From: Cordylochernes scorpioides
Lineage: Eukaryota > Arthropoda > Arachnida > Pseudoscorpiones > Chernetidae
Assembly: GCA_030710605.1 (NCBI GenBank)
Contig: CP092868.1
Coordinates: 28,220,011 to 28,284,010, forward strand
Length of the DNA: 64,000 nt
Reading direction: 5' to 3'
Positions 1-64,000 of this stretch are shown here, in pieces (position 1 is the stretch's first letter; each line of letters begins with the position of its first letter). The notes beneath the pieces were generated by a model. It was given only the letters and a program-made list of their open reading frames with translations. It did no database searches and had not been told where the DNA came from. The position numbers and the translations under genes were made by a program.

Positions 1-2
1 GT

Positions 3-440
3 TGTTGCCCTCAAGGACTTGTTACCCATCATAATTTTCTGGGAGGATACCAATTGGCTCTTGATTTCTATAAGCGTAGAGTTTCTCGCTCTCAATTTGC
101 GATTGGTTATAATACTTCGGATTTTTTTCTGAGTACCTATGTGGAAAATGCATCAATTTTCGGTACATCCCTCAATTACAAGATAAGTCCAGTTCTAGAA
201 ACGGGTTTTCTTATCAATTATAATGCATATACCAATAAATCGGTATGCACACTGGGATGGCGTTACCAAATGGATGATACCACTGAAGTTCGTGCCAAGG
301 TCAACAACGACAAGCAATTGAGCCTCAGCTATTCCCAACAGGTCAATCCTGGTGTCAAAGTGACCATATCTACCAATTTGGAATTTGGAGCCACACATGA
401 CAATGTCAAAATGGGATTGGGCTTCCAATTCAACCTTTAA
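3..440 (+). CDS. VDAC: VDAC/mitochondrial porin, C-terminal part (partial at window edge)
   Basis: Voltage-dependent anion channel of the mitochondrial outer membrane, a beta-barrel pore for metabolites and ions. The frame is open from base 3 to a TAA at 438-440 and gives about 145 residues, the last half of a normal ~280-residue VDAC. Landmarks seen: a GGYQ motif (family GYQ), FAIGYNTSDFFLST (family FA.GYKT..F.LHTNV), and VRAKVNN followed by LSLSYSQQ, the conserved AKVNN..L.GLGY segment. It ends in GLGFQFNL, a typical VDAC C-terminus. The first in-frame codons (GLV.. then GYQ) also align with VDAC, so the exon continues left of the window; no start should be placed at the internal TTG near 54. 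Divergence from vertebrate and fly VDAC is substantial, so a divergent paralogue is possible. It is followed by a 3' UTR with AATAAA. Confidence 0.9.
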   Translation, partial: CCPQGLVTHHNFLGGYQLALDFYKRRVSRSQFAIGYNTSDFFLSTYVENASIFGTSLNYKISPVLETGFLINYNAYTNKSVCTLGWRYQMDDTTEVRAKVNNDKQLSLSYSQQVNPGVKVTISTNLEFGATHDNVKMGLGFQFNL

Positions 441-525
441 AAAAAAGGGTCCTAACGGTATTTTTTACCCCTACAGAAACTATTTTTGGTTTGGTCCGAT
501 TAAAATTCTATTTTTTCTTTTGATG

Positions 526-531
526 AATAAA
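526..531 (+). promoter_or_regulatory. Poly(A) signal of the VDAC gene
   Basis: AATAAA lies 86 bases after the VDAC stop codon in an AT-rich 3' UTR, followed by T-rich sequence. It is the first canonical signal downstream, so the transcript probably ends within about 30 bases. Confidence 0.6.
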
Positions 532-544
532 TTTTTAAATCAAA

Positions 545-1165
545 TTTAAATAGTTGGATTGTTTTATATTATTTGTGTTGTGTGTGTGACCTTTTTTCTT
601 TTAATATAAAAAATTAAGATAAACTTCTTTTGTATTTTAAAATATAATTTATTTATTTCCAATTTCCAATTATTTTTTATTTCCAAAGCGCTATATCCAG
701 CAAGGGATACTTGCGCCAAACAAGGAGAAAAGTTTATTTACATAAGTTATTTACATTATTCAACGCATGAAAACATTAGAGATCCAGATTTGAAATATTT
801 ATGAAGCAAATGTATCTTTTAGAAAACATTTTCAATAAAAGAAACAATCATGCCATGGATAATTCTCATTTTAAAATTAAGACAATTTTGAACAATTTGA
901 ACAATGTAATTAATTCTTCCAATCAATTGCTACAGAGAATAGAATTAAGATCAAATAAAGGATACTATATAATAAAGGAATAAATAACGCGTAGATAAAA
1001 TGTAGTAAAATAATTTATTTATATAGATTTAAAATATAGATGTGTCGTGTTAATTAATAATTATATAAGCCATGTGCACTTTCTATCTTTGATAACTTTA
1101 TGGGATTTATCTTTCGAAATATGTATTTCATGTTGTTTACAGCTTATTAAAAAGTAATATATATA
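545..1165. other. AT-rich intergenic DNA, no gene seen
   Basis: No protein similarity or RNA gene is recognisable. A 60-codon ORF at 801-983 is rich in N, I and K, as expected of AT-rich random sequence. Confidence 0.5.
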
Positions 1166-1369
1166 TATTTTTTTGAAATAGAGCAATCTATAAATAAATC
1201 TTTAATTAAAAAGGCATATATTGGATCAAAATATCATTTATTTTACCAATATTTCAGTTGGCTGAACGCCAACCTTTGTTATAATACCTTGATAAAGGTT
1301 GGCGTTCAGCCAACTGAAATATTGGTAAAATAAATGATATTTTGATTCAATATATGCCTTTTTAATTAA
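1165..1369 (+). mobile_element. Foldback family A, copy 1
   Basis: A 5' lead resembling that of other A copies (AGAGCAATC.ATAAATAAATC) precedes a near-perfect inverted repeat at 1203-1369. The arms begin TTAATTAAAAAGGCATATA and end in the reverse complement. The right arm holds the hammerhead-like motif TTGATAA, a GTTGGC/GCCAAC stem and GAAATATT. Other copies have 10-bp target duplications, so this is a short mobile element and not a simple palindrome. Confidence 0.75.
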
Positions 1370-1960
1370 TATAAATATATCAACTCCTGACCCTTTATAT
1401 ACAAAATAAAGAAGGCATATCATAACCACAAGCACCTGTGCTTTTTAGATGGCAGAGCGCCATCTAGTGGAGCAAAAATAAACTAAACGTTTATTTAACT
1501 TGCTCCGTGATATTTGGCAAACCCAATTTCTTGATAAATCAAGAAGGTGTTGATTCAACTATATGGTTCTGTGCTATCTAGAAATTTTCATATGAGCCTG
1601 GTTCTGTTTCAAAATAACGTCTAATAGATTGAAAATCAAGAATTTACAACTTTTTAAAACGAATTCTAATAAAGGAATCAATTTTCTTTCTTATCTAAAA
1701 AGGATGTAAACGGGAAACTACCTCATCTACAAAGAGGTTATCTGATTGCTGGGACATAAATTTCTCTAATCGTGTTTGTCGTAACAAGATGTAGACTTGA
1801 GGAAGTTGTGCATCTATATTTCATATGTCTCAAGTAGACACGCTTGTAGTGATCATGTAATCTACCTAATCAATAGACCTCCCACAGTGATGTAGATATC
1901 TACTAAATCTTTATTGAACTACACTTTAATAAAAAATGATGCACTAGCGCGCCATCTGTT
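1370..1960. other. Non-coding, fragmentary repeats only
   Basis: No gene recognised. A short palindrome with GATGGC/GCCATC is at about 1448-1467. TTCTTGATAAATCAAGAA near 1529 resembles the palindromic tail of the hammerhead family 1 elements. Confidence 0.4.
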
Positions 1961-1967
1961 ATCAAAA

Positions 1968-2139
1968 TTCGAAACTATTTTAAACGCGTAAGATTCTTTT
2001 TGAAATTAAACAATTTCTACTGCCCTTACTGCAATGGAACTGATGAGCCAGGCCCTCCCTTTAATTTTTCCATTGCAGTAAGGGCAGTAGAAATTGTTTA
2101 ATTTCAAAAAGAATCTTACGCGTTTTAAATAGTTTCGAA
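1968..2139. mobile_element. Foldback family B, copy 1
   Basis: A near-perfect inverted repeat with arms of about 73 bp around a short loop. Arm landmarks are TTCGAAACTATT at the ends, an internal ACGCGT, and CCTTACTGCAATGGA at the inner edge. The sequence just outside reads GCGCGCCATCTGTTATC, which also borders other B copies. No coding capacity. Confidence 0.75.
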
Positions 2140-2287
2140 CTTTAATTAAAGGTTTAACATTTGTTAATCGTTATGTAATTCTTAGGTGTTTATTGTGAAG
2201 ATTGGTTGGTTGTTCGGTATGAAATTTTAAACTTATTTATATTATTTCTGCAAAATTATAACTACATCAATCAAATATTTATTTTGA

Positions 2288-2706
2288 ATATTTGAAACTA
2301 TTATAGACGCGTATGATTCTTTTGAAAATTAAACAATTTATACTACCCTTACTGCAATGGAAAAATTGATGAGAGGGCCTAACTCATCAGTTGTGAACCC
2401 TCACAGCGGTTTCGCCAGTTTAATCTACCATATATATTTATAATTGTATATAATTCTGTTGTCTTCAAAGCTTATGTCCATAGTTCATCTAAAATACACA
2501 TTCCAAGAGTCTAGCATCATTATCACTATAAAAGAAAGATCGAAAAATGCAATATAACAGCGGTATGGTAGATTAAACTGGCGAAACCTATGAAAGGGTA
2601 CACCACTGATGAGCCAAGCCCTCCCATTAATTTTTCCATTGCAGTAAGGTCAGTAGAAATTGTTTAATTTTCAAAATAATCATACGCGTCTATAATAGTT
2701 TAGAAT
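2288..2706. mobile_element. Foldback family B, copy 2 with long arms
   Basis: Arms of about 145 bp face each other around a central ~130-bp AT-rich part. The arms include GGCGAAACC and CTGATGAGCC. The centre contains AAAGCTTATGTCCATAGTT, the sequence that is triplicated in the B copy at 7012-7262. The right end is followed by ATAACAGATGGCGCGC, as in other B copies. Confidence 0.75.
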
Positions 2707-2794
2707 ATTCATAACAGATGGCGCGCTTATGCATCATATATTTATTAAATTCTCGTCGTTTTTCAGTGACCTTCTGGCATTCTCTTCAGTAGAA

Positions 2795-3535
2795 TGATTA
2801 TTAATAAAGAGTTGGTGGACAAGTAGGTAACACCCTCGATTCCCGACAGCCATGAACCGGGATTGAATCCCACGTTAACATTTTGCTTAATATGCTTAAT
2901 ATAGCATAGCATAGCATGCTTAATAACCTTCACATTGTTGTAAATATCATAAACTAGGTTGCTCTTTTTGATCGGTACCTAATAATGTGATTTTGGAACA
3001 AGAATATATATACAGAGTCGATGGACGAGTAGTTAACACCATTCGATTCCCGACAACCATGAATCGTGATCGAGAATCCCACGTTAACATTTTGCTTAAT
3101 ATGCTTAATATAGCATAGCATAGCATGCTTAATAACCTTCACATTGTTGTAAATATCATAAACTAGGTTGCTCTTTTTGATCGGTACCTAATAATGTGAT
3201 TTTGGAACAAGAATATATATACAGAGTCGATGGACGAGTAGTTAACACCATTCGATTCCCGACAACCATGAATCGTGATCGAGAATCCCACGTTAACATT
3301 TTGCTTAATATGCTTAATATAGCATAGCTTAGCATAGCATAGCATGCTTAATAACCTTATCATTGTTGTAAATATCATAACTAGGTTGATCTTTTTGAGC
3401 GGTACCTAATAATGCGATTATGGAACAAGAATATATATATACAGAGTCGGTAGTTGAGTGGGTAACACCCTCGATTCCCGACAGCCATGAACCGGGATTG
3501 AATCCCACTTGGAAACTTTGTTTTTAATATGTAAA
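2795..3535 (+). repeat. Tandem array of a tRNA-like SINE unit (~210 bp, >3 copies)
   Basis: Units with spacing of about 210 and 218 bp start at GGAACAAGAATATATATACA. Each holds a tRNA-like block: an A-box-like GTTGAGTGGGTAAC and a B-box-like GGGATTGAATCCC. A short TAGCATAGCATAGCA microsatellite varies between units. The best-preserved tRNA-like block is at about 3450-3515. Apparent minus-strand ORFs here are artefacts of duplication. Confidence 0.7.
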
Positions 3536-3569
3536 TAACCTTCACATATATTATTTATCATCCTGAAGA

Positions 3570-3790
3570 TAGAGGTTGTCTGGACTGCATTCATATTTCT
3601 GTGAATAAATAGACACTTCGGCCAGCTAGAATTTTTTCAAAACAATTTTTAGCGCCTTGCCAAATGCTTTATTTTTATTTATTTCTCCTGACAAAGACAA
3701 AAGATTTTTGTCGAAACGTTGAGAAAAATAAAAAGACTAACTGGCCGAAGTGTCTATTCTTCACAGAAATATTATTTATTGTTGTAAATA
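3570..3790 (+). mobile_element. Hammerhead-like family 2 element (PLE-type end), decayed foldback
   Basis: Inverted arms (AGACACTTCGGCCAG and CTGGCCGAAGTGTCT) flank a hammerhead-like motif at 3685-3723. Its box is CTGACAA instead of CTGANGA, followed by a long A/T stem, GAAACGTT and GAG pairing with CTC. The start GATAGAGGTTGTCTGG matches the other family 2 copies at 39.0, 53.7 and 58.5 kb. Confidence 0.65.
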
Positions 3791-3857
3791 TCATAAAGGT
3801 TTCTCTTTTTGAGTGGTACCTAATAAATTGATTGTGGAACAATAAAAATATTTTTTT

Positions 3858-4160
3858 ATCTTATCCCTAGTACACGTGGTACAGGCCATGATAATCATGG
3901 TGGGTAGAAGTAAGCGACTGCTTTTACTGTAAGTGCGCCATATGTCTACACATGTGAAAAGCAGTTCGACCTTTGCACTCACAAATGTGTCATACCCCGT
4001 TTGGTTACTTGCACTCGCTGGTGGGGTTGGAAATTTGCAAGAATCGGTGGCCATTGAAGCATTTTTTTTTAAAATAAAAAGTGTCCAATGCGGGAATCGA
4101 AACCGGGTCGTAGCGGTCGAAAACCAACGGTTTAGACCATCCTTCCACCGATCCTCCCGT
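3858..4160 (-). mobile_element. tRNA-derived SINE family S1, copy a
   Basis: Read on the minus strand it starts with a tRNA-like head (GGATGGTCTAAACCG, then B box GGTTTCGATTCCC). A body of about 230 bp follows, including CCAACCCCACCAGCGAGTGC, CGAACTGC, and a terminal CATGATTATCATGGCCTG. At least five further copies are in this window. The 124- and 87-codon ORFs that overlap it are not genes. Confidence 0.75.
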
Positions 4161-4199
4161 AACAAGAATGATTATTTTGAATCTTATTATCATTAAAAT

Positions 4200-4256
4200 T
4201 GATCATTCCCTTGAAGAGAGAGTGACATAGAGTTATTGAAACTTCGGAAATTAAGT
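4200..4256 (+). repeat. Decayed hammerhead-like family 6 fragment
   Basis: CCCTTGAAGA followed by about 20 bases and GAAACTTCGG parallels the family 6 copy at 44215-44256 (CTGAAGA and GAAACGTCGG). The first core base C is changed to T, so cleavage is unlikely. Confidence 0.4.
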
Positions 4257-4364
4257 AAACAATTGGTTAATGTAGCTATCATTTTTCCAGACCAACTTCA
4301 AACCAGCAAAATTGATCTTCTTTATAATATATTTTCCACATCACAGAGATTCAGTAATTATCTA

Positions 4365-4575
4365 AAATAAATATCATCTTACAATGGTTAAGTTTTCTTG
4401 ATTAATCAAGAATTGATATTTGGCCAATTCTTGATCAATTAAAAATCAAAGAATAGTTTATATTTATTGCGATAGATGGCGCTAGCCATCAGAAACTTCC
4501 AGTTACACGATAAGAAGATGCCTTTTCTTAATTTATCAACCTTATCCAAGTACAATTTCACATTTGTACTATTTC
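4365..4575 (+). mobile_element. Hammerhead family 1 element, 3' fragment without ribozyme
   Basis: Shares the family 1 tail: TTCTTGATTAATCAAGAA, TTTGGCCAATTC, GATAGATGGCGC, CAGTTACACGATAAG, ATGCCTTTTCTTAATTTAT and ACATTTGTACTATTT. The part with the ribozyme core is absent, which suggests 5' truncation. Confidence 0.65.
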
Positions 4576-4673
4576 TTCACCTTACAATGAATGCTGAAAA
4601 ATATCTTCCAGACACTTGGTAACAGATCTTCACGTGAATTTGTATATATTTAGTAAGATATCTTTATTTATAT

Positions 4674-4860
4674 ATACAATAGAACCTCTCAAGGTGAGGA
4701 CACTCATGCTAGAGGACACCTCTCTACAAAATACAATTTTCATTTCCAAAATTGCCAATTTTTACTAAATAGCAAATATCCCATAAAAGGACACTTCTCC
4801 ACAAAGGACAATTCAGGTATACAACTAGGTGTTATCCTTCACAGAGAGGTTTTACTGTAA
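4674..4860. mobile_element. Tc1/mariner-pogo (Tigger-like) MITE
   Basis: About 187 bp bounded by TA and by imperfect terminal inverted repeats: ACAATAGAACCTCTC at the left and GAGAGGTTTTACTGTA at the right. The internal GGACAC repeats suit a pogo-type miniature element. No transposase remains. Confidence 0.65.
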
Positions 4861-4987
4861 TATAATAAATAATTCTGTGACCATTTCGCTTACAGATAGA
4901 CTATTAAAGATAAACTTGTAACACAAAGAGGAGATTATCAATAAGATTTAGACAATAAAGACATCAAGGAAACTGTTTCGGTAATCG

Positions 4988-5333
4988 GTATAGATCAGTG
5001 ATTCTCAACCTTTTTTTTGTTGCGGCATTATTTTAAAGATTTGAAAATTTGGCGGCACAATTTTAGAATTTCGCGGCACACTTTTGCTAACTTGAATGCA
5101 AGAAAATTCAAATTATGTATCAATATTTCTATGCAAAATATAAGTAATATACATCTCTAACATTCAATTTGCTAATTTCGTTATTTTAAAAAGTAAAAAA
5201 ATGAAAAAGAAAAAAAGAAAAACCAATACAAACGTGAACATAATCATATGACTAAAATTCGGCGGCACATTTTTAGAATTTCGCGGCACACAAAATTACC
5301 GCGGCACATTGGTTGAGAATCACTGGTATAGAT
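4988..5333. mobile_element. hAT MITE with perfect 8-bp target duplication
   Basis: Element 4996-5325 has terminal inverted repeats CAGTGATTCTCAACC and GGTTGAGAATCACTG. It is flanked by identical GTATAGAT at 4988-4995 and 5326-5333. Termini and 8-bp duplication are diagnostic of the hAT superfamily. The interior repeats GCGGCAC motifs and is AT-rich, with no transposase. Confidence 0.9.
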
Positions 5334-5352
5334 ATACAGCATATAAGATATA

Positions 5353-5545
5353 GGCAAACCTCTGAGTTGGAAGAGAAAAAAAATTCAATTTACAAAATTT
5401 CCAAGTTTTTAAAGAGCCACAACATATTTTCTTGGCAATAATAGTACTCGCATAAATAATATTTGCGTATGGAACTGTATAAAGATCTGCAGTTTTACAT
5501 ACAAAGAGCCGTATGTGGCGAGCCATAGTTTGCCGACCCATGTTA
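5353..5545 (-). mobile_element. Possible second hAT (Charlie-like) remnant
   Basis: The right end, read on the minus strand, is CATGGGTCGGCAAACTATGG followed by CTCGCCACATACGGCTC, the style of hAT-Charlie termini. The left end near 5353 (GGCAAACCTCTGAGTTG) is a poor match and no target duplication was seen. Confidence 0.4.
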
Positions 5546-5549
5546 TAGA

Positions 5550-6440
5550 CGAAAGAGATGATCACATAGGTCAGTCAAGCATTAACACAATCCTCTAACA
5601 CCCACTAATCATAGTAACGAAGCCATGTAGAACGGAGCGTCAAGTTGGTCATGATGTTGCTAAGAGTTCTAATGAAGGTTCAGCTAACTAACGTGAGGGG
5701 GTGGGAGGTGGGTGATGTAAGTGTAGGGGGTTGGGGGGAGTTCATGATAGGATCATTGGAGCAACGTCCCCGAAGACTCGGGTCGCCACAGCTGGTGTCG
5801 CAATACCTAATCCACTTGCGCGAGGTGGCAATTCAATTAGCTGGATGGAGGGTTGCTCAGTTCGGCTGTTGACATTCAGGATCAGTAGGGCCATATGGCA
5901 GCCGAAGTCTAATTGGACTAACGAACCAATGAACCCTACCGACAGAGCAGATGTGGGTATGGAAGATTTTAAAACCTCCCATAATCACAAATCGCTTTAC
6001 TACTACCTATACAATGGTACCAAAAATCTGTTATAGCATTGAAGTTGACCAAATACTGAGGAAATGCTAAAAAAGGTTTGATTCGACGCTGTGTGTGAAC
6101 AGAAATACAAAAAAGAAGCAGAATTTTAGGAGTTGTGATAAAGTACTTATTTGTCTGCATGTGAATCAGATTTAGATGGTAGTATAGTATGTATTTAGAT
6201 GGTAGTAGAGGTAGTATGATTGAATTACTAAGGATTGAGAACAATTTTAAATTTCTATTCGTTCCAAAAAAAAAGAACCAAGCTTATTCACTTTTTTTAA
6301 TCTTCTTAAATTTTAAGGGCGATTATGAAATCGCAATTGATCGTTTTTTACACACTAATGGCAAGCAATAAACAAAACAATAAAAACTCTCAAAGTGAAA
6401 GAACTTAGGAATTAGAGAGATCCATCATAACACGTGAAAG
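5550..6440. other. Intergenic, no feature recognised
   Basis: ORFs of 60-101 codons occur, two of them overlapping at 5645-6036 in a locally GC-rich patch. None shows a domain or similarity that I recognise. Confidence 0.4.
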
Positions 6441-6714
6441 ATGGCTTTGTTGTCAGTAGTGGAAATACTCGAGATGGAAAGAGACAGCACGTGTCAAAAG
6501 CCTAAATCTTTGCAAGCGAAGAATCTGATGGTCAGGCAGTCGGTATACACTCATGGACAAAACTTAAGAAAGTGGAAAATCTTATTTTGCTCGTTTTTTT
6601 TTTTTTTGAAGGAGACAGAGGCAATTTTGTTCACACTTGTCCCACAAGTTGATACTGCTTCATTAAAATTCAAAGTCACATTTCACATAATCGGTAAAAG
6701 ACATCCTGACATAC

Positions 6715-6975
6715 TTCAAATAAGATATCTTAGCCCACCCACCATACTCTCCAGACATTGCTCCCATCGGATTATTATCTCTCTAATCAATGGTACATGG
6801 GCTGGCTGACTAACGCTTCCAGAATCGCGAAGAAGTTGAAAATTGGTTTGATGAATGGATTGCCTTGAAACCAAAACATTTTTTTTTGTTATGATGGCAT
6901 AAATAAATTACCTAAATTATGAGAGAATCTTGTATCTCACACAACGACAATTATTTTTTAAATAAATGTATAGTA
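6715..6975 (+). pseudogene. mariner transposase, C-terminal pseudogene
   Basis: Frame-by-frame reading recovers the hallmark HPPYSPDIAP preceding (S)DYYL. A one-base insertion shifts the frame, then SMVHGLAD, a stop, RFQNREEVENWFDEWIA and KPKHF follow. This is the third catalytic Asp region and C-terminal tail of a mariner D,D34D transposase. Frameshift, stop codons and loss of the N-terminal half show it is dead. No inverted repeats were found around it. Confidence 0.8.
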
Positions 6976-7011
6976 AATATAGTTTTGCTCGATGCAAATA
7001 TTTAAATGTAA

Positions 7012-7262
7012 TTCTACTATCCTAAAAGCTTATGTTCATAGTTTGCTTAAATACCATTTCTAAGATTCCACCATTCAGTGTAGCATATATAATTCTACTG
7101 TCCCAAAAGCTTATGTTCATAGTTTGCTTAAATACCATTTATAAGATTCCATCTTTCAGTGTAGCATATATAATTCTACTGTCCTAAAAGCTTATGTCCA
7201 TAGTTTACTTAAATAACATTTCTAAGATTCCACCCTTCAGTGTAGCATATATAGGCAGAAAG
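7012..7262 (+). repeat. Three tandem ~81-bp units inside a B element
   Basis: Units start CTACTGTCC.AAAAGCTTAT and contain TTCATAGTTTGCTTAAATAC and TTCAGTGTAGCATATATA. A single copy of related sequence is the loop of the B element at 2288-2706, so the loop was amplified here. Confidence 0.7.
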
Positions 7263-7400
7263 ATCCAATACAGTATTAGAGCTCTAAAGAAGCGGTCTGG
7301 TAGATTAAATTGGCGAAACCGCTGGGAGGGTTCACCACTGATGAGCCAAGCCCTCCCAATATTTTTTCATCGCAGTAAGGACAGTAGAAGTTTGATTTAT
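7262..7400 (+). mobile_element. Family B single arm
   Basis: Contains GGTAGATTAAATTGGCGAAA, CCACTGATGAGCCAAGCCCT and CGCAGTAAGGACAGTAGAAG. The reverse arm is missing. It directly continues the 7012-7262 triplication. Confidence 0.6.
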
Positions 7401-7634
7401 TTGTGAATAAAAATATTCACGTTTTAATATCTTCATTCGTTATATATAAATGGCGTGATATTGGTTTGTATTAATAGTTTTTTTTTTTCATTTTTCATTA
7501 GATTTTCTAACCGATAAAACACGGAGTCATACTTGCGCACCCAATATATTGATCTAAATATACAATTATGAATTGAGAAAACAATAAATTTAGAGGAAAT
7601 ACAACAATATACAAGTACAAAGGATAATTTGAAG

Positions 7635-7920
7635 TACACCTATCCCCCGATTTACACGGTAGATACGTTCCTGAGAAAAACGTGTAAATCGGGGGATAGG
7701 TGTACACAGAAATAAAAATAAAATGCATTGACAGGTTAAAATATGTAGTCAGCACATAAGCTCGGGATTCCTCGTGAGATGTGTACACAGCGCATGTGTT
7801 CAATCACAGTAGTATTTAGTATAGTGCGATAAAAACAAAAAAAAAAAAACTTATTTGGAAAACCGTGTAAAAGCGAAAACGTGTAAAACAAGTACCGTGT
7901 AAATCGGGGGATAGGTGTAT
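7635..7920. mobile_element. Pogo-like MITE P2, copy 1
   Basis: Bounded by TA, with terminal inverted repeats ACACCTATCCCCCGATTTAC and its reverse complement (GTAAATCGGGGGATAGGTGT). The left end is itself a hairpin, because the terminal repeat recurs inverted at about 7680-7704. The inside is repeated in the copy at 36216-36495. ORFs across it are not genes. Confidence 0.75.
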
Positions 7921-8900
7921 ATATATTGAATAATGGTAACTGAAGAACAAACATAATCAATATACAATCATGATTTAATCATTTAAAAAGCTATCGAGGA
8001 GTGTTAAGCGATGTCAGAGAATTGATTAGGCTTTACGTCTAACATCAGTGATTCACCGAAAAATTGCCATTTCCATACATCAATATCACGCTTATTCACA
8101 CCCACCCACCCTTTCTATTACACGCCTCTTTAGCCATCCTAAATGGATTCTATTACACCAGTAGCTTTTGTTTAGTTATGATATCATTTTCTCTAAGATT
8201 TTTCTAAATTTAGCTTCTTTTTAGATAGCAAAGATTTTTTCCTTCTAAACTCATGAACAAAACTTAAGGAAAGGGTAACGTCTTTCAATTTTGCTGGTCA
8301 TCTTTATTTTTATTTTTGAAGGAGACAAAGTCAATTTTGTTCACATTTGGAAATAAATTGCCCTTGTTTTGTCTTTCATATGTTTATCTTTTTTGATTTT
8401 TCCACGTGGAATTTTGGTAAAGATTCGGTGTAGATTAGATAAGGCAAGATAATTGAACAGACTTTTAGATCATCTTTGCTGTGAACTACACTCATGGACA
8501 AACTTTAGTAGATTATTACTTAGACAATTTGCATAGTTTCAAGTCTTTTGTGTAAATATGGATTAATATTGCTTTAATAGAATAAATTACCATGACATCC
8601 CAACCTTTCTCTTAATTTTTCTACATCACATTATGATCCCTATTTGTTATTCTTACTATTTCTCTTTTTATTATTCCTAACGTCTCTCTCTCTCTCTCAT
8701 ATCTAAAACATCATAAGGTAAGTAGATTAATCTTTATATATAGTATGCGTCTTAGATCATTACTTTTAATTGTTTATATTTAATAATTTGTATTTATTCA
8801 ACTTTTCATTCTAAATTCTATTTTAGTCTATTTATCCGTTCATCTTTTCTATTTAATTCTTATCCTTTGCCTTCAATCATAATCAAAATATGATATAACA
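7921..8900. other. AT-rich intergenic, no gene seen
   Basis: Only short simple repeats (CT run near 8685) and AT-rich sequence are visible. Confidence 0.4.
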
Positions 8901-9260
8901 TTAAGAAAAAGGCATCTACCTATCGTGCAACTGAAAGTTGCTGATTGCTTACGCCCTCTATCGGAATAAATATAAACTATTCTCGTTGTTTTTTAATTAT
9001 TCCAGAATTGGCCAAATACTCATTCTTGATTAATCAAGAAAAGCTAACCACGGACGTGTTTCGGGCTGTTGGCCTTCATCAACGTGGTGCAAGCTCAACG
9101 ACCAAAAAATTAGCCATTCAAGGCATCCTGAAAAATCATGAAATAGGGCGCAAGCCATTAGCAAATTTCAGTTACACGATAAGGAGATGCCTTTTTCTTA
9201 ATTTATGCACCTTATCCCAGTACAATATTACAATTTTATATTTTCAGTTCAAATTTTAAT
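8901..9260. mobile_element. Hammerhead family 1 element in foldback arrangement
   Basis: The minus-strand element runs from TTAAGAAAAAGGCATCT at 8901 past a decayed ribozyme (9047-9088) to about 9155. It then turns into a plus-strand piece ending ACGATAAGGAGATGCCTTTT. The two ends are therefore inverted relative to each other. A 104-codon ORF here is spurious. Confidence 0.7.
9047..9088 (-). ncRNA. Hammerhead ribozyme, family 1, one core base changed
   Basis: On the minus strand stem I is ACCACG/CGTGGT, the box reads TTGATGA (core C3 to U), stem II AGGC/GCCC loops on CAACA, then GAAA, an ACACGT stem III and C before the cleavage site. C3 pairs with the catalytic G8, so this copy is probably inactive. 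Confidence 0.65.
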
Positions 9261-9399
9261 TTTCTTTTTCTTTTAGTTCTCCAATCTCATACATGCAAAT
9301 TCTAAGTCATAAATTTATTTTATTCCTTTTAGGTTTCTACAGATATATTTATGTAAATATTGTCCTCTTTATTATGGCTCAATGTTAGGTTATACTTGT

Positions 9400-9510
9400 T
9401 AGTATTACCACTATCCATGCCTGTAGAAGGACGTTAGGTCCGAAAGCTTGCGCATTAAAATTTATAAAAGAAGCTTCTCTTATCGTTTTATTTTTATTCG
9501 TATAAATATC
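9400..9510 (+). repeat. Hammerhead-like family 5 fragment
   Basis: CTGTAGAAGGACGTTAGGTC followed by CGAAAGCTTGC: a GGAC/GTCC stem before GAAA and a palindromic AGCT after it. The box is CTGTAGA, so core A6 is replaced. The same motif recurs in the long palindrome at 53907-54061. Confidence 0.4.
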
Positions 9511-9654
9511 ACATTTGTACTATTTTTTTCATAATATAACATGTAATAAAAATACAACACCTGATCGTATGTTTCTGATGGAATAATGCTATCTATAAAT
9601 ATATATATCAATTATCTATTGGTATTAGGTTGCATTTTGCCTTGAAAATCATAT

Positions 9655-9840
9655 CTTGCCACTTACCAGCTTAAACAACCTTTTGGTAAATTCGACCGAT
9701 TCTATAACCTCTCTCGTAGGATGTTATAAAATCGAAGCCGCCCCTGTACTGATGAGGGACATAGCCCGAAATCATGGTATACAAGTTGGTTTGAGTCTTA
9801 ATATCTTAAAACTGGTGTTTTTTGCACAATCTTTATCACC
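9655..9840 (+). mobile_element. Hammerhead family 9 element, copy a
   Basis: Shares CGTAGGATGTTAT.AAATCGA and CATACAAGTTGG with the copy at 61680-61830, and the ribozyme layout with 60551-60594. It contains the complete-core ribozyme at 9745-9783. Confidence 0.6.
9745..9783 (+). ncRNA. Hammerhead ribozyme, family 9, complete core
   Basis: Stem I TGTA (9745-9748) pairs with TACA (9780-9783). The box CTGATGA (9749-9755) and GAAA (9768-9771) are intact. Stem II is GGG/CCC with loop ACATAG. Stem III is ATCATGGT, nearly self-complementary, suited to a dimeric ribozyme. A at 9779 is the cleavage nucleotide (any base but G is allowed). All invariant core positions are met by eye. Stem I is short, so folding strength is uncertain. 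Confidence 0.7.
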
Positions 9841-9958
9841 ATTATGTTTATTACCAGGATAAAACACAAGGTAAATTCATTATTTTTAATGCCTTTAAGA
9901 GTAGAGGTGCCTATTTTGCTAAAAAATATTTATTTGATAGGTATAACACATTGATACA

Positions 9959-10098
9959 TTCTAAACTGGCGAAACCGCTGGGAGGGTTCACCACTGATGA
10001 GACAGGCCCACCCATTAATTTTTCCATTGCAGTAAGGACAGTAGAAATTGTTCAATTTCAAAAATAATCTTACGCGTCTAAAATAGTTTCTAATTTTC
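9959..10098 (+). mobile_element. Family B single arm
   Basis: One arm: AAACTGGCGAAACCGCTGGG, CCACTGATGAGACAGG, TCCATTGCAGTAAGGACAG and ACGCGTC. Bounded at the right by TAGTTTC as in other B copies. Confidence 0.65.
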
Positions 10099-10099
10099 A

Positions 10100-10890
10100 T
10101 TGAATATTGAAACAAAATCTTGTGAATTATGCAACAACCAATATTGAAAGAAAAAGGATTACTATCAAAAGAATTATATATATAATATGAAGATATGCTA
10201 GACATATTTCTAAAAGAAACAATAAACCAGATTAATCTTTTAATATGGATGCCAGAAACTAGTTCCAAGAAAAAGATAAAAAAAAACCCTTTAAGAATGA
10301 TTAAGGAATTAGATTTTCCATAAACAGAAAGAAATTTGTAGCAAGGAATAAAATATCAAAAGAAATGAAAAATAAATAGGAGTGTGTTCATCTAGTAATA
10401 TACAGAAATGGAACCGCTAAAGAAGAAAAATCTAGCATCTATTAATCAAACGTTATTACAATAAAATATAAATCACAGAAATGAATTGAAGATCATTTTA
10501 TAAAGAGATAAATTATACGTTAAAAAGATAATGAAACCAAATACATTAAAATGATTCTAAAAGTAAATAAAGGAAGACAAGTGAAGATCTAATGCAAAGA
10601 TTTACAAGAGAGCCATTATCTAGATATAAAGGAGATTTGTAAGTCGTTATTTTACTTCAATATATTTCAGCAGTCAACAAGATGTTGGTGGGACATGTAC
10701 GGGGAATGGCTGTCCATTGTTTGGTTGACAAATTGGACAATTAAACCTACGGCACAATCTGTCATCAGCCATGGTCGAGTCTGTAATTACAGTAATGTTT
10801 TATGTATTGCTCCCATAGGAGCTGTGATTTACTGAGGAGCTACCCATCCCGTTGTCTTCTCTCCACTCCCTTCTCATTCCTTGGTTTCTC
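10100..10890. other. Intergenic, no gene seen
   Basis: AT-rich up to about 10660, then more balanced sequence leading to the array. No coding or RNA similarity recognised. Confidence 0.4.
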
Positions 10891-10895
10891 TATAG

Positions 10896-13800
10896 GGCGG
10901 TACACCTTTTTCAGTAGGAACATATTTGCATATCCCCTGTGATACTTGTTCGGCGGTAGAACTACTACAATAGGAAGGATACAGAGAAGTTTAGCATGGT
11001 CACTGAGATACTTGTTCAGGGGTACAACTACTACAATAAGAAGGATACAGAGAAGATTAGCATGGTCCCTGTGATACTTGTTCGGCGGTACAACTACTAC
11101 AATAAGAAGGATACAGAGAAGTTTAGCATGGCCCCTGTGATATTTGTTCAGTGGTACAACTAATACAATAGGAAGGATACAGAGAAGATTAGCATGGCCC
11201 CTGTGATACTTGTTCGGCGGTACAACTACTACAATAGGAAGGATACCGAGATGATTAGCAGGGTCCCTGTGATACTTGTTGGGCGTTACAACTACTAAAA
11301 TAGGAAGGATACAGAGAAGATTAGCATGGTCCCTGTGATACTTGTTGGGCGGTAAAACTACTACAATATGAAGGATACAGAGAAGATTAGCATGGCCCCT
11401 ATGATACTTGTTCGGCGGTACAAATACTACAATAGGAAGGATACAGAGAAGGTTATCATGGTCCCTGTGATACCAGTTCGGCGGTACAGCTACTACAATA
11501 GGAAGGATACAGAGAAGATTAGCATGGTCTCTGTGATACTTGTTGGGCGGTACAACTACTACAATAGGAAGGATACAGAGAAGATTAGCATGGTCTCTGT
11601 GATACTTGTTGGTCGGTACAACTACTACAATAGGAAGGATACAGAGAAGATTAGCATGGTCTCTGTGATACTTGTTGGGCGGTACAACTACTACAATAGG
11701 AAGGATACAGAGAAGATTAGCATGGTCTCTGTGATACTTGTTGGGCGGTAAAACTACTACAATAGGAAGGATACATAGAATATTAGCATGGCCCCTGTGT
11801 TACTTGTTCGGCGGTACAAATACTACAATAGGAAGGATACAGAGAAGATTAGCATGGCCCCTATGATACTTGTTCGGCGGTACAAATACTACAATAGGAA
11901 GGATACAGAGAAGGTTATCATGGTCCCTGTGATACCAGTTCGGCGGTACAGCTACTACAATAGGAAGGATACAGAGAATATTAGCATGGTCTCTGTGATA
12001 CCAGTTCGGCGGTACAACTACTACAATAGGAAGGATACAGAGAAGATTAGCATGGTCTCTGTGATACTTGTTGGTCGGTACAACTACTACAATAGGAAGG
12101 ATACAGAGAAGATTAGCATGGTCTCTGTGATACTTGTTGGGCGGTACAACTACTACAATAGGAAGGATACAGAGGAGATTAGCATGGTCTCTGTGATACT
12201 TGTTGGGCGGTACAACTACTACAATAGGAAGGATACATAGAATATTAGCATGGCCCCTGTGTTACTTGTTCGGCGATACAACTACTACAATAGGAAGGAT
12301 ACAGAGAGGATTAGCATGGTCCCTGTGATACTTGTTCGGCGGTACAACTACTACAATAGGAAGGATACAGAGAAGATTAGCATGGCCCCTGTGATACTTG
12401 TTGGGCGGTACAACTACTACAATAGGAAGGATACAGCGAAGATTAGCATGGTCCCTGTGATACTTGATAGGCGGTACAACTACTACAATAGGAAGGATAC
12501 AGCAAAGATTAGCATGGTCCCTGTGATACTTGTTGGGCGGTACAACTACTACAATAGGAAGGATACAGAAAAGATTAGCATGGCCCCTGTGATACTTGTT
12601 GGGCGGTACAACTACTACAATAGGAAGGATACAGCGAAGATTAGCATGGTCCCTGTGATACTTGTTGGGCGGTACAACTACTACAATAGGAAGGATACAG
12701 CGAAGATTAGCATGGTCCCTGTGATACTTGTTGGGCGGTACAACTACTACAATAGGAAGGATACAGCAAAGATTAGCATGGTCCCTGTGATACTTGTTAG
12801 GCGGTACAACTACTACAATAGGAAGGATACAGCGAAGATTAGCATGGCCCCTGTGATACTTGTTGGGCGGTACAACTACTACAATAGGAAGGATACAGAG
12901 AAGATTAGCATGGTCTCTGTGATACTTGTTGGTCGGTACAACTACTACAATAGGAAGGATACAGAGAAGATTAGCATGGTCTCTGTGATACTTGTTGGGC
13001 GGTACAACTACTACAATAGGAAGGATACAGAGAAGATTAGCATGGTCTCTGTGATACTTGTTGGGCGGTAAAACTACTACAATAGGAAGGATACATAGAA
13101 TATTAGCATGGCCCCTGTGTTACTTGTTCGGCGGTACAAATACTACAATAGGAAGGATACAGAGAAGATTAGCATGGCCCCTATGATACTTGTTCGGCGG
13201 TACAAATACTACAATAGGAAGGATACAGAGAAGGTTATCATGGTCCCTGTGATACCAGTTCGGCGGTACAGCTACTACAATAGGAAGGATACAGAGAATA
13301 TTAGCATGGTCTCTGTGATACCAGTTCGGCGGTACAACTACTACAATAGGAAGGATACAGAGAAGATTAGCATGGTCTCTGTGATACTTGTTGGTCGGTA
13401 CAACTACTACAATAGGAAGGATACAGAGAAGATTAGCATGGTCTCTGTGATACTTGTTGGGCGGTACAACTACTACAATAGGAAGGATACAGAGGAGATT
13501 AGCATGGTCTCTGTGATACTTGTTGGGCGGTACAACTACTACAATAGGAAGGATACATAGAATATTAGCATGGCCCCTGTGTTACTTGTTCGGCGATACA
13601 ACTACTACAATAGGAAGGATACAGAGAGGATTAGCATGGTCCCTGTGATACTTGTTCGGCGGTACAACTACTACAATAGGAAGGATACAGAGAAGATTAG
13701 CATGGCCCCTGTGATACTTGTTGGGCGGTACAACTACTACAATAGGAAGGATACAGCGAAGATTAGCATGGTCCCTGTGATACTTGATAGGCGGTACAAC

Positions 13801-15732
13801 TACTACAATAGGAAGGATACAGCAAAGATTAGCATGGTCCCTGTGATACTTGTTGGGCGGTACAACTACTACAATAGGAAGGATACAGAAAAGATTAGCA
13901 TGGCCCCTGTGATACTTGTTGGGCGGTACAACTACTACAATAGGAAGGATACAGCGAAGATTAGCATGGTCCCTGTGATACTTGTTGGGCGGTACAACTA
14001 CTACAATAGGAAGGATACAGCGAAGATTAGCATGGTCCCTGTGATACTTGTTGGGCGGTACAACTACTACAATAGGAAGGATACAGCAAAGATTAGCATG
14101 GTCCCTGTGATACTTGTTAGGCGGTACAACTACTACAATAGGAAGGATACAGCGAAGATTAGCATGGCCCCTGTGATACTTGTTGGGCGGTACAACTACT
14201 ACAATAGGAAGGATACAGCAAAGATTAGCATGGTCCCTGTGATACTTGTTCGGCGGTACAACTACTACAATAGGAAGGATACAGCAAAGATTAGCATGGT
14301 CCCTGTGATACTTGTTAGGCGGTACAACTACTACAATATGAAGGATACAGCAAAGATTAGCATGGTCCCTGTGATACTTGTTGGGCGGTACAACTACTAA
14401 AATAGGAAGGATACAGAGAAGATTAGCATGGCCTCTGTGATACTTGTTGGGCGGTACAACTACTACAATAGGAAGGATACAGCGAAGATTAGCATGGTCC
14501 CTGTGATACTTGTTGGGCGGTACAACTACTACAATAGGAAGGATACAGCAAAGATTAGCATGGTCCCTGTGATACTTGTTAGGCGGTACAACTACTACAA
14601 TAGGAAGGATACAGCAAAGATTAGCATGGTCCCTGTGATACTTGTTGGGCGGTACAACTACTACAATAGGAAGGATACAGCGAAGATTAGCATGGTCCCT
14701 GTGATACTTGTTGGGCGGTACAACTACTACAATAGGAAGGATACAGCAAAGATTAGCATGGTCCCTGTGATACTTGTTAGGCGGTACAACTACTACAATA
14801 GGAAGGATACAGCAAAGATTAGCATGGTCCCTGTGATACTTGTTGGGCGGTACAACTACTACAATAGGAAGGATACAGCGAAGATTAGCATGGTCCCTGT
14901 GATACTTGTTAGGCGGTACAACTACTACAATAGGAAGGATACAGCGAAGATTAGCATGGTCCCTGTGATACTTGTTGGGCGGTACAACTACTACAATAGG
15001 AAGGATACAGCGAAGATTAGCATGGTCCCTGTGATACTTGTTGGGCGGTACAACTACTACAATAGGAAGGATACAGAGAAGATTAGCATGGTCCCTGTGA
15101 TAGTTGTTGGGCGGTACAACTACTACAATAGGAAGGATACAGCAAAGATTAGCATGGCCCCTGTGATACCTGTTGTGCGGTACAACTACTACAATAGGAA
15201 GGATACAGCAAAGATTAGCATGGTCCCTGTGATACTTGTTCGGCGATACAACTACTACAATAGGAAGGATACAGAGAAGATTAGCATAGCCCCTGTGATA
15301 CTTGTTGGGCGGTACAACTACTACAATAGGAAGGATACAGCAAAGATTAGTATGGCCCCTGTGATACTTGTTGGGCGGTATAACTACTACAATAGGAAGG
15401 ATACAGAGAAGATTAGCATGGTCCCTGTGATACTTGTTGGGCGGTACAACTACTACAATAGGAAGGATACAGAGAAGATTAGCATGGTCCCTGTGATACT
15501 TGTTCAGTAGTACAACTACTACAATAGGAAGGATACAGAGAAGATTAGCATGGTCCCTGTGATACTTGTTCAGTAGTACAACTACTACAATAGGAAGGAT
15601 ACAGAGAAGATTAGCATGGCCCCTGTGATACTTGTTCGGCGGTACAACTACTACAATAGAAAGGATACAGAGAAGATTAGCATGGCCCCTGTGATACTTG
15701 TTGGGCGGTACAACTACTATAATAGGAAGGAT
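10896..15732 (+). repeat. Satellite of U6 snRNA-derived 66-bp monomers (~72 copies)
   Basis: Each monomer aligns to U6 snRNA from about nt 2 to nt 67. It reads TACTTG.TTCGGCGGTAC (U6 5' stem-loop, CTTGCTTCGGCAG..AC), then ACTACTACAATAGGAAG (U6 ATATACTAAAATTGGAAC), then GATACAGAGAAGATTAGCAT and GGCCCCTG, identical to U6 in the better copies. This covers the 5'-splice-site-pairing ACAGAGA box and the AGC triad and stops before the intramolecular stem-loop. All units point the same way. The first (10896-10940) is degenerate. Because 66 is divisible by 3, long ORFs appear on both strands (up to 722 codons); they are by-products. Confidence 0.9.
11530..14218 (+). repeat. 1,320-bp higher-order duplication in the U6-like satellite
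   Basis: The sequence from about 11530 to 12898 recurs at a shift of exactly 1,320 bases (20 x 66). I compared it block by block and saw no difference until about 14219. Private variants such as GATACATAGAATATT and GGTAAAACTAC recur at the same offset. This indicates a recent unequal exchange or amplification. Confidence 0.85.
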
Positions 15733-15734
15733 AT

Positions 15735-16200
15735 GATGAGGCGATTTCAAAACGAGCTTTCATTTTTTATATATAAATACTTCAAACAATTAAATTCACA
15801 CAAAGACTTTTAAAATTCGAGTTTTTGGCATCAAATTATTATAAATGCACTCTATCTTTACAAATCCACCAATAAATAATTTTATAAAAAGAGAAAATAT
15901 TCGATTCTTTGTATAACACTCCTTGTCGTTGTTGTAATCAAACCAACAATTTTATTAAAATCTATTTAAAGGAACAAGTTTTACGAATACTTTCTTTTAT
16001 ATAAAATCCATAGAAAAAAAATATTTCAGTAGAGTTTTTTTTTAAAGCCAGATTCTAACAAATAAATTGGTTTCGAGATAATGTGTCACAAAAATGATAG
16101 AAGAATTATCGAGGGAACATTAGATTGAGGGTGAATTGATGCTGAAGGAATGGGGCGTTATGATTAATGATTGAATTCTCCGGAATTATCCATTAGATCC
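15735..16200. other. AT-rich intergenic, nothing recognised
   Basis: Sequence between the U6-like satellite and the GC-rich tandem repeat, with no recognisable gene or repeat. Confidence 0.4.
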
Positions 16201-16289
16201 CCGGGGGTGGGGCAGGAAGTAGAGTGGTGAAGTTAGGTGGGTGGGTGGGGATTTAGCAACCTACCATTTAACTTCGTAAATTCTTCTAC

Positions 16290-17005
16290 GTGGCGGGCGG
16301 GAGAAGCAGCACAAGTAAGGGACTGTCCTGTAGTACGGTGTCGTGAGCCCCGAGCCGCTACGGTAACCATGAACAGGGAACTCTGAAATTTGACTGACAA
16401 ACGGGGCAATGGCACCCCCTTTTCCATGAAAGAAGTCCATGACTTGTCCTGCCCAGAAGTCCTCCTCTACGTGGCAGGCGAAAGAAGCAGCACAAGTAAG
16501 CGAATGTCCTGTAGGGCGAAGTACGGTGTCGTGAGCCCAGAGCCGCACGGTAACCATGAACAGAGAACTCTGAAATGTGGCTGACTAATGGGACAATGGC
16601 ACTCCTCTTTCCATGAAGGAAGTCCATGACTTGTCCTGCCCAGAAGTCCTCCTCTAAGTAGATGGCGGGATAAGCAGCACAAGTAAGCGAATGTCCTGTA
16701 GGGCGAAGTACGGTGTCGTGAGCCCCGAGCCGCTACGGTAACCATGAACAGAGAACTCTGAAATGTGGCTGACTAAACGGACAATAGAACCTCCTCTTTC
16801 CATGAAGGAAGTCCATTAGTGTGGTGGTGGCTTGTACCGTCCAGAAATCCTCCTCTACGTGGCGGAAGGGGAAAGCAGCACAAGTAAGGGACTACCCTGT
16901 AGTACGGTGTCGTGAGCCCCGAACCGCTACAGTAATCGTGAACAGGGAACTCTGAAATATGGCTGACGATCAGGCAATGACATCCCTCTTTCCATGAAGC
17001 AACAA
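16290..17005. repeat. GC-rich tandem repeat, ~186-194 bp, about four copies
   Basis: The anchor AACAG.GAACTCTGAAAT recurs near 16371, 16557, 16746 and 16940. Units include TACGGTGTCGTGAGCCC and GAAGCAGCACAAGTAAG. Base composition differs sharply from the AT-rich surroundings. Overlapping minus-strand ORFs of 64-98 codons repeat the same peptides in shifting frames, which argues against coding. Confidence 0.75.
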
Positions 17006-17239
17006 AATCTGGACAAAACACCACCACCTTCACAAATCTGATTCACAATGATCCCTAAACACAATACTTAATGATATACAACAGGAAATTATATATCTGT
17101 TTGCAAGAAGTTGAAATTCTCTTAACAAATAGTCTTCGTAATCTAATAGAAAATACATTCAAGAACATGGTATTAGCACCCCATCTATATTCAGAAAATA
17201 AAACTATTGAACGCGAATTTTATTTTTTTTTCAAATAAA

Positions 17240-17387
17240 AATACATTTTTAATTATAAAGGTATATATTGTATCAAAATATAATTTATTTTACCAATATT
17301 TCAGTTTTCTGAACGCCAAACTTTTTAAAGATATTATAATATATTAATGTATAATTAAAAAAGCATATATTAGTAAAATAAATGATA
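17240..17387. mobile_element. Foldback family A, cut by an assembly gap
   Basis: Carries AGGTATATATTGTATCAAAA, ACCAATATTTCAGTT and GAACGCCAAAC, then the start of the opposite arm up to the N run. The palindromic structure may be why assembly failed here. Confidence 0.6.
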
Positions 17388-17487
17388 NNNNNNNNNNNNN
17401 NNNNNNNNNNNNNNNNNNNNNNNNNNNNNNNNNNNNNNNNNNNNNNNNNNNNNNNNNNNNNNNNNNNNNNNNNNNNNNNNNNNNNNN
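17388..17487. other. Assembly gap (100 N)
   Basis: Exactly 100 unknown bases, a conventional placeholder, so the true length is unknown. Confidence 0.98.
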
Positions 17488-17554
17488 AGAAAATTATTGA
17501 GTATTGAGAATATACGAGTATCATTATGATATTGTTTGCAGTGTTGTAAACAGA

Positions 17555-17790
17555 ATAATATTAATAAAAATAGTTAAGAATAGAACTAGCTTTAATTGAG
17601 CTTATGGAACACAAAATACATAATTATGTAATAAATACCGGATTTGAGGCGTGAAGAATGAAGAAAACAAAAGACATATTTGCATATCTACATAAAAATT
17701 TGAGCCGGCCAACGGGAAATAACAACAATAGGTTTATATAGGGAAAACCGCGACATCTGGTGGTCGATTTCAGAGAGTAATTTGTTCTAA
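17555..17790 (-). mobile_element. Dispersed family C, copy 1
   Basis: Minus-strand copy of a ~230-bp family with CGACCACCAGATGTCGCGG and GGCCGGCTCAAA. Five other copies are in the window. It has no coding capacity. A TATA-like motif and lack of inverted ends would fit a solo LTR, but this is unproven. Confidence 0.6.
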
Positions 17791-17863
17791 AAGTTATAAC
17801 TTTAAACTAACATAATTTTTATATAACATATATATACCTTTATAATTAAGGTAAACAGTATAG

Positions 17864-18102
17864 TACAGTAGACTCTCCTATAACGCGAGTTTTTACAACG
17901 CGATTTCGTACAACGCGATAAAAAAATTGCGACAAATTTATTTATACAACGCGAATTTTCGTATAACGCGTTATAAAATACTAACAATTTACCCTAACAA
18001 CATTCGCGTTATACAAGTTTTATTTCGTACAACGCGAATTCCTATAACGCGATTTTATACAACACTGAATACATTAATCGCGTTATAGGAGAGTTTACTG
18101 TA
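17864..18102. mobile_element. Pogo-like MITE (TAACGCG type)
   Basis: Bounded by TA with inverted ends CAGTAGACTCTCCTATAACG and CGTTATAGGAGAGTTTACTG. The interior repeats ACAACGCGA motifs. 239 bp, no transposase. The style matches pogo/Tigger-derived MITEs. Confidence 0.75.
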
Positions 18103-18246
18103 CATTTATAATATTCAAAGATAGAGAGAGAGGCTATCTATAAACAAAAAAAAAAGATATAATTCATTGATAATTGCTATAAGCTAAATACAATAAAATA
18201 TTAGGATGTACATTACTAAACCTGATATAGATGAACCATTTAGATA

Positions 18247-18578
18247 CTAAAAAATAAACAAACTAATTAATATTCCGAATAATAAAACAAACAAACTAAC
18301 TAAAATTCCGAATACTAAAACAAACAAACTAACTAAAATTCCGAATACTAAAATAAACAAACTAATTAAAATTCCGAATACTAAAACAAACAAACTAACT
18401 AAAATTTCGAATACTAAAACAAACAAACTAACTAAAATTCCGAATACTAAAACAAACAAACTAACTAAAATTCCGAATACTAAAACAAACAAACTAACTA
18501 AAATTCCGAATACTAAAACAAACAAACTAACTAAAATTCCGAATACTAAAACAAACAAACTAACTAAAATTCCTAATA
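18247..18578. repeat. 30-bp tandem repeat, about 11 copies
   Basis: The unit contains AAACAAACTAACTAAAATTC and CGAATACTAA. The period of 30 creates a spurious minus-strand ORF of repeated FVLVFGILVSL. Confidence 0.9.
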
Positions 18579-18589
18579 TTGAGAAAAAA

Positions 18590-19190
18590 CATCGTGAATA
18601 TAGTTAACCCTAAAAACACAAACACATTAACATTAAAAAAGAATACCAAATTTTACAAATATTTTTATACCTGTCAAAACAGTCATTCCACTTTTAGAAA
18701 AATGTGCATAAATCAAACTTTCGTTCGTAACTTATGATTAAGAAATGTTGTGTTTGTTTGACAGAACATTATTGAATTAAATAAATAACATTTCAGGCGT
18801 AACATAATTACATGGACTATAATTAACTGAGAAAACTGACAAAAAAAAGGTTCAAGAACAAAACTAAAATCTTCCCATCTGAATGTCCATCATTAAATAA
18901 TGATGATGGATCATTATCTTGTTTAGAAAGAAATGAACATCCTCTATTTTTAACTGAATTTGTAGAATAGAGAAAACACTCTTTTTTGACAGCATTTTCT
19001 CTATTGTTTTGAAGATTACATATTAAAACAACAATGATAAAACACAAAGTGCAATGCATTAAGCAAATTTCATTCATATTCGTTTGTTTTAGAAAATAGG
19101 ATGATCCCAAAAGGTTTACGTGCATTATGTTAAAGAAAGATATTTATCTAAAAATATAAGAATCACTGAAAAATAAGATTTAGTTATTTA
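18590..19190. other. Intergenic, no gene recognised
   Basis: A 100-codon minus-strand ORF (18823-19125) has no recognised domain. Nothing else stands out. Confidence 0.35.
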
Positions 19191-19194
19191 TTAT

Positions 19195-21563
19195 GTCAGA
19201 CACAGTCTTTATTAAGACACCAGTCTTATACAGATTCTCCTCTCTCATTGCCGGCTTACAACGATATCCTCACAATGATCAATCACCATCATGTAGTATG
19301 TCCTCTATATGTTACAAACACACAGTCTTTATTAAGACACCAGTCTTATACAGATTCTTCTCTCTCATTGCCAGCTTACAACGATATCCTGACGATGATC
19401 AATCACCATCATGTAGTATGTCCTCTATATGTTACAAACACAAATCCTTTATTAAGACACCAGTCTTATACGGATTCTCCTTTCTCATTGCCGGCTTACA
19501 ACGATATCCTCAGGATGATCAATCACCATCATGTAGTATGTCCTCTATATATTACAAACACACAGTCTTTATTAAGACACCAGTCTTATACATATTCTCC
19601 TCTCTCATTGCCGGCTTACAACGATATCCTCACAATAATCAATCACCATGATGTAGTATGTCCTCTATATGTTACAAACACACAGTCTTTATTAAGACAC
19701 CAGTCTTATACAGATTCTCCTCTCTCATTGCCGGCTTACAACGATATCCTCACAATAATCAATCACCATGATGTAGTATGTCCTCTATATGTTACAAACA
19801 CACAGTCTTTATTAAGACACCAGTCTTATACAGATTTTCCTCTCTCATTGCCGGCTTACAACGATATCCTCACGATGATCAATCACCATCATGTAGTATG
19901 TCCTCTATATGTTACAAACAAAAAGCCTTTATTAAGACACCAGTCTTATACAGATTCTCCTCTCTCATTGCCGGCTTACAACAATATCCTCACGATGATC
20001 AATCACCATCATGTAGTATGTCCTCTATATGTTACAAACACAGTCTTTATTAAGACACCAGTCTTATACAGATTCTCCTCTCTCATTGCCGGCTTACAAC
20101 GATATCCTCACGATGATCAATCACCATCATGTAGTATGTCCTCTATATGTTACAAAAACAGTCTTTATTAAGACACAAGTCTTATACAGATTCTCCTCTC
20201 TCATTGCCAGCTTACAACGATATCCTCACAATGATCAATCACCATCATGTAGTATGTCCTCTATATGTTACAAAAACAGTCTTTATTAAGACACAAGTCT
20301 TATACAGATTCTCCTCTCTCATTGCCGGCTTACAACGATATCCTCACGATGATCAATCACCATCATGTAGTATGTCCTCTATATGTTACAAAAACAGTCT
20401 TTATTAAGACACAAGTCTTATACAGATTCTCCTCTCTCATTGCCAGCTTACAACGATATCCTCACAATGATCAATCACCATCATGTAGTATGTCCTCTAT
20501 ATGTTACAAAAACAGTCTTTATTAAGACACAAGTCTTATACAGATTCTCCTTTCTCATTGCCGGCTTACAACGATATCCTCAGGATGATCAATCACCATC
20601 ATGTAGTATGTCCTCTATATATTACAAACACACAGACTTTATTAAGACACCAGTCTTATACAGATTCTCCTCTCTCATTGCCGGCTTACAACGATATCCT
20701 CACAATGATCAATCACCACAATGTAGTATGTTCTCTATATGTTACATACACAGTCTTTATTAAGACACCAGTCTTATACAGATTCTCCTCTCTCATTGCC
20801 GGCTTACAACGATATCCTCACAATGATCAATCACCATCATGTAGTGTGTCCTCTATATGTTACAAACACAGTCTTTATTAAGACACCAGTCTTATACAGA
20901 TTCTCCTCTCTCATTGCCGGCTTACAACGATATTCTCACAATAATCAATCACCATGATGTAGTATGTCCTCTATATGTTACAAACACACAGTCTTTATTA
21001 AGACACCAATCTTATACAGATTCTTCTCTCTCATTGCCAGCTTACAACGATATCCTCACGATGATCAATCACCATCATGTAGTATGTCCTCTATATGTTA
21101 CAAACACACAGTCTTTATTAAGACACCAGTCTTATACAGATTCTCCTCTCTCATTGCCAGCTTACAACAATATCCTCACGATGATCAATCACCATCATGT
21201 AGTATGTCCTCTATATGTTACAAACACAGTCTTTATTAAGACACCAGTCTTATACAGATTCTCCTCTCTCATTGCCGGCTTACAACGATATCCTCACAAT
21301 GATCAATCACCATCATGTAGTATGTCCTCTATATATGTTACAAACACAGTCTTTATTAAGACACCAGTCTTATACAGATTCTCCTCTCTCATTACCAGCT
21401 TACAACGATATCCTCACGATGATCAATCACCATCATGTAGTATGTCCTCTATATGTTACAAACACATAGTCTTTATTAAGACACCAGTCTTATACAGATT
21501 CTCCTCTCTCATTGCCGGCTTACAACGATATCCTCACAATGATCAATCACCATCATGTAGTGG
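19195..21563 (+). repeat. 118-120-bp satellite, about 20 copies
   Basis: Units run CAGTCTTTATTAAGACACCA, GTCTTATACAGATTCTCC, GCCGGCTTACAACGATATCC, ATCAATCACCATCATGTAG, CCTCTATATGTTACAAA. Copies are 118 or 120 bp depending on a CA indel. Each has the hairpin AAGAC-ACCA-GTCTT, which corresponds in position to a hairpin in dispersed family E. Many overlapping ORFs up to 307 codons result from repetition. Confidence 0.92.
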
Positions 21564-21574
21564 AGGAGAAAACG

Positions 21575-21690
21575 ATGAATTCAAGTTATTTATCCTATAC
21601 TTACTGCCTTGTAAAAGTTATATAGGGACAGAGCAACCATTCGACTTGATATGGCGCTGGTTAAAATACTTTGTTCTGAGGTAAGTTTGG
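21575..21690 (+). repeat. Dispersed family D fragment
   Basis: Contains ACTGCCTTGTAAAAGTT, GACAGAGCAACCATTCGACT and ATATGGCGCTGGTTAAAATA. The same sequence lies inverted at 25575-25650 next to a hammerhead remnant. It directly abuts the satellite. Confidence 0.5.
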
Positions 21691-21884
21691 CTGTCGTTTA
21701 CTTTTGAAAAGAACGTCTCTCTTTCTTCACTAATATACTGGCAGCCAAAGATGTAATGAGATATTTCAGTTTCTATTTTTCTTTGCAGATATGACATACT
21801 GTATTCTCCTCACTGTAGAATTTTGTATGGTTTTCATGAAAAAAAACGAATGGAGTATTTTCTGTAAAAGTCTATATATATATA

Positions 21885-22110
21885 TATATATGTTATAGTA
21901 AAATATTATTTAATTTAGAATTATATTTCATAGATTCAAATACTCTGTTAAATCGACCGCCAGAGGTCACGCTTCCCCTATAAAAAACTTATTGTTGTTG
22001 TTTCCCGATGGCCGGCTCAAATATTTTGTACATTATGTAAATAAGTTTTTCATTTTTTTATTCTTACGCCTTAAGCCAGGCAGTACTTTTATCAAATTAT
22101 GATTTTATAT
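21885..22110 (+). mobile_element. Dispersed family C, copy 2
   Basis: Best-preserved copy: ATTCAAATACTCTGTTAAAT, CGACCGCCAGAGGTCACG, CCCCTATAAA, GATGGCCGGCTCAAA, TTGTACATTATGTAAATAAG and TACGCCTTAAGCCAGG. Confidence 0.65.
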
Positions 22111-22284
22111 ATTCCATAAGATAAATTAAAGCTATTTTTGATAACTAATTTTATTATAATCTTTTCCACGACTGCATACCAAAATAAAACAGAAAATCTC
22201 TTTTTATATAACATATATATATATATATAAGTGAATAGGTTTAATTTAAAAATGAACTATGTTAGCTGAAACCATAACTTTCAG

Positions 22285-22430
22285 ATTAAGAAATTGGCAT
22301 TTTTCTCATGGTCGTAACTGAAAGTTGTTGATGGCTTGCACCTTTTAGTTGCATGATCAGGTGATGCATTTTTCTTAATTTATCTACCTGATAAAAGTAC
22401 AGTTCCACCTTTTTACTATTTACCATACAT
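22285..22430. repeat. Hammerhead family 1-related fragment, no ribozyme
   Basis: Holds both orientations of the family 1 end (AACTGAAAGTTG.TGATGGCTTGC and TTTTTCTTAATTTATC). The core boxes are absent. Confidence 0.4.
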
Positions 22431-22479
22431 TATAGTTGGATTATTATTCAAACACTACAGTAAATTAATATAAAATCAA

Positions 22480-22712
22480 TTGTAAAATGATATTCGAAAA
22501 TTATCCCGCATGTGTTTCTTTTAAACGAAAAATCTAAATTTATTTTTAAGTACAAATAACGATTATTTTTAACCTTAGGGATGAAGTATGAAAAGATGAA
22601 TTGTGAAGAGTAATGATAAATGGAAAATAAAAGTGTCCAGGGATGGGAATCGAACCCAACAGTGTTCTGCTTACCGGACAGATGCTATGTCCACTAGGCT
22701 ACCCTGGACATA
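22480..22712 (-). mobile_element. tRNA-derived SINE family S2, copy a (full tRNA head)
   Basis: On the minus strand the head (22712 to about 22636) has a GTCCAGG/CCTGGAC acceptor stem, A box TAGCCTAGTGG and B box GGTTCGATTCC, with loop CCGGTAA. Position 33 is C, not the U of working tRNAs, so it is a SINE head and not a tRNA gene. The body ends with GTTTCTTTT..CGCATGTG and CGGGATAATTTTC. Confidence 0.75.
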
Positions 22713-22819
22713 TTTTTCCGTTCGTAAATATTATATGAAGTAATTTATAATACAATATAATGCGGCTTATGATTGTAAAACGACATTTGAAAATTATCCC
22801 GCAAAATCAATTACAAATG

Positions 22820-23150
22820 ATGTTATACTAATTTTAAATTGTAATTTACCTTTGGTAAACACCCTGAAGAAATATAAAATCAATTATCCTTCCAAAAATA
22901 ATGGTTCCTAATATATATAAAACTCATCTATATTGTTGCACCAGGTTGCGGCTTGGCAGACTCTTCAGCCATGATTCTCTCCTGTGCCGGGTCTTGTATC
23001 TTACCAGAGCGTGTTTCAACCATCCTACAAATTTATATAAGTGGAGATAAATCTACTTTAAGTAGCCTCCAGAATAATTTATTTATTTCTCACATCAAAG
23101 AGAGCAGTGAAGTCACACCGTGTACCAAAATACAAATGGTGATTCTATAA
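22820..23150. other. Intergenic, no gene recognised
   Basis: A 65-codon ORF at 22953-23150 overlaps the start of the family E repeat. No domain is visible. Confidence 0.35.
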
Positions 23151-23353
23151 TACAACAAAAGCCTTTATTGAGGACCTCTCGTCCTATATAGGATTCGCCA
23201 GTTTACAGAGTAATTGAAGAGAAGAGAACTAAGAATACAGAGATATATGTAGTAGGTATAGTATAGTATTTTCTACACTGTGACTATATACAACAGAAGC
23301 AACAAGCCTTTTACTGGAATCAAAGTCCCATACAGGATTCGTCATTCTAATGT
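23151..23353 (-). mobile_element. Dispersed family E (LINE/SINE 3' end), copy 1
   Basis: Nearly identical to 52224-52427. On the minus strand it ends in a hairpin, AATAAAGGCTTTTGTTGT. It actually holds two such ends: one near 23160 and one near 23300 (CTGTATGGGACTTTG, AAAAGGCTTGTTGC). The hairpin followed by TTG repeats resembles the 3' tail that non-LTR reverse transcriptases recognise. Confidence 0.6.
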
Positions 23354-23359
23354 CTTATG

Positions 23360-24200
23360 TCTTATTTTATAATACATAAATCTGTTTATAATATATATAT
23401 TCTGTTTAATAAAATAAATAAATATAAATTTGATTTTTAAAATATATTAAAATTAATATTACAAATTAAAATAGGTGAATTAGCCATGATGCAACAATAT
23501 TTATTATCATTTACAAAGCACGCGATATCAGTCTTAGATATTTGCATGCATACACAAGTTTGGGAGCTTATTTACAGTAATTATGAATATGATTTTATTT
23601 ATTATAAATAGAAATTATTAACGTATTTGTCAATTAGTTAACGATTTAATTACCCTATAATGAATATTAGTGAACATCACAGATAAGAACAGAAATTTAG
23701 AGCTATTTACAGCATATAACTATATACCAGTTATTACAGCCCAGGCTATCTATTACTAAAAAATATTCTACAAAATCTATTAAAATTTATATACATATAT
23801 CTATTATTAACTATTTGATTTAAACTATTTATATTTATTTGATTTATAACTCTCAAGTCCTCTACAAGTATGCAACAATATACTCTTTAACAATTAACAA
23901 ACTAATAACTAATTGCTAACTAACCAGTTATATTTAAAATAATCAACTAAAATCACTCATCTCAAAAGAAAAAAAACTCAATTTATAAAAGTTTCATTTA
24001 TAAACGCATCCAAACTTTACTAATTACCTATCAATTTAACAACACATTATACCAAAAAAAACAATCAACAAAAAATCATTAAGTAATATAATGTTCGATA
24101 TCACTAATTAGATGAATAATTAAGAAGATTTTAGTGAACAATAAAATGATATCAATGACAAACTTGGGTGACAATAAACAAAAGCTAGGGACATCACGTT
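23360..24200. other. Very AT-rich intergenic DNA
   Basis: No ORF, repeat unit or RNA gene recognised. Confidence 0.4.
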
Positions 24201-24220
24201 AATGATGCCTTCAGGGACAA

Positions 24221-24612
24221 TTAGACCAACCATAAACTATAAAAAATGCTTAGAGAGGAACAAATAATTGTAGGGTGGAAACCCAACATCCAGTGTCCCG
24301 TAAATTTGCATATAATTTGAGAGGTTTGGTATTCCGAACCAGAGTCAATTGGTCCCGAAGTCGACCTAGCAATTCTCAGCCATAATTCTTTCTTCAGCAC
24401 TACAATTAGATGCCAAGCCCCACCTCCATACCTGTGTTTGAAAGAATCCAAGTGATTTGAAGCAATTTGGGAAAGTATTGCTCGATTTCGGACTTCAATT
24501 TTTTTTTTTTCAGGGGTATATTAACATTTTTCATATAAAGCAATTGTCTTTGCCCCTCTCTTTGGTCCATTAGATGTAGATAGTCGTCTGCTTGTATTAC
24601 CCCTGACGCCAT
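24221..24612 (-). CDS. Uncharacterised ORF pair, doubtful
   Basis: A minus-strand ATG at 24612 in a good context (AAAATGGCG) opens 68 codons (MASGVIQADDYLHLMD...). A second ORF in another frame (24451-24221) continues the same region. A CAG|GTATGG donor-like sequence lies between them. A 12-A run could mark a frameshift. No family recognised. It could be a decayed transposon ORF or an exon of an unknown gene. Confidence 0.2.
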
Positions 24613-25132
24613 TTTGAATGTTGAGAATTCTTTTTTTTATTATTATGAAGCTAGCGTATTCTTCAAAGATTTATTTATACAATTGGTATATTTCATTCCT
24701 TTAGATATTAATTTAAATATTTTTATCAAGATTTCTGTGTGTTAAAAATAATTATTAAACGAATTTATATTTATATTTACATAAATTGTATGCGAATTTA
24801 TGTTGCTATGCTATTTTATTCTAGTCTTTATAGAATGTAAGCTAATATTTTCAGATCATATAGATTTTCGAATTGAATTTTTATTATATTTTTATAAAGT
24901 GTTTATGAATTTTTCAAATATATTTGCTTGTTCAGAATAAATATTCTCTATTCATAATATACATTATCATTTTTTATTTGGTTTAGCTCTAAATTTAAAA
25001 AACAAATAAATACTATAAAGAAGATATAAAAAAATTCTGTGAATCTCAATTCTTTCATTGTATATAGATTGTTTTGTGTTCGTTTACGATTCAATAATTT
25101 GTACTTACGGAATTTTGTGCGTAATTTAAATG

Positions 25133-25413
25133 TACACCAATACCTCGCTTTGCGTCGTTTCGTTTTGCGTTTTTTTCGAAGTTACGTCGCTGCTTAATTT
25201 TTACTGATTTTCACTGTGTGTCGTTAGATTTTTGAAGTTGCGTTGTTTTGGATTCGAGTCTTTAATTTTTTTTTTTTTTTTTTTTTTCTTTCCTAAAATA
25301 TGGCAACACCTTTGTTTTTGATTGCGCCTTCATATATTTTCACTTTGCGTCGTTTCAATTTGCGTCGTGTTTTTTTGGAACGTAACCCCGACGCAAAGTG
25401 AGTTATGGGTGTA
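25133..25413. mobile_element. Pogo-like MITE (GCAAAG type)
   Basis: Inverted ends ACACCAATACCTCGCTTTGC and GCAAAGTGAGTTATGGGTGT, imperfect, bordered by TA. The interior repeats TTGCGTCGTTT motifs and has a 22-T run. No transposase. Confidence 0.65.
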
Positions 25414-25559
25414 TTGCTATAAATAATGGCTATGCTCTCTCTGTTAATATGACTTAAATATACTTTCTCACATAATAAAAGATTATGACTTCTTATATTT
25501 TATTATAACAGATATGTAAATAGAGATGTTTTGGTTATAGTATATATAATAATCACTAA

Positions 25560-25760
25560 CAACTCTCAGTACAAAGTATTTTAACCAGCGCCATATCAAG
25601 TCGAATGGTTGCTCTGTCCTTTGCAACTTTTACAAAGCAGTAAGTAGATAAAATAACTACTTATACCTTTTTTTCTTGATAAATCAAGAAAATCCATCCA
25701 TGAATGCGTTTCGCGCTGTTGGCGCTCGTCTGCGTGGAGCAGGCTGTACCACTGCGACCA
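25560..25760 (-). mobile_element. Hammerhead family 1 relative joined to family D
   Basis: The family D sequence (CAGCGCCATATCAAGTCGAA) is followed by TTCTTGATAAATCAAGAA and a decayed hammerhead (25699-25738). The join suggests that D is part of the same kind of element or an insertion point. Confidence 0.5.
25699..25738 (-). ncRNA. Decayed hammerhead ribozyme with GCGC stem II
   Basis: Minus strand: CCACG, box CAGACGA (core U4 changed to A), stem II GCGC/GCGC around CAACA, GAAA, ACGCAT, then CATGG. Both sides of stem II differ from family 1 (GGGC/GCCC) yet still pair, a compensatory change. One stem I pair is lost. Confidence 0.55.
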
Positions 25761-25794
25761 AATAAATTTTATTTTATATTTAAAAACATATTGT

Positions 25795-25990
25795 TATAGA
25801 AAACACACAACTCTGTAAAGTTAAACGCCAGATAGCGCGGCTTTAATCTATGTAAATTCATTGTTATTGTTTTCTTTTGGCCGGTACAAAATTTTTGTAA
25901 AAATATAAATAGGTATTCGAGTTTTTTATTTCTTCTTTACGTCTAAAGTCAGGTATTTTCTTCTCAATTATTTCATCAGATCACTTAAAT
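25795..25990 (+). mobile_element. Dispersed family C, diverged copy 3
   Basis: AACGCCAGATAGCGCGGCTT, TTTTGGCCGGTACAAAA and GTCTAAAGTCAGGTA match the C layout with many substitutions. Confidence 0.45.
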
Positions 25991-26100
25991 CAGTAATTTA
26001 AAATTGTTTCATTTTCCAAGATGTCTGCATACCATTGCATACTCTTGTATTTTAAAATAAACAAATTATAATTCCTATATATCTCAAAAAATATATAACA

Positions 26101-26625
26101 TACTAGCCGAATCACCCGGGAAATGCCCGGGTTTTACCCGATTAAATGTTTTTATTCAAATACTCTTCGTTACAATTATAAATTGGCCCCGTGGATCTCA
26201 CACTCTTGTGAAACGTCCCGCTCCAAACTTTGTGTCTGAGAAGCGATATTTTTATAGAAAGATGATCTGGCTTTTGTTTTCTGCTCGAATGAATGTTTTT
26301 CTGTTAGAATTTTGTTCCTGCGTACAAAATAATGAACTGGTTTCACCCGTGGTCTCTGCTTTTTGGAATTTTTCCCTATATAATTTTGTATCTGATAATC
26401 AAACATGATACAGCAATATCGTCATCATCATTTTCTGACTAAAAACATATAGTTTTAATAATTGATTTATATATTTTTGAAATAGCCTATCGTCTTCCCC
26501 GTGTTTTTTTACCTATGTATGGAAATTTTGGTTTGAATTAGTGAACTACTGCGAATTTGTATACCGGACATACAGACAAACAGACAAACAAACATACAAA
26601 CATTCATTTTTGTATATATAGAGAT
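26101..26625 (+). mobile_element. Dispersed family X (CCCGGG-headed), copy 1
   Basis: Starts TACTAGCCGAATCACCCGGG and ends in ACAAACAAACATACAAACAT followed by TATATATAG. Class uncertain. A shorter minus-strand copy at 30864-31214 shares both ends and has an empty-site counterpart nearby. The 76-codon minus ORF at 26176-26406 is internal and unrecognised. Confidence 0.6.
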
Positions 26626-26639
26626 ATATATATATATTT

Positions 26640-26900
26640 GTTTTGAAAATTGAGCAACCCATACTTATATCATTAGATAGTAAAAAGGCATATATTGGAT
26701 CGAATAAAAGATTTATTGTCCCAATATTTCGGCTGGCTGAACGCCAACCTTTATCAAGGCATTACATTATAACACTATACGGCGCTGAGTTTGTGTATAC
26801 AAAAATGTAATACCTCGATAAAGGTTGACGTTCAGCCAGCCGAAATATTGGGCCAATAAATCTTTATCCAATCCAATATATGCCTTTTTACTATTTAATA
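26640..26900 (+). mobile_element. Foldback family A, diverged copy
   Basis: Lead TTTTGAAAATTGAGCAACCC, then arms at about 26686-26893 with GTAAAAAGGCATATATTGGA and CCAATATATGCCTTTTTAC. The arm motif reads GGCTGGCTGAACGCCAACC and CAGCCAGCCGAAATATTGG. Differences are mostly matched in both arms, which points to arm-to-arm correction or an old subfamily. Confidence 0.7.
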
Positions 26901-27345
26901 TATATATATGTAGTTGCATATGTAGATATATATGAGTAAACAGTAAAAATTCTAATTCAAAACTATCCCAAAAGAAAATTCTACAACTACCTTCAAAGTG
27001 CAATAACCCCCCATTAAAGATAAACGAACCCCACGCGCCAAACATCAAGCAAGCACATCACCCATCAAAAAAGATACCATTGAAAAGAAAAAGCGAGAGA
27101 AAAAAAAAACAAAGTATATATATTATTGGTTTAGTATTAAAACTATTTTCCAATTTTCTTCTAAGGTATTATCATCATATTTACGGAGAGGAATTTACCG
27201 AGAACTAATAGAGGGTCTTCAAGATGGACGACATCCATACAAATAAATAAAAAAGGTTTATCTTTCTTAGTAAAGTTTATTTCCTTATGTATTTAAAGGA
27301 TAGGCAGTTTCTTCAAGAGATACACTGGAATTTAATATTTACCTG
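26900..27345. other. Intergenic, no gene recognised
   Basis: AT-rich with a possible minus-strand poly(A) signal near 27277 for the small ORF at 27351-27440. Confidence 0.35.
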
Positions 27346-27350
27346 TGATA

Positions 27351-27440
27351 TCACTCATTAGATCTTTTTTTTTTTAAATAATCATAGATAGAAGTTCCAA
27401 CGACGGCTAGCAACCCTGCTATTATATCCTTAGCCGCCAT
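27351..27440 (-). CDS. Small 29-residue ORF, possible membrane micropeptide
   Basis: Minus-strand ATG in an AAAATGGCGG context opens MAAKDIIAGLLAVVGTS, a hydrophobic stretch, then a basic tail YDYLKKKRSNE and TGA. An AATAAA lies about 70 bases downstream on the same strand, near 27277. A CAG|GTAAAT donor-like site occurs just after the stop. The length and hydrophobic-then-basic pattern fit small mitochondrial or ER membrane proteins, but no family is recognised. Chance occurrence is quite possible at this length. Confidence 0.25.
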   Translation of the reverse strand: MAAKDIIAGLLAVVGTSIYDYLKKKRSNE

Positions 27441-27499
27441 TTTTTTTATTTTGGCTCTCCGTAGAAATGAATCCATCACAGGTAACAATGGATGCAATG

Positions 27500-27960
27500 G
27501 CATTTTTTTTGTAGCTTAGTCGCACGTTTTTGTTTAAAATTCGCTTAGATTTGTTTCAAAGTTTGTTAAAATTACTTTAAAGACTATGAATAAAGCTATA
27601 TATTTGTTATTAATAAATATCTAGACAATTCTACAACGCATTCGTCTAAATTTTTTTTTCGTCTGCTTATATTCTAAGACGCATGCGCAGAAAAAAAATC
27701 GTCTGATTTATATATAAAGTTGTTTGCTTTTCAAATATGAATGAATAAAAAATGTGCGTTTTAAAAATAATAAGTATATTTTTATATATAATAAGTCTGC
27801 TTTCACAAAAATTCTTTAAAACAAAACTTTATAATCGAAATTAAAAGAATAAAATCTACCCATTACAATCAATAAGTTTGATGTTCAATGAATAAGTTTG
27901 TGCTTATTTCGGTTGCTTAGAAATTAGAATTCTGAAGGGTAGAGGTTTATTGAAGACTCT
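27500..27960. other. Intergenic, no gene recognised
   Basis: An NRF-1-like palindromic ACGCATGCGCAG occurs near 27689. No transcription unit can be tied to it. Confidence 0.3.
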
Positions 27961-27965
27961 TTTAG

Positions 27966-28236
27966 GTCAAAATTCGAAACTATTATAGACGCGTAAATTT
28001 CTTTTTGAAAATAAACAATTTATACTGTCCTTACTGCAATGGAAAATTAATGGGAGGGCCTGGCTCATCAGTGGTGAACCCTCCCAGCGGTATCGCCAGT
28101 TTAATCTACCATGGGAGGGTTCACCATTGATGAGCCTGGCTCTCCCATAAATTTTTCCATTGCAGTAAGGGCAGTAAAATTGTTTATTTTTCAAAAAAAT
28201 TTCATACGCGTCTATAATAGTTTAGAATTTTGATAA
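27966..28236. mobile_element. Foldback family B, compact copy
   Basis: Two complete arms of about 125 bp facing each other with almost no loop (AGTTTAATCTACCATGGGAG at the centre). Ends are TCGAAACTATTATAGACGCG and its inverse. It is followed by GATAACAGATGGCGCGC, the sequence that borders most B copies. Confidence 0.75.
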
Positions 28237-28239
28237 CAG

Positions 28240-28730
28240 ATGGCGCGCTAATGCATCTTAATATAACTGTTTTAGGTATTAATATCAGAAGCATATCTTC
28301 AGAAGGAAATTTTTGAAGGGTTTAAAGAAGTAGATATATCTGGTGAGTATGGTGGATGATAAGGTAACTGGATTCATAGAATATTGAACTGAGAGATCCT
28401 GTCTTTGTCTGGAGGAAGACTCTCTCAAGATGAAGGAGCTTCCTTTCATGAGAACATCTTTTTATATTTAATCATCAAATTGTAAATATTATCATTTATC
28501 TTTGTTTAGTTTCTTATTAATATTTGTAATAATTAACTAAGATTGTTAATACAACGTTTTGAATTGTCTCAATTTATTGAGATATTGTCGTATCATTATT
28601 GATAAACCCTCCAAGTATAGGATGTCTCTATAAACGCTGTGAAGGCAAAACCACTTTTCACACCGGAAGAAAAAGGACGCAAAGGTATTAGCTTTCTCCA
28701 TGAATGTAAATTTTACTTCCTCATCCCAAC
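28240..28730. other. Intergenic, no gene recognised
   Basis: No repeat or coding similarity recognised. Confidence 0.35.
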
Positions 28731-28735
28731 TAAGC

Positions 28736-29010
28736 ATGATACAAGCCATGATGATTCATGGTGGGTTGTTAGCAATTGCCTTTTACTGTAAGTCCGTATC
28801 ACATGTCTACACAATGTAGAAAGCAGTTCGATATCTATATATAAAATATACCATAGGTCCATGTGGCTACTTGTACTTGCTGTTTGGGTGGTTGGACTCT
28901 TTCAAGAATCGGGGGAATATCAAAGCATCTTTACCTTCAGTAAAAAAAAGCTAAATGAACCAGGGTCACGGTAGTCGAAAAGACATAGTTTGTATTATTC
29001 CTCCAATACT
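28736..29010 (-). mobile_element. tRNA-derived SINE family S1, copy b
   Basis: Minus-strand copy with the body landmarks CCAACCACCCAAACAGC, CGAACTGCTTTC and CATGAATCATCATGGC. The head is eroded (CGACTACCGTGACCCTGG). Confidence 0.65.
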
Positions 29011-29169
29011 CATTCGTAAATTCACACATCATTTCCTTCTTGGAAAGGAGCAACAATGGGTCAGAGAAAAGTGGTAATAAATGAAAAGGGTGAAACAAAT
29101 TTATTCTATTTTGCTCAATTTTCAATCAAATAACTTGTATAGTTATATTCAGGCCTTTCTCTTTTGACC

Positions 29170-29625
29170 ATACGCTAGCGTGTGATTATGAGCCTTTCTT
29201 TAGAGGTCATTAACTCTCAGCGTGTGATTATGAGCCTTTCCTCAGAAGCCACTCACACAGCGTGTGATTATGAGCCTTTCCTCAGAAGCCACTCACACAC
29301 AGTGTGTGATTATGAGCCTTTCCTCAGAGGCCACTCACTTTCAGCGTGTGATTATGAGCCTTTCCTCAGAAGCCACTCATGCACAGCGTGTAATTATGAG
29401 CCTTTCTTCAAAGACTTTCAACACGCACACAACGTGTGGATATGAGCCTTTCCTCAAAGACCACTCACACACAGCGTGTGATTATGAGCCTTTTTTAGAG
29501 GCCATTCACACACAGCTTTTACTAATGATCCTTTCCTTAGAGGTCACTCACACACAGCGTGGGATTATGAGCCTTTCTTTAGAGGTCACTCACACACAAC
29601 GTGTGAATATGAGCCTTTCCTCATG
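29170..29625 (+). repeat. ~40-bp tandem repeat, about 11 copies
   Basis: The unit contains GCGTGTGATTATGAGCCTTT and CCTCAGAAGCCACTCACACA. A 1-2-copy relic of the same unit lies at 55930-56030. Two overlapping ORFs (87 and 120 codons) reflect the repetition. Confidence 0.85.
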
Positions 29626-29649
29626 AAGCTATAAACACACTTACATGTT

Positions 29650-30760
29650 ATCAGTCATCTAATGTTTACTTTTCTGATTTAATAAGCATTTCAATTGAAA
29701 TCTCTTTGATGATATGGGAAATCAACGTTGTTATATAATTGTACATTATCGGGATTTTTAACGTTAATTTTATAAGCATTTTCGTTTATTTATTGGTTAT
29801 AATGTATCGAAAAAAATCAGACAAACTTGTGCAGGTTTAAATCAAGGCTGATAAACTGACAAACGACACTTGCTAACGCGTCTATCAGCGAAAGGGTGAA
29901 TCCTTCAATGACAGGGTGGCCATCTTTTGAACGACTAGTATTTCTGATATCATCAAGCCTCCAATGAAAGACAACATCACATGAATATCTAACTGAATAC
30001 CTATCTTTTCAGATGATCTATAAAGGCTCAAATTCCACATTATTTCATTTAAAAATCGATTACAATTATCACCACAAATTATATTTCTACTGAATACTTA
30101 TCAGCAATTTGTGGTTTCCTTCATCTAGAAATACATTGTCTTCAAGAATCTATTTAGCATTCCGAAATTGACGAAGGCGAAAACAGATGACCTAGGAAAA
30201 AGTAAGAAAAAAAAATATTTTAATTACCCCCAAAGTTGAAGTTATTGATGATCGTTGCTGAAACAATTTCAGATGTTCTGATGTGATTTAGAAGATTTAA
30301 TTAACAATGGACCTTTCTAATTGTAATAGATGAGGTCTAGTTAAAAGCAATTAGTGCTATTCCAATTTCCCTTTACTCTGTCCTGAATAGCAAGCTGATC
30401 GTGACTTGCAGTTTTTTTTTTCTTCTGCAAAATTGTTGATTGGAAGTTCGAACCTTTGAGATTTATTGCAACTATTTCCAATTGGGACTCTTCTTTTTTT
30501 TTTAATTGATCATTTTCAGAAAACTTGTCCTTTAATCAAATTGCTTCTTTCTTCGTATATAATGTTGTTTTTTTAGCCATATTATTCTGTTATATTGATG
30601 AATCGGTTATTTTTAGACAAAATGGTAAATAATAGCCCCCTTTTTATTCCACGATTTCGGTAATCCTATCATCTGTTATCTAATTAGAAATTTACATTGA
30701 GGAATGTGATAATGTTGATTTATTTTATAATCAATTCTGTACTTTTAGTATTCTTTAGGG
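29650..30760. other. Intergenic, no gene recognised
   Basis: About 1.1 kb of AT-rich unique-looking sequence without a convincing ORF. Confidence 0.35.
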
Positions 30761-30863
30761 ATGTTAAAAACAGAATCAAATAAATAAATAATATAATGAA
30801 ATGACCTTTTTACATATTGGAAATTTTCAAGGATGTTAAAAGCAGAATCAAAGATATATATAT

Positions 30864-31214
30864 ATATAAATCAATGTTTGTATGTTTGTTTGTTTGTATG
30901 TCCGGTATACAAATTCGCAGTAGTTCACTAATTCAAACCAAAATTTCCATATATAGGTTTTTAAAAATACGGGGAAAACGATAGGCTATTTTAAAAAATA
31001 TATAAATCAATTATTAAAACTATATATTCAAATTATTCTACTTAGCTCACGAACAGCGCTCTCTATCAAAGATTAGATTAAATTATGCTGATGCAAGCAA
31101 ATAGATGATACTAATAACAAACAATTATAAAAAAATATTATTTAAATATATATCACTCGGGTAGATATGCACACGGGTCAATCCCGTGGCGAAGCCCGGG
31201 TCATCCGTCTAGTA
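30864..31214 (-). mobile_element. Dispersed family X, copy 2 (internally deleted)
   Basis: Minus-strand copy: begins with the inverse of the AAACATACAAACATTG tail and ends CCCGGGTCATCCGTCTAGTA. It sits inside a 75-bp repeat unit. The intact unit at 32080-32105 shows the empty-site sequence AGAATCAAAGATATAAATAA. Confidence 0.65.
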
Positions 31215-31329
31215 AATAATATAATGAAATGACCTTTTTATATATTGGATATTACTTAAGGATGTTAAAAATAGAATAGATGATATGAATAATACAATGA
31301 AATGGCCCTTTTTACATATTGGTAAATTT

Positions 31330-31575
31330 TTTGAAAATAGAGAAATCCATAAATAAATTATTAATTAAAAAGGTATATATTGAATCAAAATATAATTTAT
31401 TTTACCAATATATCAGTTGGCTGAACGCCAACCTTTATCAAGGTGTTATAACATATTTAATCTGTTAAAATTTAATATGTTATAACACCTTGATAAAGGT
31501 TGGCATTCAGCCAACTGAAATATTAGTAAAATAAATGATATTTTGATTCAATATATGCCTTTTTAATTAAATATT
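31330..31575 (+). mobile_element. Foldback family A with 10-bp target duplication
   Basis: ATATTGGTAA occurs immediately before the lead (TTTTTTGAAAATAGAGAAAT) and again right after the final TTAATTAA. Arms contain TATCAGTTGGCTGAACGCC and GGCATTCAGCCAACTGAAAT. Confidence 0.8.
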
Positions 31576-31639
31576 GGTAATTGTAGCAAAGTATTTATTA
31601 TATTTTATGTACAGATTATTAATTTTTTGATATTTATAT

Positions 31640-31750
31640 TATTTATATATGTTGGTACTCTGGAAACTTCGCTCATTGCTTATCTTGTATATTATAAATG
31701 TTGATTTTTGTTCTTGCGCCTTAAATAAATTTCTGTGCCATTCTGAAGTT
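31640..31750 (+). repeat. Dispersed family F fragment
   Basis: TACTCTGGAAACTTCGCTCA..TTATCTT and TTCTTGCGCCTTAAATAAAT..CTG match 54455-54560 just upstream of the tRNA-Leu. An AATAAA is included. It may be an LTR remnant. Confidence 0.4.
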
Positions 31751-32234
31751 TGTCTTTGTTAATTTTCTATGTTACAATATTGTTTATCGATGTTAAAATC
31801 AGAATCGTTGATATAGTTGACAAATCTTTTCTCACAATGATATTCTTTTTTTTAATTATTATTTTAAAAAGCAAGGTTTCAAGCGATAATCGCTCTTCAA
31901 CGGGCTTCATTAAAACAATTAACTATTCTTTAAAAAATTGTTTGAAAATTTACGTACGCAGTGTGGATATTTATAACTGAAATTCCGAAAAGAAAATTCA
32001 CACACACACAAATTTGAAAATTTTTGTAGATATAGATAATTCAATGAAATGGTATTTTTACATATTGGATATTCTTTACGGATTTTAAAAGCAGAATCAA
32101 AGATATAAATAATATATTGAATGTCTTTTTAACGATCATATTGAGGTTGGTAAAGGAGGTGTATAAAAACTATTGTATCGAATCTACTAGCATCAGGTAC
32201 TTTTTTTATAAAGTAAAAAATGCTTAGATAGTTA

Positions 32235-32415
32235 CCAATTCTTACAAAAATTCCAATCCCACCAATGAATGCAAGTAACTAAATGAGGATTTGACACACG
32301 AAAGTGCAAAGGTCGAACTGCTTTCTCCATATGTAGACATGTGATGTGCTTAAAGTAAAAGCAGTTGATAACTACTTATCATGATTTTCATGACCTATAC
32401 TACGTTTACCTGGGC
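32235..32415 (+). mobile_element. tRNA-derived SINE family S1, body fragment c
   Basis: Body only: CAATTCTTACAAAAATTCCA, AAAGGTCGAACTGCTTTC, TATGTAGACATGTGATG and CATGATTTTCATGACCTA. The tRNA head is absent. Confidence 0.6.
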
Positions 32416-32504
32416 TAATAATAACAAAGGGATTATGTCAGGTTTGCGACCATTTCTAAACATCCAAAGACTTCGCCGCTAATGTCAATTTTTTACTTTT
32501 ATTT

Positions 32505-33052
32505 AGCCCATGTACACGCTAAATATAGGCCACGATAATCATTGTGAATATTTAGTACTGCCTTTTGGATTGTTAATGTATCATAAGTCTATATATACAG
32601 AATGTTTTGAAAATAGAGCAATCCATAAATAAATCTTTAATTAAAAAGGCATATATTGGATCAAAATATCATTTATTTTACCAATATTTCAGTTGGCTGA
32701 ACACCAACCTTTATCAAGGTGTTATAACATTTTAAAGTGTGTCAACAACAAACTCAGCGCTACATAACGTCACACGAACGCCAACTGAAATAATGGTAAA
32801 ATAAATGATATTTTAATCCAATATATGCCTTTTTAATTAAAAATATACAGAAAGTATTTCGAAATTTGCATTTATATGGTATCATAGCCCGTTTTGGCTA
32901 CTTGCAATCACGTGTGGTGTTGGACTTTTTCAAGAATCGGAGTTCATTAAAACAATTTATTTTTTAGAAAAAAAAAATGTCCAGTGTGGGATTCGACCCT
33001 TTATCGTAGTTATCGAAAGTCGACAGCGTGTTCCATTCTTCCACTAACCTCT
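32505..33052 (-). mobile_element. tRNA-derived SINE family S1, copy d, split by an A element
   Basis: The minus-strand head lies at about 32970-33052 (B-box-like GGGTCGAATCCCACACTGG). The body continues to 32853 and resumes at about 32602 down to 32505. The 240-bp gap between is a family A insertion. Confidence 0.7.
32593..32852 (+). mobile_element. Foldback family A nested in a SINE, 10-bp target duplication
   Basis: ATATACAGAA at 32593-32602 is repeated exactly at 32843-32852. The element between starts TGTTTTGAAAATAGAGCAAT and ends TTTTTAATTAAA. Interruption of an otherwise continuous SINE proves insertion. Arms contain the TTGGCTGAACACCAACC and CGAACGCCAACTGAAAT halves. Confidence 0.88.
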
Positions 33053-33600
33053 GTTGTTGTTGTTGTCGTGTCCAAAGAAGAGTCTTAGATGTCTCCATGC
33101 ATCTCCATCACAGCAGCAGAAATATCCACTATCTTGCTCTTCATTGGAAAATGGATGCCGTTGCCACGTTAGTCACCTTGGAAACGAACCAGAATTTGGT
33201 CGAATATCCCAAGGGTCCAGGGGGGACCGCAGGGAGGTGTGGTCGGACTTCTCCCCCCTAAACCCTAACTAACCTATAAATATCCTAAATAGCGACCAAC
33301 GCCTTCAATCTAACCAGTGGTAACTACATTTGATCCACAGAGAATTTCAATTATCTTTTCGAAATTGTCATAAATCCTGATAAACCTCCTTTTTTTATCG
33401 TGATTATATATAGCCACGTGGAAAATTAGGGAAGAAAAACTTCAGGAGGAGACAACAATTTATTTCAGGGAAGAACAAACTATGAATGGTCAACAAAAGA
33501 TAAGCCACGAGGGAAATTTACAGAGTAGCAAGATATAAACATAAAAATGACCACTCTGTTAATAGAAATAATAAAATTAATAAATACTTTGTTACAATAT
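33053..33600. other. Mixed sequence, no gene recognised
   Basis: A GTTGTTGTTGTTG run at about 33052 is followed by a GC-richer stretch to 33260 with two overlapping ORFs of 72-77 codons. No similarity is recognised. The rest is AT-rich. Confidence 0.35.
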
Positions 33601-33609
33601 TATTCTATG

Positions 33610-33740
33610 ATGAATTAGCGCATCATCTGTTATCAAAATTAAAAACTATTATTAATTTTTCCATTGCAGTAAGAACAGTAGAAATTATTTATTTTTAAAA
33701 AGAATCATACGCGTCTATAATAGTTTTGATTTTGATATAT
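33610..33740 (+). mobile_element. Family B single arm
   Basis: GCGCATCATCTGTTATCAAA precedes TTCCATTGCAGTAAGAACAG and CATACGCGTCTATAATAGTT. Confidence 0.6.
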
Positions 33741-33774
33741 TAATCAAATAACTTTAGTTATTGAGGTACATTAT

Positions 33775-33985
33775 ACCTCATTGAAAAAGGGGCCAACAGC
33801 CCGAAACGCGTACATGGTTTCTTGATTTATCAGAAAAGGATTTTACCAAATTTTGCCAATATTTTGGAATAATTATAATCAATATTATTCCGAAATATGG
33901 CGCAAGTCATCATCAAATTTTAGTATCACGATCAAGATATTCCTTTTTAGAGCTAACTTCATTTAATCTTTTACATATGAATGGT
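33775..33985 (+). mobile_element. Hammerhead family 1, decayed copy
   Basis: The second half of the ribozyme is clear (GGGGCCAACAGCCCGAAACG, then CGTACATGGTT), but the CTGATGA box reads TTGAAAAA. The tail TTTCTTGATTTATCAG..ATGGCGCAAG follows. Confidence 0.55.
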
Positions 33986-34000
33986 CAAATGACCGCGTAG

Positions 34001-34239
34001 GTTTAGACCAGGCCTGGCCAACCCGCGGCCCGCCGTAAAAAAATTGCGGCTCGCCATTTAACTTTATATTTCTTTTGTAACTTTCATTTCTCGTCTGTAT
34101 ATTCAAAAACAGAAAATATATTGAAATAATTATGATATATATTTTTTTATTTTTATATAAAAATAAAAAAAAATTAGACCTTGTTTACGATTCCGTGCGG
34201 CCCGTGGCGTCATTTAGGTTGGCCAGGGCTGGTATAGAC
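34001..34239. mobile_element. hAT MITE with 8-bp target duplication
   Basis: Element 34009-34231 has inverted ends CAGGCCTGGCCAACCCGCGG and GTTGGCCAGGGCTG. It is flanked by GTTTAGAC and GTATAGAC, one mismatch. The interior is AT-rich with GCGGCCCG at both ends, typical of hAT-Charlie/Tip100 MITEs. Confidence 0.8.
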
Positions 34240-34339
34240 GATAGAGTTCGAAAGTTGCATTAAAAATAAACTATTTACACACACACACATTAAAATAATT
34301 CGATCACTTATTGATTCTTAATCAATATAAAGTACATAT

Positions 34340-35570
34340 GCAAGAAATTAACATAAGACATGGAGTAGATAACGTTACAAAGTTGCATATAAAACCATGA
34401 GATATGCAAAAATGATATTTAACTAAGCCCAAAGGAAATTATCTTAAATTATAGTTCAATGGTATCTAACAGTCGAATCTCGCCCAGTACATTTACAAAA
34501 GAATAACATCATATAGTAGGTAAAAATACAAAGTTGCATAGAAATCCAGGAGATATGTAAAAAGTAGCTAGCTTAGCGTTATGCAAATCATTCGAGTAAT
34601 AGTCCAGACCGACTTACCTCTTGTCGAGTCCCGTTCAGTATATATATAAAAAGAAGAACATAAACCATATAGTAACTACAAATACAAAGTTGCATAGAGA
34701 ACTAGGTGATATGCAAAAATGGTAGTTAGCTTTATGCTATGCAAATCTTCCGTGTAATAATAGTTCAGATCTATATCACTCGCTGTCGACTTCTGTTCGG
34801 TATATATACAAAAGTAGAACATAAAAACCTCTAGTAAATAATGATACAAAGTTGCATAAAAACCAGTAGATGTGCAAAAATGGTAGTTAATTCAAAGCTA
34901 TGCAAATCATTCAAGTAATAGTCCAGACCGACTCCCTCCCTGTCGAGTCTTATTCAGTACATATATAAAAGATCATAAGACTTACAAAAAGAAGAAAAGT
35001 TGCATAGAACACAAGGATATATGCAAAAATGTTAGTTAATTCAGCGCTCTGAAAATCATTCGAGTAATAGTCTAGACCGCGTTGCTCTGTGTCGACTTCC
35101 ATTCAGTACATAAACAAAATAAAAAAACATAGACCTATAGTAAGTAACGAAACAAAGTTGCATAGAAAACCAGGATATATGCAAAATGGTAGTTAATTCA
35201 GCGCTATGCAAATCATTCAAGTGATAGCCCAAATATACTCACTTGTTGTCGACTTCTATTCAGTACATGTGCAAAAAAGAAAAACATAAGACCTATAGTA
35301 AGTAACGAAACAAAGTTGCATAGAAAACCAGGATATATGCGAAAATGTTAGTAAATTCAGCGCTATGCAAATCATTCGAGTAATAGTCCAGACCGACTCA
35401 CTTGTTGTCGACTTATATACAGTACATGTACTAAAAAAAAAGAAAAACATAAGACCTATAGTAAGTAACAAAACAAAGTTGTATAGAAAACCAGTAGATA
35501 TGCAAAAATGGTAGTTAGTTCATCAGTAAGGTTCCAGGTAATAGTCCAGAGCTGTCTCTCCCTGTCGACT
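34340..35570 (+). repeat. ~155-bp tandem repeat, eight units
   Basis: ACAAAGTTGCATA recurs near 34377, 34531, 34686, 34849, 34997, 35155, 35315 and 35477. Units also contain AGTCCAGACCGACT, TGTCGACTTC and, in most, ATGCAAAT. Degenerate compared with the U6-like array, so older. Confidence 0.85.
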
Positions 35571-35599
35571 CCCGTCAAAAACACGATAAGACCTCAGCG

Positions 35600-35975
35600 G
35601 AAATGAAAGATTTCTGTGCTACCCAGCCGGAAACTCGAGCTGGCAATAACTCGGTGAAAAATGTCCGCCTAAGCTTATCAAAAACCCGAGATTTTTTTAT
35701 ATCCGTGGCTTAATGGTCATTATTTCAACAGTGCTGGCCTCACCCACGGGGCCATTACGTCTGCTTTGTTCCCCCTCCCCTGACTTCTGCTATGACTTGA
35801 TGAGAAGCGGAGTACTTTGTAGATTCGTACATCCCCACCAGCAACATGATTATCTCTTCTCGTTTTTTATGATGTACCCCCCCCTCCCTCTCCTTACCTT
35901 AATGTTTCTCTCTCTCTCTTTTTTATGTCAGCTCTTCCCTCTCTACTTGTAGATCGAATGTATCTACTTTAATAA
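35600..35975. other. GC-richer patch, no gene recognised
   Basis: A 79-codon ORF at 35713-35952 ends in low-complexity CT-rich sequence. No domain recognised. Confidence 0.35.
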
Positions 35976-35977
35976 CT

Positions 35978-36250
35978 CCTCTACTTACAAACTTGGAAAG
36001 AAATTTGATGAATTTGTAGATGACAATTACTTATTTCTAAAATTAGCTATATGGATTGGTAGAGGATTTGTATAAACTGTATACACCTATCCCCCGATTT
36101 ACACGGTAGATACGTTACTTACAAACTTGGAAAGAAATTTGATGGATTTGTAGATGGCAATTACTTATTTCTAAAATTAGCTATATGAATTGGTAGAGGA
36201 TTTGTATAAACTGTATACACCTATCCCCCGATTTACACGGTAGATACGTT
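35978..36250 (+). repeat. ~138-bp tandem duplication including a MITE end
   Basis: The block ACTTACAAACTTGGAAAGAA...ATACACCTATCCCCCG..GATACGTTA occurs twice with few differences. The left P2 terminal repeat is therefore present once as an orphan (36088-36115) and once as the end of the full MITE. Confidence 0.8.
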
Positions 36251-36495
36251 ACTAAGAAAAAACGTGTAAATCGGGGGATAGGTGTACACAGAAATAAAAA
36301 TAAAATGCATTGACAGGTTAAAATATGTAGTCAGCACATATAAGCTCGGGATTCCTCGTGAGATGTGTACACAGCGCATGTGTTCAATCACAGTAGCATT
36401 AAGTATAGTGCGATAAAAAAAAAACTTATTTGGAAAACCGTGTAAAAGCGAAAACGTGTAAAACAAGTACCGTGTAAATCGGGGGATAGGTGTAT
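36216..36495. mobile_element. Pogo-like MITE P2, copy 2
   Basis: Nearly identical to 7635-7920: same terminal repeats, same subterminal hairpin and same interior (GATGTGTACACAGCGCATGT). High similarity suggests fairly recent activity. Confidence 0.78.
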
Positions 36496-36559
36496 TTTCG
36501 ACAAACACGATTTCAGATAGAATCTTGCGCATTGGGAACTTTTTTCTGTAAGAAAGAAA

Positions 36560-36765
36560 TGCTTTAATGGTTTTCCAGATTCTTGTAAATTTTCACCAGT
36601 AAGTGCAAGTAACTAAAAACAAGATTCTGGTATACTTGTAAGTGCAAAAGACGAATTGCTTTCTACATACGAATATGTAGATATGTGATGTACTTGCAGT
36701 AAAATCAGTAGCTATATACCAGCCATGATTATAATGGTCTGTAACACGTGTACTGGGGATATGTA
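36560..36765 (+). mobile_element. tRNA-derived SINE family S1, body fragment e
   Basis: CCAGATTCTTGTAAATTTTC, ACCAGTAAGTGCAAGTAAC, ATGTAGATATGTGATGTACT and CATGATTATAATGGTCTGTA mark the S1 body. The head is lost. Confidence 0.55.
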
Positions 36766-36769
36766 TAAT

Positions 36770-37505
36770 GAAATATTATTGGTCGAATTAAGATATTTAC
36801 ACATATATTTGCATAGTTTTCATCAATAGAGGAGCTATGATGTTTATATGAAAGTAAGAAATAGATATTGTCATTAGGGGTAAATGTTGGATCATATTTA
36901 TAAAATTATTTTATTAAACATTTTTAGATATATATAGAAACGAGTTAATTATCTCGTATTTAAGGCGACAAAAGATTCACCTAGTTTTTATACATTTTCT
37001 AACCAGATTCAACTTGTGATGAAAACAGACGACAAAGAAAAAATAAACAAATAAATAATAGAGGGTAAGTTCCTATTTTTTACAAGCTTTCACACTCAAA
37101 GATTATTCAACTTCTTGTTTCAGTAAATGTATTTGATCTAATTTTAGAAGATAATTCTATAAAGCCTATACAAATAGAAGAGGTGATAAAAATTATATAT
37201 TGGAAGTGCTTGGCTCATCAATGGTGAAACCTCCAAGCAAGCGGTCTGGTCAATTTGATCTAACACACCGCTACAATTTTGATATCGTCTGTTTTGCTTA
37301 TATCATCTGCATTTTGATTCTTAATTTAGAAGTTTGTATTTAGATTAACTGAGAATATGATTTTTGTTAAAGAAAGGAAAACATTTATTTACTTTGAGAA
37401 TATATATTTAACTTAAAGGATAAACACAAAACACATAAGCTTTTCGAAAAATAATATTTGAAACTCTAATAGATAATTCTTAATAATATTATCAAATTTG
37501 ATGGT
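36770..37505. other. Intergenic with a short B-like remnant
   Basis: A B-like stretch at about 37200-37265 has CTTGGCTCATCAATGGTGAA. The rest is AT-rich with nothing recognised. Confidence 0.35.
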
Positions 37506-37511
37506 TATACT

Positions 37512-37985
37512 TTAAAACATGTCAGGAAGAAAATGAGCCGGAACTCCTGTGATAGAACTGAGACACTGTGTACTTTGGAACAAGAACAGAACATGCCAGG
37601 AAGAACATGAGCTGGAATTCCTGTGATATAACTGACACCTACTGTTCACTTTGGAACAAGTACAGAACGTGTCAGGAAGAACATGAGCTGGAACTCCTGT
37701 GATAGATTCTGTACTTGGAACAAGAACAGAACAAGCCAGGAAGAACATGAGCTTGAACTCCTGTGATATAACTGACACCTACTGTTTACTTTGGAACAAG
37801 TACAGAACATGTCAGGAAGAATATGAGCCGGAACTCCTGTGATATAACTGAGACACTGTGTACTTGGAACAAGTACAGAACAAGCCAGGAAGAATACGAG
37901 CCGGCACCTCTGTGATAGATTCTGTACTAGAACAAGAACAGAACATGCCAGGAAGAACATGAGCCGGAACTCCTGTGATATACAG
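37512..37985. repeat. Tandem repeat of mixed ~61- and ~76-bp units
   Basis: The anchor CAGGAAGAACATGAG recurs about seven times. Units contain GGAACTCCTGTGATA and CTTGGAACAAGAACAGAAC. A 15-bp segment is present in some units only. Minus-strand ORFs (88 and 104 codons) are repeat artefacts. Confidence 0.82.
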
Positions 37986-37989
37986 CAGG

Positions 37990-38720
37990 GGCCATCTAGC
38001 CAACGTTAATCATCCCGCTACTGTAGAGCCATGAAATATGGAACAACCCTCCCTAGATAGCAATGTTGATAACTTACAGATTTTCCGGTTTTATTCCACA
38101 AACTTCCCTGAATTACTTCACTGATACAAATGTAAACAATCTTTTGCATGATTTTGGCATTCATTTCCCAACTTTCTTATTTCACTTTGCTGAGATAAAC
38201 TAGATGAAATGGAACATTTTATCAATCTTGTTTAGCATAAGAATCTTTAAAGAAAAAAATGTTGATAAATATTTAAAATTTATGCATTTTACACACATGT
38301 AAACAATCATAACGCAAAAAATGCTAATAATTTATGAATAAAATAAACCTGGCTATTCGAAATTGACATTTAAAAATACATTATTGGAATATTTTGTCAT
38401 TTTTGTAACTAAGTGAGATATCTAGATATTCTCGTAAATTTCATTTTTTTTATTGGGGAAATCTGTTCAGTGCCGAATTCTATCCATTCTTCAATGTTTT
38501 TAAATGATTTCTTCAAAGATGTATTTATTTATATCAATTTAAAGCGCTATCTCCCCCTAGGAACACTTACGCTGTTATACATGTATGTCTTTGCATTTGT
38601 CTATACATATATATACAATAATTTTAGACCGTAAAAATAGTCATATGATATTAACAAGGAGAAAGAGAGAAAATAAATAAACATTTCCCTCAAATATTTA
38701 CATCAAAATTGTTCAAGAAC
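37990..38720. other. Intergenic, no gene recognised
   Basis: AT-rich DNA; an unrecognised 73-codon ORF at 38413-38634. Confidence 0.35.
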
Positions 38721-38726
38721 TTGTTG

Positions 38727-39012
38727 GATGGAAGGATGATCTGAACCGTTGGTTTTCGACTGCTATGATCCGGGTTCAATTCCCGTATTGGGCACTTTTT
38801 TTTATATAAAATAAATCCTCCAATGGTCCCCTATTCTTACAAAAGTCCAACCCCACCAGCGAGTTAAAGTAACCAAATGGGGCATTGGTAAATTTGTAAG
38901 TGCAAAGTCGAACTGATTTTCACATGTGTAAACATGTGGTGAACTTAGAGTAAGAGCATTCGTCAACTTTTACCTACCATGATTATCATGGCCTGTACCA
39001 CGTATACTAGGG
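38727..39012 (+). mobile_element. tRNA-derived SINE family S1, copy f (head plus body)
   Basis: Head: GGATGATCTGAACCGTTGG, then B box GGGTTCAATTCCC. Body: AAAAGTCCAACCCCACCAGC, CACATGTGTAAACATGTGG and CATGATTATCATGGCCTGTA. It ends near TAGGGATAAG and is followed at once by a family 2 element. Confidence 0.75.
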
Positions 39013-39039
39013 ATAAGAAAAAAAAGAGCAGTACAAAGT

Positions 39040-39255
39040 TTATTTTCGTAAATATAGAGGCTGTCTGGCTTTAGATGTTGTACAAAATTTGGAATATCGC
39101 GTGAGAACGCCCTTAGAGCCTTAGGATAATTTTTAACGCCTTGCCAAAAGTTTTTATTTTTGTTTGCTCCTGACGAGGACAAAAGCTTTTTGTCGAAACG
39201 TCGAGGTAATAAAAAAGATTTACTGACCGAAGGACGTATCTTTATTTTCAAGAAA
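39040..39255 (+). mobile_element. Hammerhead-like family 2 element (PLE-type end)
   Basis: Starts AAATATAGAGGCTGTCTGGC, includes TCGCGTGAGAACGCCCTTAG and AACGCCTTGCCAAAAG, then the ribozyme-like motif (39167-39205), and ends ATTTACTGACCGAAGGACG. This layout resembles the terminal repeats of Penelope-like elements, which are known to carry hammerheads. Confidence 0.65.
39167..39205 (+). ncRNA. Hammerhead-like motif, family 2
   Basis: CTC (39167-39169) pairs with GAG (39203-39205). The box CTGACGA (39170-39176) fits CUGANGA and GAAA is at 39195-39198. Stem II GACAAAA/TTTTGTC is long but leaves one extra G after the box. Stem III would be the self-complementary ACGT, with C as the cleavage base. 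The extra nucleotide and very short stems make activity uncertain. Confidence 0.5.
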
Positions 39256-39259
39256 GTGT

Positions 39260-39720
39260 ATTTTATCGGTAAAAGAAAAAACATGCTTGCTGAATAGTTC
39301 TTTTTCTTTTATATAGATGGCGCGATTTTGCCTTATAATTAAGTATGTTTAGACCAACTTCCTGTACCACTGGATATGTAGGAAGGGTAGGCGTTACTAA
39401 CAGCAGGTACTGGATATCTACGAAGGACACCCAACCTGTAATTTGAACCATCTCACGTGTCAAACCTCCTCCCACATCAGTTGAATTCTTTCTATCTTTT
39501 TTAAAGCATTTTTTATAACATCCTCTTGGTCTCTAGTTATTACTCTTTGGAAACTACTGGGATCATTCTCTTCCAAGATTTCTATCTCAAATGTTGAAAT
39601 GTCTGTGAAAATGATATCTCTGAGAAATCAAATATTTATCTTTTGATTAACTTTAGTTTATATTTCTCAAAATATATTTCTTGATATTATAAGTCAAAAC
39701 TTAGCGCAAAATTTATCACA
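39260..39720. other. Intergenic, no gene recognised
   Basis: A 70-codon minus ORF at 39263-39475 has no recognised similarity. Confidence 0.35.
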
Positions 39721-39734
39721 CTCATGAACAAAAC

Positions 39735-40615
39735 TTAAGGAAGTTATACCTTTTTAACATGTATATCGGGATTCAGACAATAACTCTGAAAGATATTACA
39801 GTGACCTTTATTGAAGACACCCAAGATAACCAAATGTGAACAAAACATAAGGAAGTTGTACCATTTTAACATGTATATCAGGATTCAGACAATAACTCTG
39901 AAAGATATTACAGTGACCTTTATTGAAGACACCCAAGATAACCAAGTGTGAACAAAACTTAAGGAAGTTGTACCTTTTTAACATGTACAGTATATCGGGA
40001 TTCAGACAATAACTCTGAAAGATATTACAGTGACCTTTATTGAAGACACCCAAGATAACCAAATGTGAACAAAACATAAGGAAGTTGTACCATTTTAACA
40101 TGTATATCAGGATTCAGACAATAACTCTGAAAGATATTACAGTGACCTTTATTGAAGACACCCAAGATAACCAAGTGTGAACAAAACTTAAGGAAGTTGT
40201 ACCTTTTTAACATGTATATCGGGATTCAGACAATAACTCTGAAAGATATTACAGTGACCTTTATTGAAGACACCCAAGATAACCAAGTGTGAACAAAACT
40301 TAAGGAAGTTGTACCTTTTAGCATGTATATCGGGATTCATACAATAACTCTGAAAGATATTACAGTGACCTTTATTGAAGACACACGAGATAACCAAGTG
40401 AGAACAATACTTAAGGAAGTTGTACCTTTTAGCATGTATATCGGAATTCAGACAATAACTCTGAAAGATATTACAGTGACCTTTATTGAAGACACACCAG
40501 ATAACCAAGTGTGAACAAAACTTAAGGAAGTTATAACTTTTTAACATGTATATCGGGATTCAGACAATAACTCTGTTAGATATTAATTGCACAGTGAACT
40601 TTATTGATGACACAC
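39735..40615. repeat. ~112-115-bp tandem repeat, eight units
   Basis: The anchor ACAATAACTCTGAAAGATAT recurs near 39777, 39889, 40004, 40118, 40230, 40341, 40453 and 40564. Units contain GTGAACAAAACTTAAGGAAG, a phrase also seen outside arrays at 6554 and 8254. ORFs on both strands are artefacts. Confidence 0.88.
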
Positions 40616-40649
40616 GAGATAAAAAAAGTGTGAAAAAATTGCCTCTGTC

Positions 40650-41085
40650 TCCTTCAAAAAAAAAAAACTGCCGACACCTAAAGATTTTCCATTTCTTTGA
40701 GAATTTTGTCCACGAATATACTTCTTTTAAAAGATATTTTCAAGTGAGAGGTCACCCCAATCATGCATGAATACCGTTCTTCCACAAATATCATTATATG
40801 CAATTATCACACACTATAGTTTCGTGAATTTCAACGATTCCCTCTAAAATGTTTATTCTATACAGCTTATACACACTTCAATATGTATATCAATATCTTC
40901 CTTCTTGTTGATTGAACTGGAGAACTTGATTGGATATGGGTGATCATTGATAAACCAAACCTCTTCAATAAGATAAGGAATGGGCATATATTTATTTATT
41001 GAGGATGTAATCATTATATATATTTCCTATTTTTAATCATATATGACTATTTCTATAATTAGTTATCTGAGGATGAATGATATTT
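40650..41085. other. Intergenic, no gene recognised
   Basis: AT-rich, nothing recognised. Confidence 0.35.
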
Positions 41086-41089
41086 GAAA

Positions 41090-41209
41090 AGAAAATAAGA
41101 CCTAATCCAAATAATTTTTTATTTTTTATTCTTTAGTCTGATGATGGTGACAATGTTGTTACCGAAACGTCACACACTAATAAATTATTTGGATTAGGTC
41201 TTATTTTCT
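41090..41209 (+). mobile_element. Short inverted-repeat element with hammerhead-like core (family 3)
   Basis: Arms AAGAAAATAAGACCTAATCC.. and ..GGATTAGGTCTTATTTTCTT are perfect over about 28 bases. Between them lies the ribozyme-like motif (41133-41180). The whole unit is only about 120 bp. Confidence 0.7.
41133..41180 (+). ncRNA. Hammerhead-like motif, family 3
   Basis: Box CTGATGA (41138-41144) and GAAA (41164-41167) are intact. Stem II GGTGAC/GTTACC has 6 pairs including one G-U, after one extra T. Stem III is ACGT with C next. Stem I could be TTAGT/ACTAA with a 4-nt offset. Confidence 0.5.
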
Positions 41210-41404
41210 TTTATTATAATCTATAATCCAAATTGTGCTTTATCATTTTTCATATTTGGAAAGGTTTGGTTGTAAGGTAACTTTCGTTAATTCGACAATT
41301 TAGTATACCAGATTTATATCATTACTGTATTGTTATTTGATTGGCACATTTCTGATTATAGATTATAAACACAAAGTAATGAGACCAAATCTAAATAAAT
41401 AGTA

Positions 41405-41445
41405 TATTAGGTTTCGGTTACAGAATTGTTACTATCTTCAGACAA
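41405..41445 (-). ncRNA. Decayed hammerhead-like motif, family 3
   Basis: Minus strand: CTGAAGA box (41435-41441), AGTAAC..GTAACC arm, GAAA (41412-41415), then CCTAATA. It is inverted relative to the copy 260 bp to the left. The stem III palindrome is lost. Confidence 0.4.
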
Positions 41446-41459
41446 AATAATCTTTTATA

Positions 41460-41905
41460 TTCAGTACATATTTTGTTCGAAGATGGTAACAACGCGCTCT
41501 GTTATCGAAATATTACTATTTATTTATTGGGGTTTGGTCGTATTACCTTATGTTTATTGTTCTTTCTACTTATGTACTCCGATTTGGAAGATTTTTATTT
41601 ACCTCGTAATTCCTTTTTGTTTAAATGAAAAAACTGATGAAACGTTCAAATATAAAGAAGCTTTTCTTCCCGACTTTTATTTATTATTTTTTTAAGAGAA
41701 TAGAAAGATTGCCGTTGTTTTAAGGTTTCGATTCTGTTTGAAACAATGTTTTAGAGGTCCATATTCCATAATATAATCGAAGAATAATATGAATAAGGAA
41801 AAATAAAAAACATCTGTGAATTAATTAAGTGAAAATAAATTCTAATTATATAACTAAACATTGAAAGATAGCAATATCCATCTATTAGAATGGATCTAAA
41901 CTGTA
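41460..41905. other. Intergenic, no gene recognised
   Basis: An 89-codon plus-strand ORF (41426-41695) with hydrophobic stretches has no recognised family; AT-rich composition makes hydrophobic ORFs common. Confidence 0.3.
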
Positions 41906-41906
41906 T

Positions 41907-42135
41907 TGTAGTGTATTTGCATATTGAATTATGGATATACAAATATCCTATTTTGCATAATGGTTTTAATATAAATTTTGTATATAAATAGCGACAGTTT
42001 TTAGCTACCAGCAGTCAGTCAATTTATGTCAATAAACGAGATTACTGGAGTCCGTTTGCCTCAGTTAAGCGACACCTCACTCTTGGCTACCTCCCAACCT
42101 TCTAGGATAAAACAAATCTGGCGACAAGGATGGGA
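41907..42135 (+). mobile_element. Probable LTR with primer-binding site (gypsy-type)
   Basis: A TGTA...ACA unit of about 208 bp (41907-42114) contains TATATAAATA (41981-41990), an initiator-like CAGTCAGTC and AATAAA (42031-42036). Just after it, TGGCGACAAGGATGGGA (42119-42135) resembles the tRNA primer-binding site that follows 5' LTRs of Ty3/gypsy elements. No gag or pol could be read downstream and no second LTR is present, so the copy is truncated. Confidence 0.5.
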
Positions 42136-42397
42136 TAAAACATGTATAAAAACGAACAAACTGCTCTTCACCTTATCTACGACTCTCTGGATTTTGCAGA
42201 AGTGAGACATCGTTTGTTCCCTGATCTAAATCCTTTAACTCTCTCACATCAGCCACTTTGTCTATATAATTTTTATGAACTCTGTAGAATAATAAATTTA
42301 TAAATAATCAATTCTAATTTCTATGTTTGTTGCTTTTTTTCCTCTGTATTAGACGCAAATATTTCAATATCGACCTGATGAATACATAAAATTTAAA

Positions 42398-42612
42398 AAA
42401 CTATAGAACAACATTTGAAAATTATCCCGCATGTGTTTCTTTTGAACGAAAAAAAATCGAAATTTATTTTAAGGAGAAATAACGACTATTTCCAACTTTC
42501 ATCCCTAAGGATAGAAATAATCGTTATTTCTCCTTAAAAATAATTTCGTTTTTTCGTTCAAAATAAACACATGCGGGATAATTTTCAAATGTCGTTCTAC
42601 AATCAAGGCCGA
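42398..42612. repeat. Inverted pair of S2 SINE tails
   Basis: AACATTTGAAAATTATCCCG and its inverse (CGGGATAATTTTCAAATGTC) face each other. Between them GAGAAATAACGA and CGTTATTTCTCC pair. These are tails of the S2 SINE without the tRNA head, forming a ~95-bp-arm palindrome. Confidence 0.7.
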
Positions 42613-42889
42613 ATTATATTTTATTATAAAAAAACTATATAAAACTATGATGTTTTAGAAAAGAAAACTTAATATTCGAGCACAAATATATATTTCTAAT
42701 TAAAAGAGAAGCATCAATAAAGAAACTGTTGTCCAGCAGAGTTATCGACAGGGATGTTATCAGGGGTTGATGGATTGGTGGTCAACTGGTCAAATATCTC
42801 AAGAAACAATAGCTGTGTTATCACAGAACGGATGCCTGTTCCTCTTCTTGATCACTCATACCTGCATCTCCCCCTATCTACCTCCTAGA

Positions 42890-43690
42890 TTGACATTAAT
42901 ACCTTCTAATAGGATAGAATAGGATAGGATAGACAATTCATACCTTCTAATAGGAAAGATAGAATAGGATAGACATTCATACCTTCTAATAGGAAAGATA
43001 GGATAGGATAGACATTCATATCTTCTAATAGGAAAGATAGGATAGGATAGACATTCATACCTTCTAATAGGAAAGATAGGATAGGATAGACATTCATACC
43101 TTCTAATAGGAAAGATAGGATAGAATAGACATTCATACCTTCTAATAGGAAAGATAGGATAGGATAGACATTCATACCTTCTAATAGGAAAGATAGGATA
43201 GGATAGACATTCATACCTTCTAATAGGATAGAATAGGATAGGATAGACAATTCATACCTTCTAATAGGAAAGATAGAATAGGATAGACATTCATACCTTC
43301 TAATAGGAAAGATAGGATAGAATAGACATTCATACCTTCTAATAGGAAAGATAGAATAGGATAGACATTCATACCTTCTAATAGGAAAGATAGGATAGAC
43401 ATTCATACCTTCTAATAGGATAGAATAGGATAGGATAGACAATTCATACCTTCTAATAGGAAAGATAGAATAGGATAGACATTCATACCTTCTAATAGGA
43501 AAGATAGGATAGAATAGACATTCATACCTTCTAATAGGAAAGATAGGATAGGATAGACATTCATACCTTCTAATAGGAAAGATAGGATAGGATAGACATT
43601 CATACCTTCTAATAGGAAAGATAGGATAGGATAGACATTCATACCTTCTAATAGGAAAGATAGGATAGGATTGACATTCATACCTTCTAA
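42890..43690. repeat. ~36-38-bp tandem repeat, about 20 copies
   Basis: The unit is ACATTCATACCTTCTAATAG plus GAAAGATAGGATAGGAT, with GATAG length variation. A block of about 225 bp starting AATAGGATAGAATAGG recurs within the array, a higher-order pattern. Minus-strand ORFs (178 and 118 codons) are artefacts. Confidence 0.9.
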
Positions 43691-43960
43691 ATACGAAGGG
43701 CGTCCCATAAGTCCGTGGCCCGATATATAAAGAAAATGACTAATAAAATGATTATGATTTTTCAACATAATTCCCTTTAAGGTCTATACACTTTTTCCAG
43801 CGATGTTCTAATGCTTTTATGCCCTTCAAAAAGAACGATGTTTCAAGTGACTCAAAAAATGAGGTTACAGCATCAATGACCTCTTCATCTGACCTAAAAT
43901 GAATGCCAGAAAGTGATTTCTTTTTCAAATGAATCTCCATTCCTAGCAGAACCTATAAAA
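43690..43960 (-). pseudogene. mariner transposase 3' end, copy 1
   Basis: Minus-strand ORF 43940-43752 reads SDEEVIDAVTSFFESL and GIKALEHRWKKCIDLKG, then NYVEK, the classic C-terminal tail of mariner transposases. The plus-strand GGGCGTCCCATAAGTCCG just outside looks like the mariner terminal repeat. Only about 60 residues survive, so it is a remnant. Confidence 0.85.
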
Positions 43961-44054
43961 AATACCATAATTCTAGTTTGGATTCTGATTCATTTTAGTT
44001 TTAGACTCAATAACATGTTTTTGTTTTCAAATTTTATTGTAATCACGTTTTGAC

Positions 44055-44300
44055 TTCGATAATAGACTTTCAATCTTTGAAAAGAGTGACAGTGAATCGT
44101 CGAAGCGTCAAAATATTAAACTTTAAAAGAGATTTGATGAGTAAAACTTGAAATAATAGAATTTTCTTATCTTTAAATTGTGATTCAAATAGGATATCAA
44201 TTTATGCTCTCTAAATCCGACGTTTCAGTGACTTCCTATAACTCTCTTCAGGGGAATGATTATTTTGAATCCTTTTTCTACTTATATACATACACGATTT
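44055..44300 (-). repeat. Hammerhead-like family 6/7 region
   Basis: A minus-strand motif with CTGAAGA, GAAACGTCGG (44215-44256) and a plus-strand decayed motif (TTGAAAAGAGTGACAG and TCGAAGCGTCAA, about 44075-44113) lie within 200 bp in opposite orientations, as in other foldback copies. Confidence 0.45.
44215..44256 (-). ncRNA. Hammerhead-like motif, family 6
   Basis: Box CTGAAGA (44245-44251) fits CUGANGA. GAAA is at 44223-44226, followed by CGTC and GG that pairs with upstream CC. Stem II is weak (AGT/ACT) with one extra G after the box, the same offset as in families 2 and 3. Confidence 0.4.
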
Positions 44301-44479
44301 TCTAAAATACAGCGTCACGTATCTGTATATATATGTTATAAATAAGGATGAGATTTTCTGCTTGAATTTAGATCATGTTGAGGATTATGCCATGGAGTTA
44401 TTTGCTGGTTCTTTTTAGTACTAAATGGTATTGGTTTATGCATTTGTGGTTAAAATCTTGAAAGTATAATAACAAAAAT

Positions 44480-44725
44480 AGTTTTGATCAGAGATTGTTT
44501 TAATTGAGCTAAAGTAATATATAAGAACATAATTTGATTAAAGTACTGCCTGTATTAAGGCGAGTAGAACAAGGAAAAACAAAATATTATTTACATAATG
44601 TGCAAAAGTTTTGAGCCGGCCATTGGGATAAAACAACAACGAGTTTTTATAGGGGAAGAGTGACCTCTGGTGGTCGATTTAACAGAATATTTGAATCAAT
44701 GAAATTATAATTTAAAATAAAATAA
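44480..44725 (-). mobile_element. Dispersed family C, copy 4
   Basis: Minus-strand copy with GTACTTTAATCAAATTATG, TTTTGAGCCGGCCATTGGG (plus-strand reading) and GTGACCTCTGGTGGTCGAT. Confidence 0.65.
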
Positions 44726-44850
44726 TAAAATGATTATGATTTATTTTTCAACATAATCCCCTTTAAGGTCTATACACTTTTTTCCAGCGATGTTATAATG
44801 CTTTTATGCCCTTCAAAAAGAACGATGTTTCAAGCGACTCAATATATATT
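44725..44850 (-). pseudogene. mariner transposase 3' end, copy 2
   Basis: Closely matches 43735-43855 (GTCTATACACTTTTTTCCAG, CCCTTCAAAAAGAACGATG), so it encodes the same C-terminal tail, and stops abruptly at CAAGCGACTC. Confidence 0.75.
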
Positions 44851-44854
44851 ATTT

Positions 44855-46340
44855 TCCATTTTATTTTCATAGATGAATTCTGTGATGTCTAGAAGTCCAG
44901 ATGGGGCGCTGTGTAGATAAAAAGATCAATTGTTGTTTTTGCTAAAAAGAGAGAGAGAGAGTTAGGCATGTTTTTTTATCATGTAAATTGGCCATATCTT
45001 TTGTTAAGTTAGGTAATCTACATATAAGATGCTTCAAATTTCTATTACTATTAATTTGTAAAACTTTGACTATAGGTTACCACAAATTAACCAGCCAATA
45101 GTATTCACCTTTTTTTTTTCTAAGAGATCATTAATATAACATATATATATATACATATAATATAGGAAGGGTTAACTCTATTAACATTTAGTAACGAATT
45201 AGGTCTAAATATTCTTTGTGAAGATGGAAATCTTATATGACCACTTTGAACGCAAATTTAGATTTGTTAAACTATAATTTATATAATATAGAAGATTATT
45301 GTCGAAAAGGCATAGGTTCTGTTGTGGAAATTGACGATATCTGAATCAAGGTTGAATTTGAAGATAATAATGGTAGAGGTAAGGTGTCAGGATGTGTAAT
45401 TCGAGACTTCCTCAAGGTGTCGCTTCAGTCAAGATTAATTAGAGGGTTACCATATGGCGTGCTTTGCCTGCTTGGGCCTCTCTTTGTCCTTCTGATGTCC
45501 CGCTCTGAACAACTGGACTGGGATTTCTGAACTAAGGGAAGAAAATCAACTTTACCTGACAAATACAAAACAAGTTGTTCACACACAATAAAGTCCAATA
45601 CATAAAGTTTAATAGATTCTGCAGGCTGTATATTTTAAGGCGAAAGTATTGACTGTTGGCCACTGACTCGTTCTGATGTAATCATTGGATGTGATTAATT
45701 TACTTGGTCTACATGTTGTTCTAACTGTTGTAAATGGTAATTTTGTGTACATATTTCATACGGTGTACATATTTCAAGCTACTATTTCTAATTACTATAT
45801 TCCAAATTTGACATCGAATATGTAATTTGCGTGCTTTCCAATGTTTAATTATGTTAATTTCACGATGATTTGTATATAATTTCAGATTTACACGTAATTA
45901 TCCTAATTGTGGATATGGCGTGTCTTTGCAACTGTTAAATAAATAAATAAAAACTAGGCTAGGATGTAGAGTTTCAGAAACCACAGGTCTGTGTAACCTG
46001 AAGTGTCTTTGTAAGACGTGAGATCATATCTAGAAGCACTTTCAAGTTTACCTAGAAGGTCTACAAATAAGATTGGTCTGGAAAATGGGTTGTTTCTGGT
46101 TGTTGAAAAGAGGCATGTTGGAAGAATGAATCGATGACCTTTTTCATATGTTGACCGTGCGGCCACGCGTCGCGCGAGCTCCGTATGTTTCGCGTCTTTC
46201 ATCCCTTTAAATCAACTTTATCTAAATTTAAATTATATCATCTAATTCGCCTTTACACAGGCATCATTTTAAGTCATCTATTGTAAAAATTCATCAATTT
46301 TCGAATATTTCATATTTTCCATAACTTAGCAAAGTTACAA
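44855..46340. other. Upstream region of the ORF1-like gene, no other gene recognised
   Basis: Contains AT-rich DNA and an 82-codon minus ORF (45954-46202) in a GC-richer stretch. No promoter element can be named with confidence. The region may hold the promoter of the 46363 gene. Confidence 0.35.
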
Positions 46341-46362
46341 GTTGCAACTTTGCATCATCGCC

Positions 46363-47772
46363 ATGGCAACGGCCAAGCCGGTCGTTGCTTCATCTCAAAT
46401 TTCATCTGCTGATTTATCTGATGTTCGTAAATCACAAAAACAACCATCATCTTCGCAAGCATCAAAGACAAACTGTGCATTTTCACCAAAGGAAGCAACA
46501 AAATCTGAAACTATGCAAAACACCAAATATCAATTTTCTTCTGAAGAGTGGAAAAAAATCGACGAAGATAGGAAGACCACTTATGAAAATAGAAGTAAAC
46601 TCATAAAATCTACGATTCATTTCGAATCTGTGCCAAATGCCACAGCCGAGGACCATCTGATTGGCATAGCTGACATCATCGGATTTAAAAATATTCACTC
46701 CGTAGGTAAAATGAATGGCCAGGCGATAGTATCGGTCGCCAATAATGAACAAGCTCAACAACTAATTGACGGCGGCTTCAAGGTTAAAGAAACAACTGTT
46801 TTCCCCTACCCTCTTTTTAAATCCTCTAAAAAATATATCCTTTCGGGCGTCTTTGCCTTTATTCAAGACCAAGACCTTAAGAAGGCTCTGGAGCCTTATG
46901 GCCAGATGTTAAGCAGTCGACCCCTCCCATTCCCCACCAACAATCCTCACCTGAAACACCTCTCCTCGCTGAGGCGGGAGATTGTTTTTAAAAATAAGGA
47001 CAAGACACCTTTGCCTGCAGTGCTGAACATCCCTTATATGGAGAGAAACTTTACCATCTTTGTCGGCGAAGACGTTGTTTGCAAGGGATGCAAACGACAC
47101 GGACATCTTAAAAATAAATGCCCATTCGACCCCACCATTAGGGCCACTGTCACTAGAACCTTCACGGAAGCCATTGTCCAATCAACAAGCCCTGACCTAC
47201 CATCGGAGACACCAAAAGAGGCCCCCGAACCAACCCAAAGACCAAGCGAGACACCATCGATGAAGCGATCGCTCACAGTTTCCTCAGAAGAAGAAAACCT
47301 CCAAAAGGAAAGAAATGACCTCGGCAAAAGACCCAAGCCATCCCTTACAGGCCAGGAAACTGATACCGACACTGGCTGTCCCCAATCATCAACATCAACG
47401 ACGACATCGTCGCAGCAGGAAGAAGAACTTGGAAGCGAAGAGCCGGCTCCAGCTGGAATGGCCTCTCCACCACCACGGCGTGTCCGCAGCAATAGAGAAC
47501 GTGAAGACTGGCTCCAGGACCTATTTAAGGAACTGAAGTATGAGGCCAGACTGCAGAGGACCGACGCGAAACTTATCATTCCTATGATTATATACCCCGA
47601 TGCTTATGCGAAAGAATTTCTGACAATACCGACAGAACGCAAAACTACTCTTTTTGAATTCATTCAAACTGTCTTCGAGCGTGCTCGGGGTGGCGACCCA
47701 AAAACCTTCGAGGAACTGGCCGTATTTAGAGATGCTTTATATACAGCCATCCACTACGGGAAAGGAACTTAA
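46363..47772 (+). CDS. ORF1/Gag-like zinc-knuckle protein (Tx1/L1-type ORF1), no ORF2
   Basis: 469 residues from ATG in a strong GCCATGG context; a longer frame starts at a TTG at 46342 and is not needed. Residues ~1-60 are S/K-rich. Residues ~75-140 and ~150-235 look like two RRM-like segments, with PYGQMLSS and HLKHLSSLRREI matching the PxLKHVxSxRRQ region of Tx1-clade LINE ORF1 proteins. A CCHC zinc knuckle follows (C240, C243, H248, C253). Residues ~270-370 are low-complexity P/S/T/E, and a charged C-terminal domain covers 370-469. Such proteins bind element RNA. No reverse transcriptase follows; instead there is AATAAA 83 bases after the stop. It could be an ORF1-only (HAL1-like) retroelement or a domesticated gene. 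The frame is intact and GC content exceeds its surroundings. Confidence 0.8.
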   Translation: MATAKPVVASSQISSADLSDVRKSQKQPSSSQASKTNCAFSPKEATKSETMQNTKYQFSSEEWKKIDEDRKTTYENRSKLIKSTIHFESVPNATAEDHLIGIADIIGFKNIHSVGKMNGQAIVSVANNEQAQQLIDGGFKVKETTVFPYPLFKSSKKYILSGVFAFIQDQDLKKALEPYGQMLSSRPLPFPTNNPHLKHLSSLRREIVFKNKDKTPLPAVLNIPYMERNFTIFVGEDVVCKGCKRHGHLKNKCPFDPTIRATVTRTFTEAIVQSTSPDLPSETPKEAPEPTQRPSETPSMKRSLTVSSEEENLQKERNDLGKRPKPSLTGQETDTDTGCPQSSTSTTTSSQQEEELGSEEPAPAGMASPPPRRVRSNREREDWLQDLFKELKYEARLQRTDAKLIIPMIIYPDAYAKEFLTIPTERKTTLFEFIQTVFERARGGDPKTFEELAVFRDALYTAIHYGKGT

Positions 47773-47854
47773 TGCCGACAATTGCTGCTGAGACCTCGTC
47801 TGTATATATTTTTTCCTATCTCCTTAAACGGTTGTATTTCATCAATTAGACGTC

Positions 47855-47860
47855 AATAAA
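47855..47860 (+). promoter_or_regulatory. Poly(A) signal of the ORF1-like gene
   Basis: AATAAA at 83 bases after the stop, followed 12 bases later by a T-rich run. It closes the transcript before any second ORF could begin. Confidence 0.65.
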
Positions 47861-47879
47861 ATGTTTTTAGTTTTTTTTT

Positions 47880-48895
47880 TAAATCAATACACTAAAGAAA
47901 AAAGACCTAACTTTGATATTATTTACGCAGAACGCAATTGTTGTGACTTATTGACTCATTGTGGCAACTAGTAAATTCACAATTTTCAACCTCTCTTATA
48001 TAATTTGACTGGAAACAACCTTTTGGCTATAATTCTCAAAAAACATAGAAATTTGAATTTTCCAAATAGTATTCCTATCTCTTCTTTTATTCGTTTTTAC
48101 CTTTACATTTGGTTCTTCTTAACCTAGAGGAATCCTGTATAGGGCCTATGGCCAAAAATAAAAAATGGATGTATATGCAACTTTTCGATATCCATGCATT
48201 AAGGATTAAAAAGAGCCTTTTCTACGCTTCTTATCAATTCATCTTCTTCTCTCTTTTTTCCTTTATAATTATTTTTATTCCCTTTATATTAAATTTAGAT
48301 AAAATTCTTTAAATGTATCGATGTTTGTTTAAATTGTAATAATTTTGAAATAATTCTCGTTAAACACATACCTATTTTTAGGTAGCGCGCTAGGACAAAG
48401 CCTAAATTAATCTATTTACATATAGATACATATTTACATATGCATATTCTATTTACATAATCGTTTTATACCCATGTAGAGGTAGCTGTTCAAAGGCTTT
48501 CTTTTTATCATAAAAAGGATAATTTATGATGAGTGTATAACCTTCTTTTTATGGGTTGAGTAGATGAATCTGTGTAGGAAGCATTGACCATAATCTGCAT
48601 TTGGCCATGGTCTGTAGAAGTCACATATCATGGCTCACGTTTGGCGCCCACTATCTCTAACATAAATTCCCCACTATCTTTTCTTCATCATCCACAAAAC
48701 AACCAGATAGCGTTTCCTGATCTCTCGGGAATATTTCTTTTATCCTTCCATCAGAATGTTGAATGATATACCTTTATGTTAGGTTGTAAGATATTCAAGA
48801 GTTTTGGTTGATTTTTGTTCATTATTCAAATTGAATTTTTTTGTCATTAAAAAATAGATATTTTTACTCTTTTAATTCTTTAGTGGATAATATTA
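47880..48895. other. AT-rich intergenic, no gene recognised
   Basis: No recognised gene; two ORFs of 60-67 codons lack domains. Confidence 0.4.
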
Positions 48896-48898
48896 AAA

Positions 48899-49203
48899 CT
48901 ATTTTTTTCACATTGTGTTGCGGTCTCACGCAATTCTGGCCTTAACTACCCGTTTCATGATTTTTCAGGATGCCTTGAATGACCAGTTTTATGGTTGTTG
49001 AGGTACAGCTTGCACCACGCTGATGAGGGCCAACAGCCCGAAACTCGTCCGTGGTTAGCTTTCTTGATTAATCAAGAATGGGTATTTGGCCAATTCTGGA
49101 ATAATTAAAAAATCAACGATAATAGTTGATATTTATTCCGATAGATGGCGCAGACCATCAGTAACTTTCAGTTGCACGATAAGGAGATGCCCTTTTTTTC
49201 ATA
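48899..49203 (+). mobile_element. Hammerhead family 1 element, nearly full
   Basis: Runs from TTTTTTTCACATTGTG through CTCACGCAATTCTGGCCTTA, CATGATTTTTCAGGATGCC, the ribozyme (49014-49055), TTCTTGATTAATCAAGAAT, GATAGATGGCGC and CACGATAAGGAGATGCC. About 305 bp of the ~339-bp unit defined by the 57.6-kb copy. Confidence 0.75.
49014..49055 (+). ncRNA. Hammerhead ribozyme, family 1, complete core
   Basis: Stem I ACCACG (49014-49019) pairs perfectly with CGTGGT (49050-49055). Box CTGATGA is at 49020-49026. Stem II GGGC/GCCC closes on CAACA. GAAA is at 49040-49043. Stem III is the minimal A-C/G-T pair set with loop TC, and C49049 is the cleavage base. Every invariant position is present. The two-pair stem III suggests it works as a dimer, as described for metazoan retrozyme and Penelope hammerheads. 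Confidence 0.85.
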
Positions 49204-49284
49204 ATACTAAAAGAGTTGATGAACTTGGTAGTGTGAATATAAAATGAATGGATTTAAAAGCACTGATGTTTCTTTTATACATAA

Positions 49285-49345
49285 TACAAACTTCTACTGT
49301 CCTTACTGTGATGAAAAATATATTGGGAGGGCTTGGCTCGTTATT
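49285..49345 (-). repeat. Family B remnant
   Basis: TACTGTCCTTACTGTGATG and GGGAGGGCTTGGCTCGTTA match a B arm. Only about 60 bases remain. Confidence 0.45.
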
Positions 49346-49542
49346 GCTTTGTGTTTGATAGTGAATACTGTATCTATTGTATACTGATTTTACAGAGAGA
49401 TTGAAATTTCTTTATTACATCTCTCGTTCATATGAGATTATATAAGATTGAATACAAAATTGAATAAATATAAATCAATAAGACACACTATATATAGAGA
49501 GAAATAGAGAGAAAGACAATTTTGACAATTGACATATTTTTT

Positions 49543-49800
49543 AGCCTAGTGGACATGGCATCTGCCCGGTAAGCGGAACATTGTGGGTTCGATTCCCATC
49601 CCTGGACACTTTTATTTTTCCGTTCGTCATTACTCTTCATAATTCATCCTTTCATACCTCATCCAAAAAGGTTAGAAATAGTCGATATTTCACCTTGAAA
49701 TAAAATTTTGATTTTATCGTTGAAAAGAAACTCATGCGGTGTAACTTCAAGTGTCGTTTTACAATCACAGGCCGCAGTGTATTATATTGTAACATATTTT
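49543..49800 (+). mobile_element. tRNA-derived SINE family S2, copy b
   Basis: Begins within the tRNA head (GCCTAGTGGACATGGCATC), keeps CCGGTAAGC and B box GGTTCGATTCC, then the body CCGTTCGTCATTACTCTTCA and GTGTAACTTCAAGTGTCG. The acceptor-stem 5' half is missing. Confidence 0.75.
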
Positions 49801-50129
49801 TATTGACATCTTGCCAATACTGGAAAGTGTACAATCTTATGAAAAATTAAAAATAATGAAAATGATGATAAAAATGATAAATAGATATAAAAATATGTTA
49901 TGTAGAGAGAGAGAGATTGGATTATATAAATACTAATCATGTTTTAAGATTTACCAAACTTAATAACAAACCGAAATTAAGATAAAAAATATTTCTTAGT
50001 TTTGAGCCCTAAATATAATTTTAATATTAAAAGGTAATCGGAAATAAGATACTTTACACAAAATAAACAAAAATCTTATCTTAAAGAGTTTTATAATTCC
50101 CGATTTCAATTCAATATTTTTAATTGATA

Positions 50130-50215
50130 TGAATTTGAAAGACAACAACAACAACAAAAGGCTTTTATTAGGGCCCATTGCCCTGTATGGATTCGCCATA
50201 CAACAACAAAACAAT
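50130..50215 (-). repeat. Family E 3'-end fragment with GGGC hairpin
   Basis: CAACAACAACAAAAGGCTTT is followed by ATTAGGGCCCATTGCCCTG and ATGGATTCGCC. The hairpin stem is AGGGC/GCCCT, against AGGAC/GTCCT in the other E copies. Confidence 0.55.
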
Positions 50216-50473
50216 ACAGTAATTCCACTCCCTTTCCCCATGTGCACGCGAGTCTTTGTGTGAAAAGGGGAATTTGAAAAACTAGAATGTTTGTTTTCAA
50301 AATGCATAGCTATAAAGAAATAAAACTATTTTTCTATCTGTGCTTACCAATCAAAATTAATCAATTTGTAAATAGCAGAGAGAATTATCATAGATTTAAC
50401 TATTTTTGTAGATATATTTATGATTATCTTTCTGGCCTGAAAGGTTCAGGTTCCTAATATATATTATTAAAAA

Positions 50474-50745
50474 GCCTAGTGGACATGGCATCTGCCCGGT
50501 AAGCGGAACATTGTGGGTTCGATTTCCATCCCTGGACACTTTTAGTTTTCCGTTCATCATTACTCTTCATAATTCACCCTTTCATACCTTATCCAAAAAG
50601 ATTAGAAATAGTCAATATTTCACCTTGAAATAAAATTTTGATTTTTCATTGAAAAGAAACTCCTGCGGTGTAACTTCAAGTTTCGTTTTGCAATCACAGG
50701 CCGCAATGTATTATATAATATATATAATATATATTATTGTTTCTC
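50474..50745 (+). mobile_element. tRNA-derived SINE family S2, copy c
   Basis: Near-identical to 49543-49800 and truncated at almost the same base. The shared breakpoint (GCCTAGTGG) argues for copying of an already truncated master or a local duplication. Confidence 0.75.
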
Positions 50746-50759
50746 TTTTTATTTTTGGT

Positions 50760-51500
50760 TACTCTTTCTTGTATAATATGTTTATAACTGTTTCTGTTTT
50801 AAAAAAAATGTAAATCGACGCAATTATCCCTAGCCGGGATATCACGTTTTGTGTGTTGAAATAAATAAATAAATCTGTACTTAACAATGAAGTTTAAAGG
50901 CATTTTGGTAATTCACTATAACAGAAATTGTTTATGAAATCAAATATAACGGTTTTAAGACAAAGAAATGATGATTTCTTAGCAATATGATGATTTCCTC
51001 GATATGTCTCGATTATTCTACGATATAAAAAAGGGTCCAGTTTTGAGACTGTTCGGTTAAGCGAATATTTTATTCTTTTATCGAAAAAGAACATGTCTGC
51101 CTCAGTCGAATTGCACTCCAGAAATTTAATATCATTCTAAACATTTAAATCCTTTTTTTATTATCCCATTGTATAATTATACAAGGTCATAAAGTCTATA
51201 TTCATTGATCAAATTCACAATCTTGGTAGGGTTGGAATACAGTTCCTATCTTGAGGCTCCCAAACATTTCAAGAGGTGGTCTAGTGAGGCCTCTTTGGTC
51301 CTGTAGATGATACATTGTGGGAAGGTCTTTACACCATCCTAAAAAAGGAACGGTCTTGTATGGCCAGTTTTGAGCCTGTAAATATAAGTTGCTGCTTGTC
51401 AGTTCATCCTACATTCTACAATAGCTCTAGGATTTTGGTTCAGATACCAATGATAGGATGTTGACTCCACATTTAAAACCTAAAACGGTGTTATTTCATC
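50760..51500. other. Intergenic, no gene recognised
   Basis: A stretch at 51230-51430 is less AT-rich and could be an old element, but no frame reads clearly. Confidence 0.35.
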
Positions 51501-51514
51501 TAAGCAGAAAAAGT

Positions 51515-51985
51515 AAATTTAAGAAAAAAGGCATCTCCTGTTCGTAAAATTAAAAGTTGCAAGCCATCAGTAACTTCGAAAAATCACGTGAGAACGCTCT
51601 TGCAAACCTCAGAACAATTTTTAATGCCTTGCCGAAGTGTCTATTTTTTTATATAAATATGAATGCCGGCCAGGCAGCCTCTATATTTACGATAACTTTT
51701 AGTTCCACAATCAGGAAATGCCTTTTTTTCTTAATTTATCCACCTGATCCAAGTTCAATTTCACTTTTGTGAAAAAATAGTACAAATTTATACGCCCGAA
51801 ACGCGTCAGTGGTTAGCTTTTCTTGATTAATCAAGAATAGGTATTTGGCCAATTCTGTAATAATTAAAAATCAACAAGAATAGTTGATATTTATTCCGAT
51901 AGATGGAGCAAACCATCAGAAACTCTCAGTTGCACGATAGGGAGATGCCTTTTTTTATAATAAATTTCACTTTTGTGCTATTTTT
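51515..51985 (+). mobile_element. Two hammerhead family 1 relatives in tandem, ribozyme half lost
   Basis: 51700-51785 is a diverged family 1 end (CACAATCAGGAAATGCCTTT). At 51793 a second copy starts mid-ribozyme (CCCGAAACGCGTCAGTGGTT) and continues with the normal family 1 tail to 51955. The CTGATGA box is missing. Between 51570 and 51690 are family 2 traces (CACGTGAGAACGCTCTTGCA). Confidence 0.55.
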
Positions 51986-52144
51986 CCAAAAGTAAATAGG
52001 CTCGAATTTAAATGAGATAGCAAATTGATGGACAATTTTATACAAACTATTATCTCTTTGTATTACTTAGAATATAGAATGTGCAAACATTCAGCACGCT
52101 ATTAATTTGTTTCAACTGGAATAACGACCAATTTTTCAACAATT

Positions 52145-52215
52145 AATGAATTCTGAATATAAAAAAAAATGTAAATGCTTGGCTCTTCAGTGGTAAACCT
52201 TCCTAGCCTATAAAT
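52145..52215. repeat. Family B remnant
   Basis: GCTTGGCTCTTCAGTGGTAA resembles the B arm; only a fragment. Confidence 0.35.
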
Positions 52216-52218
52216 GAA

Positions 52219-52435
52219 TATTACAACAACAACAACAAAAGCCTTTATTGAGGACCTTTCGTCCTATAAAGGATTCGCCAGTTTACAGAGTAATTGAAGA
52301 GAAGAGAACTGAGAATACAGATATATATGTAGTAGGTATAGTATAGTATTTTCTACATTGTGACTATATACAACAGCAGCAACAAGCCTTTTACTGGAAT
52401 CAAAGTCCCATACAGGATTCGTCATTCTAATCCTG
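52219..52435 (-). mobile_element. Dispersed family E, copy 2
   Basis: Almost identical to 23151-23353, including both hairpin ends (AGGACCTTTCGTCCT and the GGAATCAAAGTCCC part), with an extended CAACAACAACAACAAAAGCC edge. Confidence 0.65.
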
Positions 52436-52439
52436 ACAA

Positions 52440-53650
52440 AGATTATTTACATATAATTATTTACATCAATTAGATTATGTATATAGCTTTCCCTTCTCTT
52501 CAGCCGTCTTCCAAAATTTGAACAACGCAAACGATAAATGAATATTTAAAGATATATATCATGAATATAAGAAAAATATATAAATATATATATATATATA
52601 TAAATAATTTAGAATTATATATATAATAAAATAATGGTTGCGTACTCTATGAATATTAATAAAAATCTTAACAAAAAATCTGACAACACTGGATATATCA
52701 AATTTTTTAAAATGCATTTTTCAAAATAAATCGACCAAATAAGATTTATATGCCAATTCTTTAATGATTAAAAATTACTATATAATATTATAAAGGTTAA
52801 TGAAGATAATTATGAAAAATTAAAGTTTTTTTTTTTTTAAAGAACGAAGAATGAGAAATGGGATCAAAGTAGAATGGGCAATCTATATTTGGTTATCAGC
52901 GAAGGAATTCTTCCCAAGACATCAAACTGTAACACCGATCACTTAGAGTGTTTAGGCCTGAAAATTGGCATGCCTAATTATGCAGCATGAATACAAATTA
53001 GGCCTAAAGTCAGCCATTGTGAAGATGCAAATAAGGAGGAACCTGAAGTTTGGACAATGGAACAAAACAGAGCTAATCAATAATTTAGACTACTTTTGCT
53101 GGTATCGGGTTTCTACCGAAGTTGTTTTGGAATAACAATGCACTATTCTTTGTTGATTTTTTGAAAATTTCTTGATCATTTTTCAGTTATTTCTTTGCTT
53201 TAAGGATAAATTGAGTATATAAGGTAGAACCTGCCATGAAAGACAATCCAGACAGAAACATGGATGATCCTATTCTTTATTAAAAGTTGCAGAAATAGAG
53301 AAAGATATGTTGAATTTGAGAGTAAAAGTTTATTTTGATTTTGTGATTACTGAGGTCTTTTCTAATCACATAGAGGTCGCTTATAGAAGTTTCGTTGTCG
53401 ATTATTCTTATGCTATTTCTAAATCCTGTGGGTGAATTAAGAATGCGTAGGATAATTTACTATAAAAGATCATTCATAAAAATAACAGAATCCTGATCTC
53501 CCCTGTAAATGATCAATTTTTGAAGGTTAAGTCAGTTTTGATTCGCTTTAATCATGTTAAATATATCATAGAACAAGTCTAAATCAACGTTTAGTTGATT
53601 CCTATTCCACTAGATGGGGCTCTACCATTTAAGAATGCTCATATACTACT
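52440..53650. other. AT-rich intergenic, no gene recognised
   Basis: No gene or repeat recognised in about 1.2 kb. Confidence 0.35.
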
Positions 53651-53659
53651 AAATATATT

Positions 53660-53870
53660 ACTGTAAAGATAGAGGTTGCCTGGCCAGCATTCATAGTTCT
53701 TCAAATTAAAGATACTTAAGTAAGTAAGTATTTTTATTGTCTCGACGTTTCGACAAAAATCTTTAGTCCTCGTCAGGAGCGAACAAAATCAAAACATTTG
53801 GTAAAGAATTAAAAGACAATAAAAAATATTTACTGGCCGAAGTATCTTTAATTTGTAAACATATTATTAA
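53660..53870 (-). mobile_element. Hammerhead-like family 2 element in a foldback
   Basis: Arms TTCAAATTAAAGATACTT and AAGTATCTTTAATTTG enclose a minus-strand ribozyme-like motif. The left flank GTAAAGATAGAGGTTGCCTG is shared with other family 2 copies. A TAAG microsatellite is inserted near 53719. Confidence 0.65.
53741..53779 (-). ncRNA. Hammerhead-like motif, family 2
   Basis: Minus strand: CTC (53777-53779) pairs with GAG (53741-53743). Box CTGACGA (53770-53776), a long A/T-rich stem II with one extra G after the box, GAAA, then ACGT and C. Same layout as 39167-39205. Confidence 0.5.
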
Positions 53871-53906
53871 CTTAAGACGAATAATCCTTTCAATAATTAT
53901 AATAAC

Positions 53907-54061
53907 GAATAGATTCAAAAAGGATAAGTTTCTTTATTTGAAAAATCAATTCGAGCTTTCGGGCGCAAGCTGCTATTATTCCTGTAGAAGGGCAGCTTGC
54001 GCACGAAAGCTCGAATTGATTTTTCAAATAAAGAAACTTATCCTTTTTGAATCTATTCGTT
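53907..54061. repeat. Long palindrome, hammerhead-like family 5
   Basis: Arms of about 70 bp, nearly perfect (AACGAATAGATTCAAAAAGG to CGGGCGCAAGCTGC and inverse) around a 15-base loop. The join reads CTGTAGAAGGGCAGCTTGCG then CACGAAAGCTCG, matching the 9.4-kb motif. Confidence 0.75.
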
Positions 54062-54069
54062 ATTATATT

Positions 54070-54450
54070 ATTAACTTATAGTAAAAATACCTTACAATAG
54101 AGAATTCCAATGAAACAAAACCTTTAATTCATTATAACACTTTTAACTAGAAATTATGATTTTTCTATCTAAAATGAAGTTTGTAATAGAGATAGTTCAT
54201 TATTTAACGGACTATATGAAGACTCTAGTATATATCCAATGGAATAAAATTAGAGTGATTATTTTAGGCTCGTCATATGGAAAGTTTTTTTTTTACTCTG
54301 GTTTGGTTTATTGATGGTTTACTGTAAATAGACTGGATTGGACAAGACACCCCCATCACTGTATATGGTACCAAAAGAGGTACTTCTAAATTTAAATATT
54401 GTAACGAAGCATTTATTATTTTATTAGCAGAGTATTATTTTTATGTTTAT
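54070..54450. other. Intergenic, no gene recognised
   Basis: AT-rich, nothing recognised. Confidence 0.35.
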
Positions 54451-54568
54451 ATTTGACTACTCTGTAAACTTCCCTCATTTCTTATCTTTTGTTTATCCTT
54501 CATTGTTTGTTCTTGCCTTAAATAAATTACTGTCTCATGCTGAAGTTGGTCTTTCGTTATTCTTTCGT

Positions 54569-54686
54569 GTAAGGATGGCCGAGTGGTCTAAGGCGTCAGA
54601 CTCAAGAGTAAATCTTATTCCGTAGCGGGAGTTGGGTGTTCTCTGGTCCACTGATGTGGGCGTGGGTTCGAATCCCACTTCTGACA
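54569..54686 (+). tRNA. trnL-CAA: tRNA-Leu(CAA) with 34-nt intron
   Basis: Acceptor strand GTAAGGA pairs with TTCTGAC with one mismatch and one G-U. A box TGGCCGAGTGG, anticodon stem TCAGA/TCTGG, anticodon CAA at 54603-54605, intron 54607-54640, long variable arm CCAC/GTGG typical of Leu, and B box GGTTCGAATCC at 54665-54675. A six-T terminator follows within three bases. Intron position right after base 37 is normal for eukaryotic nuclear tRNAs. The A-G mismatch at acceptor pair 3-70 could mean slight decay. Confidence 0.88.
54607..54640 (+). other. Intron of tRNA-Leu(CAA)
   Basis: Inferred from the position of the anticodon stem halves; begins AGTAAATC and ends TGGGTGTT. It would be removed by the tRNA splicing endonuclease. 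Confidence 0.75.
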
Positions 54687-54689
54687 CTT

Positions 54690-54965
54690 TTTTGGGGGCT
54701 CAAAAATCATTCATTTTGATTAACAGCCCCGTAAATAAAGATATTTTCGAAGTTGGTCTTCCCTAATTTTCCACGTGGCAATATGCATCACAACAATGCA
54801 TTATATTTATCACCACAGTAAAGAAAAGTAAAGGGGATGATAAAGAATAAGCAACAATTTCAATTTTGGCAAATTCAGATAAAAAAAGGCCAGCAACTTG
54901 TATACCATAGTATCGGGTTATGACTCTCATCGCTACAGAGGCGGCTTTGATTTAGTAACTTGTAT
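54690..54965. other. Intergenic, no gene recognised
   Basis: TTCGAAGTTGGTCTTCCCTA at about 54748 echoes TGAAGTTGGTCTTTCGTTA before the tRNA, so the tRNA may lie within a family F-like repeat. Confidence 0.35.
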
Positions 54966-54969
54966 AATT

Positions 54970-55470
54970 CATACAATCAAAAACTCCTGTAATAACATCA
55001 AAAACTCCTGCAAAAACATCAAAAATTCCTGCAATAACATCAAAAACTCTTGCAATAACATCAAAAACTCCTGCAATAACATCAAAATCTCCTGAAATAA
55101 CATCAAATATTCCTGCAATAACATCAAAAACTCCTTCAATAACATCAGAAATTCCTGAAATAACATCAAAAACTTTTGCAATAACATCAAAAACTCTTGC
55201 AATAACATCAAAAACTTCTGAAATAACATCAAAAAATCCTGCAATAACATCAAAAACTCTTGCAATAACATCAAAAGCTCTTGCAATAATATCAGAAATT
55301 CCTGCAATAACATCAAAACCTCCTGCAATAACATCAAAAACTCCTGCAATAACATCAAAAACTCCTGCAATAACATCAAAAACTCCTGCAATAAAATCAA
55401 AAACTCTTGCAGTAACATCAAATATTCCTGCAATAACATCAAAAACTCTTGCAATAACATCAAAACCTCG
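54970..55470 (+). repeat. 21-bp tandem repeat, about 24 copies
   Basis: Unit AATAACATCAAAAACTCCTGC with point variants. The 7-codon period makes a minus-strand ORF of 168 codons (LLQEFLM repeats), which is not evidence of a protein. Confidence 0.92.
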
Positions 55471-55689
55471 TTCAAAAGGCTAATGAATCTCTAAATTGCT
55501 GCGATATTTCTTTCATTCGATTATATAAAAACTTGTATCAAGTGTTATAATCAGCTTTAATTAACACTTACTGCGATATTTTGTGGATTTAAAATATATT
55601 ACATAACAGTTTTATAATCTCTACATTCATAGATATTTTATAACAGTATGATATGGCGTTGTTCCTATTCATTTATATATCAACTTCTT

Positions 55690-55815
55690 CAATTAAAAAG
55701 GCATATATTGGATCAAAAATATCATTTACTTTACCAATATTTCAGTTGGCTGAACGCCAACTTTTATCAAGGTGTTATAACATATTTAATGTGTGTCAAC
55801 ATTATATATAATGTT
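55690..55815 (+). mobile_element. Foldback family A, single arm
   Basis: TTCAATTAAAAAGGCATATA to CAACTTTTATCAAGGTGTTA and TAATGTGTGTCAAC. The return arm is missing. Confidence 0.65.
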
Positions 55816-55929
55816 ACATAATATAATATAAACTTATATACATATATATAACTTATTTATACATAATATAAACTTCTAACTGCTTTCTAGCTTAAATTTC
55901 AGGCGTTTTTCTTAACCGTTTCTTTGTCG

Positions 55930-56035
55930 ACCATACTCCTTCGTGTGATTTTGAGCCTTTTCTCAGAAGCCACTCATGCTCTAGTGTGTGTGTGTGTGTA
56001 TTAGTCTTTCCTCAAAAGGCTATAACATGGTTGTG
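55930..56035 (+). repeat. Relic of the 29-kb minisatellite plus GT run
   Basis: TTCGTGTGATTTTGAGCCTT and TCAGAAGCCACTCATGC match the 40-bp unit of 29170-29625, followed by a short GT repeat. Confidence 0.55.
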
Positions 56036-56109
56036 TGTGATCTAAATTACAATATTTATTCTTCTGTTTGAAATTTCAATACATTTTAACACTATGTTAT
56101 GGTATCAAA

Positions 56110-56345
56110 GATTATATATATATGTTATATTAAAATATTATTTTATTCAAAAAAATATATATTTCATAGATTCAAATACTCTGCTAAATCGACCGCCAGA
56201 GGTCACGCTTCCCCTATAAAAATTCATCATTGTTATTTCCTGATGGCCGGCTCAAACCTTTTGTACATTATGTAAATAAGTATTTCATTTTTTTATTCTT
56301 ACGCCTTAATCCAGGCAGTACTTTTATCAAATTATGTTTTTATAT
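56110..56345 (+). mobile_element. Dispersed family C, copy 5
   Basis: Very similar to 21885-22110: TACTCTGCTAAATCGACCGC, GATGGCCGGCTCAAACC and CTTACGCCTTAATCCAGGCA. Confidence 0.7.
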
Positions 56346-56399
56346 ATATTCTAATATTACTAATACTCAAAAAAAAAAAAAAATATTTTTCAAAAAGGG

Positions 56400-56805
56400 A
56401 GAAGTGGTATTTCTGATAGTGAATATTAATTAAATATATTTATCTTTTTATAATGGGTCTGCAGATATTTCTTAGGATGTTTCATCTTGAATTGAAGGTG
56501 CCCACTGATGGATACATTAGTTTGTTATTGATTATGTAACTTTTTTGTTTAACTGATTCTTGGGGTGCCACTGTATTACGAAATGTACAGCTTGATTTGT
56601 ATATAACGGAGAGAGAAATATGGACAAATTTATCTTCCAGTCTGAATAGACTTTCACACGGGGAGTAGTCGCTCCACCCATCTAGACACGCTGGCCTGCG
56701 GGAGCCACCCCCGGGGCATGGTGCCGCCGCGTGAAGTAGGTCATAGTCGAGGTCAGTGCTGGTGTCGACGTTATCTCTTGTGTGTGCCGAGAGTTGTCTA
56801 TTCGC
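56400..56805. other. No gene recognised; GC-rich patch at 56660-56770
   Basis: About 110 bases of GC-rich sequence (CCACCCCCGGGGCATGG) contrast with the surroundings. Nothing recognised. Confidence 0.35.
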
Positions 56806-56809
56806 CTAC

Positions 56810-57424
56810 CTTCTGTCTGTCTTTGTTCGGCTAGACCCAACATCACTGACTGCTTGTCTCTCTTCTGTCTTTGTTTGGCTATGCCCAGAATCTCTGTTTG
56901 TCCGTGTCTTTTCTGCTTTTGTTGGTTTGAGATAATTCCCAGAATCTCTGTTTGCCCGTGTCTTTTCTGTCTTTGTTTTTTTTTTTAGGCCCAACATCTC
57001 TCATTGCTTGTCTCACTTTTGTCTTTGTTTGGCTAGGTCTAATATTTCTGACTACTTGTCTTTTTTCGGTCTTTGTTTGGCTAGGCCCAGGATCTCTGAT
57101 TGCGTGTGTCTTTTCTGTCTTTGTTTGTCTAGTCTTATTACCAGCAAATCTGACTGCTTGTGTCCGTTTTGTTGTCTATGCCCAGCATCTCTGACTGCTT
57201 GTCTCTTTTCTGTCTTTGTTTGGTTAGACCCAACATCCCTGATTGCTTGTGTATTTTCTGTCTTTGTTTGTCTAGTCTTATTACCAGCAAATCTGACTGC
57301 TTGTGTCCATTTTGTTTGTCTATGCCCAGCATCACTGATTGCTTGTCTCTTTTCTGTCTTTGTTTGGTTAGACACAACATCCCTGATTGCTTGTGTATCT
57401 TCTGTCTTTGTTTGGTTAGACCCA
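56810..57424 (+). repeat. ~55-60-bp tandem repeat running into an assembly gap
   Basis: Units contain TGTCTTTGTTTGGCTAG or GGTTAG, CCCAACATC and TGACTGCTTGTCTCTTTTC. Larger blocks (CTTATTACCAGCAAATCTGA) recur every ~170 bp, a higher-order pattern. Long overlapping ORFs on both strands are artefacts. Confidence 0.85.
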
Positions 57425-57524
57425 NNNNNNNNNNNNNNNNNNNNNNNNNNNNNNNNNNNNNNNNNNNNNNNNNNNNNNNNNNNNNNNNNNNNNNNNNNNN
57501 NNNNNNNNNNNNNNNNNNNNNNNN
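57425..57524. other. Assembly gap (100 N)
   Basis: Placeholder gap at the end of a tandem array; the array may be much longer. Confidence 0.98.
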
Positions 57525-57591
57525 CTATCAAATCATCAAACTAATAATCTTTTGCAATCACAAAAATAATTTATCACAACATATATATATA

Positions 57592-57953
57592 TTAAGAAAA
57601 AGGCATCTCCTTATCATGCAACTGAAAGTTGCTGATGGCTTGCGCCATCTATCGGAATAAATATCAACTATTCTCGTTGATTTTTAATTATTCCAGAATT
57701 GGCCAAATACCCATTCTTGATTAATCAAGAAAAGCTAACCACGGACGCGTTTCGGGCTGTTGGCCCTCATCAGCGTGGTGCAAGCTGTACCTCAACGACC
57801 AAAAAATTTGGTCATTAAGGCATCCTGAAAAATCATGAAACGGGTAGTTAAGGCTAGATTTGCGTGAGAACGCTACACAATGTGAAAAAATAGTACAAAT
57901 GTGACATTGTACTGGGATAAGGTGCATAAATTAAGAAAAAGGCATCTCCTTAT
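57592..57953 (-). mobile_element. Hammerhead family 1 element: 339-bp unit plus 23-bp terminal overlap
   Basis: TTAAGAAAAAGGCATCTCCT followed by TAT occurs at 57592 and again at 57931, so the insertion is one unit (339 bp) plus a 23-bp direct repeat of its start. This is what reverse transcription running past one turn of a circular or concatemeric RNA would leave. The ribozyme is at 57738-57779. No protein is encoded. It matches the general plan of metazoan retrozymes and Penelope terminal repeats. Confidence 0.8.
57738..57779 (-). ncRNA. Hammerhead ribozyme, family 1, complete core
   Basis: Minus strand: stem I ACCACG (57779-57774) pairs with CGTGGT (57743-57738); box CTGATGA (57773-57767); stem II GGGC/GCCC with loop CAACA; GAAA (57753-57750); stem III ACGCGT (57750-57745), a perfect 6-base palindrome; C57744 is the cleavage base. 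Two copies could pair through ACGCGT to give a strong stem III, the dimeric mode proposed for such ribozymes. Confidence 0.88.
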
Positions 57954-57959
57954 ATATAT

Positions 57960-58195
57960 ATAAACAATACACACATCGTACACTCTGTTTGTGGAAAATG
58001 GAAACATTCAATGCTATTGTCCTTTCTTAAACAATGGACGGATTTATATCATTGTTGTGAACTAAATGTGAAAAATAATTTGAAAAGTGTTAAATATATG
58101 CAAATACAAAAACATTTTTCCATAGTTTCGTTAACACATTATTACCAAAACTAAAACTTCAAGTACAGATACTATATAGGTAGAATAAACATTAC
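57960..58195. other. Intergenic, no gene recognised
   Basis: AT-rich, nothing recognised. Confidence 0.35.
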
Positions 58196-58245
58196 AATAG
58201 TTATTCAAATTAAAAATACTTCGCCCAGTAAATCTTTTTTATTGT

Positions 58246-58284
58246 ATCGACGTTTCAACAAAAATCTTTTGTCCTCGTCAGGAG
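58246..58284 (-). ncRNA. Hammerhead-like motif, family 2 (left of pair)
   Basis: Box CTGACGA (58281-58275) and GAAA intact; stem II A/T rich, with one end weakened to G-U by C to T. ACGT and C follow. Confidence 0.45.
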
Positions 58285-58375
58285 CGAACAAAAATTAAAA
58301 AAATTGGCAAACCGTTAAAAATTATTTTTAGAGAATCATTTTTAAAGTTTTTCCAAATGTTAGAATTTTTGTTCG

Positions 58376-58414
58376 CTCCTGACGAGGACAAAAGATTTTT
58401 GTCGAAACGTCGAT
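58376..58414 (+). ncRNA. Hammerhead-like motif, family 2 (right of pair)
   Basis: Box CTGACGA (58379-58385), stem II GACAAAA/TTTTGTC, GAAA (58404-58407), ACGT, C, then GA pairing with upstream TC. Stem I is only 2 pairs. Confidence 0.48.
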
Positions 58415-58619
58415 ACAATAAAAAAGATTTACTGAACAAGGTATCTTTAATTTGAAGAAATATGAATACCGGCCAGGCAACTTCTATCTTTACGATTGCA
58501 ATATTTATTCTCTATACTGATATATATATGTGAAATTTGTACAATTATAGAAACATCTTTACATAATTTCGTCAAACACCATCACCAAGTGTTAATCTTC
58601 AAATATAGACGATTATTGT

Positions 58620-60050
58620 AGGAATCTGGTAGATTAAATTGGTGAAATTGCTGGAAATGTTTGACATGATCATCAATGAAAAACATATTGTCAAGTAGCT
58701 CTGTAAACACAGCCATAGAAATCTCCATGGGACACCTGTCAATCATCACTGGACTCTGGGAGGTCGACCACAGGTGTGAGGGGTTCTCGGAATCTTATCG
58801 GTAATAAGGAAAACGGGACGGTGGCTGACCACTCTCATTATTATTATTTTTACCTTGGGATAAGTTGTTATCTCTCTCCCTATAAATACCTCTTGTATAT
58901 AATTTTATTGGAGAACTAAAAGGTAAATATCTCCACGACAATTATCTCAATCAAATAACTATCCAATAACTTTACAGAATCAAAAGAAGTTTACCTTTAT
59001 CTATAAAACCTGATTTCAACAGATAACTAAAGAAAAATACTTTTTTATAAGACCTATTAATAAAAAAAATAAACTAGAAAAAAAACACTTTTCAGCAATC
59101 TATAAAAAAAAAGGAAGATACAATTGAAAAAGGGGCATTGTTTGACAAACTATAATTTTACAAACTTAAAAAGAAATTTAAAACTTCAAAAAAGAGAACA
59201 AAAAAACGACAGGAAATATAAAAAATGAATAAAATATATTCAAAGATAAACTACCTAAAGATTTAACCTCGTTTGTAAATGAACAAACCGACGAAAGCAA
59301 AGGACAAAGATGGTTATAATGCTTGCTTGCTGAAACTGCATCATTATCAGAGGAGAGAAAAAAAAAATCAATGAAAATACCTATTACCATTTTATAAAAG
59401 GCCAAAGTAGGGTTCCATTAGAGGTTTTTTTTTTCGCCATAGTTGCGTAAGATGATCATAAAAATCTATTTTTCTTGGTGTGTAATCATTAAGGGACCCA
59501 TTGAGGGGCCTATAAGAGGGAGTTAGATTATGGCTGGCATATGAAATTTCCTACAAAAGGTGATTAGAAGTATAATAATAGGCATTGTTCTTTCATTTTC
59601 TTCACTTTGATTTGACCCATTCTTTTGAAAGACATTTAGAAATAGTGTAAGACTGTTAAAGCTTTCATTATACTAGAAATATACATCTTAAAGAATGGAT
59701 AAAATTGTTTATTTCGATGATTTAATAGAATGATCTGGAATTTGAAGATATGAAAAGGTTAAAGGAATTATAAGGGTTTTCCAAAAGTTGGTAAACACTT
59801 GCAAAAAAATTGGATACCAATATTATTCGCCGTTATGTATAATGTCTTTGTATTATGTATAAAGTAATTGTATTATGTATTATTATATATAATCGCCGTA
59901 ATAATATTATTCGCCAAGTAATAAGAAAAACGTTTTAAGAAATAAAGAACTTTTTGGGATAACCTTATATTTTTGAAATTTTATAGAAATGAAGGAAAGT
60001 CATATCTTCAGCTATTTTTTAAAACTGAATAGATAATACAATAGTTGTGT
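58620..60050. other. Mostly unique AT-rich DNA
   Basis: A short B-like remnant lies at 58625-58665 (GGTAGATTAAATTGGTGAAA). Otherwise no gene is recognised; a 75-codon minus ORF (59178-59405) is low-complexity. Confidence 0.35.
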
Positions 60051-60055
60051 AACGA

Positions 60056-60113
60056 ACTGGTATATTGAACTGTTCAAATATATATATATATTTGAACAGT
60101 TCAATATACCAGT
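60056..60113. repeat. Perfect 58-bp palindrome
   Basis: ACTGGTATATTGAACTGTTC and its inverse flank an ATATAT centre with no mismatch seen. It lies just before an A element; a hairpin or cruciform is likely. Confidence 0.85.
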
Positions 60114-60119
60114 ATATAT

Positions 60120-60475
60120 ATATACTTATTATTTTGAAAAAAGAGAAATTCATAGATAAATCTTTAATTAAAAAGGCATATATTGGATCAAAATATCATT
60201 TATTTTACCAATATTTCAGTTGGCTGAACGCCAACCTTTATCAAGGTGTTATAACATTTTAAAGTGTGTCAACAACAAACTCAGCGCCACATAACGTCGT
60301 TTTTTAAAAACTTAATGCTGTTGACGTTATGTGGCGCTGAGTTTGTTGTTGACACACTTTAAAATGTTATAACACCTTGATAAAGGTTGGCGTTGAGCCA
60401 ACTGAAATATTGGTAAAATAAATGATACTTTGATCCAATATATGCCTTTTTAATTAAATTAAATATATACTCATA
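60120..60475 (+). mobile_element. Foldback family A, longest copy
   Basis: Lead TTTTGAAAAAAGAGAAATTC, then arms of about 130 bp reaching CAGCGCCACATAACGTC. ATATATACT occurs before the lead and after the right end (60465-60473), consistent with a short target duplication. The right arm has the hammerhead-like motif with GAAATATTGG. A 65-codon ORF at 60065-60262 is spurious. Confidence 0.78.
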
Positions 60476-60479
60476 TGCA

Positions 60480-60640
60480 TAGCACTACCTCTTTGGCAGA
60501 TTGTGATGATTCCATTAGATCCCTTGTGGATATCATGGAATAAAGTCTGCCCTAGGATGACGAGGGCCATTAGCCCGAAACCATGGTTTCTAGGTTGACA
60601 CTTCTCAGTTTGACAAATCTTGTGTTGTGGATTTGTCACC
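60480..60640 (+). mobile_element. Hammerhead family 9 element, copy c
   Basis: Contains GATATCATGGAATAAAGTCT before and GTTGACACTTCTCAGTTTG after the ribozyme at 60551-60594. Related to copies at 9.7 and 61.7 kb. Confidence 0.55.
60551..60594 (+). ncRNA. Hammerhead ribozyme, family 9, only core C3 changed
   Basis: Stem I CCTAGG (60551-60556) pairs with TCTAGG (60589-60594) over six pairs including one G-U. The box is ATGACGA (C3 to A), stem II GGGC/GCCC with loop CATTA, GAAA (60577-60580), and stem III ACCATGGT, a perfect 8-base palindrome. T60588 would be the cleavage base. Loss of C3 should abolish catalysis, yet all helices are intact, so decay is recent or compensated. Confidence 0.65.
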
Positions 60641-60826
60641 AACTCGAAGCCGCTAGTTTACGGCGACGGTCAATAGATGACGTCTAGTTTTGACATCTAT
60701 TTTGAAGGGAGAGGTGACCATTATTTTTATAGATCAATATCCTCCCAGCAAAATTTCCATCAATCTTCAATGAATATGGCGCCTCTACCACGGCTATAAT
60801 AATGCTATAGATGTCAGTATTCTCTA

Positions 60827-61086
60827 CAGAATTACAGCGCCGTCCGCCCTGTAATCCGAGAGATGTTCTCCATCATCGGCCGGCCGCCGGACCTACAGTC
60901 CTGGATCTTTCCAGTTAATCTCGAGGACCACGCCATCGCCATCTCCTCAGCGGCGAAGTACGCGATCTACGTATTCTTCGTAGATCGCGAAATGGAGACC
61001 CACTGGCGATTCTCCACCAAACTCTGCAGCGCTGGCAGAGGTGCCATATTCATTGTACATAGTATATATAATGCATATTATCTTTT
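60827..61086 (+). CDS. Uncharacterised GC-rich ORF, possible terminal exon
   Basis: An open frame runs from just after an acceptor-like TTCTCTACAG (60817-60826) to TAA. It includes MFSIIGRPPDLQSWIF and VDREMETHWRFSTKLC and is notable for GC-rich third codon positions in an AT-rich region. AATAAA follows at about 61131. The ORF could equally start at the ATG at 60863 (75 codons). No family recognised. An inverted repeat GCGATCTACG/CGTAGATCGC lies inside. Confidence 0.35.
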
Positions 61087-61139
61087 TTAAAATAGTACAG
61101 ACTGTGCACTTTGTATGTATTGACAAAATTTCAATAAAA

Positions 61140-61675
61140 TTATTTTAATTGTCTAAAATCTTGTCTACAGAATTACATAGCTGCAGAATTACACATGACA
61201 AGTGCGGGTATAGAGAAAGGGGATCATGCAAAGAAAGATTAGATTTCTGAAGGCAATGGACAGACAAGAAGCGATAAGACTGGATCCAATCATCTTAGTT
61301 TTAATCCCTTCCTGTCCCATTCAATCAGTCTAGCAACCTCTACTGACATATGGACATGTGATTAGCCTCTTTGTGATCCTATCGATTTTTGATCGATTAT
61401 TTTGATTGACTGTTTGATCGGGGACACTTCACCATGTATATATACTCTCTTTGTCAGTTGAATGGAGAAACTTTGAGTTAAACGGCTATTGCGTTATTGA
61501 TGGCGAATGGAAATCACAAGCTTGTTTTAGTCTAATATGCAAATAATAACAATTTCCATTTTCAACCTATTTAGATGAATCCTTGGTCTTCGAAAGTAAG
61601 AACTTGAGTAAAATTAAAAAGGAATTGTTTTAATCAAATCTCATATGAACAACTAATTTATGAGAAATAGTGGAT
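61140..61675. other. Intergenic, no gene recognised
   Basis: AT-rich unique-looking sequence. Confidence 0.35.
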
Positions 61676-61679
61676 TTCA

Positions 61680-61830
61680 TGACCCGTCACGTAGGATGTT
61701 ATGAAATCGATGCTGACTCTGTACTGATTATTGTCGTATCTCTAAAACATGGCATACAAGTTGGTTTTTGTTTGAATTTGCCAAAGCTGGTTTTGTGGCT
61801 TATACTTGCATAGTTGATAAGCATTTAGAA
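61680..61830 (+). mobile_element. Hammerhead family 9 element, decayed copy b
   Basis: CACGTAGGATGTTATGAAAT, TGTACTGATTATTGTCG and CATGGCATACAAGTTGG align with copy a at 9.7 kb. The box reads CTGATTA and GAAA is lost (TAAAA). Confidence 0.55.
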
Positions 61831-61849
61831 AGATAGAGGCGTCTCATTC

Positions 61850-62060
61850 TCATATATATGTTATATTAAAATATCATTTTATTTAAAATTATATTTCATA
61901 GATTCAAATACTCTGCTAAATCGATCGCCAGAGGTCACGCTTCCCTTATAAAAACTCATTTTTGTTGTTTTCCGATGGCTGGCTCAAACCTTTTGTACAT
62001 TATGTAAATAGGTTTACCAATTTTTTTTTATTACGCCTAATCCTCAAGATAAAAATCAAC
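61850..62060 (+). mobile_element. Dispersed family C, copy 6
   Basis: TACTCTGCTAAATCGATCGC, GGTCACGCTTCCCTTATAAA, GATGGCTGGCTCAAACC and TTTACAATTTTT..TTACGCC. Confidence 0.65.
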
Positions 62061-62800
62061 AGAAATCTTTTTTTTTTTACATAATCTCATATTTTTACAA
62101 TATATATATAAAACAAAAAGTAGCCTCGAAATATATTCATGTAGCTAGAGATGCATATCTACTATTAACATTGTAAAAAAAACTTAATTAGTGATAATAA
62201 ATAATGAACCACAACACCAGTTTTGGCAAATTACTAAAACCATTCTTATCTCAAATGATAATATGCAAGAGATTATAATATATTTCAAAAATATCAATGT
62301 TTATGTTTGGTTTTAGATTTCAGAAAAATGTAAAACTGGATGATTCATAAAATTTTGAGAATTATATCTATATGTGTAAAAAATTTATACTTGTGTATTT
62401 CATTCTTCCTTAGAACATTCTGTAAAAAAGAAAAAAATATTGAAACAATAATATAATATACTTAAATAGCTTAATAATCATTTAACCTAAATTCGTTTAT
62501 TTATATGCCAATAAAAATATTTAAACAAAGAATTGAGGAAAGAGCGTTTTAATAAACATATTAATAGTTTGTTTTAAAAAGTCAGAAATTATAAAATATT
62601 TTTAATTAAATATTCAAAATATAGAAAAGTTAATTAAACACTAATTCGTATATTTTATATCTAAAGAAAGAAAGAATATGCAATATTTGAGATGAATAAA
62701 CATTCAACAAAAGATAATTAAATGTAACAGAAGTATTATTAAAATCTTATAAATAATGAAAGTCACTGAGAAAATATTTAAAAAAAAACAAATAGTAAAC
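62061..62800. other. Very AT-rich DNA, possibly intronic
   Basis: No repeat or gene recognised. If the exon at 63551-63583 is real, this is intron 1 of that gene. Confidence 0.35.
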
Positions 62801-63530
62801 AATATTTCACTCATATTTACTATATATTTCGGAAGCGCAAACATATATCATGTGAGAGAAAACATTAATCAAAAGATATTTATTTGTCAAACGAAAATAA
62901 TGAAGGGACATAAAAAATAAACACTAAATTAAGCACTAAATTAGTAGGTCAAGCATTTATATAAATAATGTTAACACTAATTGAATCATTTTAACCAAAC
63001 AACAATAATGAAAACATGGAATATATAATAGAAAATATTGAACAAAATATAATTATATTATCAGACGAACATTTTAAAGTGTCATAAACAATTAAAAACT
63101 GTGGTATATTAGTTTAAAAACATTTAAACATAACATGTTATCATAAATTTGTGTATTTAGCCAAACAACAAGTGTGTAAACATGAAATATACGTGCGAAA
63201 ACATTGAGCAAACGATAATTGTATTTTATCAGGCGACTATTTTAAAGTGCTATACACAATTTAATAATATGAAATGATGTCTAAAACTTTAATCAAGCTA
63301 ACACTAATTTGTGTATTTAAGCCAACTAACAAGTGTGTAAACATCATATAAATTGTATTTCATCAAACGAATATTTTAAAGGGCTATAAACAATTTAATA
63401 ATGTAAAATAGATGACTAAACTTTAAAAAATACCAAACTAACACTAATTTGTGTATATAAGCCAAACAAAAAGTATGTAAACATCAAACAAACGATAGAA
63501 AACATTAAGCAAACGATAACTAAACGTAGC
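62800..63530. repeat. Degenerate ~150-bp tandem repeat
   Basis: CACTAATTTGTGTATTTAAG, GCCAAACAACAAGTGTGTAA and ACATT.AGCAAACGATAA recur three to four times with heavy divergence, directly next to the putative exon. Confidence 0.55.
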
Positions 63531-63550
63531 AGACGAGATCGGTGACTTAC

Positions 63551-63583
63551 CACAAATAGATGCTGAGTTGCCGAGTCCAGCAT
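63551..63583 (-). CDS. Probable first coding exon of a minus-strand gene
   Basis: Minus strand: ATG at 63583 in a fair context (AGAATGC) encodes MLDSATQHLFV, then a consensus donor GTAAGT in phase 0. The region upstream (63584-63660) is GC-rich (GGGCGGGCGTCGGGGTG), as expected of a 5' UTR or promoter. The 70-codon plus-strand ORF here is a shadow. Gene identity cannot be told from 11 residues. Confidence 0.45.
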
Positions 63584-63665
63584 TCTCTGTCAACTACGTC
63601 GGCCTTATCTAGGAGCACCCCTGAAATTCAATTTGCACCCCGACGCCCGCCCTCTACTTCATATT
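63584..63665 (-). promoter_or_regulatory. GC-rich putative 5' UTR or promoter
   Basis: About 80 bases of elevated GC immediately upstream of the putative ATG, including a GGGCGGG (GC-box-like) motif near 63650. The start site is not identifiable. Confidence 0.35.
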
Positions 63666-63669
63666 ATCA

Positions 63670-64000
63670 CAAAAATATCAATGTCAGAAGACTTTCTCAC
63701 TTTGACGGGGGGGATTGGTTATATTGGTTCAAATCGATTTTATTATATTTATTTTATACCACATATATATAATATTTACATCCATATTATAATATGTTTT
63801 TAATCATTCAATAAATATATACACTTTTATGGAATGAAATAGATCAAATTAAATTAAATTAAAAATAATATCAAAATTTCTATTCTAATATTCACAGAAA
63901 AATATCATTTCCCCTCGCGAAAATGAGAATCCTTTTTATTTGTCTTTCAGGAATAATTTGTTCACATTTTATTGCGTTGATATGAAATAATATTTAAATA
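63670..64000. other. AT-rich flank, nothing recognised
   Basis: Sequence upstream of the putative minus-strand gene; no further feature seen. Confidence 0.35.

Follow-up and report, generated by a model that had tools for sequence, protein, structure and literature searches.

The array of truncated U6 snRNA units described here is one of hundreds of dispersed copies of a retroposon with a satellite-like body, a conclusion that follows from the element plan shared by the copies and from the direct repeats at the ends of several of them. It lies in a 64,000-nucleotide stretch of Cordylochernes scorpioides DNA (hereafter the window, C6:28220011-28284010 in the 2.62 Gb, 24-contig host assembly), and is very probably an old, decayed member of a dispersed family of non-autonomous, U6-derived retroposons. 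The element family has no evident cellular function and acts as a genomic parasite that exploits the supply of U6 RNA. The initial annotation had described the sequence as a satellite, which holds for its tandem arrangement and is incomplete as a description, since hundreds of copies are dispersed in the genome, many of them with U6 ends and, among those tested, a good share with duplications.

Organization of the array

Tandem Repeats Finder reports in the window a period of 66 at positions 10935-15733, with 72.7 copies, 94% matches and 0% indels. Together with the Rfam scan, this bears out the approximately 72 head-to-tail, U6-derived 66-bp monomers that had been proposed: cutting from position 10938 gives 72 full units on the forward strand (10938-15689), recognized by Tandem Repeats Finder, Rfam and comparison with host U6, followed on the same strand by a partial last unit (15690-15734) that stops after GGATA. 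At the 5’ edge of the array, a local match to the unit consensus reveals a decayed first unit, also on the forward strand (GGGCGGTACA...TAGGAA..., about 10894-10937), whose score of 16 compares with a maximum of 15 in 2000 shuffles. The window array therefore has the organization of satellite DNA, with homogeneous units arranged head to tail over kilobases.

The 72 full units comprise 38 distinct sequences and have a mean pairwise identity of 93.0%. At an offset of 1320 bp (20 units) the forward strand matches itself exactly over 1368 bp, the first copy lying at 11531-12898 and the second at 12851-14218, and this is either a recent tandem duplication within the array or an assembly artefact. 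When this internal duplication is left aside, units without an exact twin are commoner at the edges (7 of the 7 first units and 8 of the 10 last ones) than between them (27 of 55), which fits an inside homogenized by unequal exchange.

U6 identity of the unit

The array sequence is of U6 origin. The Rfam gathering scan of the window yielded 16 U6 (RF00026) matches of 44.3-49.0 bits, all within the array and covering model ranges 1-65, 1-69 or 1-105, where the gathering cut-off is 44; the covariance alignment proposed as a check in the initial annotation thus came out in favor of U6. The best match (49.0 bits, E 2.7e-9) is the top-scoring unit at 15562-15627 on the forward strand, and another of the most U6-like units, at 12328-12393 on the same strand, scores 48.8 bits over model positions 1-65, while most of the 72 units match U6 below the gathering score. 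Outside the array, an Rfam scan of the whole 64-kb window at E<=1 detected no U6.

The similarity is not confined to the core of about 28 bases, which had been named as the result that would speak against U6. When compared with a U6 sequence, the 5’ 40 nt of a good unit obtain a score of 18, for no more than 14 in 2000 shuffles; compared with the Rfam consensus they obtain 14, for no more than 13 in 2000 shuffles. An origin of the core in some non-U6 parent repeat, the other objection foreseen, is contradicted by the Rfam, shuffle and host U6 comparisons. Chance similarity to U6 was also considered and is ruled out by the covariance scan and the shuffle tests.

In host numbering, the unit corresponds to U6 nt ~8-68 plus about 5 junction bases, so that the U6 origin first claimed stands and the span given with it, nt ~2-67, is restated. 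The 5’ stem-loop had been thought to carry substitutions, but the 5’ loop of the better units, CTTGTTCGGCGGTACA, is identical to that of host U6, and the five substitutions that separate the window unit from host U6 are found at nt 24-40. Since it ends at host nt ~68, the unit is not a U6 snRNA gene, which would be full length and have a 3’ internal stem-loop, a U tail and a TATA at -30.

The host sequences used for comparison come from a genome search for U6 in which 48 of 365,745 first-look candidates were scored, and 48 of 49 matches exceeded the cut-off. A cluster on contig C20 contains U6 copies (L010-L013 and L033) that are identical over their first 100 nt and have TATATAAG starting 30 bp upstream (TATAAAAG in L013); at another place on the contig, L014 carries this U6 sequence but no TATATAAG box. 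A second host U6 type starts with GTACACGCTTG, as do complete element 5’ ends, and its copy L030, which has the TATATAAG box and does not have the C20 upstream block (13 of 22 positions mismatched), is a likely gene.

A dispersed genomic family

The genome search for other arrays, also suggested in advance, was productive. A 23-mer specific to the derived unit has, with at most one mismatch in the whole genome, 19,929 matches (9972 + 9957), and its reversed control has 0; at 66 bp each, these matches would represent roughly 1.3 Mb, with more diverged units being missed. A 60-mer spanning the derived unit and the 3’ part of U6 detected 758 element 3’ ends in the genome (394 + 364; control 0), and a 39-mer spanning the true U6 5’ end and derived bases detected 866 element 5’ ends (412 + 454; control 0), counts that take in single-unit and tandem full-length copies, so that arrays are fewer. 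The 5’-end and 3’-end matches listed, about 100 of each, cover 22 of the 24 contigs. The 23-mer matches listed belong to 18 array loci, all within the first 72 Mb of contig C1, and these unselected arrays include two pairs of segmental duplicates (e.g., L069/L070).

Segmental duplicates excepted, no sequence but U6 is common to the loci beside the element ends, and the copies are dispersed, with constant ends and different flanks, as is expected of a retroposon. Other interspersed repeats lie further out from the element ends. The window copy has the unit, the junction and the diagnostic bases of the family and is therefore classed as a member of it by descent; the window consensus and the sampled family consensus differ at five positions.

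Anatomy of the copies and target-site duplications

Many copies are built alike, with a genuine U6 5’ end, between 1 and 74 units and then the remainder of U6 to about nt 97-103. In the unselected set of 18 arrays, unit counts range from 6 to 74; a start at U6 nt 1-5 is seen in 12 of the 17 arrays whose 5’ end lies inside the stretch, and U6 sequence to nt 97-107 closes the 3’ end of 10 of the 18 (9 by another search). Nine loci (L074-L082) were chosen by their 3’ end and give no estimate of its frequency; four of them are single-unit copies, three of which (L076, L079 and L080) have both U6 ends. In complete copies, the U6 sequence is followed at the 3’ end by the target repeat, with no poly(A).

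Direct repeats were sought in 21 of the 29 loci, leaving aside 2 that are cut off on their 5’ side, 2 that are segmental duplicates and 4 that lie in CT microsatellites; for L065, the 3’ search window was shifted by hand beyond an internal deletion. Repeats of 12-15 bp at both ends, scoring at least 12 at the element boundary, are present in 8 of the 21 loci (L056, L057, L059, L065, L068, L069, L079 and L081) and in 0 of 420 mismatched pairs, and a threshold of 9 gives 10 of 21 loci against 11 of 420 mismatched pairs. A direct repeat of score 12 is missing in the other 13 tested loci; scores of 8-10 were obtained in three loci, at the element ends in L066 and L074 and in A/T-rich sequence off the boundary in L080. 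Target-site duplications, as left by retroposons mobilized by non-LTR elements, are thus found at the level of the family (8/21). The duplicated targets begin with TCTA or TCCA in 6 of 8 cases, adjoining the GTTC of U6, as would follow from pairing of the cut target end with U6 around nt 100. The copies sitting in CT repeats also fit such a pairing.

No target-site duplication was found at the window array, where the best direct repeat is TTTTT, with a score of 5. The true U6 5’ end was not found at this copy either, and the U6 3’ part, present in other copies, is not recognizable in its flanks, one of which weakly resembles the 3’ end of host U6, with 83 of 2000 shuffles doing as well. An old copy would be expected to lack all three of these features, and from its sequence the window copy is probably old.

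Growth of the tandem body

Some loci combine units of different kinds. One copy, L008 (also L035), contains first a U4 fragment (47.5 bits, for a cut-off of 46) and a pair of host-type U6 units, next units that are wholly or partly derived, and finally a host-type unit followed by full-length U6. Three other arrays, L061, L073 and L077, have a host-type unit first and then mostly derived units. Two multimers of host-type U6 are located in CT repeats, a trimer with joints of 15 and 14 T (L028) and a dimer with a joint of 6 T (L016). The mosaics are what a reverse transcriptase jumping among U6, derived U6 and U4 RNAs would leave, and DNA-level amplification alone would not have brought in the U4 sequence. 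The likely origin of the tandem body is therefore template jumping by a LINE-type reverse transcriptase.

The process can be pictured as follows. A LINE-type reverse transcriptase would take U6 RNA in trans, with target ends able to pair with GUUC serving as primers close to U6 nt 100. On reaching the 5’ end of a template, it would jump to an internal or 3’ position on another, and tandem copies would result. A multi-unit source would then be re-copied, and unequal exchange would lengthen and homogenize the arrays in place.

Exact runs of up to 242 bp, which is over three units, are common to unlinked loci, and runs reaching 132 bp occur in 18 of 406 locus pairs, one of these being the L069/L070 duplicate; a multi-unit source thus probably existed. 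Unit similarity, calculated on a sample of pairs, is 0.925 within loci and 0.899 between them, being higher within the locus in 20 of 21 loci; for 296 of 524 units, the most similar unit belongs to the same locus. These observations indicate that arrays also grew or were homogenized in place, and much of the array length may have arisen after insertion.

A tentative and rather doubtful extension is that whole arrays move as RNA, multi-kilobase tandem U6 transcripts being reverse-transcribed and inserted intact. Such a transfer is possible because 23 of 29 element stretches, that of the window among them, have no four-T run in the sense strand before the U6 end, and direct repeats scoring at least 12 flank elements of 37 and 74 units (L065 and L057, respectively). 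If it does occur, satellite arrays disperse by retroposition.

Coding capacity and transcription signals

A protein-coding array was considered and rejected, given that its two stopless frames have no excess of synonymous changes; stop variants are not avoided in them, with 5 observed against 1.7 expected in frame +1 and 2 observed against 0.8 expected in frame -2. An internal Pol III promoter, as found in SINEs, was not detected in the window consensus, which has no A box and whose best B box has 3 mismatches. Nor does a TATATAAG box precede the window array, where the closest match has 3 mismatches. Of the 27 element loci whose 5’ end lies inside the stretch, L077 alone carries a TATA-like box (one mismatch) at the position it occupies in the genes; this locus lies inside a CT repeat and is missing the C20 upstream block (11 of 22 positions mismatched), as is L030, and may be a transcribed copy.

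Alternative explanations

An ordinary satellite, in which one truncated U6 pseudogene was amplified at the DNA level by unequal exchange or rolling circles and then scattered by recombination, would account for the exact 1320-bp internal duplication of the window array, for the more frequent lack of exact twins among its edge units, for a similarity that is higher within loci than between them and for the missing target duplication of the window copy. It seems improbable all the same, because many copies extend from U6 nt 1-5 to nt ~97-107, strong end repeats are found in 8 of the 21 loci tested and even single-unit copies (L076, L079, L080) can have both U6 ends. DNA-level amplification is thus disfavored for the family, but it could explain a late growth of the window array. 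The ends of the copies also bear on the idea that a DNA transposon or a Helitron-like carrier holds and spreads the U6 array. Tandem arrays inside such elements have been reported in oysters (PMC7492417), and the window is rich in palindromic, MITE-like repeats; however, both ends are formed by U6 sequence in many copies, no common sequence borders the arrays across loci (segmental duplicates apart) and no 13-mer inverted match exists between the two flanks of the window array, which makes a carrier highly unlikely.

The remaining alternative is a functional array, whose sense RNA would mimic U6 and act as a decoy toward 5’ splice sites, U4 or U2, or whose antisense RNA would pair with U6, and it would draw on the motifs that the initial annotation regarded as retained. 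This is correct for AGC, kept in 69 of the 72 window units, but not for ACAGAGA, intact in only 36 of 72, although it is found in 374 of 463 sampled family units elsewhere. The sense strand of the window array also has no run of four or more T, so that Pol III starting from an upstream promoter, if there were one, could read through it, yet no TATATAAG box is found upstream. Of the 72 units, 4 have an intact 28-base core and 27 an intact GATACAGAGAAGATTAGCAT, and the core is as variable as the rest of the unit (variable sites 14/26 and 17/33, respectively; Fisher p=1), which indicates no extra constraint on it. Single units fold no better than shuffles (z is above 0, i.e., less stable, in 47 of 71, and below -2 in none), and neither open frame shows coding constraint. 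The uneven distribution of fixed changes (6/33 against 0/26 in the core, p=0.03) was counted against a fly-type U6 and not the host’s; with respect to host U6 the 5’ loop is unchanged and the five changes are at nt 24-40, so that no claim of selection is derived from it. The proposed pairing of array transcripts with 5’ splice sites or U6 partners finds no support in the incomplete ACAGAGA, the variable core and the shuffle-like folding. To judge by these sequence features, a splicing role for the array is not supported, and a functional array can be given very little credence. The dispersed U6-derived retroposon is accordingly retained as the best explanation.

Significance and comparison with known systems

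The family ties the birth of a satellite to the reverse transcription of a spliceosomal RNA. Likely intermediates survive together in one genome, including single U6 retrocopies, oligo-T multimers, a U4/U6 mosaic and both short and long arrays, and this makes template jumping directly testable as a source of satellites. In addition, about twenty thousand U6-like units can confuse U6 annotation and small-RNA normalization in such genomes. A literature search mainly of open-access papers returned no title or abstract on a U6-derived satellite or on a U6 retroposon whose body is tandem.

In the case of satellites derived from 5S rDNA, the parent genes already form a tandem family, whereas in the family described here target-site duplications point to insertion as an element. 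As far as the titles cited in PMC12692304 indicate, these satellites resemble the array in being tandem repeats that come from a small-RNA gene. Section 4.1 of the same article, a 2025 review, names as sources of satellites transposable elements, rDNA spacers, micro- and minisatellites and older satellites, with no snRNA among them.

Among retroposon classes, SINEU and SVA come nearest. The SINEU elements that Kojima described in 2015 reportedly have heads from other snRNAs and unrelated bodies and tails, while the family described here is U6 throughout and has a tandem array as its body. SINEU, which are SINEs with snRNA heads, are likewise snRNA-derived retroposons, according to PMC8010984 and PMC5753468. 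An ancient U6-derived repeat of primates (Hasnaoui et al. 2009) shares the U6 origin, as its title states. SVA, in the sections of PMC13174262 that describe it, is similarly a non-autonomous retroposon with a variable number of internal tandem repeats, but it is a composite of SINE-R, VNTR and Alu parts and includes no snRNA.

U6 retropseudogenes offer a further close parallel. In Doucet et al. 2015 (PMC4476161), LINEs are described as driving the formation of 3’-truncated U6 copies with target duplications, as well as U6 template switching. The copies described in that article are, like those of the present family, U6-derived, LINE-mediated and accompanied by target-site duplications, and they are often 3’-truncated with microhomology at the 3’ junction. 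They are described as single dispersed copies, in contrast with the 1 to 74 in-phase truncated units of the loci examined here, and the present family, unlike the retropseudogenes of that account, has shared diagnostic substitutions and 758-866 recognizable ends genome-wide.

Tandem U6 copies outside the window

Full-length host-type U6 copies (the host's own U6 sequence) are arranged head-to-tail at two loci elsewhere in the genome, L028 (local positions 2053-2396) and L016 (2007-2218), both inserted in CT repeats, with the copies joined by T runs of 15 and 14 T in the former and of 6 T in the latter. These T-joined multimers look like traces of template jumping, that is, of a reverse transcriptase switching between templates, on tailed U6 RNA. 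At another locus, L008, a short U6 array has a U4 snRNA fragment (1998-2072, minus strand) fused directly to its U6 5' end.

U6 copies carrying the diagnostic substitutions of the array family also occur at other spacings. Among the matches listed, derived-type U6 5' ends form exact tandem series of six copies spaced by 113 bp (G000:C1:7578492-7579095) and of four spaced by 121 bp (C6:97158716-97159117), and these series are further tandem forms of derived U6. Array length was altered after segmental duplication, because the duplicates, which lie tens of kilobases apart and each carry U6 arrays, differ in unit number (16 and 12 in L063/L064, 24 and 31 in L069/L070). At locus L077, an element with a complete U6 5' end, one host-type unit and then four derived units is preceded by TATATAAT, which lies 30 bp upstream of that end; L077 may be a transcribed copy, or the upstream sequence may be there by chance.

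Other features of the window

The window contains the C-terminal part of a VDAC-type porin (15-383, plus strand; Pfam Porin_3, E 4e-23), whose reading frame is open up to the stop codon. Numerous further tandem arrays (2804-3498, 16285-16999, 19200-21561, 42888-43690 and others) have periods of 209, 187, 120, 39 bp and more, and the Rfam scan of the window gave no match at gathering score among them. A dispersed repeat containing tRNA-Thr-like sequence (22633-22709 on the minus strand, 42390-42603, 49542-49765 and 50473-50694) is probably a tRNA-derived SINE family. A dispersed repeat, with further copies at 8882-9143 and 51794-51954, contains hammerhead-ribozyme-like motifs at 49004-49069 (plus strand) and 57724-57789 (minus strand), which score 24.5 and 26.5 bits against RF02275, below the cut-off of 52, and share the core CTGATGA...GAAAC...GTC.
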